Under the pieces are notes generated by a model, which was given only the letters and a program-made list of their open reading frames with translations, ran no database searches and was not told where the DNA came from. 64,000 nt of DNA from Sheuella amnicola (GTDB lineage Bacteria; Pseudomonadota; Gammaproteobacteria; Burkholderiales; Burkholderiaceae_B). The position numbers and the translations under genes are program-made. Below, one piece after another: positions 1 to 64,000 of the stretch (its first letter is position 1; every line of letters starts with the position of its first letter). Location: NCBI RefSeq assembly GCF_010499255.1, contig NZ_JAAGRN010000001.1, positions 372,001 through 436,000 of the forward strand, written 5' to 3'.

Positions 1-364
1 GACCGCTCGACTTCAGGTAGGCTTCGGCCCGCTTGGCCAAAGAGCGTGGATCACGCTCATAGCCTTTCATGTCGGTCGGTTCAACGACATCGCAAGTCAG
101 AATCAGCGTCGATTCTTCACGGAAAGGATCCAGATTGGCCGTAGCCATGTCTGGGATCAGCAGCATGTCGGAAGCTTCGATACCCTTCCAGCCGCCAATT
201 GAAGAGCCATCAAAAGCCTGGCCTTCCTTGAGTTTATCCTCGTTAATTTGGCTAACAGGCACGGAAACGTGCTGTTCTTTGCCCATGGTATCCGTGAAAC
301 GGAAGTCGACGAATTTGACTTCATTTTCAGCGATCATTTTCAGAACATCTTGAGGAGTGCTCAT
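1..364 (-). CDS. glnA: Glutamine synthetase type I, N-terminal part (runs off window start)
   Basis: Translating the minus strand from the ATG at 364 gives an open frame to the window edge, about 121 residues. It matches the N-terminal beta-grasp domain of bacterial glutamine synthetase I: it begins [20 protein letters not shown] and carries [10 protein letters not shown] around residue 51 and SDMLLIPD shortly after. The enzyme makes glutamine from glutamate, ammonia and ATP in the cytoplasm. The catalytic glutamates and the adenylylated tyrosine lie outside the window. The 194-base gap upstream holds a sigma54 promoter and NtrC-like sites, so expression is probably nitrogen-controlled. Confidence 0.96.
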
Positions 365-440
365 TTTGGCTCCGGTACAAGTAAATGTGGTTGTTGAATT
401 GTTAGTGATAAAACAAAAATTCACTGTTTGATATTGCTTA

Positions 441-456
441 AGCAAATTTCATGCCA
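441..456 (-). promoter_or_regulatory. Sigma54 (-24/-12) promoter of glnA
   Basis: The minus strand reads TGGCATGAAATTTGCT, an essentially perfect match to the sigma54 consensus TGGCAY-N5-TTGCW, with GG at -24 and GC at -12. Transcription would start near 430, leaving a leader of about 66 bases before the glnA ATG at 364. Confidence 0.88.
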
Positions 457-496
457 GCTATTTTAACTAAGCGGTCACGCATAAAATTAGTTATAT

Positions 497-515
497 AAGC
501 ACCATAATAGTGCTT
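497..515. promoter_or_regulatory. NtrC-like binding site, distal copy 1
   Basis: AAGCAC-N7-GTGCTT is a perfect inverted repeat resembling the NtrC consensus (GCAC near one end, GTGC near the other). It lies about 75 bases upstream of the predicted glnA start point. Confidence 0.6.
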
Positions 516-516
516 A

Positions 517-533
517 AACACCATATTGGTGCA
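517..533. promoter_or_regulatory. NtrC-like binding site, copy 2
   Basis: The core CACCATATTGGTG at 519-531 is a perfect palindrome, closely resembling the strong NtrC sites upstream of enteric glnA. Its centre is 19 bases from copy 1 and 24 bases from copy 3. Confidence 0.7.
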
Positions 534-540
534 AATAATA

Positions 541-557
541 TGCACTTTAATGGTGCA
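541..557. promoter_or_regulatory. NtrC-like binding site, copy 3
   Basis: TGCAC-N7-GTGCA is a perfect inverted repeat and matches the NtrC half-site spacing. It ends two bases before the hemW stop codon, so the enhancer fills the space between hemW and the glnA promoter. Confidence 0.68.
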
Positions 558-558
558 A

Positions 559-1803
559 TTATAAAAACAAACTTTGCAGTTCGTTTAAAAAGAGCCAGCC
601 TTGCTGTGTTGCCTTAAACCGCGTGGGATCAGGAAATAGCAAGCCTTTTTGGATCGCCGTCTGGAGGGGGCGCGATAGTGTCGCCACATTCAGACCACTA
701 CGATCAGTGTACAGCGATAACGGCACCCCTTCCCGTAATCTAAGCGCGTTCAGCATGAATTCGAACGGCAGATCTTGAGCGGTCAAAGAGCGCGTTTCGG
801 AAAGATGGGATCCATCTCTTGCGATTGAGCCCTGCATCCACGACTCAGGATTGCGAGTTCGGGCATATCTGATGATTCGATCGGGAAAAGAAATTTTGCT
901 GTGCGCCCCGGGCCCGACACCAAGATAATCACCAAACTCCCAATAGTTGAGGTTATGTCTCGATCGTGCGCCTTTTTTAGCAAAGGCCGAAACTTCATAA
1001 CGCTCAAACCCAGCCTGACTGGCCATCTGCTCGATCGTTTGTTCCATTTCGGCTGACAAGTCATCTTCAGGCAACTCAGGAGGATATTTTGCAAATACTG
1101 TCTGCGACTCGATCGTCAGCTGATACATGGACAAGTGTTCTGTGCCGAATGAAAGTGCCTGGTTCGCATCGGCGATGCACTCAGCAAGAGTTTGACCCGG
1201 TAGAGCAAACATCAGATCAAGATTGATACGCGGCACCGCTCGCTGCGCAATGTCGATCGCCTTGCGGGCCTGCGCAGAATCATGAATGCGACCCAGTTTC
1301 TTCAAGGCATGATCATTGAATGACTGAATGCCAATCGATAACCTGTTAATTCCGCTTTCCGCATAAGATGAGAAGCGGTTTGCCTCGACAGTACCGGGAT
1401 TGGCTTCAAGCGTAATTTCTGCATCCGGCCAAACGGACAACCTTGATCTGAACATGGCAAGCATCTTGTCGATCGCGCCTTCGGATAGCAGGCTTGGTGT
1501 GCCACCTCCAATGAATATGGCATGAACCTGCCTCCCCCATATCTCGGGCAAGGACTGCTCCAAATCCGCCTCAAGCGCCTTCAGATAAAGTTCCTCAGGC
1601 AAAGAGTCCGGAGCCTGATGAGAATTAAAGTCACAATAAGGACATTTGCGAACGCACCAAGGCACATGAACGTAGAGTGTTAATGGCGGCAACGCCATCA
1701 AGTGCGGCGTTGAAAAATCCGCCTCACCCACGCCGGATACGCCAGCGACTCGATGATTATTTTTTAGACTCGATTCCGAGACGATTTCAATGACTTTTTT
1801 CAT
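559..1803 (-). CDS. hemW: HemW, radical SAM heme chaperone (HemN-like)
   Basis: A 414-residue radical SAM protein of the HemW family, which binds heme and passes it to target proteins. It is often mis-annotated as oxygen-independent coproporphyrinogen oxidase. The cluster motif C50-x3-C54-x2-C57 sits in the block PWCVRKCPYCDFNSH, and the glycine-rich SAM motif IFIGGGTPSLL follows. It has about 35 more N-terminal residues than E. coli HemW. An internal ATG at 1698 starts exactly at the conserved MALPPL block and could be the real start. I keep 1803 because that ATG overlaps the rdgB stop by four bases (ATGA), which suggests translational coupling. Confidence 0.92.
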   Translation of the reverse strand: MKKVIEIVSESSLKNNHRVAGVSGVGEADFSTPHLMALPPLTLYVHVPWCVRKCPYCDFNSHQAPDSLPEELYLKALEADLEQSLPEIWGRQVHAIFIGGGTPSLLSEGAIDKMLAMFRSRLSVWPDAEITLEANPGTVEANRFSSYAESGINRLSIGIQSFNDHALKKLGRIHDSAQARKAIDIAQRAVPRINLDLMFALPGQTLAECIADANQALSFGTEHLSMYQLTIESQTVFAKYPPELPEDDLSAEMEQTIEQMASQAGFERYEVSAFAKKGARSRHNLNYWEFGDYLGVGPGAHSKISFPDRIIRYARTRNPESWMQGSIARDGSHLSETRSLTAQDLPFEFMLNALRLREGVPLSLYTDRSGLNVATLSRPLQTAIQKGLLFPDPTRFKATQQGWLFLNELQSLFL

Positions 1804-2417
1804 GCAATCAGATTGTGCTCGATGAGCTGTGCATGAAGCATTTTCAAAGCTTTCGCCCGGTGGCTGATTTGGTTTTTGCGCTCAATCGATAAGGATGCGG
1901 CAGTACATCCTTCTTCAGGAAGATAGAAATGAGGATCGTATCCGAATCCATTGTTTCCCTGAGGCTGGTCGACTATTTGGCCTTTCCAGATTGCCTGGGC
2001 GATGATCGGCTGTGGATCATCGGCCCTGAGGACCAAAACCAAGACTGCGACATACCACGCCGAACGATCGGCTTGATCCTGCAACAGCCCTATGAGCTTG
2101 CGATTGTTGGCTTCGTCAGATCTCGATCCAAACTCTTGCTCGGCAAAGCGGGCCGAATGCACTCCCGGTTCACCTTGCAGTGCAGAGACGCAAATCCCGG
2201 AATCGTCGGCCATGGCGGCGCGACCCGAATAATGACTTGCATGTCGAGCCTTGGCCAAAGCATTTTCGACAAAAGTCAGGAATGGCTCTTGGGCATCTGA
2301 AATACCAAGCGTCGATTGTGGTATGAGTTCAATTCCCAACGGGTTGAGTAAGGCAGAAAACTCTTTGATTTTTCCGGGATTGCTTGACGCAAGCACAACT
2401 TGATTCAGGATGGTCAT
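1800..2417 (-). CDS. rdgB: RdgB/HAM1, dITP/XTP pyrophosphatase
   Basis: 205 residues, normal length for the family. It hydrolyses non-canonical purine nucleotides (dITP, XTP) to monophosphates and so keeps them out of DNA. It has the N-terminal LASSNPGKIKEF substrate loop, MADDSGICV with the metal-binding acidic residues, FGYDPHFYLPE and the C-terminal ISHRAKAL signature. Its start overlaps the upstream LysR stop by four bases and its stop overlaps the hemW start by four bases, so the three genes look translationally coupled. rdgB-hemW is a known neighbour pair in Proteobacteria. Confidence 0.96.
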   Translation of the reverse strand: MTILNQVVLASSNPGKIKEFSALLNPLGIELIPQSTLGISDAQEPFLTFVENALAKARHASHYSGRAAMADDSGICVSALQGEPGVHSARFAEQEFGSRSDEANNRKLIGLLQDQADRSAWYVAVLVLVLRADDPQPIIAQAIWKGQIVDQPQGNNGFGYDPHFYLPEEGCTAASLSIERKNQISHRAKALKMLHAQLIEHNLIA

Positions 2418-3352
2418 GTTTTTTTCGACTTAAATTGGGTACTGGTCAAAACTTGCTGGGGAACATCACGAGTCAGCATGTTGACGAGTTCGCGTGCAAA
2501 TACAGGCAACTGTTCCAGGCTTCTCACGCATACGTGCAATTTGCGTTCTGCCCACTCGTCCGAAATTCGAACCAATTTAATATTTAGACGTTGCGCATAT
2601 CGCTGTGCGGCCCGCTCCGGAACCACGCCGATTCCAACTCCCTTTTCGATCATGCGACAAACCGTTTCGAAATTACTCACTTCCACCCTGAATCTGAAAG
2701 GATGACCGATACTGTTCGCAGCCTGGATCAGAAAGGCATGAATTGCACTCCACTCAGAAAGGCCGACGTATTCAAAAGACATCGTATCGGCGAACGACAC
2801 CTCGTCAAGGCCCCCAAGCTGATGGTCTAAAGGCGTCACGAGAACAAGCCGGTCTTCCTGATAGGGCAAAAACTCGAGGTCGGAGGCAGCCGGCCTTCCG
2901 GCCACGATACCAATGTCTGCCGCCCCTTCTGAAACGGCCTTGACGATGAGATAACTCAATCGTTCACGCAACTCAACAGTGACATCCGGATGTGAGGCTA
3001 AATAACTGCTCAACACGGCTGGCATGAACTCTGTCATGGCTGTCGTGTTGGCCATCATCCTGACTTGCCCTTTGATACCCCGTGCATACTCATGAATGTC
3101 GCCACGCAAATGCTCGATTTGACGCAGAACTTGCCTTGCGTGCCTTAAAAAAGCCTCTCCACTAGGCGTTAAGGTCACGCCTTGGCTATTTCGATGAAAC
3201 AAGCGCGTACCAAAATGATCCTCAAGATTTTTTACGCGGTTTGAGGCAGCAGGCAGAGAAAGATGTGACTTTTCTGCTCCACGTGTCAGACTGCTGGCGT
3301 CGCCAATATTCACGATAAGCTGCAAGTCGGTTAAATCGAAGTGGTTTGCCAT
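2414..3352 (-). CDS. LysR-family transcriptional regulator
   Basis: 312 residues with a typical LysR layout: an N-terminal winged helix-turn-helix (about residues 6-64, including LTRGAEKSHLSLPAASNRV) and a two-lobed effector-binding domain (about 90-300). It is divergent from the acyl-CoA dehydrogenase operon that starts 118 bases away, the usual arrangement for a LysR regulator and its target, so it probably controls genes 3471-6831. The effector is unknown; an acyl-CoA or organic acid would fit. The gene also overlaps rdgB downstream by four bases, which may be incidental packing. Confidence 0.9.
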   Translation of the reverse strand: MANHFDLTDLQLIVNIGDASSLTRGAEKSHLSLPAASNRVKNLEDHFGTRLFHRNSQGVTLTPSGEAFLRHARQVLRQIEHLRGDIHEYARGIKGQVRMMANTTAMTEFMPAVLSSYLASHPDVTVELRERLSYLIVKAVSEGAADIGIVAGRPAASDLEFLPYQEDRLVLVTPLDHQLGGLDEVSFADTMSFEYVGLSEWSAIHAFLIQAANSIGHPFRFRVEVSNFETVCRMIEKGVGIGVVPERAAQRYAQRLNIKLVRISDEWAERKLHVCVRSLEQLPVFARELVNMLTRDVPQQVLTSTQFKSKKT

Positions 3353-3470
3353 GTTTCAAGCCTGAACTTAATCAATCAAAAAGCCCGTGTTAACTAAACG
3401 TCAATTGGCAATTATCGCTGCCTGGGGCACATTAACGCTTGTATATCAACCGCAATCATAAGACAACCTC

Positions 3471-4631
3471 ATGACTTCGCACTCAGACAAATACCAAGAC
3501 ATCCGTGACGCCGTTCGCGACCTGTGTAAACAATTCCCCGATGAATATTTCCGCAAAATTGACGAAGCACGTGGTTATCCGGAAGATTTTGTTAACGCTC
3601 TGACCCAAGCCGGCTGGCTTGCAGCCTTGATTCCACAGGAATACGGCGGTTCCGGACTTGGCCTGACCGAGGCCTCCATCATTATGGAAGAGATCAACCG
3701 ATCCGGCGGCAACTCGGGTGCATGCCATGGCCAGATGTACAACATGGGAACCTTGTTGCGCCATGGATCCGAGACTCAAAAGAATCTTTACCTGCCCAAA
3801 ATAGCTGCAGGTGAATTACGACTCCAATCCATGGGGGTCACAGAGCCTACCACCGGCACTGACACAACCAAAATCAAGACAACTGCTGTCAAAAAGGGCG
3901 ATAAATACGTCATCAACGGTCAAAAAGTATGGATCTCCCGCATCCAGCACTCTGACTTGATGATTTTGCTTGCACGGACCACCCCTCTGGACCAGGTTGC
4001 TAAAAAATCCGAAGGCATGTCGATCTTTATCGTCGATCTTCGTGAGGCGATTGGTAAAGGGATGGAAGTGCGTCCCATTCTGAACATGGTTAACCATGAA
4101 ACAAACGAACTTTTTTTCGACAACCTTGAAATTCCAGCTGAAAACCTGATCGGCGAAGAAGGCAAAGGATTTAAATATATTCTCGACGGATTGAATGCAG
4201 AGCGCGTGCTTATTGCCGCCGAGTGTATCGGTGACGGTTACTGGTTCGTCGATCGCGTTTCTGCATACGTAAAGGATCGTGTCGTATTCGGTCGTCCTAT
4301 CGGTCAAAATCAGGGCGTTCAATTCCCGATCGCACGTGCGTTTATCAATGTGGAAGCCGCAAGCTTGATGCGTTACGAAGCAGCCCGCCTGTTCGATTCC
4401 AAGCAACATTGCGGCACGCAAGCTAACATGGCAAAACTGCTTGCCGCCGATGCATCCTGGGAAGCCGCGAATGCTTGCTTGCAATTCCATGGTGGATTTG
4501 GTTTCGCCTGCGAATATGATGTCGAGCGCAAGTTCCGCGAAACACGCCTTTATCAGGTGGCGCCGATTTCGACCAATTTGATTTTGTCTTATGTGGCAGA
4601 GCACGTTCTCGGCTTGCCGCGTTCGTTCTAA
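3471..4631 (+). CDS. Acyl-CoA dehydrogenase family protein
   Basis: 386 residues, a full-length FAD-dependent acyl-CoA dehydrogenase. The N-terminal helical domain contains IPQEYGGSGLGLTEAS (54-69). The middle beta domain has MGVTEPTTGTDTT (121-133) and INGQKVWIS (148-156). The C-terminal helical domain has the FGRPIGQNQGVQF and FHGGFGF-EYDVER signatures. The medium-chain-type catalytic Glu near the C-terminus is absent (VAPIST where YEGT is usual). E244 in LNAERVLIA aligns with the isovaleryl-CoA dehydrogenase catalytic Glu and is the likely base. It is first in a three-gene operon with an MmgE/PrpD protein and an SDR. The substrate cannot be named from sequence. Confidence 0.92.
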   Translation: MTSHSDKYQDIRDAVRDLCKQFPDEYFRKIDEARGYPEDFVNALTQAGWLAALIPQEYGGSGLGLTEASIIMEEINRSGGNSGACHGQMYNMGTLLRHGSETQKNLYLPKIAAGELRLQSMGVTEPTTGTDTTKIKTTAVKKGDKYVINGQKVWISRIQHSDLMILLARTTPLDQVAKKSEGMSIFIVDLREAIGKGMEVRPILNMVNHETNELFFDNLEIPAENLIGEEGKGFKYILDGLNAERVLIAAECIGDGYWFVDRVSAYVKDRVVFGRPIGQNQGVQFPIARAFINVEAASLMRYEAARLFDSKQHCGTQANMAKLLAADASWEAANACLQFHGGFGFACEYDVERKFRETRLYQVAPISTNLILSYVAEHVLGLPRSF

Positions 4632-4661
4632 TCATTCCAATAAAAACCACGGAGATTCATT

Positions 4662-6053
4662 ATGACGGCCTTACGATCGCCAAGTGCGCCAAGCGTCCTG
4701 CACCCAAGTGCGGAATTGGCAAAATTTGCTTCTGGTTTGAACTTTGCGGACATCCCTGAGTCCGTAGCGAGTCGCTGCGAAGATTTGCTGCTTGACACCA
4801 TGGCTTCGATTTTGGCCGGTTCGACAGCCCGTCCCGTCAAGGCGATCGCCAAGTACGCGGAACTCATGGGTCCGGCAAACGGACAGTCGGAAGACTATGT
4901 GAATCGTCACCTGACCTCACCCATGTTCGCAGCCATGGTGAATGCCGCCGCAGCCCACGTTGTCGAACAGGATGATGTGCATAACGGCTCTGTTTTCCAC
5001 CCGGCAGCAGTTGTGTTCCCCCCTGCAATCGCGGTGGCTCAGGCCATCGGGGCATCGGGCAAAGAACTCATAACAGCTGCAGTAGCTGGCTATGAGGTCG
5101 GCATTCGTATTGGCGAGTTTTTAGGTCGTTCGCATTACAAGATTTTTCATACGACAGGAACTGCCGGCACGGTGGCTGCCGCCGTTACAGTGGGACGCCT
5201 GCTCAAGCTGAATCCCGAGCAAATGCTCAATGCAATTGGTTCGGGTGGCACACAGGCCGCTGGTTTATGGGAGTTCTTGAGGGATGCCGCCGACTCGAAA
5301 CAATTGCATACAGCTCATGCAGCCGCAAGTGGATTGACTGCCGCCTATCTGGCACAGGACGGTTTTACAGGTGCGCGTCGTATTCTTGAAGGCTTGCAGG
5401 GCATGGGCGCAGGCATGTCACTTGACGCAGATCCAGCCAAACTGGTCGATCGTCTCGGGACACGCTGGGCGCTGGCGGAAACATCATTCAAATACCATGC
5501 CTCATGCCGTCATACTCATCCGGCAGCAGATGCCTTGCAATTCGTCATGCGTGAACACGGCTTGAAGGCAAGCGATATTGCATCAGTCATTACGCGTGTG
5601 CATCAGGGTGCAATTGACGTGCTTGGTCCAGTCACCGATCCACAAACGGTACATCAGTCCAAGTTTTCCATGGGTACGGTTCTTGCCTTGATCGCATTGA
5701 AAAACTCGGCAGACCTCGCTAACTTCGATCGTGCGCTCAAAGATCAGGAAGTCGCCGCGTTCCGCGACCTTGTTACGATGGAATTGGACGAAGAAGTCGA
5801 TACCGCATATCCGCAGCGCTGGATTGGCAAAGTCACTGTCAAAACCCGTGATGGCCGTGTGTTCGAAGGTCGTGTCGACGAGCCCAAAGGTGATCCGGGC
5901 AATACACTTTCCCGTCCCGAAATCGAAGATAAATCCATGCGCTTGGGAACCTATCTTGGCGCCGCAACTGATAATCAGGTCAAACAATTGATTCAAACTG
6001 TCTGGAATATTCGTAAACAGGACAAGCTGGGTCCCTTGTTGGCAAAGCCTTAA
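4662..6053 (+). CDS. MmgE/PrpD family protein
   Basis: 463 residues, typical for the MmgE/PrpD fold, which includes 2-methylcitrate dehydratase, cis-aconitate decarboxylase and some epimerases. Family features seen are LLDTMASILAGS near residue 45, QDDVHNGSVFHPAAVV around 105, a GTAGTVAAA helix around 168, and YHASCRHTHPAADAL around 280. GGAGAT-like spacing (ggagattcattATG) supports the start. It lies between an acyl-CoA dehydrogenase and an SDR, not beside prpB/prpC, so classical 2-methylcitrate dehydratase is not supported. A (de)hydratase or isomerase step in organic acid breakdown is the most that can be inferred. Confidence 0.9.
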   Translation: MTALRSPSAPSVLHPSAELAKFASGLNFADIPESVASRCEDLLLDTMASILAGSTARPVKAIAKYAELMGPANGQSEDYVNRHLTSPMFAAMVNAAAAHVVEQDDVHNGSVFHPAAVVFPPAIAVAQAIGASGKELITAAVAGYEVGIRIGEFLGRSHYKIFHTTGTAGTVAAAVTVGRLLKLNPEQMLNAIGSGGTQAAGLWEFLRDAADSKQLHTAHAAASGLTAAYLAQDGFTGARRILEGLQGMGAGMSLDADPAKLVDRLGTRWALAETSFKYHASCRHTHPAADALQFVMREHGLKASDIASVITRVHQGAIDVLGPVTDPQTVHQSKFSMGTVLALIALKNSADLANFDRALKDQEVAAFRDLVTMELDEEVDTAYPQRWIGKVTVKTRDGRVFEGRVDEPKGDPGNTLSRPEIEDKSMRLGTYLGAATDNQVKQLIQTVWNIRKQDKLGPLLAKP

Positions 6054-6081
6054 TCAATACGGCAAACTGGAAGATTTAAAA

Positions 6082-6831
6082 ATGCGATTAAAAAATAAAG
6101 TAGCGATCGTTACCGGAGCAGCAAGTGGTTTCGGCGCTGAAACTGCACGTATGTATGCACGCGAAGGCGCGAAAGTCGTCATCGCCGACCTGAACGAGGA
6201 AGGTGCGCGCAAAGTTGCCGCCGAAATCGGATCGTCTGCAGTCGCCATTCGCTGCGACGTCAGCAAGCGCCCCGATGTTGATGCCGCTGTCGCCTTGGCG
6301 ATCAGTCAGTTCGGTGGCGTGGACATCGTTGTGAACAACGCAGGCTATACCCACAAAAATCAGCCATTTCTCAATGTTGATGAAGCTACGTTCGATCGTT
6401 GCTTTGATGTGAATGTGAAAGCCATTTATCACATGATTAACGCAGTCGTACCCATGATGCGCGCCAAAAAATCCGGTTGCATCATCAACGTTGGATCTAC
6501 TGCCGGCATTCGTCCGCGCCCGGGATTGACCTGGTATAACGCATCCAAAGGTGCGGCCAACCTATTGACCAAGTCGCTTGCCGTCGAACTGGCGCCGGAT
6601 AACATCCGCGTGAACGTTATTTGCCCGGTAATGGGTGATACAGGCATGCTGGGTGACTTCATGGGAGTCCCGGACACGCCTGAAAACCGCGCCAGATTTA
6701 TCTCGACCATTCCAATGGGACGCTTGAGCGTACCGAGCGATATTGCAAACGCAGCTGTATTCCTGGCATCGGAAGAGGCATCCTTTTTGACCGGCGTCGA
6801 ATTACCGGTCGATGGAGGACGAACCGTTTAA
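6082..6831 (+). CDS. Short-chain dehydrogenase/reductase (SDR)
   Basis: 249 residues, classical SDR. The NAD(P) motif TGAASGFGAE is near residue 13, and D36 after the second strand (VVIADLN) favours NAD. NNAG is at about 88 and catalytic Ser around 138 (NVGSTAGI). YNASK at about 152-156 gives the catalytic Tyr and Lys, and the C-terminal block reads ELPVDGG. It is third in the LysR-linked operon, 28 bases after the MmgE/PrpD gene. It probably oxidises a hydroxy intermediate from the two upstream enzymes; the substrate is unknown. Confidence 0.9.
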   Translation: MRLKNKVAIVTGAASGFGAETARMYAREGAKVVIADLNEEGARKVAAEIGSSAVAIRCDVSKRPDVDAAVALAISQFGGVDIVVNNAGYTHKNQPFLNVDEATFDRCFDVNVKAIYHMINAVVPMMRAKKSGCIINVGSTAGIRPRPGLTWYNASKGAANLLTKSLAVELAPDNIRVNVICPVMGDTGMLGDFMGVPDTPENRARFISTIPMGRLSVPSDIANAAVFLASEEASFLTGVELPVDGGRTV

Positions 6832-6843
6832 GCGGTTTGTCGC

Positions 6844-7587
6844 CTAACGGCGGCTGGAAAGTTGGTGTTCTGTCAGTTGACGGATACCAGCTTCAGCTAG
6901 GCCAAGCAAGTCGTTCAGTTGGTTCCGGTCGAAAGTGCGTCCTTCGGCCGTTCCCTGCACTTCAACGTATTTCCCGGATCCGGTCATGACAACGTTCATG
7001 TCTGCATCACATCCGGAATCCTCCAGATAGTCCAGGTCCAGAACCGCACGCCCTCCCACATTGCCCACAGAAATAGCTGCGACCGAATCGATCAGAGGAT
7101 TGCTGGTTAACAATCCTCCTGTGATCAAACTATCCACAGCATCCGCAACTGCAATCCATGCGCCGGTGATGCTCGCGCACCTGGTTCCGCCATCTGCTTG
7201 CAAAACATCACAATCGATTTGAATGGTGCGTTCGCCAAGTTTTGTCATATCCATGACTGCCCGCAGACTGCGGCCGATTAATCGCTGGATTTCCTGAGTG
7301 CGCCCGGATTGTTTGCCGCGTGCGGCCTCACGATCACTTCGGGTATGGGTCGACCGTGGCAACATACCGTATTCTGCAGTCACCCATCCCTGCCCCTTGC
7401 CTTTTAAAAATGGTGGGACCTTGTCCAGGACGCTTGCAGTGCATAAGACCTGGGTTTCTCCCATGCAAATTAGCACCGATCCCTCTGCGTAACGCGTAAA
7501 CTTGCGTTGAATTCTGACCATGCGCAATGCATCGACTGCACGTCCGGAAGGTCTTGGCGTATTGTCCGCAATGCTAGTATTTGACAC
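6844..7587 (-). CDS. rph: Ribonuclease PH
   Basis: 247 residues, full length. RNase PH trims the 3' ends of tRNA precursors by phosphorolysis. Visible family blocks are the N-terminal [33 protein letters not shown] with the phosphate-binding region, GRSLRAVMD, and [15 protein letters not shown]. The start codon is GTG at 7587-7585 (VSNTSIADN), with no in-frame ATG in a suitable place. It is divergent from the ggt gene with only about 30 bases between start codons, so the promoters must overlap. Confidence 0.95.
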
Positions 7588-7617
7588 AATGAATTCTCTA
7601 ATTTCGTGGGAAAAACA

Positions 7618-9459
7618 ATGAAAAATCGAAACCCTAGTATACGCAAGGCGGTCGCGACGTGTCTGGCCTTGGCATATTTACTGCCCATCCCTGCCTCGAT
7701 TGCACAATCACCTGCAGTCCAATCAAGCTCAGCGCCTCAGGATGTTGCAGTCGTCAAATATGACAATTCATTCGAAATATTCAAGCCTGTGTGGGGTTTG
7801 AAAGGAATGGTCGCAACGGAACAACACCTGGCGACCCAGGCGGGTGCTGAGATATTGCGACAAGGCGGAAATGCAGTCGATGCGGCTGTCGCGGTCGGGT
7901 TTGCTCTTGCGGTCGTCCTGCCGAATGCGGGCAATCTGGGTGGCGGCGGTTTCATGCTCATACACGATTCAGCAAAATCGGAATCAATCGCCCTGGATTT
8001 TCGCGAGGTGGCTCCTGCTTCTGCGACCAGGGATATGTACCTCGATGACAAGGGCAATGTGATTGCGGGGAAATCAACTCGCACGCCCTACTCCGTTGGC
8101 GTTCCCGGAACCGTTGCCGGATTGACTCAGGCATTGTCTGAACATGGCACTATGCCGTTAGCCAAAGTGATGGCGCCGGCAATCAAACTGGCGACTGAAG
8201 GATTCAGGGTTAGTCCGGTACTGGCTGAACAATTCAACAACCAGCGCACTCACCTCGAGCGCTGGCCCGCCACGAAAGCGATTTTCTTCAAGCACAAATC
8301 ACCTGCATCAACGTGCCGTCTAGAAGAATGTCCTGCCGCAGAAATAGAGCCCTATAAATCAGGCGACCTACTGATTCAAAAGGATTTGGCGCATTCTTTG
8401 AACCTGATCGCCCAACATGGAGCAAAAGGATTTTATGAAGGCGAGATCGCCAAGAATATCGTCCGATCACTGACTGATAGTGTGTCGACAATGACGCTTG
8501 CAGATCTGTCGAATTACAAAACAGTAAAGCGCAAGCCGGTCGAGGGTACATATCGAGGCATCAAAATACTCTCGATGCCAGCTCCAAGCTCTGGAGGCAT
8601 TCATCTTATTCAGATGTTGAATCTTCTTGAGCGCTATCCTCTACAGGATTACGGATTTGGTAGTGCGAAAAGCATTCATCTGATGGCTGAAAGCGCGCGA
8701 CTTGCTTACGCCGACCGCGCAGAGCACCTAGGTGATCCGGAATTTTTCAAAGTGCCGGGCAAGGGACTCGTATCAAAGAAATACGCCGATTCTATTTCGC
8801 CACTCATCAACATCGAAAAATCGACTCCCAGCAAAAACATCAAAGCCGGTCAGCCGCAAAACTACGAAAGCGATCAGACAACGCACTTCTCAGTCATGGA
8901 TGATCGTGGCAATGTAGTGAGCACGACATACACATTAAATCTGAACTTTGGATCAGGCATCGTAGCTGGCGGCACAGGTATTTTGCTCAATAACGAAATG
9001 GATGACTTTTCGATTAAACCCGGGGTCGCCAATGCTTTCGGACTTGTCGGTGGAGACGCAAACGCGGTTGCTCCCGGTAAACGGCCTCTTAGCTCGATGA
9101 CACCAGTCATCCTGATGCGTGATGGCCAGCCGTGGATTGCGACAGGCTCGCCCGGCGGAGCACGTATCATTACAACTGTGCTGCAAAATATCGTAAACGT
9201 CATCGATTTTAAAATGAACATCGCTGAAGCTGCATCCATGCCACGCATGCATCACCAATGGTTGCCAGACTTTTTAAGGGTCGAGCGTGGAATCAGCCCG
9301 GATACGATCGAAAAGCTCAAGGCCATGGGGCACGATGTGAAGGTGATGCCGACCATGGGTAGAGTGCAAACAGTGCAGTACGAAAATAAACAGTTTTACG
9401 GCGCATCGGATCCACGCAATCCAGATGGGTCGGCAATCGGAATCGAGCAAAAGAAATGA
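7618..9459 (+). CDS. ggt: Gamma-glutamyltransferase, exported (Ggt)
   Basis: About 613 residues from the ATG at 7618; a GTG at 7606 would add four. The N-terminus is a Sec signal peptide with an alanine/leucine-rich core ending near SIAQ. The mature protein matches the GGT family: a large subunit starting near [15 protein letters not shown], then the autoprocessing site DQ|TTHFSV with nucleophile Thr at about 421, and the PLSSMTPVI and GSPGGARI blocks. The enzyme cleaves or transfers gamma-glutamyl groups of glutathione in the periplasm. Its stop overlaps the yicC start by four bases. Confidence 0.95.
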
Positions 9460-10382
9460 CAGCAAGCATGACCGCATTCGGCCAGGGAAAGGCCACCATG
9501 GATTTCGGGTCCGTCACTGTCGAGCTTAAATCCGTCAATAGCCGGTATTTGGACATTCAGTTCAGAATGCCGGACGAACTGCGTTTCGCGGAACAACCAA
9601 TGAGGGACCGAATTTCTAAATCCCTCGCGCGAGGAAAAGTCGAGGTACGCGCAAGTTTTGCGCGCAATGTACCCGCGCTTGAGCAAAGACTCACTGAACA
9701 GGCGCTCACGAACATTGCTGACCAACTAAGTCATGTCAGGCGTTATTTGCCTGAAACCAATTCGCCACAACTGCCTGAAATCATCTCGCTGGCAAGCGAT
9801 CAGCAACAAACTGCAATCGACCCTCAACTTTGGGCCAATGCTTGCATGCAAGCGCTTGAGCCTGCACTAGTTCAACTCACCGAAGCCAGATTGCGAGAGG
9901 GCTCACGCCTTGCGATGGCCATGCTCGAAACGTCGAAACAAGTGTGTGAAATCGTAATTATGGTTGAATCGCATTTGCCCGAGTTATTGCAGCAACAACG
10001 GGAAAAGCTCTCCAACAAACTGCGCGAAACGATTCAAAACGCCTTTCCATCCGGGTTTACTCATATCTCCGGTGCTGAGCTATCAGAAAGAATCGCCGGT
10101 GAATCAAGTCTATTTTCACTCCGAATAGATGTCGCGGAAGAGTTGGCAAGACTTAAATCGCACTTGTCCGAACTCGAGTTCCTCTTGTCAGAGCAAAAAA
10201 CAAAATCGACGGGGAAAAATTCGGGAAGCACCGGAAAGAGACTGGATTTCCTTTTTCAGGAAATGAATCGTGAAGCGAATACGCTCGGATCCAAGGCGGG
10301 AAGTCTCGAAATGACTCGCGCCGCCATGGATTTAAAACTCTTGATCGAACAAATGCGCGAACAAGCGATGAATATCGAGTAA
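9456..10382 (+). CDS. yicC: YicC family endoribonuclease
   Basis: 308 residues, usual length. YicC proteins are RNA endonucleases, and yicC is often followed by gmk. The N-terminal YicC_N block begins [20 protein letters not shown] and contains ELKSVNSRYLDIQFRMP. The C-terminal DUF1732 block contains GKRLDFLFQEMNREANTLGSK and ends LKLLIEQMREQAMNIE. The start overlaps the ggt stop (ATGA). The usual partner gmk is 1.8 kb downstream, separated by two minus-strand genes. Confidence 0.93.
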   Translation: MTASMTAFGQGKATMDFGSVTVELKSVNSRYLDIQFRMPDELRFAEQPMRDRISKSLARGKVEVRASFARNVPALEQRLTEQALTNIADQLSHVRRYLPETNSPQLPEIISLASDQQQTAIDPQLWANACMQALEPALVQLTEARLREGSRLAMAMLETSKQVCEIVIMVESHLPELLQQQREKLSNKLRETIQNAFPSGFTHISGAELSERIAGESSLFSLRIDVAEELARLKSHLSELEFLLSEQKTKSTGKNSGSTGKRLDFLFQEMNREANTLGSKAGSLEMTRAAMDLKLLIEQMREQAMNIE

Positions 10383-10398
10383 GCGTGTCGATAAGCGA

Positions 10399-11154
10399 TC
10401 AACCACGCCCAAGATAAGGCATATTTGTGGCCATGATTGTCATGAACTGCACATTCGTTTCAAGTGGAAAGCCCACGATCTGAACGATCGATTGGGCAAC
10501 GTGGTTGACATCCATCCTGGGTTCGACACGAGTCGAACCATCAGGTTGCAAAACGCCCTTTGCCATGCGATCAGTCATTTCGGTCGCAGCGTTACCGATA
10601 TCGATCTGGGTGCAGGCGATATTGTATTTACGCGTATCGAGCGAAATAGACTTGGTCAGGCCGGTTACGGAATGTTTGGTCGCTGTATAGCCGATTGAAA
10701 ATGGCCTTGGCGCATGAGCAGAGATCGAGCCATTATTGATGATGCGCCCGCCCATGGGATTTTGTGATTTCATGATGCGGATGGCACCTTGAGCGCACAA
10801 GAACATACCAGTCAAATTGATATTGACGATATCCCTCCAGACATCAACTGGTAAGTCTTCAATCGGCACTGGAGGACCACCACGCCCAGCGTTATTGAAC
10901 AAAACATCCAACCGCCCCCAGCGGCGGCTGATTTCTGCAAAAAGCGCAGCAACCGACTGCTCGTCAGTCACATCGGTGACAATCGGGTGCAGCCTGTCCT
11001 GGTTTGCTCCGCCCAATTGGCGCGTTTCATCCAGCTTGTCGGCGCGACGACCGGCCAGGGCAACTTGATAACCGGCGGCAGCCAGCGCGAGAGAGGTCGC
11101 ACGTCCGATACCGGAACCCGCGCCTGTCACAACAGCAACTTTCAAATTCGACAT
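10399..11154 (-). CDS. Short-chain dehydrogenase/reductase (SDR)
   Basis: 251 residues, classical SDR. It has [11 protein letters not shown] near residue 11, an NADP-type basic residue after strand two (AGRRADK), NNAGRGG at about 90, Ser in NNGSISAHA, and YTATK for the catalytic Tyr and Lys. The C-terminal part contains [14 protein letters not shown]. It lies 40 bases downstream of the sulfurtransferase gene on the same strand, possibly as an operon. The substrate is unknown. Confidence 0.9.
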
Positions 11155-11194
11155 TTATCTTCCTCTTTTGCGTGTTTACTTTCGACTCGCGGCA

Positions 11195-12058
11195 TTACCG
11201 GCCAGGTCCGGTTTCAACCGGAGAATCCGGCTGAGCGCTCCATTCGCTCCACGACCCGCCATAAAGCGAAGCTCCGGAAAACCCGGCAATCTCCATTGAC
11301 AATAACAAATGGCAAGCTGCAACGCCAGAGCCGCAACTAGCGATGACTTGGCTGGGCGTTCTATCACCGATCAGAGCCTTCAGTTCCGAAGTGAGTGTTG
11401 CGCGATCCTTGAAAAAACCGCTGGCGTCGAGATTATCCTTTGCGGGACGGCTAACTGCGCCAGGCATATGCCCAGCTTTTGCATCGAATGTTTCGTTCTG
11501 GCCTTGAAAACGATCATTCGGGCGCGCATCGATAATCAACTGTTCGGGTTGCTTGAGACTTGCAAGAACATATGCATAATCAACTTTGGAAGCCAGTGGC
11601 TCTCCAACTTTAAAATCGGATACTGGACGCGCAGCAGGCAGATCGGTTGTCAGCGAATAACCTGCCGCAACCCAGGCCTGTAAGCCGCCATCCAGAACCC
11701 GAACCTTTGAATGTCCTACCCACCTTGCCATCCACCAGAGTCGGGAAGCATAAGATCCGCCCGTGCTGTCGTAACCAACGATAGTGGTATCTCCAGTAAC
11801 ACCCAGCTGCGAAAGGCGTTTGGCAAAAGTCTCACGCGTCGGCAAAGGATGACGGCCGTTCTTTCCGGTTTTTGGATCACTCATTAGTTGATCAACGCTG
11901 ACATAGACCGAGCCCGGAATATGAGATTCACCATATTGGCGTCGCCCCAAATCATGATCGACCAAATCGTAACGGCAATCCAGAATCAGCACGCGACCGG
12001 GGTCTTGCACGTAAAGTTGGTGTAGTTCATTGGCTTTAATCAGCGGGGATATCGACAT
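11195..12058 (-). CDS. sseA: 3-mercaptopyruvate/thiosulfate sulfurtransferase
   Basis: 287 residues with two rhodanese domains. The N-terminal inactive domain runs to about 140 (LILDCRYDL, SHIPGSVYVSVD, GRHPLPTRETFA). In the catalytic C-terminal domain the active Cys is C242 in SCGSGVAACH. The CGSGV-A loop is of the mercaptopyruvate sulfurtransferase type, not the CRxG type of thiosulfate rhodaneses. It transfers sulfane sulfur from 3-mercaptopyruvate to thiol acceptors. It is divergent from gmk with 97 bases between starts. Confidence 0.9.
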   Translation of the reverse strand: MSISPLIKANELHQLYVQDPGRVLILDCRYDLVDHDLGRRQYGESHIPGSVYVSVDQLMSDPKTGKNGRHPLPTRETFAKRLSQLGVTGDTTIVGYDSTGGSYASRLWWMARWVGHSKVRVLDGGLQAWVAAGYSLTTDLPAARPVSDFKVGEPLASKVDYAYVLASLKQPEQLIIDARPNDRFQGQNETFDAKAGHMPGAVSRPAKDNLDASGFFKDRATLTSELKALIGDRTPSQVIASCGSGVAACHLLLSMEIAGFSGASLYGGSWSEWSAQPDSPVETGPGR

Positions 12059-12155
12059 GGTCTGTTCCTGTCATTTTGAAGTGTGTGATGATGAAAATGG
12101 TACGACGACAATGCTATGCTTTAACGTCAATTTATAACTTTTTTCATTTTCACTC

Positions 12156-12800
12156 ATGACACTGGCCGCAGGAAACATATTTTTAGTCTCTGCCCCAAGC
12201 GGAGCCGGCAAGTCAAGCCTGGTCAATGCGCTGTTGGCAAAGGATCAATCGATCAGATTGTCCGTATCCTGCACCACGCGTGCACCGCGCCCGGGCGAAG
12301 TCGATGGCAAAGACTATCGTTTTCTAAGTGTCGATGAATTCCTTGATCTTCAGCGCAAAAATCAATTTATCGAGTGGGCAAAGGTTCATGACAACTACTA
12401 TGGCACGCCCCGGGATTTAATTGATCAGGCTACGCATAATGGACAAGATGTCCTGCTTGAAATTGATTGGCAAGGTGCTCGCCAGGTCAAAAAGCTATTT
12501 CCCGGCACAATAGGCATTTTCATCCTGCCGCCATCAATCGTCGCACTCGAAGAAAGGCTTCAGCTTCGTGGACAGGATTCGCAGGAAATCATTTCGAAGC
12601 GGATTCTTGCCGCAAGCGAAGAAATCTCGCACGCATCCGAGTATGAATATGTTATTATTAATCAAGACTTTAGCGTTGCACTGCGGGATCTTGAACTAAT
12701 CATACATTCCGCAAGACTTCGCTATAACAGCCAATCGAACAGACACGCTGAGTTCTTTTCGACTTTTGGTCTCCAACCCGGACAAACATCGATTGGCTAG
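12156..12800 (+). CDS. gmk: Guanylate kinase
   Basis: 214 residues, usual length. It phosphorylates GMP to GDP with ATP. The P-loop is [11 protein letters not shown] near residue 11. The GMP-binding block [19 protein letters not shown] follows, then [15 protein letters not shown] and [15 protein letters not shown]. It is first in the common gmk-rpoZ-spoT group, so nucleotide metabolism and ppGpp turnover are encoded side by side. Confidence 0.97.
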
Positions 12801-12841
12801 CCGTTATACTTTGGCTGATATTCAACATTAACAGGACTAAC

Positions 12842-13045
12842 ATGGCACGCATTACCGTTGACGATTGTCTCGAAAAAATCCCCAATCGCTTCAAGCTGAC
12901 CCTCGTCGCAACCTACCGTGCGCGTGAGCTTGCACAAGGCCATGCACCTCGCATCGACAGCAAAGACAAGCCCACCGTCACCGCTTTGCGTGAAATGGCA
13001 GCCGGCCTGACAGGACTGGAAATGTTGCGCAAGGTTCCGACCTGA
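12842..13045 (+). CDS. rpoZ: RNA polymerase omega subunit
   Basis: 67 residues, normal for betaproteobacterial omega. It begins [20 protein letters not shown] and contains the conserved [11 protein letters not shown] and [13 protein letters not shown] blocks. Omega helps assemble RNA polymerase and forms part of a ppGpp binding site. It lies 41 bases after gmk and 12 bases before spoT. Confidence 0.97.
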
Positions 13046-13057
13046 TCGATCAACATC

Positions 13058-15352
13058 ATGGCTTTCCCCGGTTTCCGATATGCGTCATCCGGGCTGCGTG
13101 CCGCACTTAAAGCCGGCACGCGATTTACAAAGAAACAAAGCAGTGAATCCGAAGACAAGACAGTAGCCGTTGCTGGTTCGGCCAAACCTGTCGAAACCGA
13201 GAATGAACCCCCCATCGCCACGATGGCGCGTCTTCAGTCAGTTCTCGAAACCTACCTTTCCCCCAAAGAAGTCAATCTGATTCGCGAGGCTTATCGCTTT
13301 TCCGATCAAGCCCATCTCGGACAGTTTCGATCAAGCGGATCCCCGTACATTACGCATCCGATCGCCGTTGCCGAGATTTGCGCCGGCTGGAAGCTGGATC
13401 ATGATGCGATCTGTGCTGCCCTGCTTCATGATGTCATGGAGGATCAAGGCATAAGCAAGCAGGAGCTTCTCGAAAAGTTCGGCAATGACGTTGCCGATCT
13501 TGTCGACGGGCTGTCCAAGCTTGACAGGCTGGAATTCGCAACGAAGGCGCAACAGCAGGCTGAAAGCTTTCGCAAAATGCTTCTCGCCATGGCGCGCGAT
13601 ATTCGAGTCATCCTGATTAAATTGGCCGATCGATGCCACAACATGCGCACACTCGATGCCGTCAGCCCTGAAAAACGCAGACGTGTCGCACGGGAAACAC
13701 TTGATATATATGCTCCAATCGCGCACAGACTGGGTTTGAATGCGCTTTATCGGGAGCTTCAGGATCTATGCTTCGAAGCCATCTATCCAAACAGATACCG
13801 AGTGCTCGAAAAAGCGGTCAAAGCTGCCCGCGGTAATCGGCGGGAAGTTTTGACCCGTATCAACGAAACGATCGAGCATGCCCTGCCCGCTGCCGGCATT
13901 GACGCTGAAGTTTATGGCCGAGAAAAGACGCTTTATGGCATCTACCACAAGATGGTCGAACAAAATAAATCGTTTTCCAATGTGCTTGATATCTATGGCT
14001 TTCGAGTCATCGTCAACACACTGCCGGAATGCTATCTCGCGCTAGGCATCATTCACCAGCTATATCGCCCTGTTCCGGGAAAATTCAAAGATTACATTGC
14101 GATTCCGAAAGTAAACGGTTACCAGTCTTTGCACACGACACTCGTCGGTCCTTTCGGCACTCCGATAGAGTTTCAGTTTCGAACACACGACATGCACCAA
14201 GTCGCCGAGGAAGGCGTGGCGGCTCACTGGCTTTACAAGTCAGAAGACGCATCCCTGCACGATATTCAGTCCCGCACAAGCAAATCATTGCAATCCCTGC
14301 TTGACATACAAAGCCAAACAGGCAACTCGGGCGAATTTCTTGAGCACGTCAAAGTCGATCTGTTTCCGGACGCAGTTTACGTATTTACGCCAAAAGGCAA
14401 GATCGTTTCCTTGCCCAGAGGCGCAACGCCTGTCGACTTTGCCTATACGATTCATACGGACGTTGGCAACTCAGCGAGTGGCTGCAAGATCAATGGTGAA
14501 CCGGCGGCTCTGCGACGCGAGCTTTCGAGTGGTGACACCGTAGACATCCTCACTTCACCGACTTCACGTCCAAGCGCGCAATGGTTGAATTACGCAAGAA
14601 CCGGACGCGCACGATCGGAAATCAGACACTATTTGCGAACAGTTCAGTATGACGAATCCGTTGCATTCGGCGAAAAAATGCTCGAACAAACCTTGCGTGA
14701 ACTCAATCAGATCATGCCAGCCAAAGATGATGCTGTGTGGGATAAGCTCGCCCGTTCAAGCGGCGCAAAATCGAGAGAAGAAATTCTGTCCGATATCGGC
14801 CTGGGCAAACGTCTCGCAGCTGTCGTGGCCAGGATGCTTACACCGGACCACCCCTTGATCGCAACCACTGCGGCAGCAGACGAACAAATCGTAGCCGCCC
14901 GTAGTATCCCTATTACCATACACGGCAACGAAGGTCAGGCAGTCCAGCTAGCACCCTGTTGCGGTCCATTGCCGGGCGATGCCATTATCGCCGGTATTCG
15001 CGTAGGACACGGTTTGGTCGTTCATACGGCCGAATGTCCCGTGGCCATGCGGGCGCGCGCAAAAGAGCCCGATCGATGGGTGGATATCGCCTGGGATAAG
15101 GAAACTGCAAAACACTTCTCTGCCCGAATCGACATCATGGCTAAAAACGAGAGAGGTGTTTTAAGTCGTATTGCTGCAGAGGTTGCACAAGCAGATTCAA
15201 ATATCATCCACGTAACAATGACAGACGATGCCATGGCAGATATTGTTCTGAATCTGACTGTACAAGTTGATAGTCGCAAGCACCTGGCTCAGGTTTTTAG
15301 ATCTATTCGACGAGTGCCTCAAATACAAAGGATTGTCCGCGTTAAAGGATGA
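13058..15352 (+). CDS. spoT: Bifunctional (p)ppGpp synthetase/hydrolase (RSH family)
   Basis: 764 residues, a long RSH enzyme. The HD hydrolase domain (about residues 75-230) keeps THPIAVAEI and the HDVMED motif, so hydrolase activity is expected. The synthetase domain (about 285-410) has YGIYHKM, LDIYGFRVIV and EFQFRTHDMH. A TGS domain (around 440-500, VYVFTPKGKIVSLPRGATPVDFAY) follows, and an ACT domain near the end (ARIDIMAKNERGVLSRIA). It makes and degrades the stringent-response alarmone. The first 55 residues are poorly conserved; an internal ATG at 13223 is a possible alternative start. Confidence 0.95.
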   Translation: MAFPGFRYASSGLRAALKAGTRFTKKQSSESEDKTVAVAGSAKPVETENEPPIATMARLQSVLETYLSPKEVNLIREAYRFSDQAHLGQFRSSGSPYITHPIAVAEICAGWKLDHDAICAALLHDVMEDQGISKQELLEKFGNDVADLVDGLSKLDRLEFATKAQQQAESFRKMLLAMARDIRVILIKLADRCHNMRTLDAVSPEKRRRVARETLDIYAPIAHRLGLNALYRELQDLCFEAIYPNRYRVLEKAVKAARGNRREVLTRINETIEHALPAAGIDAEVYGREKTLYGIYHKMVEQNKSFSNVLDIYGFRVIVNTLPECYLALGIIHQLYRPVPGKFKDYIAIPKVNGYQSLHTTLVGPFGTPIEFQFRTHDMHQVAEEGVAAHWLYKSEDASLHDIQSRTSKSLQSLLDIQSQTGNSGEFLEHVKVDLFPDAVYVFTPKGKIVSLPRGATPVDFAYTIHTDVGNSASGCKINGEPAALRRELSSGDTVDILTSPTSRPSAQWLNYARTGRARSEIRHYLRTVQYDESVAFGEKMLEQTLRELNQIMPAKDDAVWDKLARSSGAKSREEILSDIGLGKRLAAVVARMLTPDHPLIATTAAADEQIVAARSIPITIHGNEGQAVQLAPCCGPLPGDAIIAGIRVGHGLVVHTAECPVAMRARAKEPDRWVDIAWDKETAKHFSARIDIMAKNERGVLSRIAAEVAQADSNIIHVTMTDDAMADIVLNLTVQVDSRKHLAQVFRSIRRVPQIQRIVRVKG

Positions 15353-15380
15353 CCTGAAGCAATTAAGTCGGAACCCCAGG

Positions 15381-16427
15381 CTATTTTTTAAGCGTGAATT
15401 TGAAAGTCTTGCCGATTGTTTGATTGAAATCGCTGACGCATTGGGATGAGCAGCGAGCGGCCCATTTTGGTGCAACTTTTTGCATGGACAGCCTTTTAGC
15501 CAAGGCAATATCGTCCGGGGACGGTCGAACCAATTTCATCTTTCCCTTTAAACCAAACGGGCAAGCTTTTTGGCCGGTATTGCAGTCGTAGCCGAGTTGT
15601 GTTTGCTGTGAAGAAAAATTCCAGAGACTATCGATGAGTGTGGATATTTTTGCAGTCAAAAATCCCTGAACAGCCGGATCGAGCTGATCCCAGGCTTTTT
15701 GGTTGACAGCATGCGCCTCCATGTTCCAGCCTAGCGGTAACGCATATATATGTGTTGTCACCGTATACCACTTGGCCTGATAAGCAGACATCGCACCTGC
15801 AACTGCGCAAGCGATTGACTTATTCTTGAATGCAGATGGAACATCATTAAAAGCGACTGTCGTACTCTTGGCACCCAGCGCTTCGATTAATTCGGATTGC
15901 GATCTTGTGACGGTTCGAACTTTTTTTCCACGCAATCCTTGAAGGTTTTGAATCGGAAAGTTGCAAAAAAGAACCTGTGGGGCATAAGGAGACACCCCCA
16001 GAAGCTTGGATTGATAAGATCCGGAAATAGCTTTGGATAGAACGGAGGTATATGCACTCACAGCCGTTCGAGCGGTTTTGGGGTCGGTTGCCAGTCCCGC
16101 AATATCAATTGCTTCGGAAACAGGGAACTCATTGGCGTAATATGAAAACGGCACAACACCGAACTCAATGACTCCCTGCTTCATCAGCTTGAAAAGTTCA
16201 GGGCCTTTCAACCCCATGTCGTCGTAAGCCTTCACTTCCGCAGTAATTTGTCCCTTGGAGTCGGTCGGAATTGTTTTTGTCCAGAAGGGCAACTCGATTT
16301 CTTTGTAAGTCGGGCGCGAACTTAGGCCTCCCAAGACTTTAAGCTCGGCAGCGGGGAGCTCCTGAGCCGTTGCTTGAATGCTCATGATTAAAGAAAAAAG
16401 GAAGGCAATTTGCCCAATCCATTTCAT
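15381..16427 (-). CDS. TRAP transporter periplasmic solute-binding protein (DctP family), orphan
   Basis: About 348 residues from the ATG at 16427, which has GGAG nine bases upstream; an earlier ATG at 16445 would add six. A signal peptide ends at IQATAQ. The mature protein has the DctP-type fold: FSYYANEFPVSEAIDIAGL, then LQGLRGKKVRTVTRSQSELIEALGAKSTTVAFNDVPSAF, the family region that contacts the ligand carboxylate. The C-terminal part carries several cysteines (YDCNTGQKACPFG, RCSSQCVSDF) that may form disulfides. No DctQ/DctM membrane genes are nearby. The ligand is unknown. Confidence 0.82.
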   Translation of the reverse strand: MKWIGQIAFLFSLIMSIQATAQELPAAELKVLGGLSSRPTYKEIELPFWTKTIPTDSKGQITAEVKAYDDMGLKGPELFKLMKQGVIEFGVVPFSYYANEFPVSEAIDIAGLATDPKTARTAVSAYTSVLSKAISGSYQSKLLGVSPYAPQVLFCNFPIQNLQGLRGKKVRTVTRSQSELIEALGAKSTTVAFNDVPSAFKNKSIACAVAGAMSAYQAKWYTVTTHIYALPLGWNMEAHAVNQKAWDQLDPAVQGFLTAKISTLIDSLWNFSSQQTQLGYDCNTGQKACPFGLKGKMKLVRPSPDDIALAKRLSMQKVAPKWAARCSSQCVSDFNQTIGKTFKFTLKK

Positions 16428-16534
16428 GCGAACCGCTCCGTACATGTCGATCTGGTTATTCTACCAATCGAACCATAAGAAACAACTTAATTATGTTCCA
16501 AAGTCCACATCAAACATTGGGTTAACCCTGCCCA

Positions 16535-17212
16535 TCACGCGGCTGGCATTAAACGGCCCGAATGTAGGGTGATCTGTCGCTTGCAGCGTGCTGCTAGAAC
16601 CGGGTCATGGGTCACGAGTATCAGTGTTGTTGCGCGTTCGCGGTGCAGCCTGAACATCAAATCGATAATCTTTGCACCAGTCGCCTCATCCAGACTGCCG
16701 GTAGGCTCATCGGCAAAAAGAATTTCCGGATTTTGAACGAATGCCCTTGCAATTGAAACCCGTTGCTGCTCACCACCCGATAAAGTCGAAGGAAAATGGT
16801 TCAAACGATGGCTTAAACCGACGTCTTCAAGGATTTTCCTGGCCGGTTCAGGATCGGATTTACCTGCCAGTTCCAGCGGCAACATGACGTTTTCCAGTGC
16901 GGTTAAGTTTGGCAATAATTGAAAAGATTGAAAAACGAATCCAACATGTTTTGACCTGAAGGTCGCACGGCCATCCTCATCCATCGTAAAAAGACTTTGC
17001 CCTTGGGCAATCACATCGCCGGAGGTAGGCGTATCCAATCCAGCGAGCAGTCCGAGCAAAGTTGATTTGCCAGAACCAGAGGGGCCGGTAATTGCAACGG
17101 AGTCACCGGGCGAAACCGTAAAATGAATGTTGTCCAGAATCGTCAGCATCCCTGTTGCTTCCGAAACTTGTTTAGACAACCCGACCACTTCGATAGAATG
17201 TTGAACAGACAT
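16535..17212 (-). CDS. ybbA: ABC transporter ATP-binding protein, YbbA/LolD type
   Basis: 225 residues, a single ABC ATPase of the MacB/LolD class. Walker A is GPSGSGKST near residue 43, the Q-loop is FVFQSFQLLPNLTA, the signature is LSGGEQQR, and Walker B is ILFADEPTGSLD. It is divergent from tesA, as ybbA is in E. coli, so YbbA is the best name. The expected permease partner ybbP is not next to it; an unrelated TRAP binding-protein gene follows. The start codon overlaps that of tesA head to head (CATG at 17210-17213). Confidence 0.9.
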   Translation of the reverse strand: MSVQHSIEVVGLSKQVSEATGMLTILDNIHFTVSPGDSVAITGPSGSGKSTLLGLLAGLDTPTSGDVIAQGQSLFTMDEDGRATFRSKHVGFVFQSFQLLPNLTALENVMLPLELAGKSDPEPARKILEDVGLSHRLNHFPSTLSGGEQQRVSIARAFVQNPEILFADEPTGSLDEATGAKIIDLMFRLHRERATTLILVTHDPVLAARCKRQITLHSGRLMPAA

Positions 17213-17885
17213 GAAAGAATTCTCTCGTTACCGCCGCAAACTGATTTCAAGTTTTACCGCTTTATTTTTTGTTCCGCTTTGTGTCGAGGCGCAAACACAG
17301 AGCGCGGAAAAAATAAAAATCCTCGTTGTAGGCGATAGTTTATCCGCAGAGTACGGCTTGAAAAGAAATTCCGGATGGGTCAAATTGCTGGAACAAAAAA
17401 TAGCCGAGCAAAATATAGCCGTAACAATTGTCAATGCAAGCATTAGCGGTGATACGACCAGTGGGGGCGCCTCAAGGTTTCCCACACTGATGTCCAGAGA
17501 AAAGCCGGACCTGGTCATCATAGAGTTGGGAGCCAATGATGCGCTACGAGGCCTGTCACTTCAGGCATCGCAAGGCAATCTCGAAAAAATGGTGAATCTG
17601 TCAAAGGATTCAGGAGCGCAAGTCTTGCTGATCGGTATGCAAATACCGCCGAATTACGGCAAACAATACACTGAAGCCTTTGAAAAAATGTTTTCGGCAG
17701 TTTCCGTAAAGTTCAAAACCGGGCTTGTTCCATTTTTATTTGAAGGTTTTGCAGCAGACCGTTCAATGTTTCAATCCGATGGAATTCATCCTAATGAAGC
17801 AGCACAGCCCATCATGATGGAAACTGTGCTGTCAGCCCTAAGGCCAATGCTGCTTAAAGCTTGGCCTCGTCCAGCTCGCCCTTAA
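17211..17885 (+). CDS. tesA: Arylesterase/acyl-CoA thioesterase I, GDSL family
   Basis: 224 residues with a signal peptide ending near VEAQTQ. It is an SGNH hydrolase: block I GDSLSAEYG gives nucleophile S43, the block II Gly is in NASISGDTTSGG, block III is GANDALRG, and block V DGIHPNEAAQ supplies the catalytic Asp and His. The family hydrolyses acyl thioesters, lysophospholipids and esters in the periplasm. The 3' end overlaps the convergent ppiD gene by 32 bases. The start shares two bases with the divergent ybbA start. Confidence 0.93.
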   Translation: MKEFSRYRRKLISSFTALFFVPLCVEAQTQSAEKIKILVVGDSLSAEYGLKRNSGWVKLLEQKIAEQNIAVTIVNASISGDTTSGGASRFPTLMSREKPDLVIIELGANDALRGLSLQASQGNLEKMVNLSKDSGAQVLLIGMQIPPNYGKQYTEAFEKMFSAVSVKFKTGLVPFLFEGFAADRSMFQSDGIHPNEAAQPIMMETVLSALRPMLLKAWPRPARP

Positions 17886-19824
17886 TCAAACGTGATGCGT
17901 CCGGAAGCAATTTGACCTTGTATTGAGCACGCAAAATCTTCAGTGCAGCTTGTTCTTCGGCTGCGCCCCAAGCTTGCGACAACTGGGATTTCAACTGATC
18001 GATCTGGCCTTTTTCAGGCGCGGGTCCAGGTTCGACTTTCGTCATTTCGAGAATGGCAAAGCCCGACTCATCATCTACACCCACAAATACGGGCAAGTTC
18101 TCGTTCTTTAACTTCATGACAGCTTCAAGCTGTACCTGTGTGAGCTTCTGAGGATTCTGACGCGTGACAACCTGCTCAGGCTCAAATCCTTTAGTATCCG
18201 GCTTGGCCGATGACTTCAGTTCATCCAGTTTTTTGGCTCCGGCTTCACGAGCAGCCTTAGTGGCACCTTCATTAACTAGAATTTTGCGGATGAAATCTTT
18301 GACTTGAGCCAGTGGCGGTGTGCTTGCGGGATTCACTTTTGTCACGCGCAATGCAACGATAGTGTCGGGTGACAACTCAATCGCACCGGAATTGAATTTA
18401 TCTTTCAAAACTTCTGTTGAGAACGCTGTCAGTCTGACTTTTGGATTCCCCAGCACGGTTCTATCCAAATCCGTATACGCAGGAGAACCGGGCTGACGCT
18501 GCTCAGTATGGAGCAAGCCATCGCGCGATAGGCCGTCAACTTGGTGCAGTGGCAAACCAAGTTCATCGGAAATCGGCTTCAAGCTATCTCGCTGGTCATA
18601 AATCAACTTAGTCAGCTTGTTAGCCATCGTCGCAAAGCGGTCAGCGGCGATTTGCTTGGTGATCTCACTCACGATATCTTCCCTGACTTCGGAAAGCTGT
18701 TTTGGTGTTGCAGCCTGAATATCGTCAATCAGAATGACATGCAAGCCGAACGGGCTTTCAACCACGCCAGACACCACCCCCTTGGACAAGGTGAAAACAG
18801 CGTCCTCAACCTGGGGAACTAGCATGTTTTTGCCGATCCAGCCCAAATCACCACCTTCGCTTGCAGAGCCGGGATCTTGTGAAAACTCTTTGGCAAGCGC
18901 AGGGAACGTCTTGGGATCGGCGGAAGCCCGCTTAGCAAGATCTTCAGCTTTTTTACGTGCTTCAGTCTTGGCGGCTTCGTCGGCACCCGCAGGCACTTCT
19001 ATCAGGATGTGGCGGACTTTGCGACGCTCAGGTTGACCATAGCGGGATAGATTCTGTTTGTAGTATGTGCCGATATCGTCTTCGGAAATCTTGATGTCGC
19101 GCGTGGCGGCGGCTTCATTTAGAACGATGTATTGAACATCGAGATTTTCCGGAATCTGCAGCTTAGCCTGATTTGCGTCGTACCAGGACTTGATTTGATT
19201 ATCGTCGACCTTTATGGAGTTTTCGTATGCGGACGACTTGAATTCCAGTCTGGAAATCGTTCTTTGCTCAGTTAATAATGCGATCAATTTTTGTGGAATT
19301 TCGGCTGGAACGCTCGCAGTCAGCCCAATCGGTTGCAAAACCTGCGCCAAAGCGAGATCGCGACGCATTCCAGCTTCAAAAGCGGCTGGTGTGGTTCCTT
19401 GCCCTGCCAAGACCTGTCGGTATCGCTCAGTAGAGAACTGGCCGTTTACTTGCAACGACTGGATGCTTGCGATGGTACGCCGCAGTGTTTCGTCGGAAAC
19501 AGAATATTGACCTTTTGTAGCGGCTGTGGAAATGACACGCTGATCTATAAGCTGATTAAGCAATTGTTCGCGAAATTGAGGCGTGTCGAACGCTGCTGCA
19601 TCGAACTGTCCGCCGAGCATGCTGCGATAACGTTCAAGCTCATAACGCCGAGCCTGGTTGAATTCACCAAGCGTGATGGCCTGACCGTCGACCGAAGCGA
19701 GCTCGGGCTCGCTGGCCATGAAACTGGTGTAGCTCTGAACTCCGAAAAAAACAAAAGAAGGCAGGATCAGCAATAAAAGGATCAACTGCATCCAGCGGCT
19801 ATGGTTACGGATGAAATCAAACAT
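17854..19824 (-). CDS. ppiD: Periplasmic folding chaperone PpiD (SurA N-terminal and PpiC domains)
   Basis: About 656 residues from the ATG at 19824, where the family start MFDFIRNHSRWMQ lies; an ATG at 19839 would add five. A single N-terminal membrane helix (LILLLLILPSFVFFGV) anchors a periplasmic body. A SurA_N-like domain (about 40-150) is followed by a parvulin PpiC domain (about 260-365, with RKVRHILIEV, GDLGWIGKNMLVPQ and SPFGLHVILI), then a C-terminal SurA-like region. It assists outer-membrane and periplasmic protein folding at the Sec translocon. Confidence 0.93.
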   Translation of the reverse strand: MFDFIRNHSRWMQLILLLLILPSFVFFGVQSYTSFMASEPELASVDGQAITLGEFNQARRYELERYRSMLGGQFDAAAFDTPQFREQLLNQLIDQRVISTAATKGQYSVSDETLRRTIASIQSLQVNGQFSTERYRQVLAGQGTTPAAFEAGMRRDLALAQVLQPIGLTASVPAEIPQKLIALLTEQRTISRLEFKSSAYENSIKVDDNQIKSWYDANQAKLQIPENLDVQYIVLNEAAATRDIKISEDDIGTYYKQNLSRYGQPERRKVRHILIEVPAGADEAAKTEARKKAEDLAKRASADPKTFPALAKEFSQDPGSASEGGDLGWIGKNMLVPQVEDAVFTLSKGVVSGVVESPFGLHVILIDDIQAATPKQLSEVREDIVSEITKQIAADRFATMANKLTKLIYDQRDSLKPISDELGLPLHQVDGLSRDGLLHTEQRQPGSPAYTDLDRTVLGNPKVRLTAFSTEVLKDKFNSGAIELSPDTIVALRVTKVNPASTPPLAQVKDFIRKILVNEGATKAAREAGAKKLDELKSSAKPDTKGFEPEQVVTRQNPQKLTQVQLEAVMKLKNENLPVFVGVDDESGFAILEMTKVEPGPAPEKGQIDQLKSQLSQAWGAAEEQAALKILRAQYKVKLLPDASRLIKGELDEAKL

Positions 19825-19928
19825 GGATCTGGCGCACACCTTATATAAGAGGCGATCAAAGGGCGATAAAGTTTACCACTCGGTGAGGTATGCTTGCATT
19901 TGCATTGATAAACACGCGAGATTGCCCT

Positions 19929-20672
19929 ATGTCCCAAGCCGTCAACTGGCCTTATCCAAAATTGATCGCGCATAGAGGTGCCGGAAAACTGGCGCCTGAA
20001 AATACCATGTCCGCCATAAGGCTTGGGGTAGAAATGGGTTACAAAATGGCTGAATACGATGCAAAATTGTCAGCTGACGAAGTTGTGATTTTGCTCCACG
20101 ATAGTGATTTGGACCGCACGTCGAACGGCCAAGGGCCGGCAGGAAAACTAAGTTTTTCAGAGTTGGCACAACTCGACGCGGGTAGTTGGCATTCCGCAAA
20201 ATATGCCGGCGAAACCATCCCAACGCTGCAAGCCATCGCTAGATTTACCGTTGCCAACGGAATGGCTAGCAATATCGAGATCAAACCCTCACCCGGTGTC
20301 GAACAGCTCACCGGCCGCCTGGTAGCCAGTGCCGCCCGGGAGCTTTGGGCCAAGGCTGACATCCCCCCTCTGCTGACGTCGTTTTCGATCGAGGCACTTC
20401 AGTCCGCTCGTATTCAAGCACCCGAACTGCCCCGCGGATTCTTATCAAAACAATTACCCGTAAACTGGCAAGACATCTTATCCGGCCTGGATTGTGTTTC
20501 GGTTCACTTGCACCATGAAGCCATTACGAAAGATGTTCTCGAATGCTTACAAACGGCCGGCTATCGAGTCGCTGCCTGGACCGTCAACGATAGCGATCGA
20601 GCCAGAGAGTTGCTGGACTGGGGAATTGATGCGGTGATTACCGATAGCATCGACCAGATTCGCCCTTATTGA
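19929..20672 (+). CDS. ugpQ: Glycerophosphodiester phosphodiesterase
   Basis: 247 residues from the ATG at 19929. The open frame extends to 19890, but homology begins at MSQAVNWPYPKLIAHRG. There is no signal peptide, so it is the cytoplasmic UgpQ/GlpQ2 type. The GDPD catalytic elements are present: LIAHRGAGKLAPENT (the His and Glu-Asn region), EYDAKLSADEVVILLHDSDLDRT (metal ligands and second His) and IEIKP. The C-terminal VAAWTVND-DRARELLDWGIDAVITD closes the TIM barrel. It releases glycerol-3-phosphate from phospholipid-derived diesters. Confidence 0.93.
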   Translation: MSQAVNWPYPKLIAHRGAGKLAPENTMSAIRLGVEMGYKMAEYDAKLSADEVVILLHDSDLDRTSNGQGPAGKLSFSELAQLDAGSWHSAKYAGETIPTLQAIARFTVANGMASNIEIKPSPGVEQLTGRLVASAARELWAKADIPPLLTSFSIEALQSARIQAPELPRGFLSKQLPVNWQDILSGLDCVSVHLHHEAITKDVLECLQTAGYRVAAWTVNDSDRARELLDWGIDAVITDSIDQIRPY

Positions 20673-20723
20673 AAACCAACGTGAACAGCATTTATTGATC
20701 ACAATTTAATCACGGAGCGCCCA

Positions 20724-21581
20724 TTGTTTAGTTACAGACACGGATTTCATGCCGGAAACCATGCGGATGTGCTTAAACACATGGTTTTGAAGCAAATCAT
20801 TGATTATTACAACCAGAAAGATGTGCCCTACTGGTTTATTGATTTGCACGCCGGAGCCGGTCTGTACGATCTTGGGGGGCAATGGGCTCAAAAGAAGTCC
20901 GAATTCGCAGACGGAATCGGAAAAATCTGGAAAACAACCAAATGCCCACCCGCGGTTCGCGACTACCTAGACGTGATAAAGGAGTTGAATCCCGATGGTG
21001 AACTCAGGATTTATCCCGGATCGCCCTGGATCACACTCGAACATTGTCGCGAAATCGACAAATTAAGATTATTCGAAATGCATCCGACCGAGGCTGATGT
21101 ACTCAGAAAGAATCTGGAGCAACGTGGTGCCAGAACGCTTAAGCAGACGACCTTGTTTGCAAGTGACGGATTCGCCGGTCTCAAAGCCCATGTCCCTCCC
21201 CCCAGTCGCAGAGCAATCGTTCTGATTGATCCGTCCTACGAGGATAAAAAGGATTATCGTCGGGTTGTAGATACGGTCAAAGACGCTATGCAACGATTTC
21301 CGACCGGTTGCTATGCTGTCTGGTATCCGCTGGTGCAACGTCGCGAAGCAATCGAACTGCCACGTCAACTTGAGAAGCTAGGCGCCAAAACATGGCTAAA
21401 CGCCACAATCACAGTGCATCGCGCATCCCCCGACGGGCTTGGACTTCATGGTAGCGGAATGTTTGTTATCAATCCGCCCTGGACGCTTGCGGCAAGCATG
21501 AAAGAAGCACTGCCCTGGCTATCCAATCAACTCGGACAAGACGATCGCGCCGGATTCACTGTTGAAAATAAAACAGACTAA
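20724..21581 (+). CDS. rlmJ: RlmJ, 23S rRNA (adenine2030-N6)-methyltransferase
   Basis: 285 residues, usual length. It methylates A2030 of 23S rRNA. It begins FSYRHGFHAGNHADVLKHMV and carries WFIDLHAGAGLYDL for SAM binding. The catalytic-type motif is in VLIDPSYEDKKDYRRV, and the C-terminal block is LHGSGMFVINPPW. The start codon is TTG at 20724, exactly where the family starts, preceded by GGAG nine bases upstream; no ATG is available. Confidence 0.95.
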   Translation: MFSYRHGFHAGNHADVLKHMVLKQIIDYYNQKDVPYWFIDLHAGAGLYDLGGQWAQKKSEFADGIGKIWKTTKCPPAVRDYLDVIKELNPDGELRIYPGSPWITLEHCREIDKLRLFEMHPTEADVLRKNLEQRGARTLKQTTLFASDGFAGLKAHVPPPSRRAIVLIDPSYEDKKDYRRVVDTVKDAMQRFPTGCYAVWYPLVQRREAIELPRQLEKLGAKTWLNATITVHRASPDGLGLHGSGMFVINPPWTLAASMKEALPWLSNQLGQDDRAGFTVENKTD

Positions 21582-21593
21582 ATGCGATCCGCT

Positions 21594-22322
21594 TCAAAAC
21601 GATTCGTCGGCTCTGAGATAACGCCATTGTCCAAGCGGTAAATCTCCAAGCTTGACACGACCGATGCGAACACGCTTGAGGCCTATTACCTTTAGTCCGA
21701 CTAATTCGCACATTCTGCGTATTTGACGCTTCTTGCCTTCTTTAAGTATGAATTGAAGCTGATCATCGTTTTGCCAACGTACTTGAGCTCGGCGCAAACG
21801 TTTGCCGTCCAACGATAAACCATCGTTCAAAAGCTCAAGGCCACGATCATCAAGTTTTCCTTGCACTCGGACCAGATACTCTTTTTCGATATCAGAATTT
21901 TCTCCGATTAATTGTCTGGCGACTCGGCCATCCTGCGTCAAGATCAGCAACCCCGTCGAATCGATATCCAACCGCCCGGCAACTGCGAGCCCCCGCAAAT
22001 GATTGCGTTGAAAGCGTGCTGAACTCCGATCATTTTGCGCACGTGACTGCTCCTGAATCAACGCTACAGCGGGGGTATACCCATCCTCGGCCTGACCGGA
22101 CACATAGCCGATCGGCTTATGAAGCAAAATGGTAACCAGACTGCTTTGCTGGGTCGAAACGGCGCGATCCAGAGTGATCACCTGACTCGGTAAAGCCCGT
22201 TCTCCTAATGCAGCAATTTTGCCGTCTACCTTGACCCAGCCGCGCTCAATGAAGGTATCCGCTTCTCTGCGGGAACAAAGGCCGCGTTCGGCCAGAAGTT
22301 TTGAAATTCGTACTTTTTCCAT
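21594..22322 (-). CDS. rRNA pseudouridine synthase, RsuA/RluB/RluF family
   Basis: 242 residues. The N-terminal S4 RNA-binding domain reads [30 protein letters not shown]. The catalytic domain contains [17 protein letters not shown] with the catalytic Asp, and [25 protein letters not shown] near the end. The C-terminal PLGQWRYL block is typical of RluF/RsuA-type enzymes. Between [12 protein letters not shown] and the catalytic motif is a longer insert than in E. coli RluF. The exact rRNA position modified cannot be assigned. Confidence 0.9.
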
Positions 22323-22342
22323 AAGTTGCGATAATACACAGC

Positions 22343-22894
22343 ATGATCAGAAATCACCATCAATCGATCTGGACGTCACATCCGCGTCCGGCTGTTACGT
22401 CCACTCAAAAAAAATGGCTGATGCGCCCGGGGGCTTTAACTGCCGGCTTGAGGTCATTTGGCTCACTCGAGTTGCGTGTGCTTGCTGAATTCGCTTCAGG
22501 ACTGACGCCTGACGAATCAACCGGCCTGTTACGCCACGTCCGCTCGCCGATTTGGGTGCGGGAAGTCGCCATGAGCATCAATGGCCTGGACTGCGTTGTT
22601 GCGCGTAGCGTCACACCTTTGATCGCCTCTCACGGTATCTGGCAAGGCATCAGAAAATTACAAAGTCGACCACTGGCCGATATTCTTTATCAGGACAGGT
22701 CAATCGTCCGATCCGCCTTCGAAGTTTGCCAAATCAACCGGCAAATGCCTATTTATGCAACTTGTCATAGGGTACTTAAAAAGGCTTGTTCATACGATAA
22801 ATTACTGGCCAGAAGATCGGTGTTCTGGCGCCAAAACACCCCATTGCTTGTTGCGGAATGTTTTTTGCCGTCATTCTGGCAAATTGCCGGCTAG
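22343..22894 (+). CDS. ubiC: Chorismate--pyruvate lyase
   Basis: 183 residues, slightly longer than E. coli UbiC (165). It converts chorismate to 4-hydroxybenzoate and pyruvate, the first committed step of ubiquinone synthesis. Family marks are [41 protein letters not shown], and [26 protein letters not shown] at the C-terminus with its conserved Glu. Its 3' end lies two bases from the convergent DsrE-like gene. Ubiquinone is the likely electron acceptor for the formate dehydrogenase encoded nearby, but the adjacency may be chance. Confidence 0.9.
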
Positions 22895-22896
22895 CT

Positions 22897-23271
22897 TCAG
22901 TAAGTCAACACGGTCGTATCCGGAGCCGTTGCACGCTCAAGCATGGAAACCATACCGATCACCTGACCGCATTCGGCAATCAAATCCTGCGGCATCAAAC
23001 TTCGATCGCGCAAAGCCGAGCTGCATGCTTGAATCACCACGCCAGCATCAAGTGCATCTTGGATGTACTGTGACAAAGGACGCATCAGTGGCCACACTAG
23101 TAGATGACGACGATCGTTGTTCGAGACAAACATTTCGATACTGGCGCCTAGCGCATGTATTTCAACAGTCATTTCCATTGCCCTAGCCGTTAACGCAAGC
23201 ACGAATGGGGTCGCTGCGCGATTGACATCGTCACAGCTTGATTGCCAGAGCTGGATGATCAATGTTTTCAA
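22897..23271 (-). CDS. DsrE-family sulfur-carrier-like protein
   Basis: 124 residues, single DsrE/DsrF-like domain. The DsrE3-like pattern is clear: an N-terminal strand KTLIIQLW, then DVNRAATPFVLALTARAM, then LSQYIQDALDAGVVIQACSSALRDRSL with C83 at the usual position of the reactive cysteine, and ending LIAECGQVIGM. Other cysteines are C13 and C101. DsrE proteins bind and pass on persulfide sulfur. The start overlaps the lipoyl-carrier stop by four bases, so the two are almost certainly made together. They sit at the end of the selenoprotein formate dehydrogenase cluster. The specific partner is unknown. Confidence 0.8.
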   Translation of the reverse strand: MKTLIIQLWQSSCDDVNRAATPFVLALTARAMEMTVEIHALGASIEMFVSNNDRRHLLVWPLMRPLSQYIQDALDAGVVIQACSSALRDRSLMPQDLIAECGQVIGMVSMLERATAPDTTVLTY

Positions 23272-23738
23272 GAAGCCGAGCCCTTTACGTATGTATCCAG
23301 CGATTCAAAATTGAACATATCCATGAGCGATCTCGCGCGATGTGCCACCTGGTCACCATGCAACAAGATTTCATTAGCCTCGCCACAGCGTAAAGCTCGC
23401 AGCTTGACCAGCCAGGCTTGATAAGGCGCCTGATTAATGATGCTAGGTCTCTGTTGAGGATCCGGATTGGTTTCTACGATGATGGCATCGAATGGCGTAC
23501 GTACCGGCAATACCGTTTTAGCCGCCTCAACAAGAGCGAATGCTCGCGAAGCTTCAATTTCTCTACCGATTGGTTTGGGATTGAACATGTAAAGGTCACC
23601 CGACAATGCGTGTCCGAACACCGTGATGCCGACTTCGAAAGTGTCCTTTTCTACCTGACGAAACCAGAGATTAAGATCGCTGTCATACAACAAGTCGTCC
23701 GGAAATGAGCAACCGCGCACCTCACTCATAAGACCCAT
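23268..23738 (-). CDS. GcvH/LbpA-like lipoyl-carrier protein
   Basis: 156 residues. Residues about 10-115 match the glycine cleavage H-protein fold: GCSFPDDLLYDSDLNLWFRQ, FEVGITVFGHALSGDLYMFNP, and ALVEAAKTVLPVRTPFDAIIVETN with K74 at the lipoylation position. The opening GCSFPDDL resembles LbpA, the lipoate-binding protein of sulfur oxidation, more than canonical GcvH. A C-terminal tail of about 40 residues is extra. No gcvT or gcvP is present. The start is 15 bases after tRNA-Sec; a second ATG at 23729 with a GGGATGGG ribosome site may be the true start. It is coupled by overlap to a DsrE-like gene. Confidence 0.78.
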   Translation of the reverse strand: MGLMSEVRGCSFPDDLLYDSDLNLWFRQVEKDTFEVGITVFGHALSGDLYMFNPKPIGREIEASRAFALVEAAKTVLPVRTPFDAIIVETNPDPQQRPSIINQAPYQAWLVKLRALRCGEANEILLHGDQVAHRARSLMDMFNFESLDTYVKGSAS

Positions 23739-23752
23739 CCCGATATGATCGA

Positions 23753-23849
23753 TGGCGGAAGAGTATGGGAGTCGAACCCACCAAGGACTGTACGACAGCC
23801 CTTCCCGGATTTGAAGTCCGGACGTCCCACCCGGGATCGCGACTCTTCC
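23753..23849 (-). tRNA. selC: tRNA-Sec (anticodon UCA)
   Basis: The minus strand folds as a selenocysteine tRNA. It has an 8-bp acceptor stem (GGAAGAGT pairing with ACTCTTCC), discriminator G and an encoded CCA at 23755-23753. The anticodon arm is CCGGA-CTTCAAA-TCCGG with UCA at 23814-23812. A long variable arm hairpin (AAGGGCTGT-CGT-ACAGTCCTT) and a T arm TGGG-TTCGACT-CCCA complete it. Length without CCA is 94. It lies 32 bases downstream of selB, apparently in the same transcript, and is needed to read the UGA in fdoG. Confidence 0.97.
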
Positions 23850-23881
23850 GTAAATAAAACTTAAAAACTGTCAAACTATTT

Positions 23882-25813
23882 TTAACCGAAAAGATTAGCA
23901 TTTCTAATAATACGCTGATCTTTATCTGTCGTCTGAGCGCTGCGTGATACAGAAATCAACCGCCTGGAAAATCCGATCCTGTCCAGGGCCTCGAGTATCT
24001 GGATCGCCCGCTTTCTGCCGATACCAAGGCTATCCCTGAAGTGCACTACAGTAATAAACCCATGAGTAGAAACTAAATATTGCATCGTATCAGCGATTCT
24101 ATTCATGGTCGCCTGAGGGTAAAACAAATCTTTGACGACCTGGGTCAAATGCGATTGGCGTGCTTGTTTTCTGAACAATAGGCGCACAGCGTCCTCGGTT
24201 GCATCAATTGAATGCGCCACATCCCTCACCCACGGCGCATCGAATCCACCTTCAAGTAAAACAGGATACGCCTTGTCCCACAAGCTTTGCTCCAATTCGC
24301 TCAACACAACCTGATGTTCTGGCAGATGTATAAAACTGCCCGATGTGGCAACGGCACCTTGCTCTATGCGCGATTTGATCCATGAATGGAAGAACTGCTG
24401 TGTCAAATCGGGGCGGCACATACGCCTCAAACGCTCGACCCCAAGGCCCGGCTCATCGGGATCCGAAAGATGAAACTTTTCAAGGCATCGATGCACAACT
24501 AGGTTGAGATCATCCGCAAACGATTGACTGCAAATGAAACATTGGGAATCTACGATGTGCGATTCAGCGATTCGAGACTTCAATATTAATTTGAGCGAGT
24601 CGAAAGACTGGTTCGTTGCATGCGCCCAATGCGTCATGTTCAAAGGTTGATCTGACATTAACAAAAGTGCAGCAATCGCATCATGAGAATCGGCACAATC
24701 TATGGCATCCAATTGAGAGAGCCTTTCGGATCTTTTGCGGCCACGCACAGGTGGATCCGTATCCAGAACACGCGCGCCGGCCAAAGTATGACGGGCGCTT
24801 CCATCGCGCAGCACAAGCCTGTCACCCCAGCAAAAAGGCAGTGCCCGTGATAAGACACACTGCGCCTTACATGTTTGACCGGGCAATAATTCGGCTGCAT
24901 CAAGCAATATCATGCGGGCCGAAACATGTGTTGTACCGTGATGCAACAAAACAAGTTCACCATCCTTCAATGATCGGGAAGAGTCTGCCGGCATGAAAAG
25001 CTTGCAATCGATTCGCTTGCTGGAGTCGGAAATTTCCTCCGACAAGAGCCATTCTCCACGCTCGATATCTTTAACTTCTATGCCTGATAAGACAATGCCG
25101 CAGCGGCTACCCGCCTCTGCCCGCTCGACGGACTGATTTTGAGCATGGATCGAACGCACCTTGACACGATGATTTGAGCCGGACGTCACTAACAAATCAC
25201 CGACTTGAACATGTCCGGAAATGACTGCGCCCGTGATACCGACCCCCATCCCTTTAACGACAAAAACACGATCTACGGCAAGCCTGAAATAGTCACCCGA
25301 CTTTTTATCCGCACATCGATTGATCGCAAAAAGATGATTCCGCAATGAATCGATTCCGGCCCCAGTATGGGATGAAACTGTAAACAGCGGGCTTGTGGAA
25401 AATCTGGATTGTGCAAGTTCAGCCTTGATCTCGTATTGAACCTGACGCAAACGATCATCGTCGACAAGATCAGACTTGTTGATCGCGACAGTCAATCCCG
25501 GGATGCCAAGCAAATCCAGAATACGCAAATGCTCACGCGTTTGAGGCATGATGCCGTCATCGGCGGCAATCACGATCAATCCATGATCCATTCCGCAGGC
25601 ACCGGCAGCCATGGTGTGAACAAATTTTTCATGACCCGGAACATCCACGAATCCGATCATTTCACCACTAGAGGTCGGTGCATACGCAAAGCCCAACTCG
25701 ATTGTGATGCCCCGCTTTTTTTCTTCAGGAAGCCGATCGGCATCTACGCCTGTCAGCGCTTTGACTAAAGAAGTTTTACCGTGATCGATATGGCCGGCAG
25801 TTCCGATGATCAT
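23882..25813 (-). CDS. selB: SelB, selenocysteine-specific elongation factor
   Basis: 643 residues. The N-terminal EF-Tu-like GTPase has G1 [10 protein letters not shown], a switch region with [14 protein letters not shown]3 DVPGHEKF and G4 NKSD. The domain 2 and 3 barrels follow, then a C-terminal half of winged-helix repeats that bind the SECIS hairpin. It carries Sec-tRNA to UGA codons in selenoprotein mRNA. Its start overlaps the selA stop by four bases. Confidence 0.96.
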
Positions 25814-27261
25814 TTGGATTCTGTAGAACGTTTCAACGCGTCTGTCATCAGAGCGATCAAGTCGGCCTCCTGATCGGGACGCAAACAGCGCAAATCAAAC
25901 AACAAGGCACGATCCTGCACACGCCCAATCACGGGAGTCTGGCCTGCTCTCAAAGATCTTTCGATGCGTAGAATTAATTTTTCAGCGGATTTACTCAACG
26001 GCTGAATCATCAGGGCGGCAGACAATAACCGCTCAACAGGCAATGAACCCGAACCGATTTGCGACTTCACCGCTAGGCACCGCAACTCCAAGGATAACGA
26101 AGCAAATACAGGACGTAGTTTTTCGATCAAACGCATGACCTGTTCTTGTATGTCCGTCTCATTGCGCGTAAGCTGCTTGAGTACCGTCAAGCGCTGCGGC
26201 AACGCTTCTGGATGACGATAAAGCCGTAAAACAGCCTCAAGACCGGCAAGCGTGATTTTGCCGACTCGCAATGCTCTTTTCAGAGGATTACGTTTAATCT
26301 TCTGAATCAACTCCTTTTTGCCTACGATGATGCCGGCCTGTGGGCCTCCAAGCAATTTATCGCCGCTGAAAGTGACCAGATCGGCACCCACTTTTATTGC
26401 TTGCGCGGGAGTGGGCTCGGTCGGCAGACCGTAAAGCGCTAGATCGATCAGTGTGCCCGAACCTAGATCAACAACAAAAGGTATGCCGTGACTGTGGGCG
26501 ATATCTGCCAGTTGTTTTTCGGGAACTTCAGCCGTAAAACCTTGAACAACATAATTGCTCGTGTGCACTTTCATGATGAGCGCAGTCTTTTGACCCAATG
26601 CTTCCTGAAAGTCTTTTGCGTGAGTCCGGTTTGTGGTGCCAACCTCGACAAGTTTGGCTCCGGCACGCTTCATGATGTCGGGAATCCTGAACGCTCCGCC
26701 TATTTCAATGAGTTCGCCACGGGAAACGATGGTTTCTTTGCGGTTTGATAATGCCTGCAACAACAAAAAAACTGCAGCCGCGTTGTTGTTGACAACCGTT
26801 GCCGCTTCGGCGCCCGTCAATTCGCAAAGTAATTCCTCGACAATCTCGTCGCGGTCGCCACGCTTGCCTTCGCCTAAATCATATTCAAGGGCACACGGTT
26901 CAGTTGCAGCTGCCACCATCGCTTCAACGGCTTCGGCGGGCATCACGGCACGGCCGAGATTGGTATGCAACACCGTGCCGGACAAATTGATGACTTGCCG
27001 CAATTTGGGTTTTTGTCTGTCGATGAGATATTGATCTATACGCCCCAGAATCGACTGTTCCGAGATGTCTAGATGCGTGGATCCATTCAAAATATCCTTT
27101 CGCATCGAATCCAAAACGGTACGCGTTGCTTCAATAAATGACTGTCGACCGTAAGTGGACTGAATGCACAGGGAATCAGGCAAAGACAATAGTCGGTCTA
27201 CGGAAGGAATCCTGGAAAGCAGGTCTGTCACGGGCGCACGCGCCACGTCTATATTGTTCAT
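25810..27261 (-). CDS. selA: SelA, L-seryl-tRNA(Sec) selenium transferase
   Basis: 483 residues, usual length. A PLP enzyme that converts Ser-tRNA(Sec) to Sec-tRNA(Sec) using selenophosphate. Visible blocks are INLSGTVLHTNLGRA (about 91-104), EGKRGDRDEIVEELL, VNNNAAAVFLLL, and FSGDKLLGGPQAGI with the PLP lysine at K302. The N-terminal domain that binds tRNA(Sec) is present. No selD (selenophosphate synthetase) is seen in this window. Confidence 0.96.
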   Translation of the reverse strand: MNNIDVARAPVTDLLSRIPSVDRLLSLPDSLCIQSTYGRQSFIEATRTVLDSMRKDILNGSTHLDISEQSILGRIDQYLIDRQKPKLRQVINLSGTVLHTNLGRAVMPAEAVEAMVAAATEPCALEYDLGEGKRGDRDEIVEELLCELTGAEAATVVNNNAAAVFLLLQALSNRKETIVSRGELIEIGGAFRIPDIMKRAGAKLVEVGTTNRTHAKDFQEALGQKTALIMKVHTSNYVVQGFTAEVPEKQLADIAHSHGIPFVVDLGSGTLIDLALYGLPTEPTPAQAIKVGADLVTFSGDKLLGGPQAGIIVGKKELIQKIKRNPLKRALRVGKITLAGLEAVLRLYRHPEALPQRLTVLKQLTRNETDIQEQVMRLIEKLRPVFASLSLELRCLAVKSQIGSGSLPVERLLSAALMIQPLSKSAEKLILRIERSLRAGQTPVIGRVQDRALLFDLRCLRPDQEADLIALMTDALKRSTESK

Positions 27262-27287
27262 TATTCAGGTATGTGTATGAATTTAAG

Positions 27288-28211
27288 TCAGGAAATAAAA
27301 AAAAGATTGCGGCACGTACGCATGTAGCCCTCATCCGCCAAAGCGACATCCAATGAGTACGTTGCCAGGTCATCAGCCATTGCATCGATCAGGGGGTCTT
27401 TAGATTGCAACATCAGTTTCAAATAACCCTTGCAATCATCGCAGCATTCGCCTTGAACAGCATCATCACGCGTACGACCGAACATTGAAACCTCTTTGGG
27501 CGTATCGCAGTTAGTGCAACGGGCTCGAGGGGCGTACCACTCCGCATTGCATAAAGAGCAATTCAAATATCGATGACCTGCACGATCTCCCATTCTGATC
27601 GTACTGGCCACTGGATGTGATCCGCACACCGGACATAGACCAGATTCACCATGATGCAATGATACGAGCGACTCGAGTTGTCTTGCCCGAACTGTCCAGA
27701 TCACTTGCAATGCGGCACCAATAAAAGGCGCGTATTCAACAGTCACTTTCGCATCATCAGCCTCTAGCATGGCATGCGCCTGGGCCATCTGGTCCTGAGG
27801 CGCAAGTTTCAGCAGCCCTTCTACAGCTTGCAAAACTTTTTCAGATGAATTGACTTGCTTGATTGCCTTGCAAATCGATGACAACACCGAAGTGAAATTC
27901 GGCCCCGGCTGAGCGGATGAAATCGAAAGCGGAGGCATATGATGCTTGAAGGATTCGCGCACCACATGCTCGGATACCGGTGCTGAATCGACAAGATTCA
28001 AACTGGCCGCCTGGGCGCGCGACAATTGTGCGCAAAACTCAAGCCACGGCGATCCTTGTTCCCGCACGGACAACTGATCAAGGCGAGCGGCTCGGTCAGT
28101 GAAGAGAGATTTCGCATCAGCCAACACCAACAAAGGTGTATCGTCATCGGGCATCCCCTGAATTTCGCCAGGCTGAATAATTTTTACGGCTGAAACCGTC
28201 ATAGCATCCAC
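27288..28211 (-). CDS. fdhE: FdhE, formate dehydrogenase accessory protein
   Basis: 307 residues, normal for FdhE, a rubredoxin-like iron protein needed for formation of active respiratory formate dehydrogenase. The C-terminal half holds paired cysteines: CPVCGSHPVAS, YLNCSLCNAEWYAPRARCTNCD and GECCDDCKGYLK. It starts 26 bases upstream of selA and lies 70 bases after fdoI, with a terminator-like hairpin between. The usual sulfurtransferase partner FdhD is not encoded in the window. Confidence 0.93.
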   Translation of the reverse strand: MDAMTVSAVKIIQPGEIQGMPDDDTPLLVLADAKSLFTDRAARLDQLSVREQGSPWLEFCAQLSRAQAASLNLVDSAPVSEHVVRESFKHHMPPLSISSAQPGPNFTSVLSSICKAIKQVNSSEKVLQAVEGLLKLAPQDQMAQAHAMLEADDAKVTVEYAPFIGAALQVIWTVRARQLESLVSLHHGESGLCPVCGSHPVASTIRMGDRAGHRYLNCSLCNAEWYAPRARCTNCDTPKEVSMFGRTRDDAVQGECCDDCKGYLKLMLQSKDPLIDAMADDLATYSLDVALADEGYMRTCRNLFFIS

Positions 28212-28213
28212 TC

Positions 28214-28265
28214 AAATAAAAAGGACCGGAATCGCAAGCATATCAGTGTTTGCGCGTTCCGATCC
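28214..28265 (-). terminator. Terminator or attenuator between fdoI and fdhE
   Basis: On the minus strand an imperfect stem (GGA-CGGAA-CGCAA segments pairing across an 11-12 base loop, with small bulges) is followed by TTTTTATTT. It fits a rho-independent terminator downstream of fdoI, and would reduce read-through into fdhE-selA-selB-selC. Confidence 0.6.
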
Positions 28266-28281
28266 GACCTGTCAACAACAA

Positions 28282-28908
28282 CTATTTCTGACCGGTTTCT
28301 TCCTTGTACCAACCGGGATGATGCTTGCGTGCCCAGGCACGGCTAACCATTCCGGTTTTCATGGCCGACAAAGTGCCTTTGACCCAAATCGCCGCGTACA
28401 CATGGACGATCACGGTGATTATCAACGCCCAGGCAGCAATCGCATGCACAACAGCCGCGATGCGTCTGACATCGACAGTGAAGTACTGGGAGAAATATGG
28501 ACGCCAGAACATCACGCCCGTAACCACCAAGGCAATCAGCGAAATCACCATCACCCAGAAGGCTACTTTCTGGCCACCGTTATAGCGCCCGACTTCCGGC
28601 AGGCGCTCTTCATGATTGCCTATCACATCTCCTATCTGCTTTAACCACTGACGATCGTTCTTGGTGATGAGGTTGTGATGCCAGAATCGGAAGAACATTC
28701 CGACAAACGCGACGAACATGACCGCACCGAAAAACGGATGCAGAATGCGCGTCCAAGACCCACCACCGAAAAGAACCGTCAGCCCGAACATAGACGGATG
28801 AAACAGCGCCAGACCGGACAAGCCGGCGACCACGAACAACAAGGCCACTACCATGTGATTCAGACGTTGCGACCCGGTGTAACGAACCAAACCGTTTTGA
28901 TTAGACAT
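28282..28908 (-). CDS. fdoI: Formate dehydrogenase gamma subunit, cytochrome b556
   Basis: 208 residues, an integral membrane cytochrome with four predicted helices (about 20-38, 55-72, 112-132, 148-170). Histidines suited to heme b ligation are in RLNHM, HPFFG and the helix HAIAAWALIITVIVHVYAA. It passes electrons from the beta subunit to the quinone pool. It starts 11 bases after fdoH. fdnI would be an equally valid name. Confidence 0.94.
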   Translation of the reverse strand: MSNQNGLVRYTGSQRLNHMVVALLFVVAGLSGLALFHPSMFGLTVLFGGGSWTRILHPFFGAVMFVAFVGMFFRFWHHNLITKNDRQWLKQIGDVIGNHEERLPEVGRYNGGQKVAFWVMVISLIALVVTGVMFWRPYFSQYFTVDVRRIAAVVHAIAAWALIITVIVHVYAAIWVKGTLSAMKTGMVSRAWARKHHPGWYKEETGQK

Positions 28909-28919
28909 GGTTGTTCTCC

Positions 28920-29804
28920 TTAAGCCTTGTGCTGTTCATCTGATTCATCTTCTTCGACCGTATTCGGCCCCTTGACCGCATAGTGCAGTACGCCGGCAAA
29001 GGCGGCTGCAGCCATGGAAATCAAGGCGATCGGTTTCATGATCCCTTTCCAGAGACCCACGGTCGGAGCGATGGTCGGATCGGCCGGTAATCCGCTGTAC
29101 GCAGTCGGTTTGTCGCCATGAGGCAATACGTACATGACATGCGTGCCACCCACTCCTTTCGGGTTGTAGAGTGTCGCCTTGTCGTATCCGCGGCCCTTGA
29201 GGTCCTTGATCCTTTCGTTCGCGTACTGGATACGCTCTTCTTTGGGACCAAAGGTCAGCGCCTGTGTCGGACATGATTTAACACAGGCCGGATCCTGCCC
29301 TTCGGATACGCGATCCGAACACAGAGTGCACTTGGTCGCCTTGTTAGTCACAGGAGAAATGCGCGGCACATCGAACGGACATCCAGCAGTGCAATAACCA
29401 CAGCCGATGCACTTGTCGGAATTGAAATCCACAATGCCGTTATCTAGTTTGATAATGGCACCGGGACTCGGACAAGACTTCAGACAGCCCGGATCCTCAC
29501 AGTGCATGCAGCCGTCTTTGCGTATCAACCAATCGATTCCGCCTTGGGCGTTTTCGATTTCGTTGAACTTCATGACAGTCCAGGCCTGAGGTGTCAGATC
29601 GGTCGGGTTGTTGTAAGTGCCGTTGTTCTCGCCGATGGGAGGACGCGTGTCATTCCATTCCATACAGGCGACCTGACATGCCTTGCAACCGATACATGTA
29701 GAAATATCGATCAGCTTGGCGACTTTTGTCGTCTTGGCCGCATCTGCAGGTGGTTTCATTGTCGTGGCGGATGAGGCGACGACGTGTAATGCTTGCTTAG
29801 CCAT
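28920..29804 (-). CDS. fdoH: Formate dehydrogenase beta subunit, iron-sulfur
   Basis: 294 residues with four ferredoxin-type cysteine groups binding 4Fe-4S clusters: CIGCKACQVACMEWND, CMHCEDPGCLKSCPSPGA, CIGCGYCTAGCPFDVP and CTLCSDRVSEGQDPACVKSC. A C-terminal membrane helix (around 250-272) anchors it to the periplasmic face beside the gamma subunit. There is no signal peptide, as expected because it is exported with the Tat-carrying alpha subunit. It starts 11 bases after the fdoG stop. Confidence 0.96.
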   Translation of the reverse strand: MAKQALHVVASSATTMKPPADAAKTTKVAKLIDISTCIGCKACQVACMEWNDTRPPIGENNGTYNNPTDLTPQAWTVMKFNEIENAQGGIDWLIRKDGCMHCEDPGCLKSCPSPGAIIKLDNGIVDFNSDKCIGCGYCTAGCPFDVPRISPVTNKATKCTLCSDRVSEGQDPACVKSCPTQALTFGPKEERIQYANERIKDLKGRGYDKATLYNPKGVGGTHVMYVLPHGDKPTAYSGLPADPTIAPTVGLWKGIMKPIALISMAAAAFAGVLHYAVKGPNTVEEDESDEQHKA

Positions 29805-29815
29805 GTCGTCTCTCC

Positions 29816-32800
29816 TTATGCCTTTTCAATGTTAACCAGGAAAGCCTTGAATTCAGGCGTCTGGGAGTTCGCGTCGCCGACAAACGGAGTCAGCGTATTG
29901 GCAAGCTGGGTCTGCTTAGTCTGCCCCTTGAATCCGAAATGGATCGGTATGCCGACGTGGTGAACAGTCTTGCCATCAACCTTCAGTCCCTTCATGCGAA
30001 TCGTCACAACCGCCTTGGCATGCACCCAACCGCGAGCAGATGTCACCTTGACGCGATCACCGCCCTTGATGCCCTTTTCCTTGGCAAGCGCTTCGCTGAT
30101 TTCAACGAAGGACTCAGGCTGAATTATGGCATTGAGCTGAGCATGCTTGGTCCAGTAATGGAAGTGCTCCACCAAGCGATAAGTTGTCGCTGCGTAAGGA
30201 AAGTCCTTACTACTGCCAAAGACTTCCATGTCACCCTTGTAGACGCGGGCGGCAGGATTGGACTTGACCTTGGGATTGTTAGGATGCAGCGGGTTCTTAT
30301 CCAAGGGGGACTCGAACGGCTCGTAATGTTCGGGGAACGGGCCATCCGCCATGGCAGGCGCAAACAAACGCGCCACCCCTTCAGGATTCATGATGAAGGG
30401 CATGACGTTCTCGTCCGGTTTTGCATTAGGACGCATATCCGGCACATCGGCCCCACCCCACTTATCGCCTTCCCACTTCAACACGACACGGTTCGGATCC
30501 CAAGGCTTACCTTGCAAATCGGCCGAAGCGCGGTTGTAGATAATGCGACGGTTGGCTGGCCACGCAAAGCCCCACTTGAGCGTTTGGCCCAAGCCCTGGC
30601 TGGAGGCATCGGTCGGATCGCGGCGGGCTGTCATATTGCCGTCCTTGTTCCACATGCCCGAATAAATCCAGTTGCCACAGGCCGTTTCGCCCTTATCGGA
30701 CAATTGTGCAAAGCCCATCAATTGTTGTCCGGCGGGAACGATCACATTACCTGCAGCGTCCTTGAGGTCGACCAACGCGCGACCGCTGATTTCGCGAGCA
30801 ACTTCAGAAGCATCAGGATTGAGCTTGTTGGTGTAATTCCAGGTCAGATTCAAAATCGGATCAGGAAACGCGCCACCTTCGGCTGCATACATATCGCGCA
30901 GCTTGCTGAACAATGTGCCTATGATTTCCTGGTCGCCCTTTGACTCTCCGGGACCATCGGCGCCCTTCCAGTGCCACTGAATGACGCGTCCTGAGTTTGT
31001 GAACGATCCATCTTGTTCAGCAAAACAGGTAGCCGGCAAGCGGAACACCTCAGTCTGAATGGAAGCGGAATCAACGTTGTTGTAGTCGCCGTAATTTTTC
31101 CAGAACTCGCCCGTTTCGGTGGCCAGTGGGTCGATCACGACAAGATACTTCAACTTCGAAAGCGCGGCACCAATCTTGTTCTTGTTCGCAACAGCTGCAA
31201 GAGGATTGAAACCGGAACTGATGAAGCCTTCCATCTTGCCCTGATGCATCCGCTCGAAAATGGCAAGCACATCATAAGCAGCATCGCGCTTTGGCACCCA
31301 GTCATAACAATAGTTATTGTCCGCGGTTGCCTTATCGCCATACCAGGCTTTCATCAAACTGTTGAACCATTTCGGGAAGTTCTGCGGGAAGTTCATCTGC
31401 CCCGGTCGCAAGGCTTTTGGCGTGCGCGCATTGCGGTACGTTTCGTAGTCCTTGTCCGCCTCAGTCGGTGAAGACAGATAGCCAGGCAATACCTCCGAGT
31501 ACAGGCACATGTCTGTAATGCCCTGAACGTTGGCATGACCGCGCAAAGCGTTGACGCCACCACCTGCCATACCCATATTGCCCAGAAGCAGTTGGATAAT
31601 GGCCATGGTACGGATGTTTTCCGAACCAACCGTGTGTTGAGTCCATCCGAGCGCGTACAAGATCGTCATCGTCTTGTCCGGGCCTGCGGTGCTTGCAATC
31701 ATCTCGCACACTTTCAGGAATTGATCCTTTGGCGTGCCGGTGATGTTGCTCACTACATCCGGCGTGTAACGCGAGTAATGCTTCTTCATCAACTGGAAGA
31801 CGCAATTCGGATCCTGCAAGGTCGGATCAACCTTGGCGAATCCATCTTCCATCTGATATGTCCACGTACCTTTTGAATAGGCGCGCTTGCTTTCGTCGTA
31901 TCCGCTGAATAAACCGTCTTTGAACGAGAATTCAGGATTGATCAGAAAAGCGGCATTGGTGTAATTGTTGACATACTCGTGATGAATCTTGTCGTTTTCG
32001 ATCAGGTAGCGAATAACGCCGCCCAAAAAGGCAATGTCCGCGCCAACACGAATCGGAGCGTAATAATCGGACACGGCAGCCGATCGCGTATAACGCGGAT
32101 CAACCACAACAAGCTTTGCGCCGCGCTTTGCCTTGGCCTGAATGACCCATTTGAAACCGCAAGGATGTGCCTCGGCAGCATTGCCACCCATCACAAGCAC
32201 AAGATCAGCGTTCTTGATGTCAACCCAGTGGTTGGTCATCGAACCACGCCCAAACGTCGGAGCCAGACTGGCTACCGTCGGAGCGTGTCAGATACGCGCT
32301 TGTGTATCGAGTGCGACAACACCAAGAGAGCGCAATACTTTTGCGCTCAAGTAGCCGGCTTCATTATTCGAAGCCGAACTGACGAGCATGCCGAAAGTAT
32401 TCCAGCGATTAACTGTAACGCCATCCGCGTTCTTGGTGATGAAATTCTTGTCGCGATCAGCCTTCATGCGCTTGGCGATACGCGTCAAAGCCTCGTCCCA
32501 TGAAATCCGCTTCCACTCTTTCGAGCCGGGTTCGCGTACTTCGGGAAACTTAAGACGATCGGGACTCTCGATCATTTCGAGAAGACCAGCACCCTTAGGG
32601 CACAAAGTACCCTTGTTCACGGGATTATCGGGATCACCCTCGACGTGCATGACTTTAAGCTTGCCGTCCTGTGTCTTCTTGCTGTAGAGAAGCACACCGC
32701 AGCTAACGGAGCAGTACGGACAGGTACTGCGTGTTTCAGTCGTTTTTTCAAGTTTGTTGGGTTTGCTGAAGACTGGATCCGCAGCATGTGCCAGTCCCAT

Positions 32801-32878
32801 GACCGACATGCTGCTTGCACCGAGCCCTGCACCCGTCACCTGAAAAAATTGACGTCGTGTCAATTTTATTTGGGACAT
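29816..32878 (-). CDS. fdoG: Formate dehydrogenase alpha subunit, selenocysteine-containing, Tat-exported
   Basis: One gene of 1020 residues read through an in-frame UGA at 32290-32288, which encodes Sec197. Sequence on both sides matches FdnG/FdoG: LDTQARI-Sec-HAPTVASLAPTFGRG, then MTNHWVDIKNADLVLVMGGN. Residues 1-32 are a Tat signal (LTRRQFFQVTG). A 4Fe-4S cluster motif C-x2-C-x3-C with a distal Cys (STCPYCSVSCG, TLCPKGAG) precedes the bis-MGD molybdopterin domains. It oxidises formate to CO2 in the periplasm. Standard gene calling would split it into pieces of 196 and 807 residues. A SECIS hairpin and sel genes downstream support Sec insertion. Confidence 0.97.
32245..32290 (-). promoter_or_regulatory. 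SECIS element of fdoG
   Basis: Directly after the UGA the mRNA folds as a bacterial SECIS. A lower stem CACGC/GCGTG is topped by an upper stem CGG-U-AGCC closing on GGCTCCG with an AGUCU loop (32269-32265) and one bulged U (32274). The bulged U and the GUCU loop core are the features SelB recognises in E. coli fdhF and fdnG. Confidence 0.88.
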
Positions 32879-32911
32879 CAGAGTCTCCTAGATCGTGAAA
32901 ACTACCTACCG

Positions 32912-32940
32912 ATTCTACGCCCAGTCAACAGAGAGCTCAA
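32912..32940 (-). promoter_or_regulatory. Sigma70-type promoter of fdoG
   Basis: The minus strand has TTGAGC-N17-TAGAAT, four and five matches to the -35 and -10 consensus with ideal spacing. The start would be near 32905. An AGGAGA ribosome site lies five bases before the fdoG ATG at 32878. No clear FNR-type palindrome was found in the 117-base gap. Confidence 0.5.
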
Positions 32941-32995
32941 TTACTTTTAATTATATTTATATAATATTTAGCGATAACCCTAATAAAGATCGAGA

Positions 32996-34624
32996 TCAGT
33001 ACCCAACCGCCTGACCATCCCTTCGACTGTCGCTGGCGACTACGTATCCATCTTCGAAGTTTTCAGAAAGGCGCCAGATGAACTGACCCGATCCGAAATC
33101 CATGTAGGGATCTTCGATTGTTTTTAACGTATGGCCCATCGCTGCCAGGCCGGCAATCGTATCGGCGCGCATGGTCGATTCGACATCTAGCGTGAAATCC
33201 CGATTGAGTTTCCACCTTGGCGCGCAGCATGCAGCCTGAGGCTGCTGATCATAATCAAGCATCCGCACGACCGTCTGCACATGGCCTTGTGGCTGAATGT
33301 CTCCACCCATCACGCCAAAGCTCATCACAGGCACGCCGTCCGCGCGTGTCAAAAAGCCCGGAATAATCGTATGAAAAGGTTTTTTATGTCCTGCCACGGC
33401 ATTCGGAGAGTTTGGGTTCATCGAAAACCCAACGCCGCGATTTTGCAAGCTAACACCTGTCCCAGGAACAACCACTCCCGAACCGAATCCCATGTAATTG
33501 GACTGGATGAAAGAAATCATCATCCCGCTTTCGTCGGCGGCTGTCAGATAAATCGTGCCACCTGATGCCGGCAATCCGGCCGGAAAATGTGTAGCCTTTT
33601 TCATGTCGATCAACTTGGCTCGGGAAGCAAGATAATCCGGGCTGAGCATTTGCTCCGGAGTCACCTCCATGCTGCGCGGATCGGACACATAACGATATAA
33701 GTCCGCCATAGCGAGCTTCATTGCTTCAATCTGTAAATGTTGCGACGCAACAGAATCGACCGGCAAGCTTTTCAGGTCGAACTGATCAAGTATGCCGAGT
33801 GCCATCAAAGCGGATATACCCTGACCGTTCGGGGGAATCTCGTGCAGAGTATAGCCACGATAATTCTTGGAGATCGGCTTGACCCATTCCGGACGATAAC
33901 TGCTCAGATCATCAAGCGTATGCACTCCGCCATGCTGGCGAATCCAGTTAACGATCTTCTCTGCAGTCTCGCCCTCGTAAAGATCCCTGCCATGCGTGGC
34001 GCCAATTCGTCTCAGTGTGTCGGCGGCATCCTTGAATTGAAAGCGTTCCCCCACATTTGGAGCTCTGCCGTTAGGCATGAAGGCCTGCGCGAATCCTGGT
34101 TGATCCCTCAGCTCAGGAACGGCAGCGGCCCATTTTTGAGCAACAACGGGCGGGACAGCATAACCTCGCTCGGCAATTTCGATTGCAGGTTCCATCAGAT
34201 CAGCAAAAGGAAGCTTGCCGAACTTTTCATGCAGCGCGGCCCAGCCTGCCACCACACCCGGGACGGTTATCGCATCCACACCTCGTTTGGGCGCTTTAGC
34301 AAAGCCTTGAGCGTCCACCCCATACTTGTTCTTGAAATAATCGATATTCCAGGCTTGAGGCGCATAACCTGAAGAATTCAGTCCATGCAATTCCTTACCA
34401 TCCCAGACAATGGCAAACGCATCGCCGCCCATGCCGCACGAGACCGGCTCAACCAAAGTGATTGCCGCAGCCGCAGCTATTGCGGCATCGACGGCCGAAC
34501 CTCCCTTGAGCAACATGCGCAAGCCAGCCTGAGCAGCAAGCGGATGCGAAGTGGACACGACATTTCGAGCGAACAAAGGAATACGAACCGTTGGGTACGG
34601 ATTGGACCAGTTAAATGATTTCAT
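32996..34624 (-). CDS. Gamma-glutamyltransferase family protein, cytosolic (YwrD-like)
   Basis: 542 residues without a signal peptide. GGT family features are VVSTSHPLAAQAGLRMLLKGGSAVDAAIA at the N-terminus, VEPVSCGMGGDAFAI, PPNGQGISALMALGIL, the processing-site region SGGTIYLTAADESG with Thr357 at the nucleophile position, and FHTIIPGFLTRADG. In this subgroup the usual TTHFS is replaced by TIYLT, as in YwrD-like proteins whose substrate is uncertain. It starts six bases after the PII gene, so nadE-PII-ggt is probably one transcript. It is clearly distinct from the exported ggt at 7618. Confidence 0.88.
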   Translation of the reverse strand: MKSFNWSNPYPTVRIPLFARNVVSTSHPLAAQAGLRMLLKGGSAVDAAIAAAAAITLVEPVSCGMGGDAFAIVWDGKELHGLNSSGYAPQAWNIDYFKNKYGVDAQGFAKAPKRGVDAITVPGVVAGWAALHEKFGKLPFADLMEPAIEIAERGYAVPPVVAQKWAAAVPELRDQPGFAQAFMPNGRAPNVGERFQFKDAADTLRRIGATHGRDLYEGETAEKIVNWIRQHGGVHTLDDLSSYRPEWVKPISKNYRGYTLHEIPPNGQGISALMALGILDQFDLKSLPVDSVASQHLQIEAMKLAMADLYRYVSDPRSMEVTPEQMLSPDYLASRAKLIDMKKATHFPAGLPASGGTIYLTAADESGMMISFIQSNYMGFGSGVVVPGTGVSLQNRGVGFSMNPNSPNAVAGHKKPFHTIIPGFLTRADGVPVMSFGVMGGDIQPQGHVQTVVRMLDYDQQPQAACCAPRWKLNRDFTLDVESTMRADTIAGLAAMGHTLKTIEDPYMDFGSGQFIWRLSENFEDGYVVASDSRRDGQAVGY

Positions 34625-34630
34625 GATTTA

Positions 34631-34978
<348 letters not shown>

Positions 34979-35010
34979 TCAATAAAAGAAAATAATGTGG
35001 AAGACTTAGC

Positions 35011-36651
35011 TCAGGCTGATTCACGGAATCCGTTGGACAAAGGATAACGCCAATCCCGGCCGAACGCGCGATTGGTGATTCTGGTTCCTGGAGGACTTTG
35101 ACGACGCTTGTATTCGTTGATGCGAATCAGTCTGACAATCTGCTCCACTGCTGCTTTGTCGAATCCCGCTGCAACAAGGTCTGCGGGGGACTGATTGCGC
35201 TCCACATAGCCTTCGATGATTCCATCAATGACATCGTATTCGGGCAAATTGTCTTGGTCGGTCTGATCAGGTCGCAGTTCAGCCGAAGGCGGACGGGTAA
35301 TGATTCGTTCGGGAATCACGTCGCTGATCGAATTGCGCCATCTGGCTAAACGATATACGAGTGTTTTTGCCACATCTTTCAGTACAGCATATCCACCCGC
35401 CATGTCGCCATATAAAGTGCAGTATCCCGTGGACAATTCCGATTTGTTTCCGGTTGTCATCACAAGATGGCCAAATTTATTGGAAAGAGACATCAATAGC
35501 AGGCCGCGAACGCGTGCCTGGATATTCTCTTCGGTCGTGTCATGTCCCCGACCACGAAACAACGGCTTCAAAGTGGATTCGAACAGTGAGGACAAATCGG
35601 CAATCGCTACTTCGTCGTATTGCACACCTAGACGCTTGACCATGTCCCGTGAATCGATTTGGGAAATGTCCGCGGTGTAACGGGAAGGCATCATGACGGC
35701 ATGAACACGGTCTGCACCCAGCGCATCTACGGCAATGGCTAGAACAACGGCTGAATCAATCCCCCCCGACAAACCGAGAATGACTGATTTAAAACCATTT
35801 TTTTCAACATAATCGGCCAGACCAAGCTTAAGCGCCTCCCAGACCTGCCATTCGATACAGTCCCGACCGGATGCAGGCTTGATTTCAGGATCAACCGGTT
35901 TGATTGAACCATCCGCTTGAACATCGATACATTTAAGATCTTCGGAAAAATAAGCCAACTCGGCCGCAACCCGGCCATCGGATGAAATGGCAAATGAAGC
36001 GCCTTCGAAAACGAGCTCGTCTTGCGCACCGTACATATTCGAATACAACAGCGCGCATCCCGTGCGCGCGACGCTGCGCTTCATGGCTTCGATCCGCTGG
36101 GATTGCTTGCCGATACTGTAGGGCGATGCGTTTGGATCGAGCAGAACCTTGGCGCCTAGCTCTGCAGCCGCCTTGGGTGCGGCTTCAAACCAGGCATCTT
36201 CACATATGATGAGTCCAAAACATACATCGCCCACGTTAAAAGTAAATGGGCGGTTATCGGACTTGAAATAACGTTTTTCATCGAAAACCAGGTAATTGGG
36301 TAGTTCCCGCTTGTAATACGTTCCAACCACTTTGCCTTCAGACAGCACGGTAGCCGCATTGAGCAAACCATCCGCAGTCAGTACCGGGTGCCCGACAATC
36401 ACATGCAATCCGGCAAGAGGGGCTAAATCGACTCGCAGTCGATCAAGGGCCTTGTTGCATTGATCCACGAAGGATGGCCGCAGAAGAAGGTCCTCCGGGG
36501 TATATCCACACAAAGATAGCTCCGGACACAGAACAACTTGTGCCCCCTGTTTGGCCGCAGTGCGGGAAACTTCAAGAATTTTCGACGCATTACCGGGCAT
36601 ATCCCCGACAGCTACGCTGATTTGTGCAATGGCTACCCTGACCGCGGTCAT
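35011..36651 (-). CDS. nadE: NAD+ synthase, glutamine-hydrolysing
   Basis: 546 residues, two domains. The N-terminal nitrilase-type glutaminase (about 1-260) shows its Glu in CPELSLCGYTPEDLL, Lys in YYKRELPNY and Cys in LIICEDAWF. The C-terminal synthetase has the pyrophosphatase loop LGLSGGIDSAVVLAI near 290, then TTGNKSELSTGYCTLYGDMAGGYAVLKD. It makes NAD+ from deamido-NAD+ with glutamine as nitrogen donor. Its glutamine dependence fits its position upstream of PII. Confidence 0.96.
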   Translation of the reverse strand: MTAVRVAIAQISVAVGDMPGNASKILEVSRTAAKQGAQVVLCPELSLCGYTPEDLLLRPSFVDQCNKALDRLRVDLAPLAGLHVIVGHPVLTADGLLNAATVLSEGKVVGTYYKRELPNYLVFDEKRYFKSDNRPFTFNVGDVCFGLIICEDAWFEAAPKAAAELGAKVLLDPNASPYSIGKQSQRIEAMKRSVARTGCALLYSNMYGAQDELVFEGASFAISSDGRVAAELAYFSEDLKCIDVQADGSIKPVDPEIKPASGRDCIEWQVWEALKLGLADYVEKNGFKSVILGLSGGIDSAVVLAIAVDALGADRVHAVMMPSRYTADISQIDSRDMVKRLGVQYDEVAIADLSSLFESTLKPLFRGRGHDTTEENIQARVRGLLLMSLSNKFGHLVMTTGNKSELSTGYCTLYGDMAGGYAVLKDVAKTLVYRLARWRNSISDVIPERIITRPPSAELRPDQTDQDNLPEYDVIDGIIEGYVERNQSPADLVAAGFDKAAVEQIVRLIRINEYKRRQSPPGTRITNRAFGRDWRYPLSNGFRESA

Positions 36652-36719
36652 GTTGAATCCGGATATTCAAGTTGATATTGAAAAAATTATCGCACGCAAC
36701 AACGATCCATGCCGCGATC

Positions 36720-36725
36720 TATAAT
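36720..36725 (+). promoter_or_regulatory. Possible -10 element of argH
   Basis: TATAAT is a perfect -10 hexamer. No good -35 lies 17 bases upstream (caacaa region). Transcription would begin around 36732, only about three bases before the argH ATG at 36735, which would make the mRNA leaderless or nearly so. Confidence 0.3.
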
Positions 36726-36734
36726 TTACAAATC

Positions 36735-38156
36735 ATGAAAAACACACAAAATTCATCTCAAAGTCAATTTGACAAGAAATCCGAGGCTTGGTCCGCTCGA
36801 TTCTCCGAACCCGTCTCGGATCTGGTCAAACGCTATACCGCGTCCGTCGATTTCGATAAACGGCTTGCCTTGTTCGATATTCAGGGCTCCTTAGCCCATG
36901 CCGAAATGCTTGCGGCGGTCAAGGTTATCCAGCAAAAGGATTTGGAAGACATTCGTCGCGGAATGGCGCAGATCACAAGCGAAATTCAGTCCGGGCAGTT
37001 CACCTGGCTACTTGATCTCGAAGATGTCCACTTGAACATCGAAAAGCGCTTGGTCGAACTCGTCGGCGATGCCGGCAAACGTCTGCATACAGGCAGATCA
37101 CGCAACGACCAGGTTGCTACGGATATACGATTGTGGCTCAGAAACGAAATCGACCAGATTATCGAGTTGCTCAGAGCTCTGCGGCACGCGTTGGCTTCAG
37201 TTGCGCTTGATCACGCCGAAACGATTTTGCCGGGATTCACGCATTTGCAAGTGGCTCAGCCCGTGACCTTCGGACATCATTTGCTTGCATACGCAGAAAT
37301 GTTCGGTCGCGATGCCGCTCGCATGGCTGACTGCCGCACGCGAGTCAATATTTTGCCGCTCGGAGCTGCTGCACTTGCCGGCACAACATTTCCGATCGAT
37401 CGGCCCATGGTGGCCAAACTGCTCGGATTCGACGATGTCTGCCGCAATTCGCTTGATGCAGTATCCGACCGTGATTTTGCGATCGAGTTCTGCGCGGCCT
37501 CTTCGTTGATCATGACACACATTTCTCGATTTTCGGAAGAATTGATTATCTGGATGAGTCCACGGGTAGGATTCATTGATCTGGCGGATCGTTTTACGAC
37601 CGGCAGCTCCATCATGCCCCAGAAAAAGAACCCAGACGTGCCCGAACTGGCTCGCGGCAAGACGGGACGCGTCAACGGCAATCTGATCGGCTTGCTCACT
37701 TTGATGAAAGGACAACCTCTGGCCTATAACAAAGACAATCAGGAAGATAAGGAAGGCCTTTTCGATACGGCGGACACTGTACGCGACACACTGACCATTT
37801 TTGCCGATATGGTCGGCGGCATCAAAGTGAAATCAGATGCCATGCGTGCTGCTGCATTGCAGGGTTTCGCAACAGCCACTGACCTGGCGGATTATCTGGT
37901 TAAAAAAGGCGTGCCATTCAGGGATGCACATGAAGCGGTTGCACATGCTGTACGTGAATGTGAAATCAAGGGTTGTGATCTGGCAGATCTAAGCGTCGAA
38001 CAACTACGCCAGTTTCATCACGCGATCGAATCCGATGTCCATCAGGTATTGACTCTTGAAGGTTCGGTGGCCGCTCGATCCCATATTGGGGGCACGGCTC
38101 CTCAGCGTGTCCGCGAAGCGGCAGAGAAAACGCTGAACGAAACTCGACCAGTCTAA
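36735..38156 (+). CDS. argH: Argininosuccinate lyase
   Basis: 473 residues from the ATG at 36735; the open frame reaches back to 36672, but homology starts at [20 protein letters not shown]. It splits argininosuccinate into arginine and fumarate. Family blocks are [19 protein letters not shown], the catalytic His region [21 protein letters not shown], and the signature [16 protein letters not shown] with its catalytic Ser. A perfect TATAAT at 36720-36725 lies so close that the transcript may have almost no leader. Its stop is one base from the convergent rlmD stop. Confidence 0.96.
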
Positions 38157-38157
38157 G

Positions 38158-39471
38158 CTATTCGAAAACGGCGATCGATTCAACATGCCCCGTATGCGGG
38201 AACATGTTGACGACGCCGGCCGCCACCAGCTTGTAACCACCCTTGGCATGCATAATCGCAGCATCCCGAGCAAGCGTACTTGGATTGCACGACACATAGA
38301 CAATACGTTTCGGACGGGCGTGGGCAGGCAATTCAACCAGACTTTCGCATAAAGCTTGCGCACCTTCACGCGGAGGGTCGATCAACATTTTGTCGAAATA
38401 ACCCAAGCCGAGCAACCAGCTTTGATCAACCTCGAAGAGGTTTAATGTCTCAAATGTTGCGTTGGATAAACCTGATTGCTTTGCCGCCTGCTGTGCTCTC
38501 TCGGTAAGCGAAGCGCTACCTTCGATACCGACGACTTCCCTGGCTTGAGTCGCGATTGGCAATGAAAAATTACCCAATCCGCAAAACATATCAGCCACGC
38601 GTTCATCTGAATGAACATCCAGCAATTTCAACGCACGAGAGATCAAGGCACGGTTGATATGGTGATTGACTTGCGTAAAATCAGTCGGGCGATAAGGCAT
38701 GCGCAGTCCGAATTCAGGCAATGTATAAGCAAGCTCTTGTTCATGCTCAGGAACCAGCGCACGCACGGTGTCGGGCCCTTTGGATTGAAGCCACCACTGA
38801 ATACCATGCCGATCGGCGAACTGGTGAAGGCTCGCCACATCCGAGTCGGTCAATGGCAACATATGGCGCAGGACAAGTGCGGTCACCCGATCACCTACTG
38901 CAACTTCGATCTGTGGAATTCGATCGGGTGTGGAAAGATTTTGCACCAATTGGCGCAATGGCATAAGAAGCGCTGAAACATGCGGCGGCAATACCTGACA
39001 AGACTTGATGTCTGCGACGAAACTGCTTTTTCGCTCATGAAATCCAACAAGAATCGTATTCTTTTTTGCCACCCAGCGAACCGCCAACCTGGCTCTAAAG
39101 CGATAACCCCAAGTGGGTCCATATAAAGGTGGCAGTATTCTGTCAGGACGTACAGATCCGATTCTCATCAGGCAATCTTCAAGCGCACGCTGTTTTACGG
39201 CGACTTGCGCGGCAGCATCGAGGTGCTGCATGACGCACCCCCCGCACATGCCGAAATGCTCGCATTTAGGCGTAACCCTGGACGATGATTGCCTGTGAAT
39301 TTGATCGACCCTGGCAATCTCATAGGAAGGTTTGCTGCGGATTGTCGCTGCAGTCACCCGCTCGAAAGGCAATGCACCCTCGATGAACACTACCTTGCCT
39401 TCTCGGCGTGCAATCCCGCGCGCTTCGAGATCGAGCGACTCTACTTCCAAAACCTCAGACGACATATCCAA
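38158..39471 (-). CDS. rlmD: RlmD, 23S rRNA (uracil1939-C5)-methyltransferase
   Basis: 437 residues. The N-terminal TRAM domain is at about 5-60. The iron-sulfur cysteines C70, C76 and C79 are in KCEHFGMCGGC, with a fourth in KSCQVLPP. The SAM domain has the VADMFCGLGNFSLPIA motif, LIDPPREGA, and the catalytic VYVSCNPSTLARD near the C-terminus. The iron-sulfur cluster separates RlmD from TrmA. The ATG at 39465 is an equally possible start. Confidence 0.94.
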   Translation of the reverse strand: MDMSSEVLEVESLDLEARGIARREGKVVFIEGALPFERVTAATIRSKPSYEIARVDQIHRQSSSRVTPKCEHFGMCGGCVMQHLDAAAQVAVKQRALEDCLMRIGSVRPDRILPPLYGPTWGYRFRARLAVRWVAKKNTILVGFHERKSSFVADIKSCQVLPPHVSALLMPLRQLVQNLSTPDRIPQIEVAVGDRVTALVLRHMLPLTDSDVASLHQFADRHGIQWWLQSKGPDTVRALVPEHEQELAYTLPEFGLRMPYRPTDFTQVNHHINRALISRALKLLDVHSDERVADMFCGLGNFSLPIATQAREVVGIEGSASLTERAQQAAKQSGLSNATFETLNLFEVDQSWLLGLGYFDKMLIDPPREGAQALCESLVELPAHARPKRIVYVSCNPSTLARDAAIMHAKGGYKLVAAGVVNMFPHTGHVESIAVFE

Positions 39472-39543
39472 TCCTTCAAAACAAGGTCAAGATTGTAAGA
39501 GAGGTTGGGCAGAGTTGAAAACAGCAAAAAAAAGCTTGGGAAA

Positions 39544-40086
39544 CTATTTGAAAGCAGGTGCAAGTGGAGACTTGGAAGGAGGCGCTGCGGCGGGTGCGGT
39601 AGGCGCTTTTCCGAGGATGCGGTGCTGTGACTTGATGTACGAAACGAGCAATTTACGCTGAGGTTCGTTCAAACTATCCCAAAATTCGAGCCAGGCACTT
39701 TGAACATCGTCCATGCGCTTATCAGCCGTTTGACGAATACTTTTTCTCAATTTGATGATTTCGCGCGGATCGAAACGGTCATTCTCAAGCTCTTTAGCGA
39801 TCAGATCGTATTCACTCTGGCGTGCGCGTCGATTCGCAACCCATAGACTGTGACGAGCAATTTGAGCTGCATTGAGCTTATCCTGCTGCTTTTTATCCAA
39901 CGAAAGTTGTTCAAGCAATTCAGGTGGAAGTTGTCCAGTGAAATCCGGCATGGATTTGTCTGCTGATTGTAAGGGTTTTGCAGTTGTGCCTGCTTGGCCG
40001 GAAACAGTCTGCGCCCAAGATGCAAATGATGTGACTAAGAGGCACGTTGCGATCAAAATCGCCTTTGAATAATTACGAACGTTCAT
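39544..40086 (-). CDS. Spy/CpxP-like periplasmic protein
   Basis: 180 residues with a Sec signal peptide (ILIATCLLVTSFASWAQ). The mature part is helical and highly charged, with LPPELLEQLSLDKKQQDKLNAAQ followed by a second helix pair around LRKSIRQTADKRMDDVQSAWLEFWDSLNEPQRK. The LSLDKKQQDKL and LNEPQRKLL stretches recall the LTxxQ repeats of Spy/CpxP proteins, small periplasmic chaperones or stress sensors. The C-terminus is Pro/Ala rich and probably disordered. The family assignment rests on pattern only. Confidence 0.6.
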   Translation of the reverse strand: MNVRNYSKAILIATCLLVTSFASWAQTVSGQAGTTAKPLQSADKSMPDFTGQLPPELLEQLSLDKKQQDKLNAAQIARHSLWVANRRARQSEYDLIAKELENDRFDPREIIKLRKSIRQTADKRMDDVQSAWLEFWDSLNEPQRKLLVSYIKSQHRILGKAPTAPAAAPPSKSPLAPAFK

Positions 40087-40128
40087 GAAATCGAATTCCG
40101 ATATAACAAGACATTGTCATTGATGATT

Positions 40129-40905
40129 TTATTTAGGCCATGCGGCCAAATACTCAGACCAGTGGGGTTCGGAACTACCTTGTAGTGTCGAGCGAACCAA
40201 ATCGATCTCTGCCTGATAAGCGGCTTCGTCGATTTCGCCACGGATAAGCCTGAAACGGCAATACACCAGCCAGGTATTGACTACGTCGGTTTCGCAATAC
40301 GCTCTGACTTCCTGAGCCTTGCCGGTTGTCCAGGCTTCATATACTTTGCTGCCATCCATCCCGAGTTTGCCCGGAAAACCGCAAAGTTTAGCGAGGTCAT
40401 CCAACGGTGCATTGCCGCGACCGTTATATTTAGCGAGCAGGTCCATCAAGTCGATATGACGATTATGGTATCGGCTGATGTAATTGTTGTATTTGAAATC
40501 TCTGTCGTCTTCACCCATATCCCAATATCTGGGAGCAGAAACGCCATGAATAAGCGTGCGGTAATGCAGCACTGGCAAATCAAAGCCCGAGCCGTTCCAG
40601 CTAATCAGCTTGGGAGTATATTTTTCAATTGTTTTAAAAAAACCGGCTAACAAAATAGGTTCGGGATCATTGATTTGTCCCAAACATCTGACGCGAAACC
40701 CGCTGTCATCTCGAAAGACGCAACCAACCACAGCTACTTTTTGAAGATGTAGAGGCAAAAATTCGCTACCTGTCGCCTCTTTACGCGCGGCGAAGGCTCT
40801 CTGAGCAACTTCGGCATCTGAAACTTCAGCCCCCCAATCGTTGAGCTTTCTAAGCCCCTCGATATCAGGAATCGTCTCAAGATCGAAAACCAGTGTGGGT
40901 ATCAT
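40129..40905 (-). CDS. PolB-like 3'-5' exonuclease
   Basis: 258 residues. It has the three DEDD exonuclease motifs: ExoI TLVFDLETIPD at 4-14, ExoII LISWNGSGFDLPVLHYR near 105, and ExoIII YCETDVVNTWLVYCRF near 210. It resembles the predicted PolB-like exonuclease family (DNA_pol_B_exo2) and has no polymerase domain. It probably degrades single-stranded DNA 3' to 5' during repair; the substrate is inferred. It lies 12 bases downstream of nlpD, where many Proteobacteria carry rpoS. Confidence 0.88.
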   Translation of the reverse strand: MIPTLVFDLETIPDIEGLRKLNDWGAEVSDAEVAQRAFAARKEATGSEFLPLHLQKVAVVGCVFRDDSGFRVRCLGQINDPEPILLAGFFKTIEKYTPKLISWNGSGFDLPVLHYRTLIHGVSAPRYWDMGEDDRDFKYNNYISRYHNRHIDLMDLLAKYNGRGNAPLDDLAKLCGFPGKLGMDGSKVYEAWTTGKAQEVRAYCETDVVNTWLVYCRFRLIRGEIDEAAYQAEIDLVRSTLQGSSEPHWSEYLAAWPK

Positions 40906-40917
40906 GCCGAATCAGAC

Positions 40918-41718
40918 CTATTTTGCGGGCAAATACTGCATGGGATCAACCGGAGTACCCTGGCGGCGAATCTCAAAATGCAATTTAACTGTTGTCGAGT
41001 CGGTTTGACCCATTTCGGCTATTTTGGTGCCTTTTTTAACGTCCTGATCCTTTTTGACGCTTAATGTGCGATTGTGGGCATACGCAGTTACGAAACCATT
41101 GCCGTGATCGAGAATGATCAAATTACCGTAGCCGCGCAAACCATTTCCGGAATAAACAACCTTTCCATTTGCGGCAGCCTGAATCGGATCGCCGGCATTG
41201 CCAGCGATATCGATACCTTTGCTTGCTGTGGTGAAGGGTTGAACAACGTTACCCTTGGCCGGCCACCCCCAGCTGATGACACCAGCATCAGATGCGCGTG
41301 CGGGTGGTTGGGCAGATTCCGTATCCAGAGGTCGTGCTTCAGGCTTCTTGGATACGACCGGCTTGACGCCTGAACTCGTGTCGGCAGAATCGTTCAGACG
41401 AAGAACTTGCCCGACTTCAAGACGGTTGGGATTGGATAACTTATTCAGGCGTATCAAGGCGCCTTCGTCAACCCCGTTGGCACGGGCGATTTTACTCAGA
41501 GTGTCGCCAGCCTTAACGGTGTAGGTTTTGCCCACAGCGGCCGCACTTTGTGAACTATTCAAATCAGAAACCGGAGCACGATTTCCGGATGAGGTGCATC
41601 CGGCGAGAATTGCGGCGAACATGACGCAGGCAGCAACCCCGATTCTTTTGAAATTTAAAGTAGCGTACCGACCACGGGTCTGTACGGGAGCTATTCCATG
41701 ATCATGCCCTAAAGGCAT
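40918..41718 (-). CDS. nlpD: NlpD, LysM/LytM-domain lipoprotein, amidase activator
   Basis: About 266 residues from the ATG at 41718, which has AGGAG six bases upstream; a TTG at 41739 overlapping the pcm stop is the alternative. The lipobox is LAGC in MFAAILAGCTSS, so it is an outer-membrane lipoprotein. A LysM domain follows (YTVKAGDTLSKIARANGV), then an M23/LytM domain. The LytM domain is degenerate: KGIDIAG replaces the metal-binding HxxxD and no HxH is present. It therefore probably activates cell-wall amidases for daughter-cell separation rather than cutting peptidoglycan. Confidence 0.93.
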   Translation of the reverse strand: MPLGHDHGIAPVQTRGRYATLNFKRIGVAACVMFAAILAGCTSSGNRAPVSDLNSSQSAAAVGKTYTVKAGDTLSKIARANGVDEGALIRLNKLSNPNRLEVGQVLRLNDSADTSSGVKPVVSKKPEARPLDTESAQPPARASDAGVISWGWPAKGNVVQPFTTASKGIDIAGNAGDPIQAAANGKVVYSGNGLRGYGNLIILDHGNGFVTAYAHNRTLSVKKDQDVKKGTKIAEMGQTDSTTVKLHFEIRRQGTPVDPMQYLPAK

Positions 41719-41735
41719 ATGCTTCTCCTGTTTAC

Positions 41736-42560
41736 TCAATTTTGTAATCCCGCCTTGAGGGGAACAAATCTTACAGCTTCAAGTTCATAGCGATCCCATG
41801 CTTCGGGACCCGTTCTGTGGATTTTTACCAAACGTTGCGCGTTTGTGCCTTCAGGGGCGATTAAAACACCACCAATCGCCAACTGTTGTTGTAGCGCCTG
41901 AGGAATACGAATGCCGGCAGCCGCCACCAAAATCGCATCGAACGGAGCCGATGTGGGCAACCCGATCATGCCATCTCCGAAAGTCAACCTGACATTGGAC
42001 TGGCGCAAAACCCGTAATTGCTCTTTGGCAAAGTCATGCAAAGCCCGGATACGTTCAATCGAGTGGACTTGTTCGAACACATGCCCCATCACCGCCGCCT
42101 GATATCCGCATCCGGTGCCGACTTCAAGAACTTTTTTAGGCAAGCCGTGCTCGCACACCGCCGCAATCATTCTTGCGACGACCCATGGCTGCGAAATCGT
42201 CTGGCCATGACCAATCGGAAGCGCAGCATCGTCGTAGGCTCGGCTTGATAGCGCCTCGTCGACAAAAACATGTCGGGGAACAACTTGCATCGCAGCGAGC
42301 ACCCTTTCGTCCGTAATGCCTTGCTGATGCAGCCTGCTGACCATCGCGGCCCGTTTACGATCGTAATTCTGTGCCACTGACTCAGTCGAGGCAGGTTGAA
42401 TAGCAGGCTTTGTAGTAGAACTGGGAAGACGCGAAGCGGATATGCGCGTATTGCTATTTGTGGGCGTGATGCCCTGCAAACCCCTGCCAAGTCCTGAGCG
42501 GGGATCGCGTGCAGCCATCAGAACTCGATGAACTATTTTGAACATATCGGTCCTATCCAA
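41736..42560 (-). CDS. pcm: Protein-L-isoaspartate O-methyltransferase
   Basis: 274 residues. The conserved enzyme occupies about residues 65-274: [33 protein letters not shown], then the SAM loop [15 protein letters not shown] and the C-terminal [17 protein letters not shown]. It methylates isoaspartyl residues to start repair of aged proteins. The first 60 residues are Ser/Thr/Arg rich and absent from E. coli Pcm; the ATG may really be internal. The start overlaps the surE 3' end by 28 bases, and the stop overlaps the possible TTG start of nlpD. Confidence 0.94.
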
Positions 42561-43288
42561 GACTCGATACTGGACAATTGATCCTGGTGCGTCAAATCCA
42601 GGCGTAAAGGCGTGACCGATACAAATCCATGCTCAATCGCATCGAAATCCGTACCATCGGCGGCATCCATCGCGTGCCCCGCAGGTCCGATCCAATAAAC
42701 CGTTTCACCGGCGGGAGTTGAAGTTGGAATCACCGGTTGGGAAGGATGACGTTTACCCAGACGCGTCGTCCTGATGCCCTTGATCCGGTCAATAGGCAAA
42801 TCGGGAAAATTAACATTGAGCAGACATTGCTGATTGATCGGGTTATTCAATTGATGTTCAACGATGAGTCTGGCATGGTGCGCCGCGCTATCGATGTGCT
42901 TCCACCCTCTTTCGACAAGCGAAAAGGCTATGGATGGAATGCCAAAAAGAAAACCCTCTGCCGCCGCGGCGACTGTGCCCGAGTAAAGAGTGTCGTCGCC
43001 CATGTTCGCGCCGTTATTGATGCCTGAGATGACCAGATCGGGACGATGATCAAGCAGACCGGTCATTGCGATATGAACGCAATCCGATGGGGTACCGTTG
43101 ACATAAATAAAACCGTTAGGGGCCTGCCGAACGGCCAAGGGCCTGGAAAGTGTCAGTGAATTCGATGCGCCACTATGATTAATTTCAGGCGCGACAACCG
43201 TAATTTCGCCCAACCCGCGCAATGATTCAACAAGAACCTCCAGGCCCTTGGCGTTGTAACCATCATCGTTTGAAACCAGTATGTGCAT
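42533..43288 (-). CDS. surE: SurE, 5'/3'-nucleotidase
   Basis: 251 residues, usual length. The N-terminal metal site is [13 protein letters not shown] with the paired Asp. [21 protein letters not shown] and [27 protein letters not shown] follow. It is a divalent-metal nucleotidase active on 5' and 3' NMPs and short polyphosphate, linked to stationary-phase survival. It is first in surE-pcm-nlpD. Confidence 0.96.
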
Positions 43289-43463
43289 GTTGCGCGTGGA
43301 TATTAAAATCGATTTCTAATAGAAGATTGTACCCCTTGCCAATGGTAAAAATGATTAAATTGCTCCCGGTGGCAGACAGCAAGCTAGAATGAACGCTAGT
43401 CAGGATTTTTAGTCGATCTTTCTACACCTCAGCACCACTGGACTCAACGGATTCTTTACGATC

Positions 43464-44081
43464 ATGCAAGCATCTCTCCCTGTCATTTGGCTAGCGTGCG
43501 CCTATCTGATTGGCTCGATTCCCTTCGCGGTTGTCGTCAGCAAAATGTTCGGCTTGCAAGACCCCCGTTCTTACGGATCGGGCAATCCGGGGGCGACCAA
43601 CGTTTTACGGTCCGGCAACAAGGGGGCTGCAGCGCTCACACTGATCGGCGATGCGGCAAAAGGCTGGTTTGCCGTATGGTTAAGCCAAAAATTACTTGGA
43701 ACCGGCGCTGTCGTTGCGTTGACCGCCGTGATGGTATTTCTCGGTCATTTGTACCCAATTTTCCTAAAGTTTAAAGGCGGTAAAGGGGTGGCTACAGCTG
43801 TGGGGGTCATTCTGGCATTGCAACCCATGCTTGCCTTGATATGTCTGTTCCTGTGGGTCTTAACAGCCGTCATCTTCAAAATGTCTTCGCTTGCGGCGCT
43901 GGTAAGCGCCGTCTGCGCACCAGTGGTGTTCTATCTGGGCGGTCAGTTCGGCGCATGGAATGCGCAACCGGGCGCGACCATGGCTCTGGTTTTCATCAGT
44001 CTGATGCTGATTTACAGGCATAGCGCCAATATTTCTCGCATTCTGAACGGCACCGAATCGAAAATCGGCTCGAAAAAATAA
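43464..44081 (+). CDS. plsY: PlsY, glycerol-3-phosphate acyltransferase
   Basis: 205 residues, an integral membrane protein with about five helices. It transfers the acyl group of acyl phosphate to glycerol-3-phosphate, the first step of phospholipid synthesis. The three PlsY motifs are present: GSIPFAVV[15 protein letters not shown] near the N-terminus, [21 protein letters not shown] in the middle, and [21 protein letters not shown] at the end. It is divergent from surE across a 175-base gap in which I found no further gene. Confidence 0.95.
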
Positions 44082-44082
44082 G

Positions 44083-45111
44083 TTAAATCTGTGACAAAGG
44101 CCAACGAGGCATCACATTAAATCCATGATCTTGCCCTGTAAGATCGACCAAACCACGATTCACTCGTTGCGCAGCTGCATACGCAATCATCGCGCCATTA
44201 TCAGTGCATAAATCCAGCGGGGGGAAATAGGCACCGGCCCCAATGCGCTTCAATCGCGATAACAATCGCTGCCTCAAAGACTGATTGGCTCCAACACCAC
44301 CGGCAACAACCAGACGCTTGAGCCCCGTTTGCTTAAGAGCCGCAATCGATTTCGCGACAAGCACTTCGACAATGGCATCCTGCGTAGAGGCGGCCAAATC
44401 AGCCAAAATATTCCCATTAATATCCGGATTTTCAAGCATTTTTTTCTGCTGAATCATCACAGCCGTTTTCAAACCGCTAAAACTGAAATCAAGGTTTGGG
44501 CTGTGCAGCATCGGCCTGGGCAAATCGAATTTCTTAGGATCTCCCCGCTCGGCAAGCTTGGCTAATGCCGGCCCTCCTGGATATCCCAGTCCCAGAAGTT
44601 TGGCCGTTTTATCAAATGCCTCACCGGCTGCATCATCAAGTGTTTCGCCCAACAATTCGTACTGACCGACGTCATCCACGCGCATCAGTTGTGTATGACC
44701 GCCCGACACAAGAAGAGCAACGAAAGGAAACTCGGGACACGGCAAAGCCATGCGTGGCGACAGGAGATGACCTTCAAGATGATGAATCGGGATGGCCGGT
44801 AGCTCAAGCGACCAAGCGATTGCCTGGGCAACACTCGCACCGACAAGCAAGGCGCCTGCCAATCCGGGGCCAGCCGTGTAAGCGATCGCGCCTACATCCG
44901 ATAATGAAATACCGGCTTGACTCAATACCTGACGCGTCAGGGGAATCACCCGCCTGACATGATCGCGCGATGCAAGCTCAGGCACAACGCCGCCGTAGTG
45001 GGCATGCATGGCTACTTGCGTGTGAAGCGAGTGCGCAAGCAATCCCTTGTCGCTACAAACCGCAGCCACACCGGTTTCATCGCACGAACTTTCAAATCCG
45101 AGAATGATCAT
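44083..45111 (-). CDS. tsaD: TsaD, tRNA N6-threonylcarbamoyladenosine transferase
   Basis: 342 residues, normal length. It transfers threonylcarbamoyl to A37 of ANN-decoding tRNAs with TsaB, TsaE and TsaC. Marks of the ASKHA/Kae1 fold are [16 protein letters not shown] at the start, the metal-binding HHLEGH near 110, LVSGGHTQL, and [16 protein letters not shown]. The stop lies one base from the plsY stop. Confidence 0.96.
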
Positions 45112-45126
45112 GCCTGGATCATGCCA

Positions 45127-46731
45127 TCAGTGATCAATGCCGCGGGAAGCAAGAAACTCTTCATATGGACCGCGATAGTCGACTACCTCGCCGCCAGCCT
45201 GGATTTCCCAGACACGCGTTGCCAATCCCGACACGAACTCTCGATCGTGCGAAACGAAAAACAATGTGCCCTTGTACTTATCCAGAGCCATTTGAAGAGA
45301 CTCGATCGATTCCATGTCAAGGTGATTGGTCGGCTCATCCATCAGCATGACGTTATGCTTTTTAAGCATCAGGCGACCAAAAGTCATCCTGTTTTTCTCG
45401 CCTCCAGACAACACGCTGGGAGATTTAGGCAAATCATCGGCCGAAAACAGCAACCTGCCCAGAACGGAACGAATCGACTGATCATCATCTCCCGGTTGGC
45501 GGTAATGAGTCATCCATTCGAACAGGTTGTCATCCTTAGACGTAAATTGATCGGAAACGTCTTGCGCCATATAGCCAAGATCGGCGTTTTCAGACCATTT
45601 GATCGTGCCGCGATCGGGACTCAAGTCGTTGGCCAGCATTCTCAGCAATGTCGTTTTGCCGACCCCGTTGGCGCCGATGATTGCGATTTTCTCGCCCGCC
45701 TCAACCATGGCCGAAAATGGTTTGATCACTGGGTGATCAAAAGATTTCTGGATATGTTCGATCGTCACCGCCTGACGGTGCATGACCTTGAGTTGCTCAA
45801 AACGAATGAATGGATTTTGTCGTGAAGACGGCTTGACCTCAATCTGTTCGGCTTTGATCCGATCAATTTGCTTGAGTCTGGAAGTCGCTTGCCTAGCCTT
45901 GGACTTGTTCGCCGAAAACCTGCGCACGAAATCCTGAAGCTCCTGAACTCGCTCTTTGGCCTTAGCGTTTGAAGCGGACACACGTTCGCGCGCCTGAGTC
46001 GAGGCGAGCATGTAGTCGTCATAATTGCCCGGATAGACTCGCAACTCGCCGAAATCCAAATCAGCCATGTGAGTACAGACCTGATTCAGAAAGTGGCGAT
46101 CGTGACTAATAATGATCATCGTACTTTGATAGTCATTCAATACATCCTCAAGCCATCTGATGGTGTTGATGTCCAAGTTGTTAGTTGGCTCGTCCAGCAA
46201 CAATACGTCGGGATTTGAGAACAAGGCTTGCGCAAGCAGAACGCGCAATTTCCAGCCGGGAGCAATCTCGCGCATGGGCAATTGGTGCTGTTCGACCGGA
46301 AACTCGAGGCCCAGCAAAAGCTCACCGGCGCGCGCCTCGGCTGTATAGCCGTCGTATTCGGCGAACTTGGCCTCGAGATCGGCCGCACGCATGTAGTCAT
46401 CGTCCGTGGCATCCGGGTTCGCGTAAATCGCATCGCGCTGCGACATTGCATCCCACATTTCGGTATGTCCCATCAGAACGACATCAATGACGCGTGAATC
46501 CTCATAGGCGAATTGATCTTGACGCAACTTACCGAGCCTTAGGCCCGGTTCCAAAAATACGTTTCCAGCGGATGGCTCAAGATCTCCACCAATAATCTTC
46601 ATCAATGTCGATTTGCCGGATCCGTTTGCCCCGATCAAGCCGTAACGGTTTCCCTCCCCGAACTTGACATTGATATTTTCGAAAAGCGGTTTGGGACCGA
46701 ACTGTATGGTGAGGTTTGATGCGGTTATCAC
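45127..46731 (-). CDS. ybiT: ABC-F family ATPase, YbiT type
   Basis: 534 residues with two ABC cassettes and no membrane segment. Cassette 1 has GANGSGKST (Walker A) and [11 protein letters not shown] (Walker B), with the degenerate signature IAPGWK in place of LSGGQ, as is usual for YbiT. A charged linker (about 235-300, [21 protein letters not shown]) joins cassette 2, with [17 protein letters not shown] and [14 protein letters not shown] proteins bind the ribosomal E site and relieve stalling. The long match to YbiT makes transport or drug resistance unlikely. Confidence 0.92.
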
Positions 46732-46883
46732 GGTAAGCCAATAAAGTAAATACTGCAGTTACATCTTGATAGATAAGTTTTCAGTGTAACAACTGGTGAA
46801 ATTACGTCCTATTTTCCGAAGCCATCCATATGATCTCCAGTCTTGCTGTTATGTGAATACAGCGCAAAGTACGGGAGTAAATC

Positions 46884-48236
46884 ATGCAAGACGCTTCATG
46901 GAGTGCGACGGTTGATACTTTAACCGCTTTATGCGGAACGATCGGAGGATATATTTGGGGTCCAGCCCTACTTACACTTCTAGTCGGCACGGGACTCTAT
47001 TTGACCATCAGATTGAGTGGCGTGCAGTTTCGGATGTTGCCTTACGCATTAAAACTGGCCTTTTCGCGCAACCAGGATGACAAGTCCGCCGGAGACATAT
47101 CCCAATTTCAATCACTTATGACTGCACTAGCAGCCACCATCGGCACGGGAAACATCGCCGGTGTTGCAACCGCTGTCGTTTTGGGAGGACCCGGGGCGAT
47201 CTTCTGGATGTGGTTGACCGCCTTGGCGGGCATGGCAACCAAGTATGCCGAAGGATTGCTGGCGATTTTATATCGCGTCAGGGACGAAAGCGGTCAAATG
47301 GCCGGGGGCCCGATGTACTACATCGAACGCGGGCTGAACATGAAATGGCTCGCCATGGCGTTCGCATTTTTTGGCATGATTGCAGCTCTCGGTACAGGTT
47401 GCTCAGTGCAGTCCAATTCTGTTGCGCATGCAATCGAAAGCTCGTTCGGAATCAGCCCCTGGATCACCGGGATGATTCTGACCCTCATCACCGCCTTAGT
47501 CATGCTAGGTGGCATTCATAGCATCGCACGCGTTGCCGGCGTGATCGTTCCCGGCATGGCTCTCTTATATATTCTGGGAGGGCTGACAATCATATTTACA
47601 AACCTCGAGCTGCTGATTCCCGCTCTCAGACTGATATTCGATGATGCCTTCACCGGAAATGCCGTTGCGGGTGGCGCCCTGGGCACAGTTATTCGCTACG
47701 GGATCGCGAGAGGCTTATTTTCTAATGAAGCCGGACTCGGTACAGCCCCGATTGCAGCCGCAGCCGCCAAAACTGATCACGCCAGCAAACAAGCACTTGT
47801 ATCCATGACTGGAACATTCATTGACACCATCGTAGTCTGTTCCATCACGGGGCTTGCATTGGTGATGGGCGGACTGTACACGTCCGGACTGAACGGAGCG
47901 GCACTGACCAGCCAGACATTTAATGTTTTATTGCCCGGACCGGGCGGCTGGATCGTCACGATCGGACTGATCTTCTTTTCCTATTCGACCATATTGGGCT
48001 GGAGCTTTTATGGCGAAAAATGTACACAGTACCTGTTTGGATCGGGTTCGATAAAGGTCTATAGATTCATCTATATAAGTTTCGTGATGCTCGGAACCAT
48101 CGTTTCACTAGATCTGGTGTGGGCGGTATCGGATGTGTTCAACGGGTTAATGGCGATTCCTAACCTGATCGGCATCATCTTGTTATCAGGAGACGTCGCA
48201 CGCGAAACAAAACAACTCTTTGACAAACACTCATAA
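46884..48236 (+). CDS. Sodium:alanine symporter family protein (AgcS)
   Basis: 450 residues, about eleven membrane helices. It belongs to the alanine/glycine:cation symporter family. Signatures are IGTGNIAGVATAVVLGGPGAIFWMWLTALAGMATKYAEGLLA (helices 2-3 region), MAGGPMYYIERG, and RYGIARGLFSNEAGLGTAPIAAAAAKTDHA. It imports alanine or glycine with sodium. A GGGAG ribosome site lies seven bases before the ATG. The 152-base gap upstream holds no gene I could recognise. Confidence 0.93.
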   Translation: MQDASWSATVDTLTALCGTIGGYIWGPALLTLLVGTGLYLTIRLSGVQFRMLPYALKLAFSRNQDDKSAGDISQFQSLMTALAATIGTGNIAGVATAVVLGGPGAIFWMWLTALAGMATKYAEGLLAILYRVRDESGQMAGGPMYYIERGLNMKWLAMAFAFFGMIAALGTGCSVQSNSVAHAIESSFGISPWITGMILTLITALVMLGGIHSIARVAGVIVPGMALLYILGGLTIIFTNLELLIPALRLIFDDAFTGNAVAGGALGTVIRYGIARGLFSNEAGLGTAPIAAAAAKTDHASKQALVSMTGTFIDTIVVCSITGLALVMGGLYTSGLNGAALTSQTFNVLLPGPGGWIVTIGLIFFSYSTILGWSFYGEKCTQYLFGSGSIKVYRFIYISFVMLGTIVSLDLVWAVSDVFNGLMAIPNLIGIILLSGDVARETKQLFDKHS

Positions 48237-48402
48237 CAGTAGAAAATCACGAAATAACGACTTTTGTAAGCGAATTGTCAGGATTTAGCTTCAATGTCGA
48301 TACTAATTCAGGGGAAAACCCCAACGAAACACCACGAGTTTTCAAAGCGATTCTCGCTAAAATGTTTAATCTCAACTGATTCAAGTTGGCCGAGGAGCAA
48401 TC

Positions 48403-49614
48403 ATGAAATTGAGTCATAAAGTTCTAACCGCCGTCGCGGCTTGCACACTGGCAACTGCTGGTGCTTTTGCACAAGAAACAATCAAAATTGGTGTGATCGG
48501 ACCCTTCACTGGCGGATCCTCTTCAATGGGCGTCAGCATGCGTGATGGCGTTCGACTGGCTGCCAAAGAAGTCAACGCCGCAGGCGGAGTACTTGGCAAA
48601 AAAATCGAACTCATCGAGCGCGATGATGAAGCCAAAAACGAGCGTGGTGTTCAGATTGCCCAAGAATTGGTCAACAAAACAAAAGTTGTCGCTGTCGTCG
48701 GTTACATCAATACTGGCGTAGCTTTGGCTTCGCAGCGTTTCTTCCAGGAAGCGAAGATTCCCGTGATGAATAACGTCGCGACCGGTACACTGATTACCAA
48801 ACAGTTTGAGAAAGAGCCCGAAAACTACGTTTTCCGTAACTCGGCAGCCGACAATATTCAGGCACCAATGATTGTCGAGGAAGCGATTACACGCCGCGGG
48901 TTCAAGAAAGTCGCCATCCTTGCCGACTCGACCGCATACGGCGATCTGGGTCGTAAAGACTTGACTGCCGCTCTTGCCGCCAAAGGGATTACGCCCGTTG
49001 CCGATGAAAAATTCAACATTAAAGATGTTGACATGACACCTCAGTTGCTTAAGGCTAAGGAAGCCGGTGCCGAAGTCATCCTGACTTACGCAATCGGACC
49101 TGAACTAGCCCAAATCGCAAACGGCATGGCCAAGCTTGGCTGGAAAAAGCCGATGATCGGCAGCTGGACCCTGTCTATGGCGAACTTCATCGACACCGCC
49201 GGCAAGAACGGCGATGGCGCTACCATGCCGCAGACATTCATTCAAGATGGCAGCACCGAAAAGCGTAAAGCCTTTATTGCAGCATACCTAAAGGACTTCA
49301 AACCCAAGAAAGACCGTATCGATTCGCCAGTGTCGGCTGCACAGGGTTACGACTCGATTCTGCTTCTTGTCGCTGCGATGAAACAAGCCGGCACAACCGA
49401 AGGACCAAAAGTGCTTGCTGCCCTCGAAAACCTCAACACAAAGGTTGATGGTGTTGTCACAACATATGACAAGCCATTCACTAAAACCGACCATGAGGCA
49501 ATCACATCGAACATTCCTTTGATGGGCGAAGTTAAAGCCGGTCGAGTTGGATACGCTAACCCTGATGAGCAAAAGACCGCAGGTCAGGTTCGTGTCAAGA
49601 AAGCAGCACCGTAA
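48403..49614 (+). CDS. livK: Branched-chain amino acid ABC transporter, periplasmic binding protein
   Basis: 403 residues. The signal peptide is MKLSHKVLTAVAACTLATAG with cleavage after GAFAQ. The mature part is a type I periplasmic fold of the Leu/Ile/Val family: IKIGVIGPFTGGSSSMGVSMRDGVRLAAKEVNAAGGVLGKKIELIERDD opens it in the standard way. A strong AGGAG ribosome site precedes the ATG. The likely ligand is an aliphatic amino acid; amides or other amino acids are possible. A terminator hairpin follows it. Confidence 0.93.
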   Translation: MKLSHKVLTAVAACTLATAGAFAQETIKIGVIGPFTGGSSSMGVSMRDGVRLAAKEVNAAGGVLGKKIELIERDDEAKNERGVQIAQELVNKTKVVAVVGYINTGVALASQRFFQEAKIPVMNNVATGTLITKQFEKEPENYVFRNSAADNIQAPMIVEEAITRRGFKKVAILADSTAYGDLGRKDLTAALAAKGITPVADEKFNIKDVDMTPQLLKAKEAGAEVILTYAIGPELAQIANGMAKLGWKKPMIGSWTLSMANFIDTAGKNGDGATMPQTFIQDGSTEKRKAFIAAYLKDFKPKKDRIDSPVSAAQGYDSILLLVAAMKQAGTTEGPKVLAALENLNTKVDGVVTTYDKPFTKTDHEAITSNIPLMGEVKAGRVGYANPDEQKTAGQVRVKKAAP

Positions 49615-49647
49615 TTCCGCTTTATAGGGTGATCACTGCCCTGAACC

Positions 49648-49678
49648 AAACGCCGCGCTTTAAATGCGCGGCGTTTTT
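49648..49678 (+). terminator. Terminator/attenuator between livK and livH
   Basis: A perfect 11-bp stem (AAACGCCGCGC pairing with GCGCGGCGTTT, seven-base loop) runs into a T run. It lies 33 bases after the livK stop and 60 before the livH start. Partial read-through would give more binding protein than membrane subunits. Confidence 0.88.
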
Positions 49679-49737
49679 AATCGCAGCAGCAGTGTTTGTT
49701 TCAAAATTTAACGACCTTCATTCCCAGGGACCTTCCT

Positions 49738-50616
49738 ATGGAAATCCTGCTCCAACTGGTTTTTAGCGGCATCTCTCTCGGGATGATTTACGCAGTCATC
49801 GCGTTTGGCTACCAATTAACCTTCGCCACTTCAGGTACCTTGAACTTCGGTCAAGGTGAAGCTCTGATGCTTGGGGCAATGGTAGGCCTGACCCTTGTCG
49901 ACAATTTCGGCATGAATTATTGGCTGATGATACCTATCGTCTGCGTGTTCGGCGCACTTCAGGGTAGTTTTGTCGAGCTCATCGGCGTTCGCCCCGCAAT
50001 CAAGATCAAGTCGGAATTCGGCTGGATCATGTCAACAATCGCCTTGGGCATTATTTTCAAAAACGTCGCGGAAAACCTCTGGGGTCGCGACGATATGAAG
50101 TTCCCCTCCCCGATCGATGACGATCCGATCAAACTGCTGGGCGCTAACGTTTTGCCGATGGACCTGGTTGTTGTGGCTGGCGCGCTTGGCATGATGCTGC
50201 TTGTCGAATTTTTCAACCGTAAAACTATATACGGCAAAGCAGTTGTTGCCACTTCGAACGACCGGGACGCCGCCGGACTGATGGGCATCAACACGGGTTT
50301 GGTCATTACGTTTTCTTATGCCCTGTCTTCTTTGACAGCCTCTTTTGCCGGTGTGCTGGTTGCTCCGCTTACGCTCACCGGAGCGACCATGGGTATTGCA
50401 CTCGGTCTGAAAGCATTCGCCGTTGCGATTATTGGCGGCCTTTCCAGTGGCATGGGCATCATTGTTGGTGGATTGATTCTCGGCATCGCTGAAACAGCCA
50501 CCGGATTCTATATTTCCACCGGTTATAAAGATGTGCCCGGGCTTGTACTTCTACTGCTGGTTCTTGCGATCAAACCCGCAGGTCTCTTTGGCAAAACAGC
50601 GATCAAGAAGGTCTGA
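49738..50616 (+). CDS. livH: Branched-chain amino acid ABC transporter permease LivH
   Basis: About 292 residues from the ATG at 49738, preceded by AGGGA; the open frame extends to 49696, but the family starts at MEILLQLVFSGISLGMIYAVIAFG. Eight or so membrane helices. TSGTLNFGQGEALMLGAM is the characteristic LivH block, and GLKAFAVAIIGGLSSGMGIIVGGLILG contains the coupling helix to the ATPases. It ends two bases before the LivM-LivG gene. Confidence 0.94.
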   Translation: MEILLQLVFSGISLGMIYAVIAFGYQLTFATSGTLNFGQGEALMLGAMVGLTLVDNFGMNYWLMIPIVCVFGALQGSFVELIGVRPAIKIKSEFGWIMSTIALGIIFKNVAENLWGRDDMKFPSPIDDDPIKLLGANVLPMDLVVVAGALGMMLLVEFFNRKTIYGKAVVATSNDRDAAGLMGINTGLVITFSYALSSLTASFAGVLVAPLTLTGATMGIALGLKAFAVAIIGGLSSGMGIIVGGLILGIAETATGFYISTGYKDVPGLVLLLLVLAIKPAGLFGKTAIKKV

Positions 50617-50618
50617 TC

Positions 50619-52562
50619 ATGAAATTAAAACATCTACTCATGGTTACGGCCATTGTCGCCCTGTTCGGCTTCCCGCTTGTTGTCGACAATCCCTATTACA
50701 TCCATCTGGTTGAAACCATCCTGATCTACGCCGTCTTGCTTTTCGGTCTGGACATCGTGGTTGGATATACGGGTCAAGTATCGCTAGGTCATGCCGGACT
50801 CTTCGGTATCGGCTCCTATGTTGCGGGCGTTTTGTTCATCAAACTAGGCATGCCTTTCTGGGTAACCGTTCCGGCAGCGATCATCATCACGGCAGCGTTT
50901 GGCGGCCTACTTGCGTTACCGGCGCTAAAAGTGATCGGTCCATACCTTGCGATGGTGACGCTTGCCTTCGGAACCATCATCCAGATTCTGATCAACGAGA
51001 TGAGTTTCCTGACCGAAGGTCCGGTAGGCATCAAAATTCCAAAGCCGAATCTATTTGGACGTCCGATGACGGAGGACGAATATTACTGGGTCGTATGCGT
51101 TCTGATGCTTCTGAGCTTGCTCGTTGTGCATCGAATCATGAAATCACATCTGGGGCGCGCCTTCGAGGCATTGAGAGATAGCCCGGTTGCTTGCGATTGC
51201 ATGGGAGTCTCGGTTTACCGTTTCAAGGTTTACGCATTTGTGATTAGTGCCGGTTTCGCAGGGCTGGCAGGATGTATGTACTCATACTCCGAACAGTACA
51301 TTTCACCGAACACCTATGTGATCGAATTAAGCGTTCTATTCCTGCTTGCCGTCATCATGGGTGGTCGAAAGTCGCGGATTGGTGCGTTGATCGGCTCTTT
51401 CATTATTGTCATGCTGCCAAAACTGCTGGATGACATCGTTCTATTCCGTATGGTCGCGGTAGCCATCGCCATTCTGTTTATCGTGATTGCCTTGTTTTCG
51501 CTCAGCAAACAATTAACGACCGCCAAGAAAATCGCGATCCCGCTCGCTGGCACGATCGGCCTGGCGGCATTTTCGTTCTGGCTAGAAAACATCACCGATT
51601 GGCGATTGACTATTTTCGGCTGCATGATTCTGCTGGTGGTTTATTACCTGCAGGATGGTATTGTCGGATTCGTTCGTAACTATTACGCCGCGCTAACAGG
51701 TAAGTCTGCTTCCGCCGCAGCCAAAGATGCTGAACTTAAAGATATCAAGCACACATCAAAAGATGTCATCAGTGCAGCGTCCGACACCACAAAAGGTGGG
51801 GTATTGCTCGACGTCAAATCTGTACTGATGCAATTTGGCGGCTTAAAGGCGTTGAACAATGTGGATCTTCAGATTCAGCGCGGCACAATTCATGGCCTGA
51901 TCGGTCCGAACGGATCCGGCAAAAGCACCATGATGAACGTGCTCACCGGAATTTACACGCCGACTGCCGGTGACGTCGTTTATGCCAGCAATAGCGTTGT
52001 CGGTAAAACTTCTTCCGAAATCGCGCTATCAGGCATCGCACGGACTTTCCAGAACGTTCAGTTGTTCGGCGAAATGACTGCACTTGAAAACATTCTTGTC
52101 GGTCTGCATCATACGTTTGAATCAAACCTGCTGGACGTTTCGCTGCATCTTCCGAAATTCACCAACGAAGAATCCGCAGCGAGGGAGCGCGCTCTGGGAC
52201 TACTGGAGTTTGTCGGACTTGATTCCCTTGCAAACGAGGAAGCCCGCAATCTGCCCTACGGTAAGCAACGCGTCCTGGAAATTGCCAGAGCGTTGGCATT
52301 AGATCCCAACCTGTTGCTACTGGACGAGCCTGCAGCAGGCCTGACTGCGCCTGACATCAAAGAGCTGCTGGTCATCATCGAAAAAATACGTGAACACGGC
52401 ATTACCGTCATCCTGATCGAACACCACATGGACGTCGTCATGGCTGCATGCGACAAGGTCTCGGTTCTGGACTTCGGACAAAAAATCGCCGAAGGTAAAC
52501 CGGCAGAAGTTCAAGCCAACGAAAAAGTGATTGAAGCCTACTTGGGCGGTCAATCTGCGTAA
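50619..52562 (+). CDS. Fused LivM permease-LivG ATPase
   Basis: 647 residues in one uninterrupted frame. Residues 1-360 are a LivM permease (VGYTGQVSLGHAGLFGIGSYVAGVL, then AGLAGCMYSYSEQYISPNTYVIELSVLFLLAVIMGG). A polar linker (about 360-395) leads to a LivG ABC domain: Walker A GPNGSGKST, Q-loop RTFQNVQLFGEMTALENI, signature LPYGKQR and Walker B LLLLDEPAAGLT. LivM and LivG are separate in E. coli; the fusion fixes their 1:1 ratio. LivM here has extra helices after the usual end, before the linker. Confidence 0.93.
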   Translation: MKLKHLLMVTAIVALFGFPLVVDNPYYIHLVETILIYAVLLFGLDIVVGYTGQVSLGHAGLFGIGSYVAGVLFIKLGMPFWVTVPAAIIITAAFGGLLALPALKVIGPYLAMVTLAFGTIIQILINEMSFLTEGPVGIKIPKPNLFGRPMTEDEYYWVVCVLMLLSLLVVHRIMKSHLGRAFEALRDSPVACDCMGVSVYRFKVYAFVISAGFAGLAGCMYSYSEQYISPNTYVIELSVLFLLAVIMGGRKSRIGALIGSFIIVMLPKLLDDIVLFRMVAVAIAILFIVIALFSLSKQLTTAKKIAIPLAGTIGLAAFSFWLENITDWRLTIFGCMILLVVYYLQDGIVGFVRNYYAALTGKSASAAAKDAELKDIKHTSKDVISAASDTTKGGVLLDVKSVLMQFGGLKALNNVDLQIQRGTIHGLIGPNGSGKSTMMNVLTGIYTPTAGDVVYASNSVVGKTSSEIALSGIARTFQNVQLFGEMTALENILVGLHHTFESNLLDVSLHLPKFTNEESAARERALGLLEFVGLDSLANEEARNLPYGKQRVLEIARALALDPNLLLLDEPAAGLTAPDIKELLVIIEKIREHGITVILIEHHMDVVMAACDKVSVLDFGQKIAEGKPAEVQANEKVIEAYLGGQSA

Positions 52563-52585
52563 CCGACAAGAGATCAGGAATACAT

Positions 52586-53308
52586 ATGCTATCGATTAAA
52601 AATCTCGAAGCCGGCTATGGCAAAGTCAAAGTCTTGCACGGCATTAGTATTAATGTGCCTAAAGGCCAAGTCGTTACATTGATCGGGTCAAATGGTGCCG
52701 GCAAGACGACCACGATGCGCGCAGTCACCGGCATGATCAAACCCACCGCCGGTGAAATCGTTCTGGGTACTCACAAGATTGATGGTTACGACTCATACAA
52801 AATCGCTCGATTGGGATTGGCGCACTCACCTGAAGGACGGCGCGTCTTCTCGACCATGACGGTTACAGACAATCTGACACTTGGCGCATTTCCTCGTTTC
52901 ACGGGAAGCCGCCCAAAAGGCGACGTAAAAGGCGACCTGGAACGAGCAATGGATTTGTTTCCACGCTTGAAAGAGCGTCGCAGCCAATTAGCCGGCACGC
53001 TTTCTGGTGGTGAACAGCAGATGCTCGCCATGGCGCGTGCAATCATGCTCAATCCTGAAATCATTTTGCTCGACGAGCCCTCAATGGGTCTTGCACCCAT
53101 TCTGGTCGATGAGGTGTTTCGGATTATTGCAAGACTCAAGACAGAAGGCGTTACCATGCTTCTGGTAGAACAATTCGCTGCCGCTGCCTTGAACGTTGCG
53201 GATTACGGTTATGTTCTTGAAAACGGCCGCATCACCGCACACGGTGAAGCGGAAAAACTCAAGAATGACCCGGCGGTGAAAGCGGCCTATCTAGGCGGCA
53301 GTCACTAG
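52586..53308 (+). CDS. livF: Branched-chain amino acid ABC transporter ATPase LivF
   Basis: 240 residues, single ABC ATPase. Walker A is GSNGAGKTT, the LivF-type block GLAHSPEGRRVFSTMTVTDNL follows, the signature is LSGGEQQM, and Walker B is IILLDEPSMGLAP. It ends with AYLGGSH, the common LivF ending. It is the last gene of the transporter operon, and its stop overlaps the convergent LD-carboxypeptidase stop by four bases. Confidence 0.95.
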   Translation: MLSIKNLEAGYGKVKVLHGISINVPKGQVVTLIGSNGAGKTTTMRAVTGMIKPTAGEIVLGTHKIDGYDSYKIARLGLAHSPEGRRVFSTMTVTDNLTLGAFPRFTGSRPKGDVKGDLERAMDLFPRLKERRSQLAGTLSGGEQQMLAMARAIMLNPEIILLDEPSMGLAPILVDEVFRIIARLKTEGVTMLLVEQFAAAALNVADYGYVLENGRITAHGEAEKLKNDPAVKAAYLGGSH

Positions 53309-54228
53309 TGCACGTGCTCATCCAGGACAAGATGTGCCATCCCTTTTTCGGTCGCGACGCCTACCTTTGCTCCAATGGGTAGGGTTGCCTTGATTTCGGT
53401 GTGTCCGTAAGGCAATCCTGTAATTACAGGTATGCCTACCGTCTTGCGAATAAATTTGATTGCCTCCTTGAGATTGTACCCTTGATCATGAGCGGCAAGC
53501 TTGTACTCAGTGAAGCCGCCAAGAAGAAGTGCTTTTTGTTTTCCGAGCACCCCCGCCTGGGCGAGTTGATTCAACATTCTTTCGATTCGATACGGATGTT
53601 CTCCTACATCCTCGACAAACAGAATGCCGCCCTTGATTTTCGGCAAATAGGGCGTACCCAACAGCGATGTCAGCATCGCAAGATTACCGCCCCACAACAC
53701 GCCGCGACAATCAACGCTATCGGCATCCGCAGTCTCGAAGCTCAGGATTTCCAACTCGCCTCGCATGGCTTCACAAAAAATTTCAGTGGTCAAAATCTCG
53801 GTTTTTGAGCCTCCAAAATCAAAACATGCGGTTGGTCCTGCGTAGCTGATCATGCCGGTCTTGGCGAGCAATGCCAAACTGAACGCGGTGAAATCACTTT
53901 GACCAATGAATCGCTTACCGGAATTTTCAAGCGCCTTCCAATCAAGAGAGGGAAAAAGACGCCCTACCCCATAACCACCACGCGATGCCATCACGATGGG
54001 TAGTTTCTGCTTAATGGCGCGCGAAAAAGCAGCCAGCCGCTGGACATCCGTACCTGCAAAACGTTGGTGACGCGACAACGCAGTCCGGTCAATCGCTACT
54101 TTGAAACCCATTTTGCTCAAACGCGACTGCGCACGATCCAGTGCGGTCGGATCTGCAACAGCGCTTGAGGGGGAAATAATGTAGATGCCGCTTGCGTCAG
54201 GCAGTGCATCAAGTTTATGTCGAGCCAT
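53305..54228 (-). CDS. ldcA: LD-carboxypeptidase, peptidase family S66
   Basis: 307 residues. It removes the terminal D-Ala from tetrapeptides during peptidoglycan recycling in the cytoplasm. Family marks are IYIISPSSAV at the start, MASRGGYGVGRL, the nucleophile Ser in FIGQSDFTAFSLAL, the Glu loop LWGGNLAMLTSLLGTPY, and the catalytic His in GLPYGHTEIKATLPIG. The start overlaps the tadA 3' end by 14 bases. Confidence 0.93.
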   Translation of the reverse strand: MARHKLDALPDASGIYIISPSSAVADPTALDRAQSRLSKMGFKVAIDRTALSRHQRFAGTDVQRLAAFSRAIKQKLPIVMASRGGYGVGRLFPSLDWKALENSGKRFIGQSDFTAFSLALLAKTGMISYAGPTACFDFGGSKTEILTTEIFCEAMRGELEILSFETADADSVDCRGVLWGGNLAMLTSLLGTPYLPKIKGGILFVEDVGEHPYRIERMLNQLAQAGVLGKQKALLLGGFTEYKLAAHDQGYNLKEAIKFIRKTVGIPVITGLPYGHTEIKATLPIGAKVGVATEKGMAHLVLDEHVH

Positions 54229-54688
54229 TTTCTATATCCTTAGCACGCCGTTTTTTAAAAAACTGACGTAATACATTTCCGCAATCATCAGCAAGAACTC
54301 CACCCGATACTTCAGTATGGTGATTCAACTGCTTAAATTCATGCAAATTCAAAACACTGCCGCACACCCCAGTTTTTGGATCATGGGCACCGAACACTAC
54401 GCGTGATAATCGCGCATGCATCATCGCGCCCATGCACATGGAGCAAGGCTCGAGCGTGACATACAAGCTCAAGCCGGGCAAACGGTAATTATCAAGAATC
54501 GACGACGCGTTTCTGAGGGCAACGATCTCGGCATGTGCGGTGGGGTCACGATCCGTAATCGTTCGGTTGTAACCTGCTGCAATCACCACACCTTGCGGAT
54601 CAACCACGACCGCCCCGACCGGCACTTCGCCTAATTGTTCGGCCAGTACCGCCTGCTCCATGGCAAGCTGCATAAAAACTTCATCCAC
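54215..54688 (-). CDS. tadA: TadA, tRNA-specific adenosine deaminase
   Basis: 157 residues. It deaminates A34 to inosine in tRNA-Arg(ACG). The zinc site is His and catalytic Glu in TAHAEIVALR with the two cysteines of PCSMCMGAMMHARL. The C-terminal VFGAHDPKTGVCGS-N block is typical of TadA. It overlaps the HAD gene upstream by eight bases and ldcA downstream by 14, so the three are probably co-translated. Confidence 0.96.
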   Translation of the reverse strand: MDEVFMQLAMEQAVLAEQLGEVPVGAVVVDPQGVVIAAGYNRTITDRDPTAHAEIVALRNASSILDNYRLPGLSLYVTLEPCSMCMGAMMHARLSRVVFGAHDPKTGVCGSVLNLHEFKQLNHHTEVSGGVLADDCGNVLRQFFKKRRAKDIENGST

Positions 54689-55526
54689 GATACAGCCTGG
54701 ATTTCAATGCCACCCTACCGGCCAAACTGGTCAAAGCCTCTTCGAGCCACTGATAAAGCTCGGCATCATTATCGTAGCGCGCTTGATTTAGGTTCGAAAC
54801 GCGACCATCTTCGATAAATCCCCAGGCGCGGCTACGCTTATCTCGATGCTTGGGATCCCAAACACCAAAGGCAAATCCGCCTGATCTTCTGATTAGCGAA
54901 AAGCAAGGAATATCGGTATATCCATCGCCAACAAAAACCATTTGATCGAACGGAACGCGCAATCGGTCTTCCGGAACTTTTCGATTGACTTCGAATGGTT
55001 TACCCACATAGGCAGGGCCTACTATACCCTTCTGAATATGGAACAAATAACGGGTTTTATCGGTAAAGCTCACGATTCTGCGAGGAAAAGAGATCGCACC
55101 ATGCTCATCGTAGATAAATTCGGACGCCCAAATGCCGGTGAATTCGTGCGCAATGCGTGTATGTCTCACAACATCACCGATGCCGCTTGAGATCAGATAA
55201 AACTCGAGCTGAACCTGAGGATGTACTTTTCTGACCTGCTCGCGTAAGCGAGAAAACAAAGTTTCTACGCCAGTATGCAAGGGCAAGGTTTCACCCCAGC
55301 TTTGTAGCTGCTGACGGGTAATCGGCTGATCACCTCGCTCGCGCGAGAGTTCGATCATCTGATGCAAGTATGCCGGCACAGGATCCCAATCCTGCGCCAA
55401 CAGAGGATCGACGCGTTTTGTCCAAAACTGCTGAGTGTCTACACCAATCGTTTCGAGAAATCCCGATGTGCTATCTGGTGCGAGCGTATCGTCAAAGTCA
55501 AATATAAGTGCAATGACATCAGACAT
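54681..55526 (-). CDS. HAD-family hydrolase
   Basis: 281 residues. HAD motif I is LIFDFDDTLAPDS at 8-20 with nucleophile Asp and the +2 Asp. Motif II is probably the Ser in FYLISSGIGDV. Motif IV VFVGDGYTDIPCFSLI is near 197. The cap domain between motifs I and II is helical (C1 type). This indicates a small-molecule phosphatase; the substrate is unknown. It is first of a HAD-tadA-ldcA overlapping group. Confidence 0.85.
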   Translation of the reverse strand: MSDVIALIFDFDDTLAPDSTSGFLETIGVDTQQFWTKRVDPLLAQDWDPVPAYLHQMIELSRERGDQPITRQQLQSWGETLPLHTGVETLFSRLREQVRKVHPQVQLEFYLISSGIGDVVRHTRIAHEFTGIWASEFIYDEHGAISFPRRIVSFTDKTRYLFHIQKGIVGPAYVGKPFEVNRKVPEDRLRVPFDQMVFVGDGYTDIPCFSLIRRSGGFAFGVWDPKHRDKRSRAWGFIEDGRVSNLNQARYDNDAELYQWLEEALTSLAGRVALKSRLYRG

Positions 55527-55605
55527 TGTTCAGTATCCTGCCCCGGAAGAATAATCGAATTGTAACGACTCCCGGGGACATATACGCTGCGACAACGCTT
55601 ACTTA

Positions 55606-56592
55606 TTATTCTTTGATTCCTAGCGCACGAATAATATCGCCCCATTTTTTACCATCGCGCTCCATGAATTGTTTGACGACCTGAGGACTGGATACTTTCA
55701 TGTCTACGCCCTTCTTAGCCAGGTCTTCGCGCAAGGCCTGATCCGCTCCGACCACCTGCATGGCAGTTTCAAGTCGCTGGACCACTGCAGCAGGCGTATT
55801 GGCCGGAACAAGCAAAGCCAGCCAGAATTCTGCATTGAACCCCTTGATGCCTGCTGCTTCATCAATCGTCGGCAGATCAGGCAAAGAAGAAATGCGCTGG
55901 GCAGTCGATACGGCGATACCTTTTGTTCGACCGGATGTGACAAATGGCAATGCTTCATTAGTCGCCGAGAACATCATATGGATATTGCCGCCGAGCATAT
56001 CTTGCGCTGCAGGCATTCCACCCTTGTAGTGAATCACGGACATTTTCAAGTTGAACGTCCTGATGAAATATTCGGCGGCCAGATGGTTGATGGATCCGAG
56101 TCCTGACGTACCGATCGTGTATTTGTCCGGATTAGCTCGAATCAGCGCAAGCAATTCCTTCAAGTTACTGACAGGTAAATCCTTGTTTGTCTGAAGAACG
56201 AAAGCCGATGTGATCATCATCGATACCGGCGCAAAATCTTTTGAAGGACTGTATTCAACTTTGGATTGCAAAACCGGATTGATCACAATTGATACGGGAG
56301 CAGCGTACAACGTATAACCATCGGCCGGTGACCTGGCGACAAACATGCTGGCAATAGTCGAAGCCGCCCCCGCCTTGTTTTCGATGACCATGGTGGCTTT
56401 CAATTCGCGTCCGAGCCTTTCGGCAATCGCACGGCTTGAGTTGTCGCTGACACCACCGGGTGGATATGGAACAATAAAACGGATTGACTTGTTTGGATAT
56501 GCGTCTTGAGCTTGTACTAACGTTGTACCGAATAGGCACAACATACCTGAGAAGAACAAGGCAATCGATTTGATTAGTTTTGATTTGATCAT
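55606..56592 (-). CDS. Bug family (TctC-like) periplasmic solute-binding protein
   Basis: About 328 residues from the ATG at 56592, with AGGAGA about ten bases upstream; an ATG at 56610 would add six. The signal peptide ends at VQAQDAYPNK. Bug marks are IRFIVPYPPGGVSDNSSRAIAERLG (first ligand loop), VIENKAGAASTIASMFVARSPADGYTL and GTSGLGSINHLAAEYF. These proteins bind carboxylates or amides, but no TctAB membrane genes are adjacent. It lies 67 bases after the HisD paralogue, in the same direction, and may bind that enzyme's substrate. Confidence 0.9.
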   Translation of the reverse strand: MIKSKLIKSIALFFSGMLCLFGTTLVQAQDAYPNKSIRFIVPYPPGGVSDNSSRAIAERLGRELKATMVIENKAGAASTIASMFVARSPADGYTLYAAPVSIVINPVLQSKVEYSPSKDFAPVSMMITSAFVLQTNKDLPVSNLKELLALIRANPDKYTIGTSGLGSINHLAAEYFIRTFNLKMSVIHYKGGMPAAQDMLGGNIHMMFSATNEALPFVTSGRTKGIAVSTAQRISSLPDLPTIDEAAGIKGFNAEFWLALLVPANTPAAVVQRLETAMQVVGADQALREDLAKKGVDMKVSSPQVVKQFMERDGKKWGDIIRALGIKE

Positions 56593-56659
56593 TATTAAGT
56601 CTCCTACCACCCGGGGTTGATACCGGCTTAAAAGCTAAATTTCTACTCTAACCCATGAA

Positions 56660-57982
56660 TTAATTTTTAGCCGCGACTGGTTCGTACCAGGGAACTTCAG
56701 CACGATCGCCGTAACGCCTGACGCGCAAATTTGCCTGTTCGCCATGGCCTGCGAAATTTTCCATGTGACACAGTCTTGAACAATATTCCCCTATCAATGC
56801 CGACGCAGCATCCGTGGTCACGCGTTGATAAGTGCAAGTCTTCAGGAACTTACCCACCCAAAGACCACCCGTAAAGCGTGCGCTGCGCTTGGTTGGCAGT
56901 GTGTGGTTGGTGCCGATCACCTTGTCGCCAAAACTGACATTGGTTCTGGGTCCTAAAAACAATGCCCCGTAGTTGGTTAAGCGCTTAAGAAACAGATCCG
57001 GATCCTTGGTCAGAATCTGAACGTGTTCAAAAGCAAGCTGGTCTGCGGTAGCGATCATTTCATCTATAGTGTCACAGACGATCACCTCCCCATGCTCAGC
57101 CCATGAAACACGTGCAATGTCGGCTGTAGGCAATATGCCCAGTTGCCGCTCGACTTCAACCATGGTCGCCTTCGCTAGCGTTTCGCTATTGGTCAGAAGA
57201 ATCGCCGGCGATGTTGGGCCATGCTCGGCTTGACCAAGCAAATCGACTGCGCACATTTCTGCATCCACACTGTCGTCTGCGATCACCAGTGTTTCAGTCG
57301 GACCCGCGAACAGGTCAATACCCACTTTGCCGAATAACTGGCGCTTGGCTTCAGCCACAAACATATTTCCGGGTCCAACCAGCATATCCACCGGAGCAAT
57401 ACTTTGCGTACCCAGCGCCATGGCGCCGACTGCCTGTATACCGCCTAAGGAGAGGATTTCATCCGCACCTGCAAAATGCATCGCAGTTACGATGGCCGGA
57501 TGAGGGGCACCTTGAAAAGGAGGCGCGGTGGCGACGATTCTTTTGACTCCGGCGACCTTTGCCGTCAGCACGCTCATATGCGCGGACGCGATCATTGGAT
57601 ATTTCCCACCAGGCACATAACAACCCACAGCGTTTACCGGGATGTGTTTGTGACCCAAGATCACCCCTGGGATTGTTTCAACTTCAACATCTTGCATGGA
57701 AGCGCGTTGGATTTCTGCAAATCTTCTGATTTGAGTCTGCGCAAATTTGATGTCTTCGATTTCCCTTGGGGAAAGCTGTTTAACAGCCTTTTCGATCGCG
57801 GCTTGACTCAACTTGAACTCTTCAGGTTCCCACTTATCGAACTTGGCCGACATTTCGCGAACAGCAACATCTCCCCTTTTTTCGATATCACTCAACAGGC
57901 CTTCAACCGTTGACCTTACTTTCGCATCTGCATCCGCCACTTCGGCGGCATCTTTACCACGCTTCAAATAACGAACAGCCAT
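56660..57982 (-). CDS. Histidinol dehydrogenase family enzyme (HisD paralogue, possibly sulfopropanediol dehydrogenase-like)
   Basis: 440 residues from the ATG at 57982, which has GGAGAT six bases upstream; an ATG at 58000 would lie inside an operator palindrome. It keeps the HisD catalytic core: [52 protein letters not shown] with the zinc-site Gln/His and [10 protein letters not shown]. It opens with [11 protein letters not shown] like the HpsN-type (sulfopropanediol 3-dehydrogenase) paralogues rather than biosynthetic HisD. No other his genes are nearby. A LacI-type operator and a Bug binding protein suggest a catabolic alcohol dehydrogenase. The substrate is inferred only. Confidence 0.85.
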
Positions 57983-57994
57983 TTTTATCTCCGT

Positions 57995-58012
57995 TTGCAA
58001 GCGGTTGCAAAA
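57995..58012. promoter_or_regulatory. LacI-family-like operator upstream of the HisD paralogue
   Basis: TTTGCAAGCGGTTGCAAA is an 18-bp inverted repeat (TTTGCAA-GCGG-TTGCAAA) with a central CG, and fits the LacI-family pattern AANCGNTT. It lies directly upstream of the ribosome site of the gene starting at 57982. No LacI-family regulator is encoded in the window. Confidence 0.6.
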
Positions 58013-58099
58013 TTATCTAAAAAAAATCGAAAACTCTTTATCGCATTGTGCCTTAAGGATATGTGAGGTGCAAATCAAAAAGGACACACAAAGCTTTGT

Positions 58100-59278
58100 T
58101 TAAATAATTTTGACTGGTGGAATACAAATGTTTGTTGTGGAGGGATGGACCCATCTCAAGTGCTCTCGAGAGGCGTCAATGCATCCGCCCTGTTCATACA
58201 CTCCGCTCGGATCTCTGAAACGAAGCATCTTTTCCAAAATAGACTCAACCTCAGCGGGACAGGATTCAGACTGAAGAACGCGCTGTTCGACAATATTTTC
58301 GTCCATGCGCAGCTCACCGGTGGGATCAACATATGCACCGTGACGCCAATGATAAATCTCCAGGCATTTGGATTGCAGCGTGAAAGGATTGTTACTTTTC
58401 CAGAAATTATTGAACAGTCCGCCGCCGATATAACAAACCCACGAGCCCTCGAATCCAATGACATCGGAAGAGTACTCATCCGGATTTTTAAACCAGACTC
58501 GATCGCCGGGGACATAAAACTGCATCGGAACCGGATTCTCAAGCGAACCATATTCAAACAACAGAACTTCATGAAACTCTTTGGACATAATAGGCCGACT
58601 CAGCCATCTGTTCTGCATCTGAACAAGCAACTCGGGATGGGTCGAGGCTAGTTCACGCGCCAAGGCGAGAGCCAATACATATTCCGATGCCCGATAGCAT
58701 GAAAACGAGTAGGCACGGTCGGTATTGGGCGGATTAATTGCCTCGCTCAGTGCGTCTATGAGAGAAACTCCGGGTATAAGCGTGAACCTGGTACTTGGAT
58801 CGAAATGAAAGTACTCTGTAGGACGAACTTCATCCAGTCCAGTTCCGAATGAAATTTGCGCACGTGCCGCAATACGCACGACCTGAAGCCGGGTTCGCAT
58901 GGCCGCTTCAAACTCTTGCATGCTGGGAAAATGAAATTCGAAAGGACTACGCGCCATAGCCAAAACGATTTCAAGTTCGAGATCGCGGTCAGAATTCGCG
59001 CTATCAAGACGCAGTATGGAGCAAAGCTGGGTGGTATCGAATTGGGGGGTCAATGCCATCAAACGATCATTAGCGTAAACGCGGTAAGACACGCCGTCAT
59101 CTGCGTTTTCAATGGAAATACGCAAATAATTGCTGGCGCCTACTTGCTCGAGATAATGAACGAGCTTCTGCCTGGTGGATTCATCTGCAATCCCATCGGC
59201 AGAGCGAACCATGAACCCGAGAGATTGATCACAGGTTTTATGGAGCAAAGGAGCGTATGCTTGTGGCTCGAATAACAT
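58100..59278 (-). CDS. Divergent protein-glutamine gamma-glutamyltransferase (Bacillus Tgl-like) homologue
   Basis: 392 residues. Residues about 120-310 align by eye with Bacillus subtilis Tgl, the transglutaminase of the spore coat. SMQEFEAAMRTRLQVVRIA matches its helix, SFSCYRASEYVLALALA carries C194 at the position of catalytic C116, and VPGDRVWFKNPD matches its GDCLYFKNPE block, followed by FEGSWVCYIGGG. The Tgl residues E115 and E187 correspond here to S193 and S279, so catalysis may be altered; E277 is close by. Extra N-terminal (about 110) and C-terminal (about 80) regions are absent in Tgl. The C-terminus contains DPSGVYEQGGCIDAS. No spore genes are present. The fold assignment is good, the activity uncertain. 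Confidence 0.6.
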   Translation of the reverse strand: MLFEPQAYAPLLHKTCDQSLGFMVRSADGIADESTRQKLVHYLEQVGASNYLRISIENADDGVSYRVYANDRLMALTPQFDTTQLCSILRLDSANSDRDLELEIVLAMARSPFEFHFPSMQEFEAAMRTRLQVVRIAARAQISFGTGLDEVRPTEYFHFDPSTRFTLIPGVSLIDALSEAINPPNTDRAYSFSCYRASEYVLALALARELASTHPELLVQMQNRWLSRPIMSKEFHEVLLFEYGSLENPVPMQFYVPGDRVWFKNPDEYSSDVIGFEGSWVCYIGGGLFNNFWKSNNPFTLQSKCLEIYHWRHGAYVDPTGELRMDENIVEQRVLQSESCPAEVESILEKMLRFRDPSGVYEQGGCIDASREHLRWVHPSTTNICIPPVKII

Positions 59279-59376
59279 GCTTAAAATTTATACTTCTCTC
59301 GGAAGTGGGGATATTATCGTTAACCCCGAAATCTGCAAAATTGATACCAAAATAATATATTTGATACTCCCTACAG

Positions 59377-60228
59377 ATGTCAGCCAAAGCCATAACGACA
59401 GAGATTCACCCCGACCAGTCCATCGAGTTATTGAAAGCATTACATATTCTGACTCGTGACGGCAAGATGAATCAAGACAGCAGAAGGAAATTGAAACAAG
59501 TTAATCATTTGTTTCAATTTATTAAACCTATGCTGCAAGAGCTCACCGAAAACCATCCGAATTTCACCGTTGTGGATCATGGAGCGGGCAAATCCTATCT
59601 GGGGTTCATTTTGGTGGATTTATTCCTGCGCCACCATGCCCCAAAAGCACGCATGATAGGAATCGAAACCAGAGCCGAATTGATTAAAAGCTCGGAACTA
59701 CTCGCAAAGAAACTGGGATTTGACCAGATGAGATTTCTGAACTTGTCCGTGTCGCAGTCCGAAACGTCCGAGACCATTCCGGATCAAGTCGATATGGTGA
59801 CTGCGCTTCATGCTTGCAATACCGCCACAGATGATGCGATCCGATTCGGATTGATCAAGCAAGCGCGTTATATGGTTCTTGTGCCTTGCTGTCAGGCTGA
59901 AATTGCCGCTGTTTTGCGCAAAAACAAGGCAAAGCAACTTAAAGACCCGCTCACCGAAATCTGGCGACACCCTTTGCACACTAGAGAGTTCGGCAGCCAA
60001 TTGACAAACGCATTGCGATGCCTGCAACTAGAAGCACATGGCTACCAGGTAACAGTGACCGAACTGGTCGGGTGGGAGCATTCAATGAAAAATGAACTGA
60101 TCATCGCCCATAAACACGGTGGTCCCAAACAAAAGTCCATGGATCGCCTCAATGAGATTCTGGATAGACTGGGATTGGATGAACTTAAAGAACGATTTTT
60201 CTCACCTAATGTTCAGTCCGAAAATTGA
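59377..60228 (+). CDS. SAM-dependent methyltransferase (Methyltransf_32 type)
   Basis: 283 residues. The SAM loop is FTVVDHGAGKSYLGFIL near residue 63, and IGIETRAELIKSSELLAKKLG carries the acidic ribose-binding residue. VDMVTALHACNTATDDAIR and YMVLVPCCQAEIA follow, the pattern of the Methyltransf_32 group that includes METTL25 and GSTCD. The target is unknown. It starts two bases before the next gene's frame, so the pair is probably an operon. Two TTGATAC repeats lie just upstream. Confidence 0.8.
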   Translation: MSAKAITTEIHPDQSIELLKALHILTRDGKMNQDSRRKLKQVNHLFQFIKPMLQELTENHPNFTVVDHGAGKSYLGFILVDLFLRHHAPKARMIGIETRAELIKSSELLAKKLGFDQMRFLNLSVSQSETSETIPDQVDMVTALHACNTATDDAIRFGLIKQARYMVLVPCCQAEIAAVLRKNKAKQLKDPLTEIWRHPLHTREFGSQLTNALRCLQLEAHGYQVTVTELVGWEHSMKNELIIAHKHGGPKQKSMDRLNEILDRLGLDELKERFFSPNVQSEN

Positions 60229-60229
60229 A

Positions 60230-61090
60230 ATGAACACAAAGCACCGAGTATTGATAGTAGGGTGTGGCGATCTAGGCATGAGGATTGCGACCCTGTTGCT
60301 AAAACATTCTGATGTTCAGTGCTGGGGGTTGCGTCGCAAGATACCCGACAAGTCACCGGACACCCGGTTTGAATGGATCGCGGCCGATATCAGTCACCCT
60401 GAATCGCTTGGAGCGATTCCGCAAAACGTAACGGATATTGTCTATTGCGCAGCTCCCGGCGAAAGGACTGAGCATGCCTATCGATCTGTCTACTTAAGCG
60501 GCCTGCAAGCGGTAACCCAAGTTCTCGACAAGACTGTATTGAAACGTATCGTATTTGTTTCTTCAACAGCTGTTTACGGCGATCACGGCGATGCATGGAT
60601 CGACGAGAGCACGCCAACCGAACCCAAAGCATTCAATGGCCGGATCTTGCTTGAAACGGAGAAATGGCTTGAATTATTCGGCCAAGCACATCCGATGATC
60701 AAAACCATCAACGCACGCCTGTCCGGGATATATGGACCAGGACGCAATTATTTGATTGAACGTATCCGTAACGGCTTGGCTAGCGCCCCCAATGACTTAA
60801 CACACTGGGTCAATCGCATCCACATTGAAGACGCAGCGTCCGCGATCGTGCATCTACTTTATTTACAGGACCCCGCCTCTTTGTATCTTGTCACAGACAG
60901 CACGCCACTGCCGATGCGAACGCTTTACGAAGAAATCGCCAAGCTAACCGGAGCGCCTACTCCGCGTGTCGGGCAACCACCTGAATCAGTCGGCAGCAAG
61001 CGATTGCGAAATCAGCGCCTGATCGATTCAGGATATGTTTTCAAATGGCCTGACAGTCGAATCGGGCATGCGGCACTGCTATCGAGCTGA
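60230..61090 (+). CDS. NAD(P)-dependent epimerase/dehydratase family protein, YeeZ-like
   Basis: About 286 residues from the ATG at 60230, two bases after the methyltransferase stop; the open frame goes back to 60119 but the dinucleotide fold starts at RVLIVGCGDLGMRIA. Other blocks are IVYCAAPGERTEHAYRSVYLSGLQAV, FVSSTAVYGDHG with the Ser, RLSGIYGPGRN and NRIHIEDAASAIVHLL. It is an extended SDR, like YeeZ/YbjT-type sugar-nucleotide enzymes. The usual catalytic YxxxK is not obvious; the position reads GRILLETEKWLE. A reductase or epimerase role is uncertain. Confidence 0.8.
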   Translation: MNTKHRVLIVGCGDLGMRIATLLLKHSDVQCWGLRRKIPDKSPDTRFEWIAADISHPESLGAIPQNVTDIVYCAAPGERTEHAYRSVYLSGLQAVTQVLDKTVLKRIVFVSSTAVYGDHGDAWIDESTPTEPKAFNGRILLETEKWLELFGQAHPMIKTINARLSGIYGPGRNYLIERIRNGLASAPNDLTHWVNRIHIEDAASAIVHLLYLQDPASLYLVTDSTPLPMRTLYEEIAKLTGAPTPRVGQPPESVGSKRLRNQRLIDSGYVFKWPDSRIGHAALLSS

Positions 61091-61109
61091 TCTCGACCAC
61101 CAGCGCCGA

Positions 61110-61667
61110 TTAGGCCGGATAATGCACTTCCAGAACATCGAGTTCTTCAATTCCACCCGGTGTGCGCAACGTGACGGTGTCACCTTCGCGCGCCTTGATC
61201 AAAGCACGAGCGACAGGCGAAATCCAGCTAATTTTTCCATTCAGCGGGTCCGCCTCATCCACCCCTACGATCGTAATCGTATGCTCATGACCGCTTTTAT
61301 CCGAATACACAACCGTCGCGCCAAAGAAAACCTGATCCTTATTTGGCTGCGATGCAGGATCAACGACTTCGGCAAGTTCAAGTCGCTTGGTTAAAAATCG
61401 CATTCGACGATCGATTTCCCTCAAACGCTTTTTGCCATACAAATAATCGCCGTTTTCGGAGCGGTCACCGTTTGAAGCCGCCCAAGAAACAATCTGGACA
61501 ATCGACGGCCGCTCTTCGGTCATCAGATGCGAGAGCTCTTGACGCAATGCTTCGTAACCGGCCGGGGTCAGATAATTACGCGTGCCAGCCGGCAAAGCTG
61601 CTGAAGATTCCGGCATGTCGTCATCGTCATCTCCTGAGTCTTGTTCTTTGACAAAGGCTTTATTCAT
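61110..61667 (-). CDS. greB: Transcription elongation factor GreB
   Basis: 185 residues. The N-terminal coiled coil reads NYLTPAGYEALRQELSHLMTEERP followed by SENGDYLYGKKRLREIDRRMRFLTKRLE with the acidic tip (GDRSENGDY). The C-terminal FKBP-like domain contains FFGATVVYSDKSGHEHTITIVGVDEADP and ISWISPVARALIKAREGDTV. YLYGKKRLREIDRR identifies GreB over GreA. It rescues backtracked RNA polymerase by stimulating cleavage. A 25-residue acidic leader (DDDDD) is extra. Confidence 0.94.
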   Translation of the reverse strand: MNKAFVKEQDSGDDDDDMPESSAALPAGTRNYLTPAGYEALRQELSHLMTEERPSIVQIVSWAASNGDRSENGDYLYGKKRLREIDRRMRFLTKRLELAEVVDPASQPNKDQVFFGATVVYSDKSGHEHTITIVGVDEADPLNGKISWISPVARALIKAREGDTVTLRTPGGIEELDVLEVHYPA

Positions 61668-61683
61668 ATCCGGCTATAAATAA

Positions 61684-62532
61684 TTAAATAAGTGATTTCC
61701 ATACCGGTTTCAGATCATCCGGTAATGGCGGTAAGCTTCCCAGATCGTGTCGACTTTCTGTGGGACTATGAAAATCGGATCCACAAGAAGCCATAAAGCC
61801 GTAATCACGTGCAACCTGCGCATAATGACTGAATTGCACGGTTGAATGGCTACCGGTGATAACTTCAATCCCCAGGCCACCACAGTCTTTGAATGCATCA
61901 AAAAAAGCACCAAACTCAAGCTCGGTATAGTGATAGCGACCGGGATGTGCGATGACCGCAATGCCACCGGCAGATCGGATCCAGGAAACTGCTGTTTCAA
62001 GCTTTGCCCAACGCATTGGTTCATGAGCCGGCCCGTCATCGCTCAGATAACGATCGAATACGGTCTGTACATCGGGGCAGTACCCCTTTTCAACCAGATA
62101 GCGGGCGAAATGCGTCCTGCTGATCAATTCCGGATTGCCTGCATAGGGAAGCGCTCCTTCAAAGGCCCCGGGCATGCCAAGCCGCTCAAGATTCGCACCG
62201 ATTCTACGAGCGCGATCGGCACGACCCGAGCGGGTCTGTTGCAAACCGTCCAGCAAGTTCTGATCTTGAATATCAATCCCGAGCCCGACAATATGAACCG
62301 TTCTGGCTGCCCAGGTAACCGAAATCTCGACCCCTGAAACATAGCGCATACCAAGCGCTTGGGCAGTATCGCGCGCAAGTAACTGACCGGACAGCTCATC
62401 GTGATCAGTCAAGGCCCATACTTGAACCCCGCAACCATAGGCCCGGCGCGCAATCGCATCCGGTGTCAGCACGCCGTCGGATACGGTCGAGTGGCAGTGC
62501 AAATCGACAGAGATGGTATCGCTAGATCTCAT
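61684..62532 (-). CDS. rnm: PHP-domain nuclease, RNase AM/YciV family
   Basis: 282 residues. Metal-binding PHP motifs are VDLHCHSTVSDGVLTP, ALTDHDELSG, SGVEIS, IAVIAHPGRY and SCGSDFHSPTE. The family acts as a 5'-3' exoribonuclease on the 5' end of 5S, 16S and 23S rRNA and on 3',5'-bisphosphonucleotides. It overlaps the upstream hydrolase gene by 11 bases and lies 16 bases before greB. Confidence 0.9.
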   Translation of the reverse strand: MRSSDTISVDLHCHSTVSDGVLTPDAIARRAYGCGVQVWALTDHDELSGQLLARDTAQALGMRYVSGVEISVTWAARTVHIVGLGIDIQDQNLLDGLQQTRSGRADRARRIGANLERLGMPGAFEGALPYAGNPELISRTHFARYLVEKGYCPDVQTVFDRYLSDDGPAHEPMRWAKLETAVSWIRSAGGIAVIAHPGRYHYTELEFGAFFDAFKDCGGLGIEVITGSHSTVQFSHYAQVARDYGFMASCGSDFHSPTESRHDLGSLPPLPDDLKPVWKSLI

Positions 62533-63469
62533 TTAAAAAGCCTTCTACGACATCGATTTGATCCTGCGCAAGAAAGGTTGGAGCATGACCAACACCGGCG
62601 AATTGGGCCGCTCTGGCCCTTGGATTTGAAGAAAGCATCTGATCCAGAGTCGACATTGATAACAGATCCGACTCTTGTCCGCGCGTGATCAGGATCGGAC
62701 ACTGAATCGATGCATAAGCGTGCCAGAGATATTGCTCGCCCTGCGCCGCCGAGGTTTCATCCATCGCTTTAAAAGGAACAGCCAGACCTAGATCATAGTG
62801 TTTTACCCAGTGATCACCGTGCTTGATATAGGTGAAACGAGTCAGGTGCTCCCATTGCTCCTCGGTATGAGGGCCAAAAGAGGCGGCAGTCAGCTTGACA
62901 TACGTGACAGCTTGTTCAAAGGTATCGAAACGGACTGCATCGCCTACATACTGTCCAATGCGCGCCAAGGAGGCTGGTTCAAGATGCGGACCGACATCAT
63001 TGAGCACGATTCGATCTAGTCTCAGTCCCGATTCGGGCAAAGCTTGCAAAGACTGTGCGGGCGTTGGGACCGATTGAGAAGACTGTGCCTGAGCAAGCGC
63101 GCCGGCAAAAGCCATACCGATCAACCCTCCCATAGAGGTACCTACCCATTGCAGTCGCTCAGGCTGAAGGCGTGCAATCAGCGTCACAATGTCGCTAACG
63201 TACTGGGGAACAGCGTAAAACAAAGGGTTATTGAGCCGATCTGACAGTCCGCGCCCAACAATATCGGGACAAATCACCCGATACTTCTTCGCTAAAACCC
63301 GAGCCAGTGCATCAAAATCCCGACCAGTTCTCGTCAATCCATGCACACAAACAACGATGTCTTTGTTCTGAGCATCCCCCCATTCATAATAGGCCATGCG
63401 GTGCAACCCGATCGGACTGGTGCAGGTCACGGTACAAAGACGAGGTTGCAACGTTGAATCGGTCGCCAT
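62522..63469 (-). CDS. Alpha/beta hydrolase
   Basis: 315 residues. An alpha/beta hydrolase with oxyanion loop VVCVHGLTRTGRDFDALA near 40, nucleophile Ser in the elbow GTSMGGLIG, and catalytic His in GVGHAPTFL at the C-terminus. An unusual Gln/Ser/Pro-rich insert (AQAQSSQSVPTPAQSLQALP) follows the nucleophile region. The substrate is unknown. It overlaps the RNase AM gene. Confidence 0.82.
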   Translation of the reverse strand: MATDSTLQPRLCTVTCTSPIGLHRMAYYEWGDAQNKDIVVCVHGLTRTGRDFDALARVLAKKYRVICPDIVGRGLSDRLNNPLFYAVPQYVSDIVTLIARLQPERLQWVGTSMGGLIGMAFAGALAQAQSSQSVPTPAQSLQALPESGLRLDRIVLNDVGPHLEPASLARIGQYVGDAVRFDTFEQAVTYVKLTAASFGPHTEEQWEHLTRFTYIKHGDHWVKHYDLGLAVPFKAMDETSAAQGEQYLWHAYASIQCPILITRGQESDLLSMSTLDQMLSSNPRARAAQFAGVGHAPTFLAQDQIDVVEGFLNEI

Positions 63470-63531
63470 GGAACAGATCTCCCTGTAAAAACAGATCTCT
63501 TATATGATGCAAATGGATTGTGTCTAGACCT

Positions 63532-64000
63532 TCATTGTAGTGTTTGTGAGAGATGGATAGGGTGATGCCAGTACCTCCCGTTCAAGTACCGTAAAGAACG
63601 GGCTTCAAGCCCCGCCTCTGTCGATTCGATCAAAACCGATCCATGATGATCCGTCCTCCACACTTGAGTGCCGTTGCGTTGCCAACGCTGGACAACCATC
63701 GGATCGGGATGACGAAAACGATTCAAATGACCTACCTGAGCAATGGCGTGCCTAGCACCTGACAAAGCCACAAACTTGTCGGATGATGATGTTTTGGAGC
63801 CATGATGAGGGATCAGTACAACATCAGCCGCAATATCGGCATTTTCCATTAATTTAGATTCTTGTCCGATACCGATATCACCGGGTAAAAGTGCCCGGTG
63901 ATGAAGACCTTCCAATTTAAGGATGCAGCTGCGTGCATTGCTAGTCTGATTGCGTTTAATAGTGAATTCACCTGAATCGGCTGATGCTGCATCTTCAGCC
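63532..64000 (-). CDS. comEC: ComEC/Rec2 DNA-uptake protein, C-terminal part (runs off window end)
   Basis: The minus frame is open from the window edge to the stop at 63532, about 155 residues. It matches the extracellular metallo-beta-lactamase-like domain at the end of ComEC: SNARSCILKLEG, ALLPGDIGIGQESKL, DVVLIPHHGSKTSSSDKFV with the HHGS motif, and RFRHPDPMVVQRWQ. The membrane channel and the rest lie outside the window. It would carry single-stranded DNA across the inner membrane during natural transformation. Confidence 0.85.
   Translation of the reverse strand, partial: AEDAASADSGEFTIKRNQTSNARSCILKLEGLHHRALLPGDIGIGQESKLMENADIAADVVLIPHHGSKTSSSDKFVALSGARHAIAQVGHLNRFRHPDPMVVQRWQRNGTQVWRTDHHGSVLIESTEAGLEARSLRYLNGRYWHHPIHLSQTLQ

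Follow-up and report, generated by a model that had tools for sequence, protein, structure and literature searches.

A lipoyl-carrier-like/DsrE-like gene pair linked to selenocysteine-type formate dehydrogenase loci, a candidate sulfur relay for the metal cofactor

In Escherichia coli, fdhD is needed for all three formate dehydrogenases (FDHs), its product sulfurating the cofactor with IscS-derived sulfur; according to the cited passages, the gene is nearly always found near fdh operons, yet is missing in some FDH-expressing organisms (PMC10609526, PMC6239281). In Methylorubrum extorquens, FDH activity and tungsten content are described as requiring fdhD (PMC13197769), and FdhD is further reported to bind and transfer the cofactor (PMC10609526). 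Sulfuration of FDH in vitro is said to be possible with sulfide under reducing conditions (PMC12140954). Lipoate carriers and DsrE-type proteins meet in sulfur oxidation: LbpA of the sHdr pathway has a GcvH-like fold and a lipoyl lysine, is encoded in the same clusters as DsrE-type genes, and is reportedly not modified by the canonical lipoylation machineries of E. coli and B. subtilis (PMC6067878). Two further DsrE-domain proteins with an active Cys serve as precedents: DsrE3B, whose gene is described beside those of lipoamide-binding proteins (PMC4175335), for a link between DsrE and lipoate carriers, and the TusA-DsrE protein YedF/FdhU, reportedly linked to Se-dependent FDH formation in Campylobacter (PMC5322559), for a link between DsrE and selenium or FDH. 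Among the titles and abstract openings listed, from a search with subscription papers and preprints outside its scope, none deals with a lipoyl-carrier-like/DsrE pair in an FDH locus; 'lipoate-binding protein' and 'formate dehydrogenase' occur together in a single paper, which does no more than cite the LbpA work.

Such a pair occurs in the window (the whole stretch of DNA analysed, 64 kb in length), where the gene order, all on the minus strand, is fdoGHI-fdhE-selA-selB-selC-H-like-DsrE. The gene of the catalytic subunit, fdoG (29816..32878), reads through a single in-frame TGA (32288-32290; U221 of the translated stretch), with a TIGR01553 match containing this one TGA and an Rfam SECIS_3 element at 32235..32293; it is followed by fdoH for the iron-sulfur subunit (28920..29804), fdoI for the cytochrome b subunit (28282..28908), fdhE (27288..28211), selA (25810..27261) and selB (23882..25813), all recognised by profile matches, and by the selenocysteine tRNA gene selC (23753..23849), called by ARAGORN and Rfam. 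After a gap of 14 bases comes the gene of the LbpA/GcvH-like, lipoyl-carrier-type protein, here termed H-like (23268..23738; 156 aa, ATG start), with the codon of Lys74 at 23517-23519; the DsrE-like gene (22897..23271; 124 aa, TTG start), with the codon of Cys83 at 23023-23025, overlaps it by four bases. The first-pass annotation had described this overlapping pair, its two residues and its place directly after selC in line with the fdo, fdhE and sel genes, and in all of this it is borne out: both frames are present as placed, with Pfam matches to GCV_H (1.3e-22) and DsrE (25.5 bits against a cut-off of 22.7, E 1.6e-5), and same-genus alignments of 15 and 16 proteins show no variation at Lys74 and Cys83, respectively. 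Its statement that fdhD, selD, gcvT, gcvP and hdr are absent holds for the window, where none was noticed by eye in the ORF lists and where FdhD queries find no match over the full 64 kb, but not for the genome, which carries fdhD on contig 3 and selD on contig 8; lipB and a separate gcvH both lie on contig 5. About 11 kb from the pair and unlinked to it, the window also contains a rhodanese/SseA-like sulfurtransferase ORF (named by eye; 11195-12058, minus strand), a possible sulfur donor.

Judged by its sequence, the H-like protein is distinct both from GcvH and from the LbpA of sulfur oxidation. In an alignment and tree of 102 H-type rows (45 FDH-linked, L213 included, 46 labelled LbpA and 11 GcvH), the lipoyl lysine is invariant, as is the glutamate three residues before it; the FDH-linked label was assigned from genome context, though in agreement with sequence, and rows were labelled LbpA from their fetched context in a few cases and otherwise from a lack of FDH linkage, mostly within 1.5 kb only. 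For two LbpA-labelled rows (L048 and L049), genes of the dsrE, hdrB and lipoate-ligase types were recognised by eye in this context. The lysine is followed by T in 39 of the 45 FDH-linked rows, by W in all 46 LbpA-labelled rows, and by A in 9 of the 11 GcvH rows. An N-terminal Cys (C10 in the window protein) is a likeness to LbpA, found in 28/45 FDH-linked against 46/46 LbpA-labelled rows; a Cys anywhere in the last 35 residues occurs in 6/45 against 44/46, and the window protein has none. The earlier designation as LbpA/GcvH-like thus stands for the GCV_H family and the lipoyl lysine, but not for a standard LbpA, given T instead of W and the mostly missing C-terminal Cys. With GcvH, the protein shares the fold and the position of the lipoyl lysine; its identity as a plain GcvH was rejected, as it scores 58.1 bits against the NCBIfam GcvH equivalog (cut-off 115.85), coexists with the separate GcvH, and has K-T rather than K-A, with no gcvT or gcvP noticed beside it.

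In the tree, LbpA rows form one clade (100/96) and GcvH rows another (100/100), whereas the FDH-linked rows fall into two sets of 34 and 11, the smaller one without the N-terminal Cys; a single clade of all 45 is neither rejected (p-AU 0.36) nor demonstrated. Their nearest relatives outside the FDH-linked rows are LbpA-labelled, some of them from sulfur-oxidation-type clusters. The predicted model of the H-like protein has the H-protein fold, with glycine-cleavage H proteins as best PDB matches, at a modest mean pLDDT of 70.5 (41.6 to 51.2 in four other models).

Lys74 is a predicted lipoylation site. LipB scores over cut-off in the genome of the window; of 8 other pair carriers searched, 6 likewise have it, and the two in which it was not found, G002 and G011, are fragmented assemblies. 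A ligase of the LbpA-specific sLpl type is found in none of the 32 same-genus genomes (E<=1e-10), with a query that does find it in G045 and G049. Since LbpA is reportedly not a substrate of the canonical machineries, lipoylation of the H-like carrier would imply a difference from LbpA on this point.

The DsrE-like protein is modelled with a DsrE fold at a mean pLDDT of 94.8. It is a single-domain protein, in contrast to YedF/FdhU, with no TusA domain and no match to the YedF model TIGR03527, and differs from DsrE3B in its place at FDH-N rather than at hdr genes. Cys83 is kept in 39/39 FDH-linked rows and in 28/28 others, five of which are duplicates of FDH-linked genes; the conservation in homologues that the first-pass annotation had called for is therefore found for both residues, the Lys being present in 45/45 FDH-linked rows. 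With the five duplicates removed, the 39 FDH-linked rows lie all on one side of a branch (94/93), and the group that matches the smaller H-like set stands apart (100/98), which suggests shared inheritance of the two genes. Close to the FDH-linked type are also orphan DsrE genes, for example in L248 (G049:C70, 9529-9909) and L249 (G081:C4, 9744-10106), both on the minus strand; order-wide, orphans of this kind have no adjoining H-like or FDH genes, and their host genomes have FDH-N and no FdhD match.

Within the genus, the H-like protein is present in 18 of 32 genomes, the window's included (E below 1e-40), always with a Sec-tRNA gene directly before it (18/18); DsrE follows in 17, with a broken frame close to a contig end in L032, and the contig of the eighteenth (L041) stops before the gene could be reached. 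Of the 17 loci other than the window's, 8 show fdo genes, 7 are cut short by the contig end, and the remaining 2 have no fdo genes beside the pair. These last two, from G002 and G017 (L046 and L047), have selA-selB-selC-pair next to an RND efflux-type operon (by eye) in place of fdoGHI, and their FDH-N sits on a different contig.

Beyond the genus, the scan of named genomes found 29 loci with an alignment query and none with a single-protein query; 18 were examined, the remaining 11 matching same-genus contigs in length. Four Zoogloea loci, among them that of the isolate Zoogloea dura, show the full order fdoGHI-fdhE-selA-selB-selC-H-DsrE, with a MobA-like gene directly after the pair in three. 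The sel genes can be missing from between: L122 has fdoGHI-fdhE-H-DsrE, the pair of L190 likewise follows fdhE directly, and in L192 and L196 it comes one ORF later. Other neighbours relate to the cofactor: moeA is divergent from fdoG in L190 and L196, modA (over its curated cut-off) follows the pair in L191, and TupA-type genes follow it in L192. In L123, three ABC-transport genes come after H-DsrE; TupA is the sole match of the binding protein, and the permease has a general permease family as its best match and TupB as the next, the TupA and TupB scores lying under the respective equivalog cut-offs. MobA-like matches occur in 7 of 46 pair loci scanned. In one branch, the gene directly before H-like encodes, judged by eye, a membrane protein of the PepSY type with 400-420 aa (L192, 18073-19332; L196, 13954-15171; L123, 76-1284). 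Four loci with 37-41% identity (L124, L126, L127, L128) have no fdo, sel or DsrE match and were counted as LbpA-type.

An order-wide search for the DsrE-like protein gives matches in 82 of 399 genomes. At 8 of the 29 best DsrE loci, the window's excluded, the neighbour is H-like, and each of the eight has fdo, fdhE or sel genes alongside, with one ORF between selC and H-like in L189. Twelve further loci were picked for a DsrE match within 30 kb of FDH-N; eleven have the order selC, H-like, DsrE (with more than 1 kb between selC and H-like in L234 and L240), and in the twelfth, from G284, H-like lies between fdhE and selA, and selC is followed by a DsrE gene in convergent orientation. With linkage defined as a DsrE at most 30 kb from FDH-N, and with G297 added for a pair near fdhE on a separate contig, linked pairs are found in 20 genomes of 10 family codes, the window's included, with H-like seen in all 20; an eleventh family code is represented by G066, whose pair locus is cut before fdoG. 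The first-pass annotation would have given way had the pair been equally common away from fdo and sel genes, but the pairs found sit at fdo, fdhE, selC or Mo/W-transport genes. The linkage of pair and FDH is no accident, and the pair very probably belongs with FDH maturation.

The distribution of FdhD suggests in which step. By a search that is positive in 8 of 14 control genomes, FdhD is undetected (E<=1e-3) in 14 of the 18 pair-carrying same-genus genomes, 8 of these at least 90% complete and one that of an isolate, Zwartia hollandica (G005). All 7 FdhD genes of the genus adjoin fdsA, another FDH. No FdhD is found in 5 of 11 genomes of the named loci, namely Zwartia hollandica, the isolate Polynucleobacter sp. 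MWH-Loch1C5 and the three with LbpA-type loci L126, L127 and L128; over-cut-off FdhD is present in the three Zoogloea genomes searched and in those of L122 and L112, and the genome of L123 has a divergent match only. The FdhD gene is also beside fdsA in one Zoogloea MAG and in the genome of L122, but not in Zoogloea dura or another Zoogloea MAG. At the loci themselves, FdhD is found in 0 of 46 with the pair, by a search that finds it in 13 of 13 controls; of six genomes from neighbouring lineages whose Sec FDH loci were inspected and are pair-less, five have over-cut-off FdhD (G032, G034, G035, G042, G058) and one has no match (G049).

Order-wide, FDH-N is over cut-off in 88 of the 399 genomes. 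Over-cut-off fdhD lies within 20 kb of FDH-N in 28 of the 88, a linked pair is found in 20, and both are found in none (P 1.4e-4, kinship not corrected, matches below the FdhD cut-off being left out; in G284, FdhD is 22.9 kb away). Anywhere in the genome, over-cut-off FdhD occurs in 6/20 linked against 34/51 unlinked Sec-type genomes (Fisher p 0.0076, kinship not corrected), the window's own genome being one of the six. Because the genomes are related, these statistics overstate independence, and lineage is a strong confounder of the pattern. The only FdhD match is one below cut-off in 8 of the 20 linked genomes, where it may be functional, and in 102 of all 399, 11 of them with FDH-N. The 22 FDH-N genomes without any FdhD match divide into 6 with a linked pair, 14 with an unlinked LbpA-type match (E<=1e-28) and 2 with neither (G265, G408); among the 49 unlinked FDH-N genomes with over-cut-off FdhD, an H-like profile match (E<=1e-22, by eye) is found in none. 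A divergent FdhD-like protein below cut-off is encoded in L182 (G438:C180, 1030-1896, minus strand) beside moaA-like and mobA-like genes (by eye).

Travelling with Sec FDH, and often without FdhD, the pair may be an unrecognised route to finish the metal cofactor. Specifically, we give an even chance to its being a dedicated sulfur relay that matures the Sec-type membrane formate dehydrogenase FdoGHI. Cys83 of the DsrE-like protein would take sulfane sulfur from a cysteine desulfurase, TusA or a rhodanese-type donor and pass it to the lipoyl group at Lys74 of the H-like protein, a step modelled on LbpA and DsrE of sulfur-oxidation systems; the dihydrolipoyl arm would then free sulfide with its own two electrons, so that the Mo- or W-bis-MGD cofactor receives its sulfido ligand. 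The proposed role is thus that of FdhD/FdsC at the same kind of FDH locus, in unrelated protein families; the pair would replace FdhD where this is absent and, where both are present, would serve a different FDH or act in parallel. Linkage, residue conservation, the identity of the subfamily and the FdhD pattern are the observations behind this relay, whose chemistry is inferred, and the cofactor-related neighbours (mobA, moeA, modA, TupA-type) count for it. Against it counts over-cut-off FdhD, present in 6 of the 20 linked genomes and in each of the three Zoogloea genomes searched, as do the eight other linked genomes whose below-cut-off match may be functional. Further points against it are the 16 FDH-N genomes with neither a linked pair nor an FdhD match, the status of Lys74 lipoylation as a prediction, and the LbpA-specific type of ligase, which was not found in the genus. 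In addition, FdhD acts as a carrier of the cofactor itself, a task that the pair may not perform. More broadly, a lipoate-dependent route to the sulfido ligand of Mo/W enzymes, with the pair replacing FdhD in part of the order and unlinked LbpA/DsrE possibly doing likewise in FDH-N relatives without FdhD, is a tentative proposal at somewhat less than even chance.

A further point against the relay opens the main alternative: each of the 20 linked genomes is Sec-type, and no linked pair occurs in the 16 Cys-only FDH-N genomes (the type of one genome is unsure), which a pure sulfuration role does not require. The pair could instead handle selenide or selenopersulfide for SelD or SelA, and hence act in selenocysteine synthesis; this is kept as a rival because the FDH-linked pairs are all Sec-type, and it accords with the position of the pair after selC in most loci, with L046 and L047, where the pair accompanies sel genes without adjoining fdoGHI, and with the reported role of YedF/FdhU. 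Yet a linked pair is lacking from 51 of 71 Sec FDH-N genomes, some pairs come after fdhE without intervening sel genes or adjoin Mo/W-type transport genes, and the absence of FdhD is left without a reason. The second-type selB loci of 14 same-genus genomes, which show no window-type selA match and no Sec-tRNA nearby, have no adjoining pair either. We consider the selenium role unlikely. Where the first-pass annotation had offered sulfur or selenium for this enzyme, the FdhD pattern favours sulfur, and the evidence on selenium is neutral, most Sec FDH-N genomes being unlinked and every linked FDH-N being Sec-type.

Rather improbable, too, is a role beside FdhD rather than in its place, in which the pair would re-insert sulfur lost to O2 or assemble with FdhE: the sulfido ligand is reported to be quickly lost in O2 and restorable (PMC12140954), pair and over-cut-off FdhD do occur together in the six linked genomes, and H-like adjoins fdhE in some loci, but FDH-N loci in genomes without FdhD would then go unexplained, unless FdhD is dispensable there. 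That the pair is a sulfur-oxidation or glycine-cleavage paralog merely located at an FDH locus is very improbable, for while both families are used in those pathways and the nearest non-FDH relatives are LbpA-labelled, the linkage is kept over many families, the sequence signature is separate and the genome has its own GcvH; plain sulfur oxidation was rejected, as the sequence type differs and the window's genome has no second LbpA-type protein (E<=1e-14).

The sulfur relay is a concrete, testable candidate, with isolates in which FdhD was not found. If true, it would give lipoate a role beyond carbon metabolism and sulfur oxidation, and could help in producing CO2-reducing formate dehydrogenases in foreign hosts.

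A second type of SelB occurs in the genus. G018 and G019 (L083, L084) have only a second-type SelB over cut-off and no H-like protein; in G019, FDH-N is present with neither pair nor FdhD seen, and its fdoGHI-fdhE-selA contig ends inside selA, so that a first-type SelB gene may have escaped assembly. L080 (G000:C9:101000-120900) encodes, at 8330-10240 on the minus strand, a second SelB paralog that shares 33.5% identity with that of the window; a TrxB-like gene (by eye) adjoins it. Near this selB, at 12700-13008 on the same strand, lies a candidate selenoprotein gene, an ORF with a UGSC motif whose frame contains a TGA (GD-TGA-GSC).
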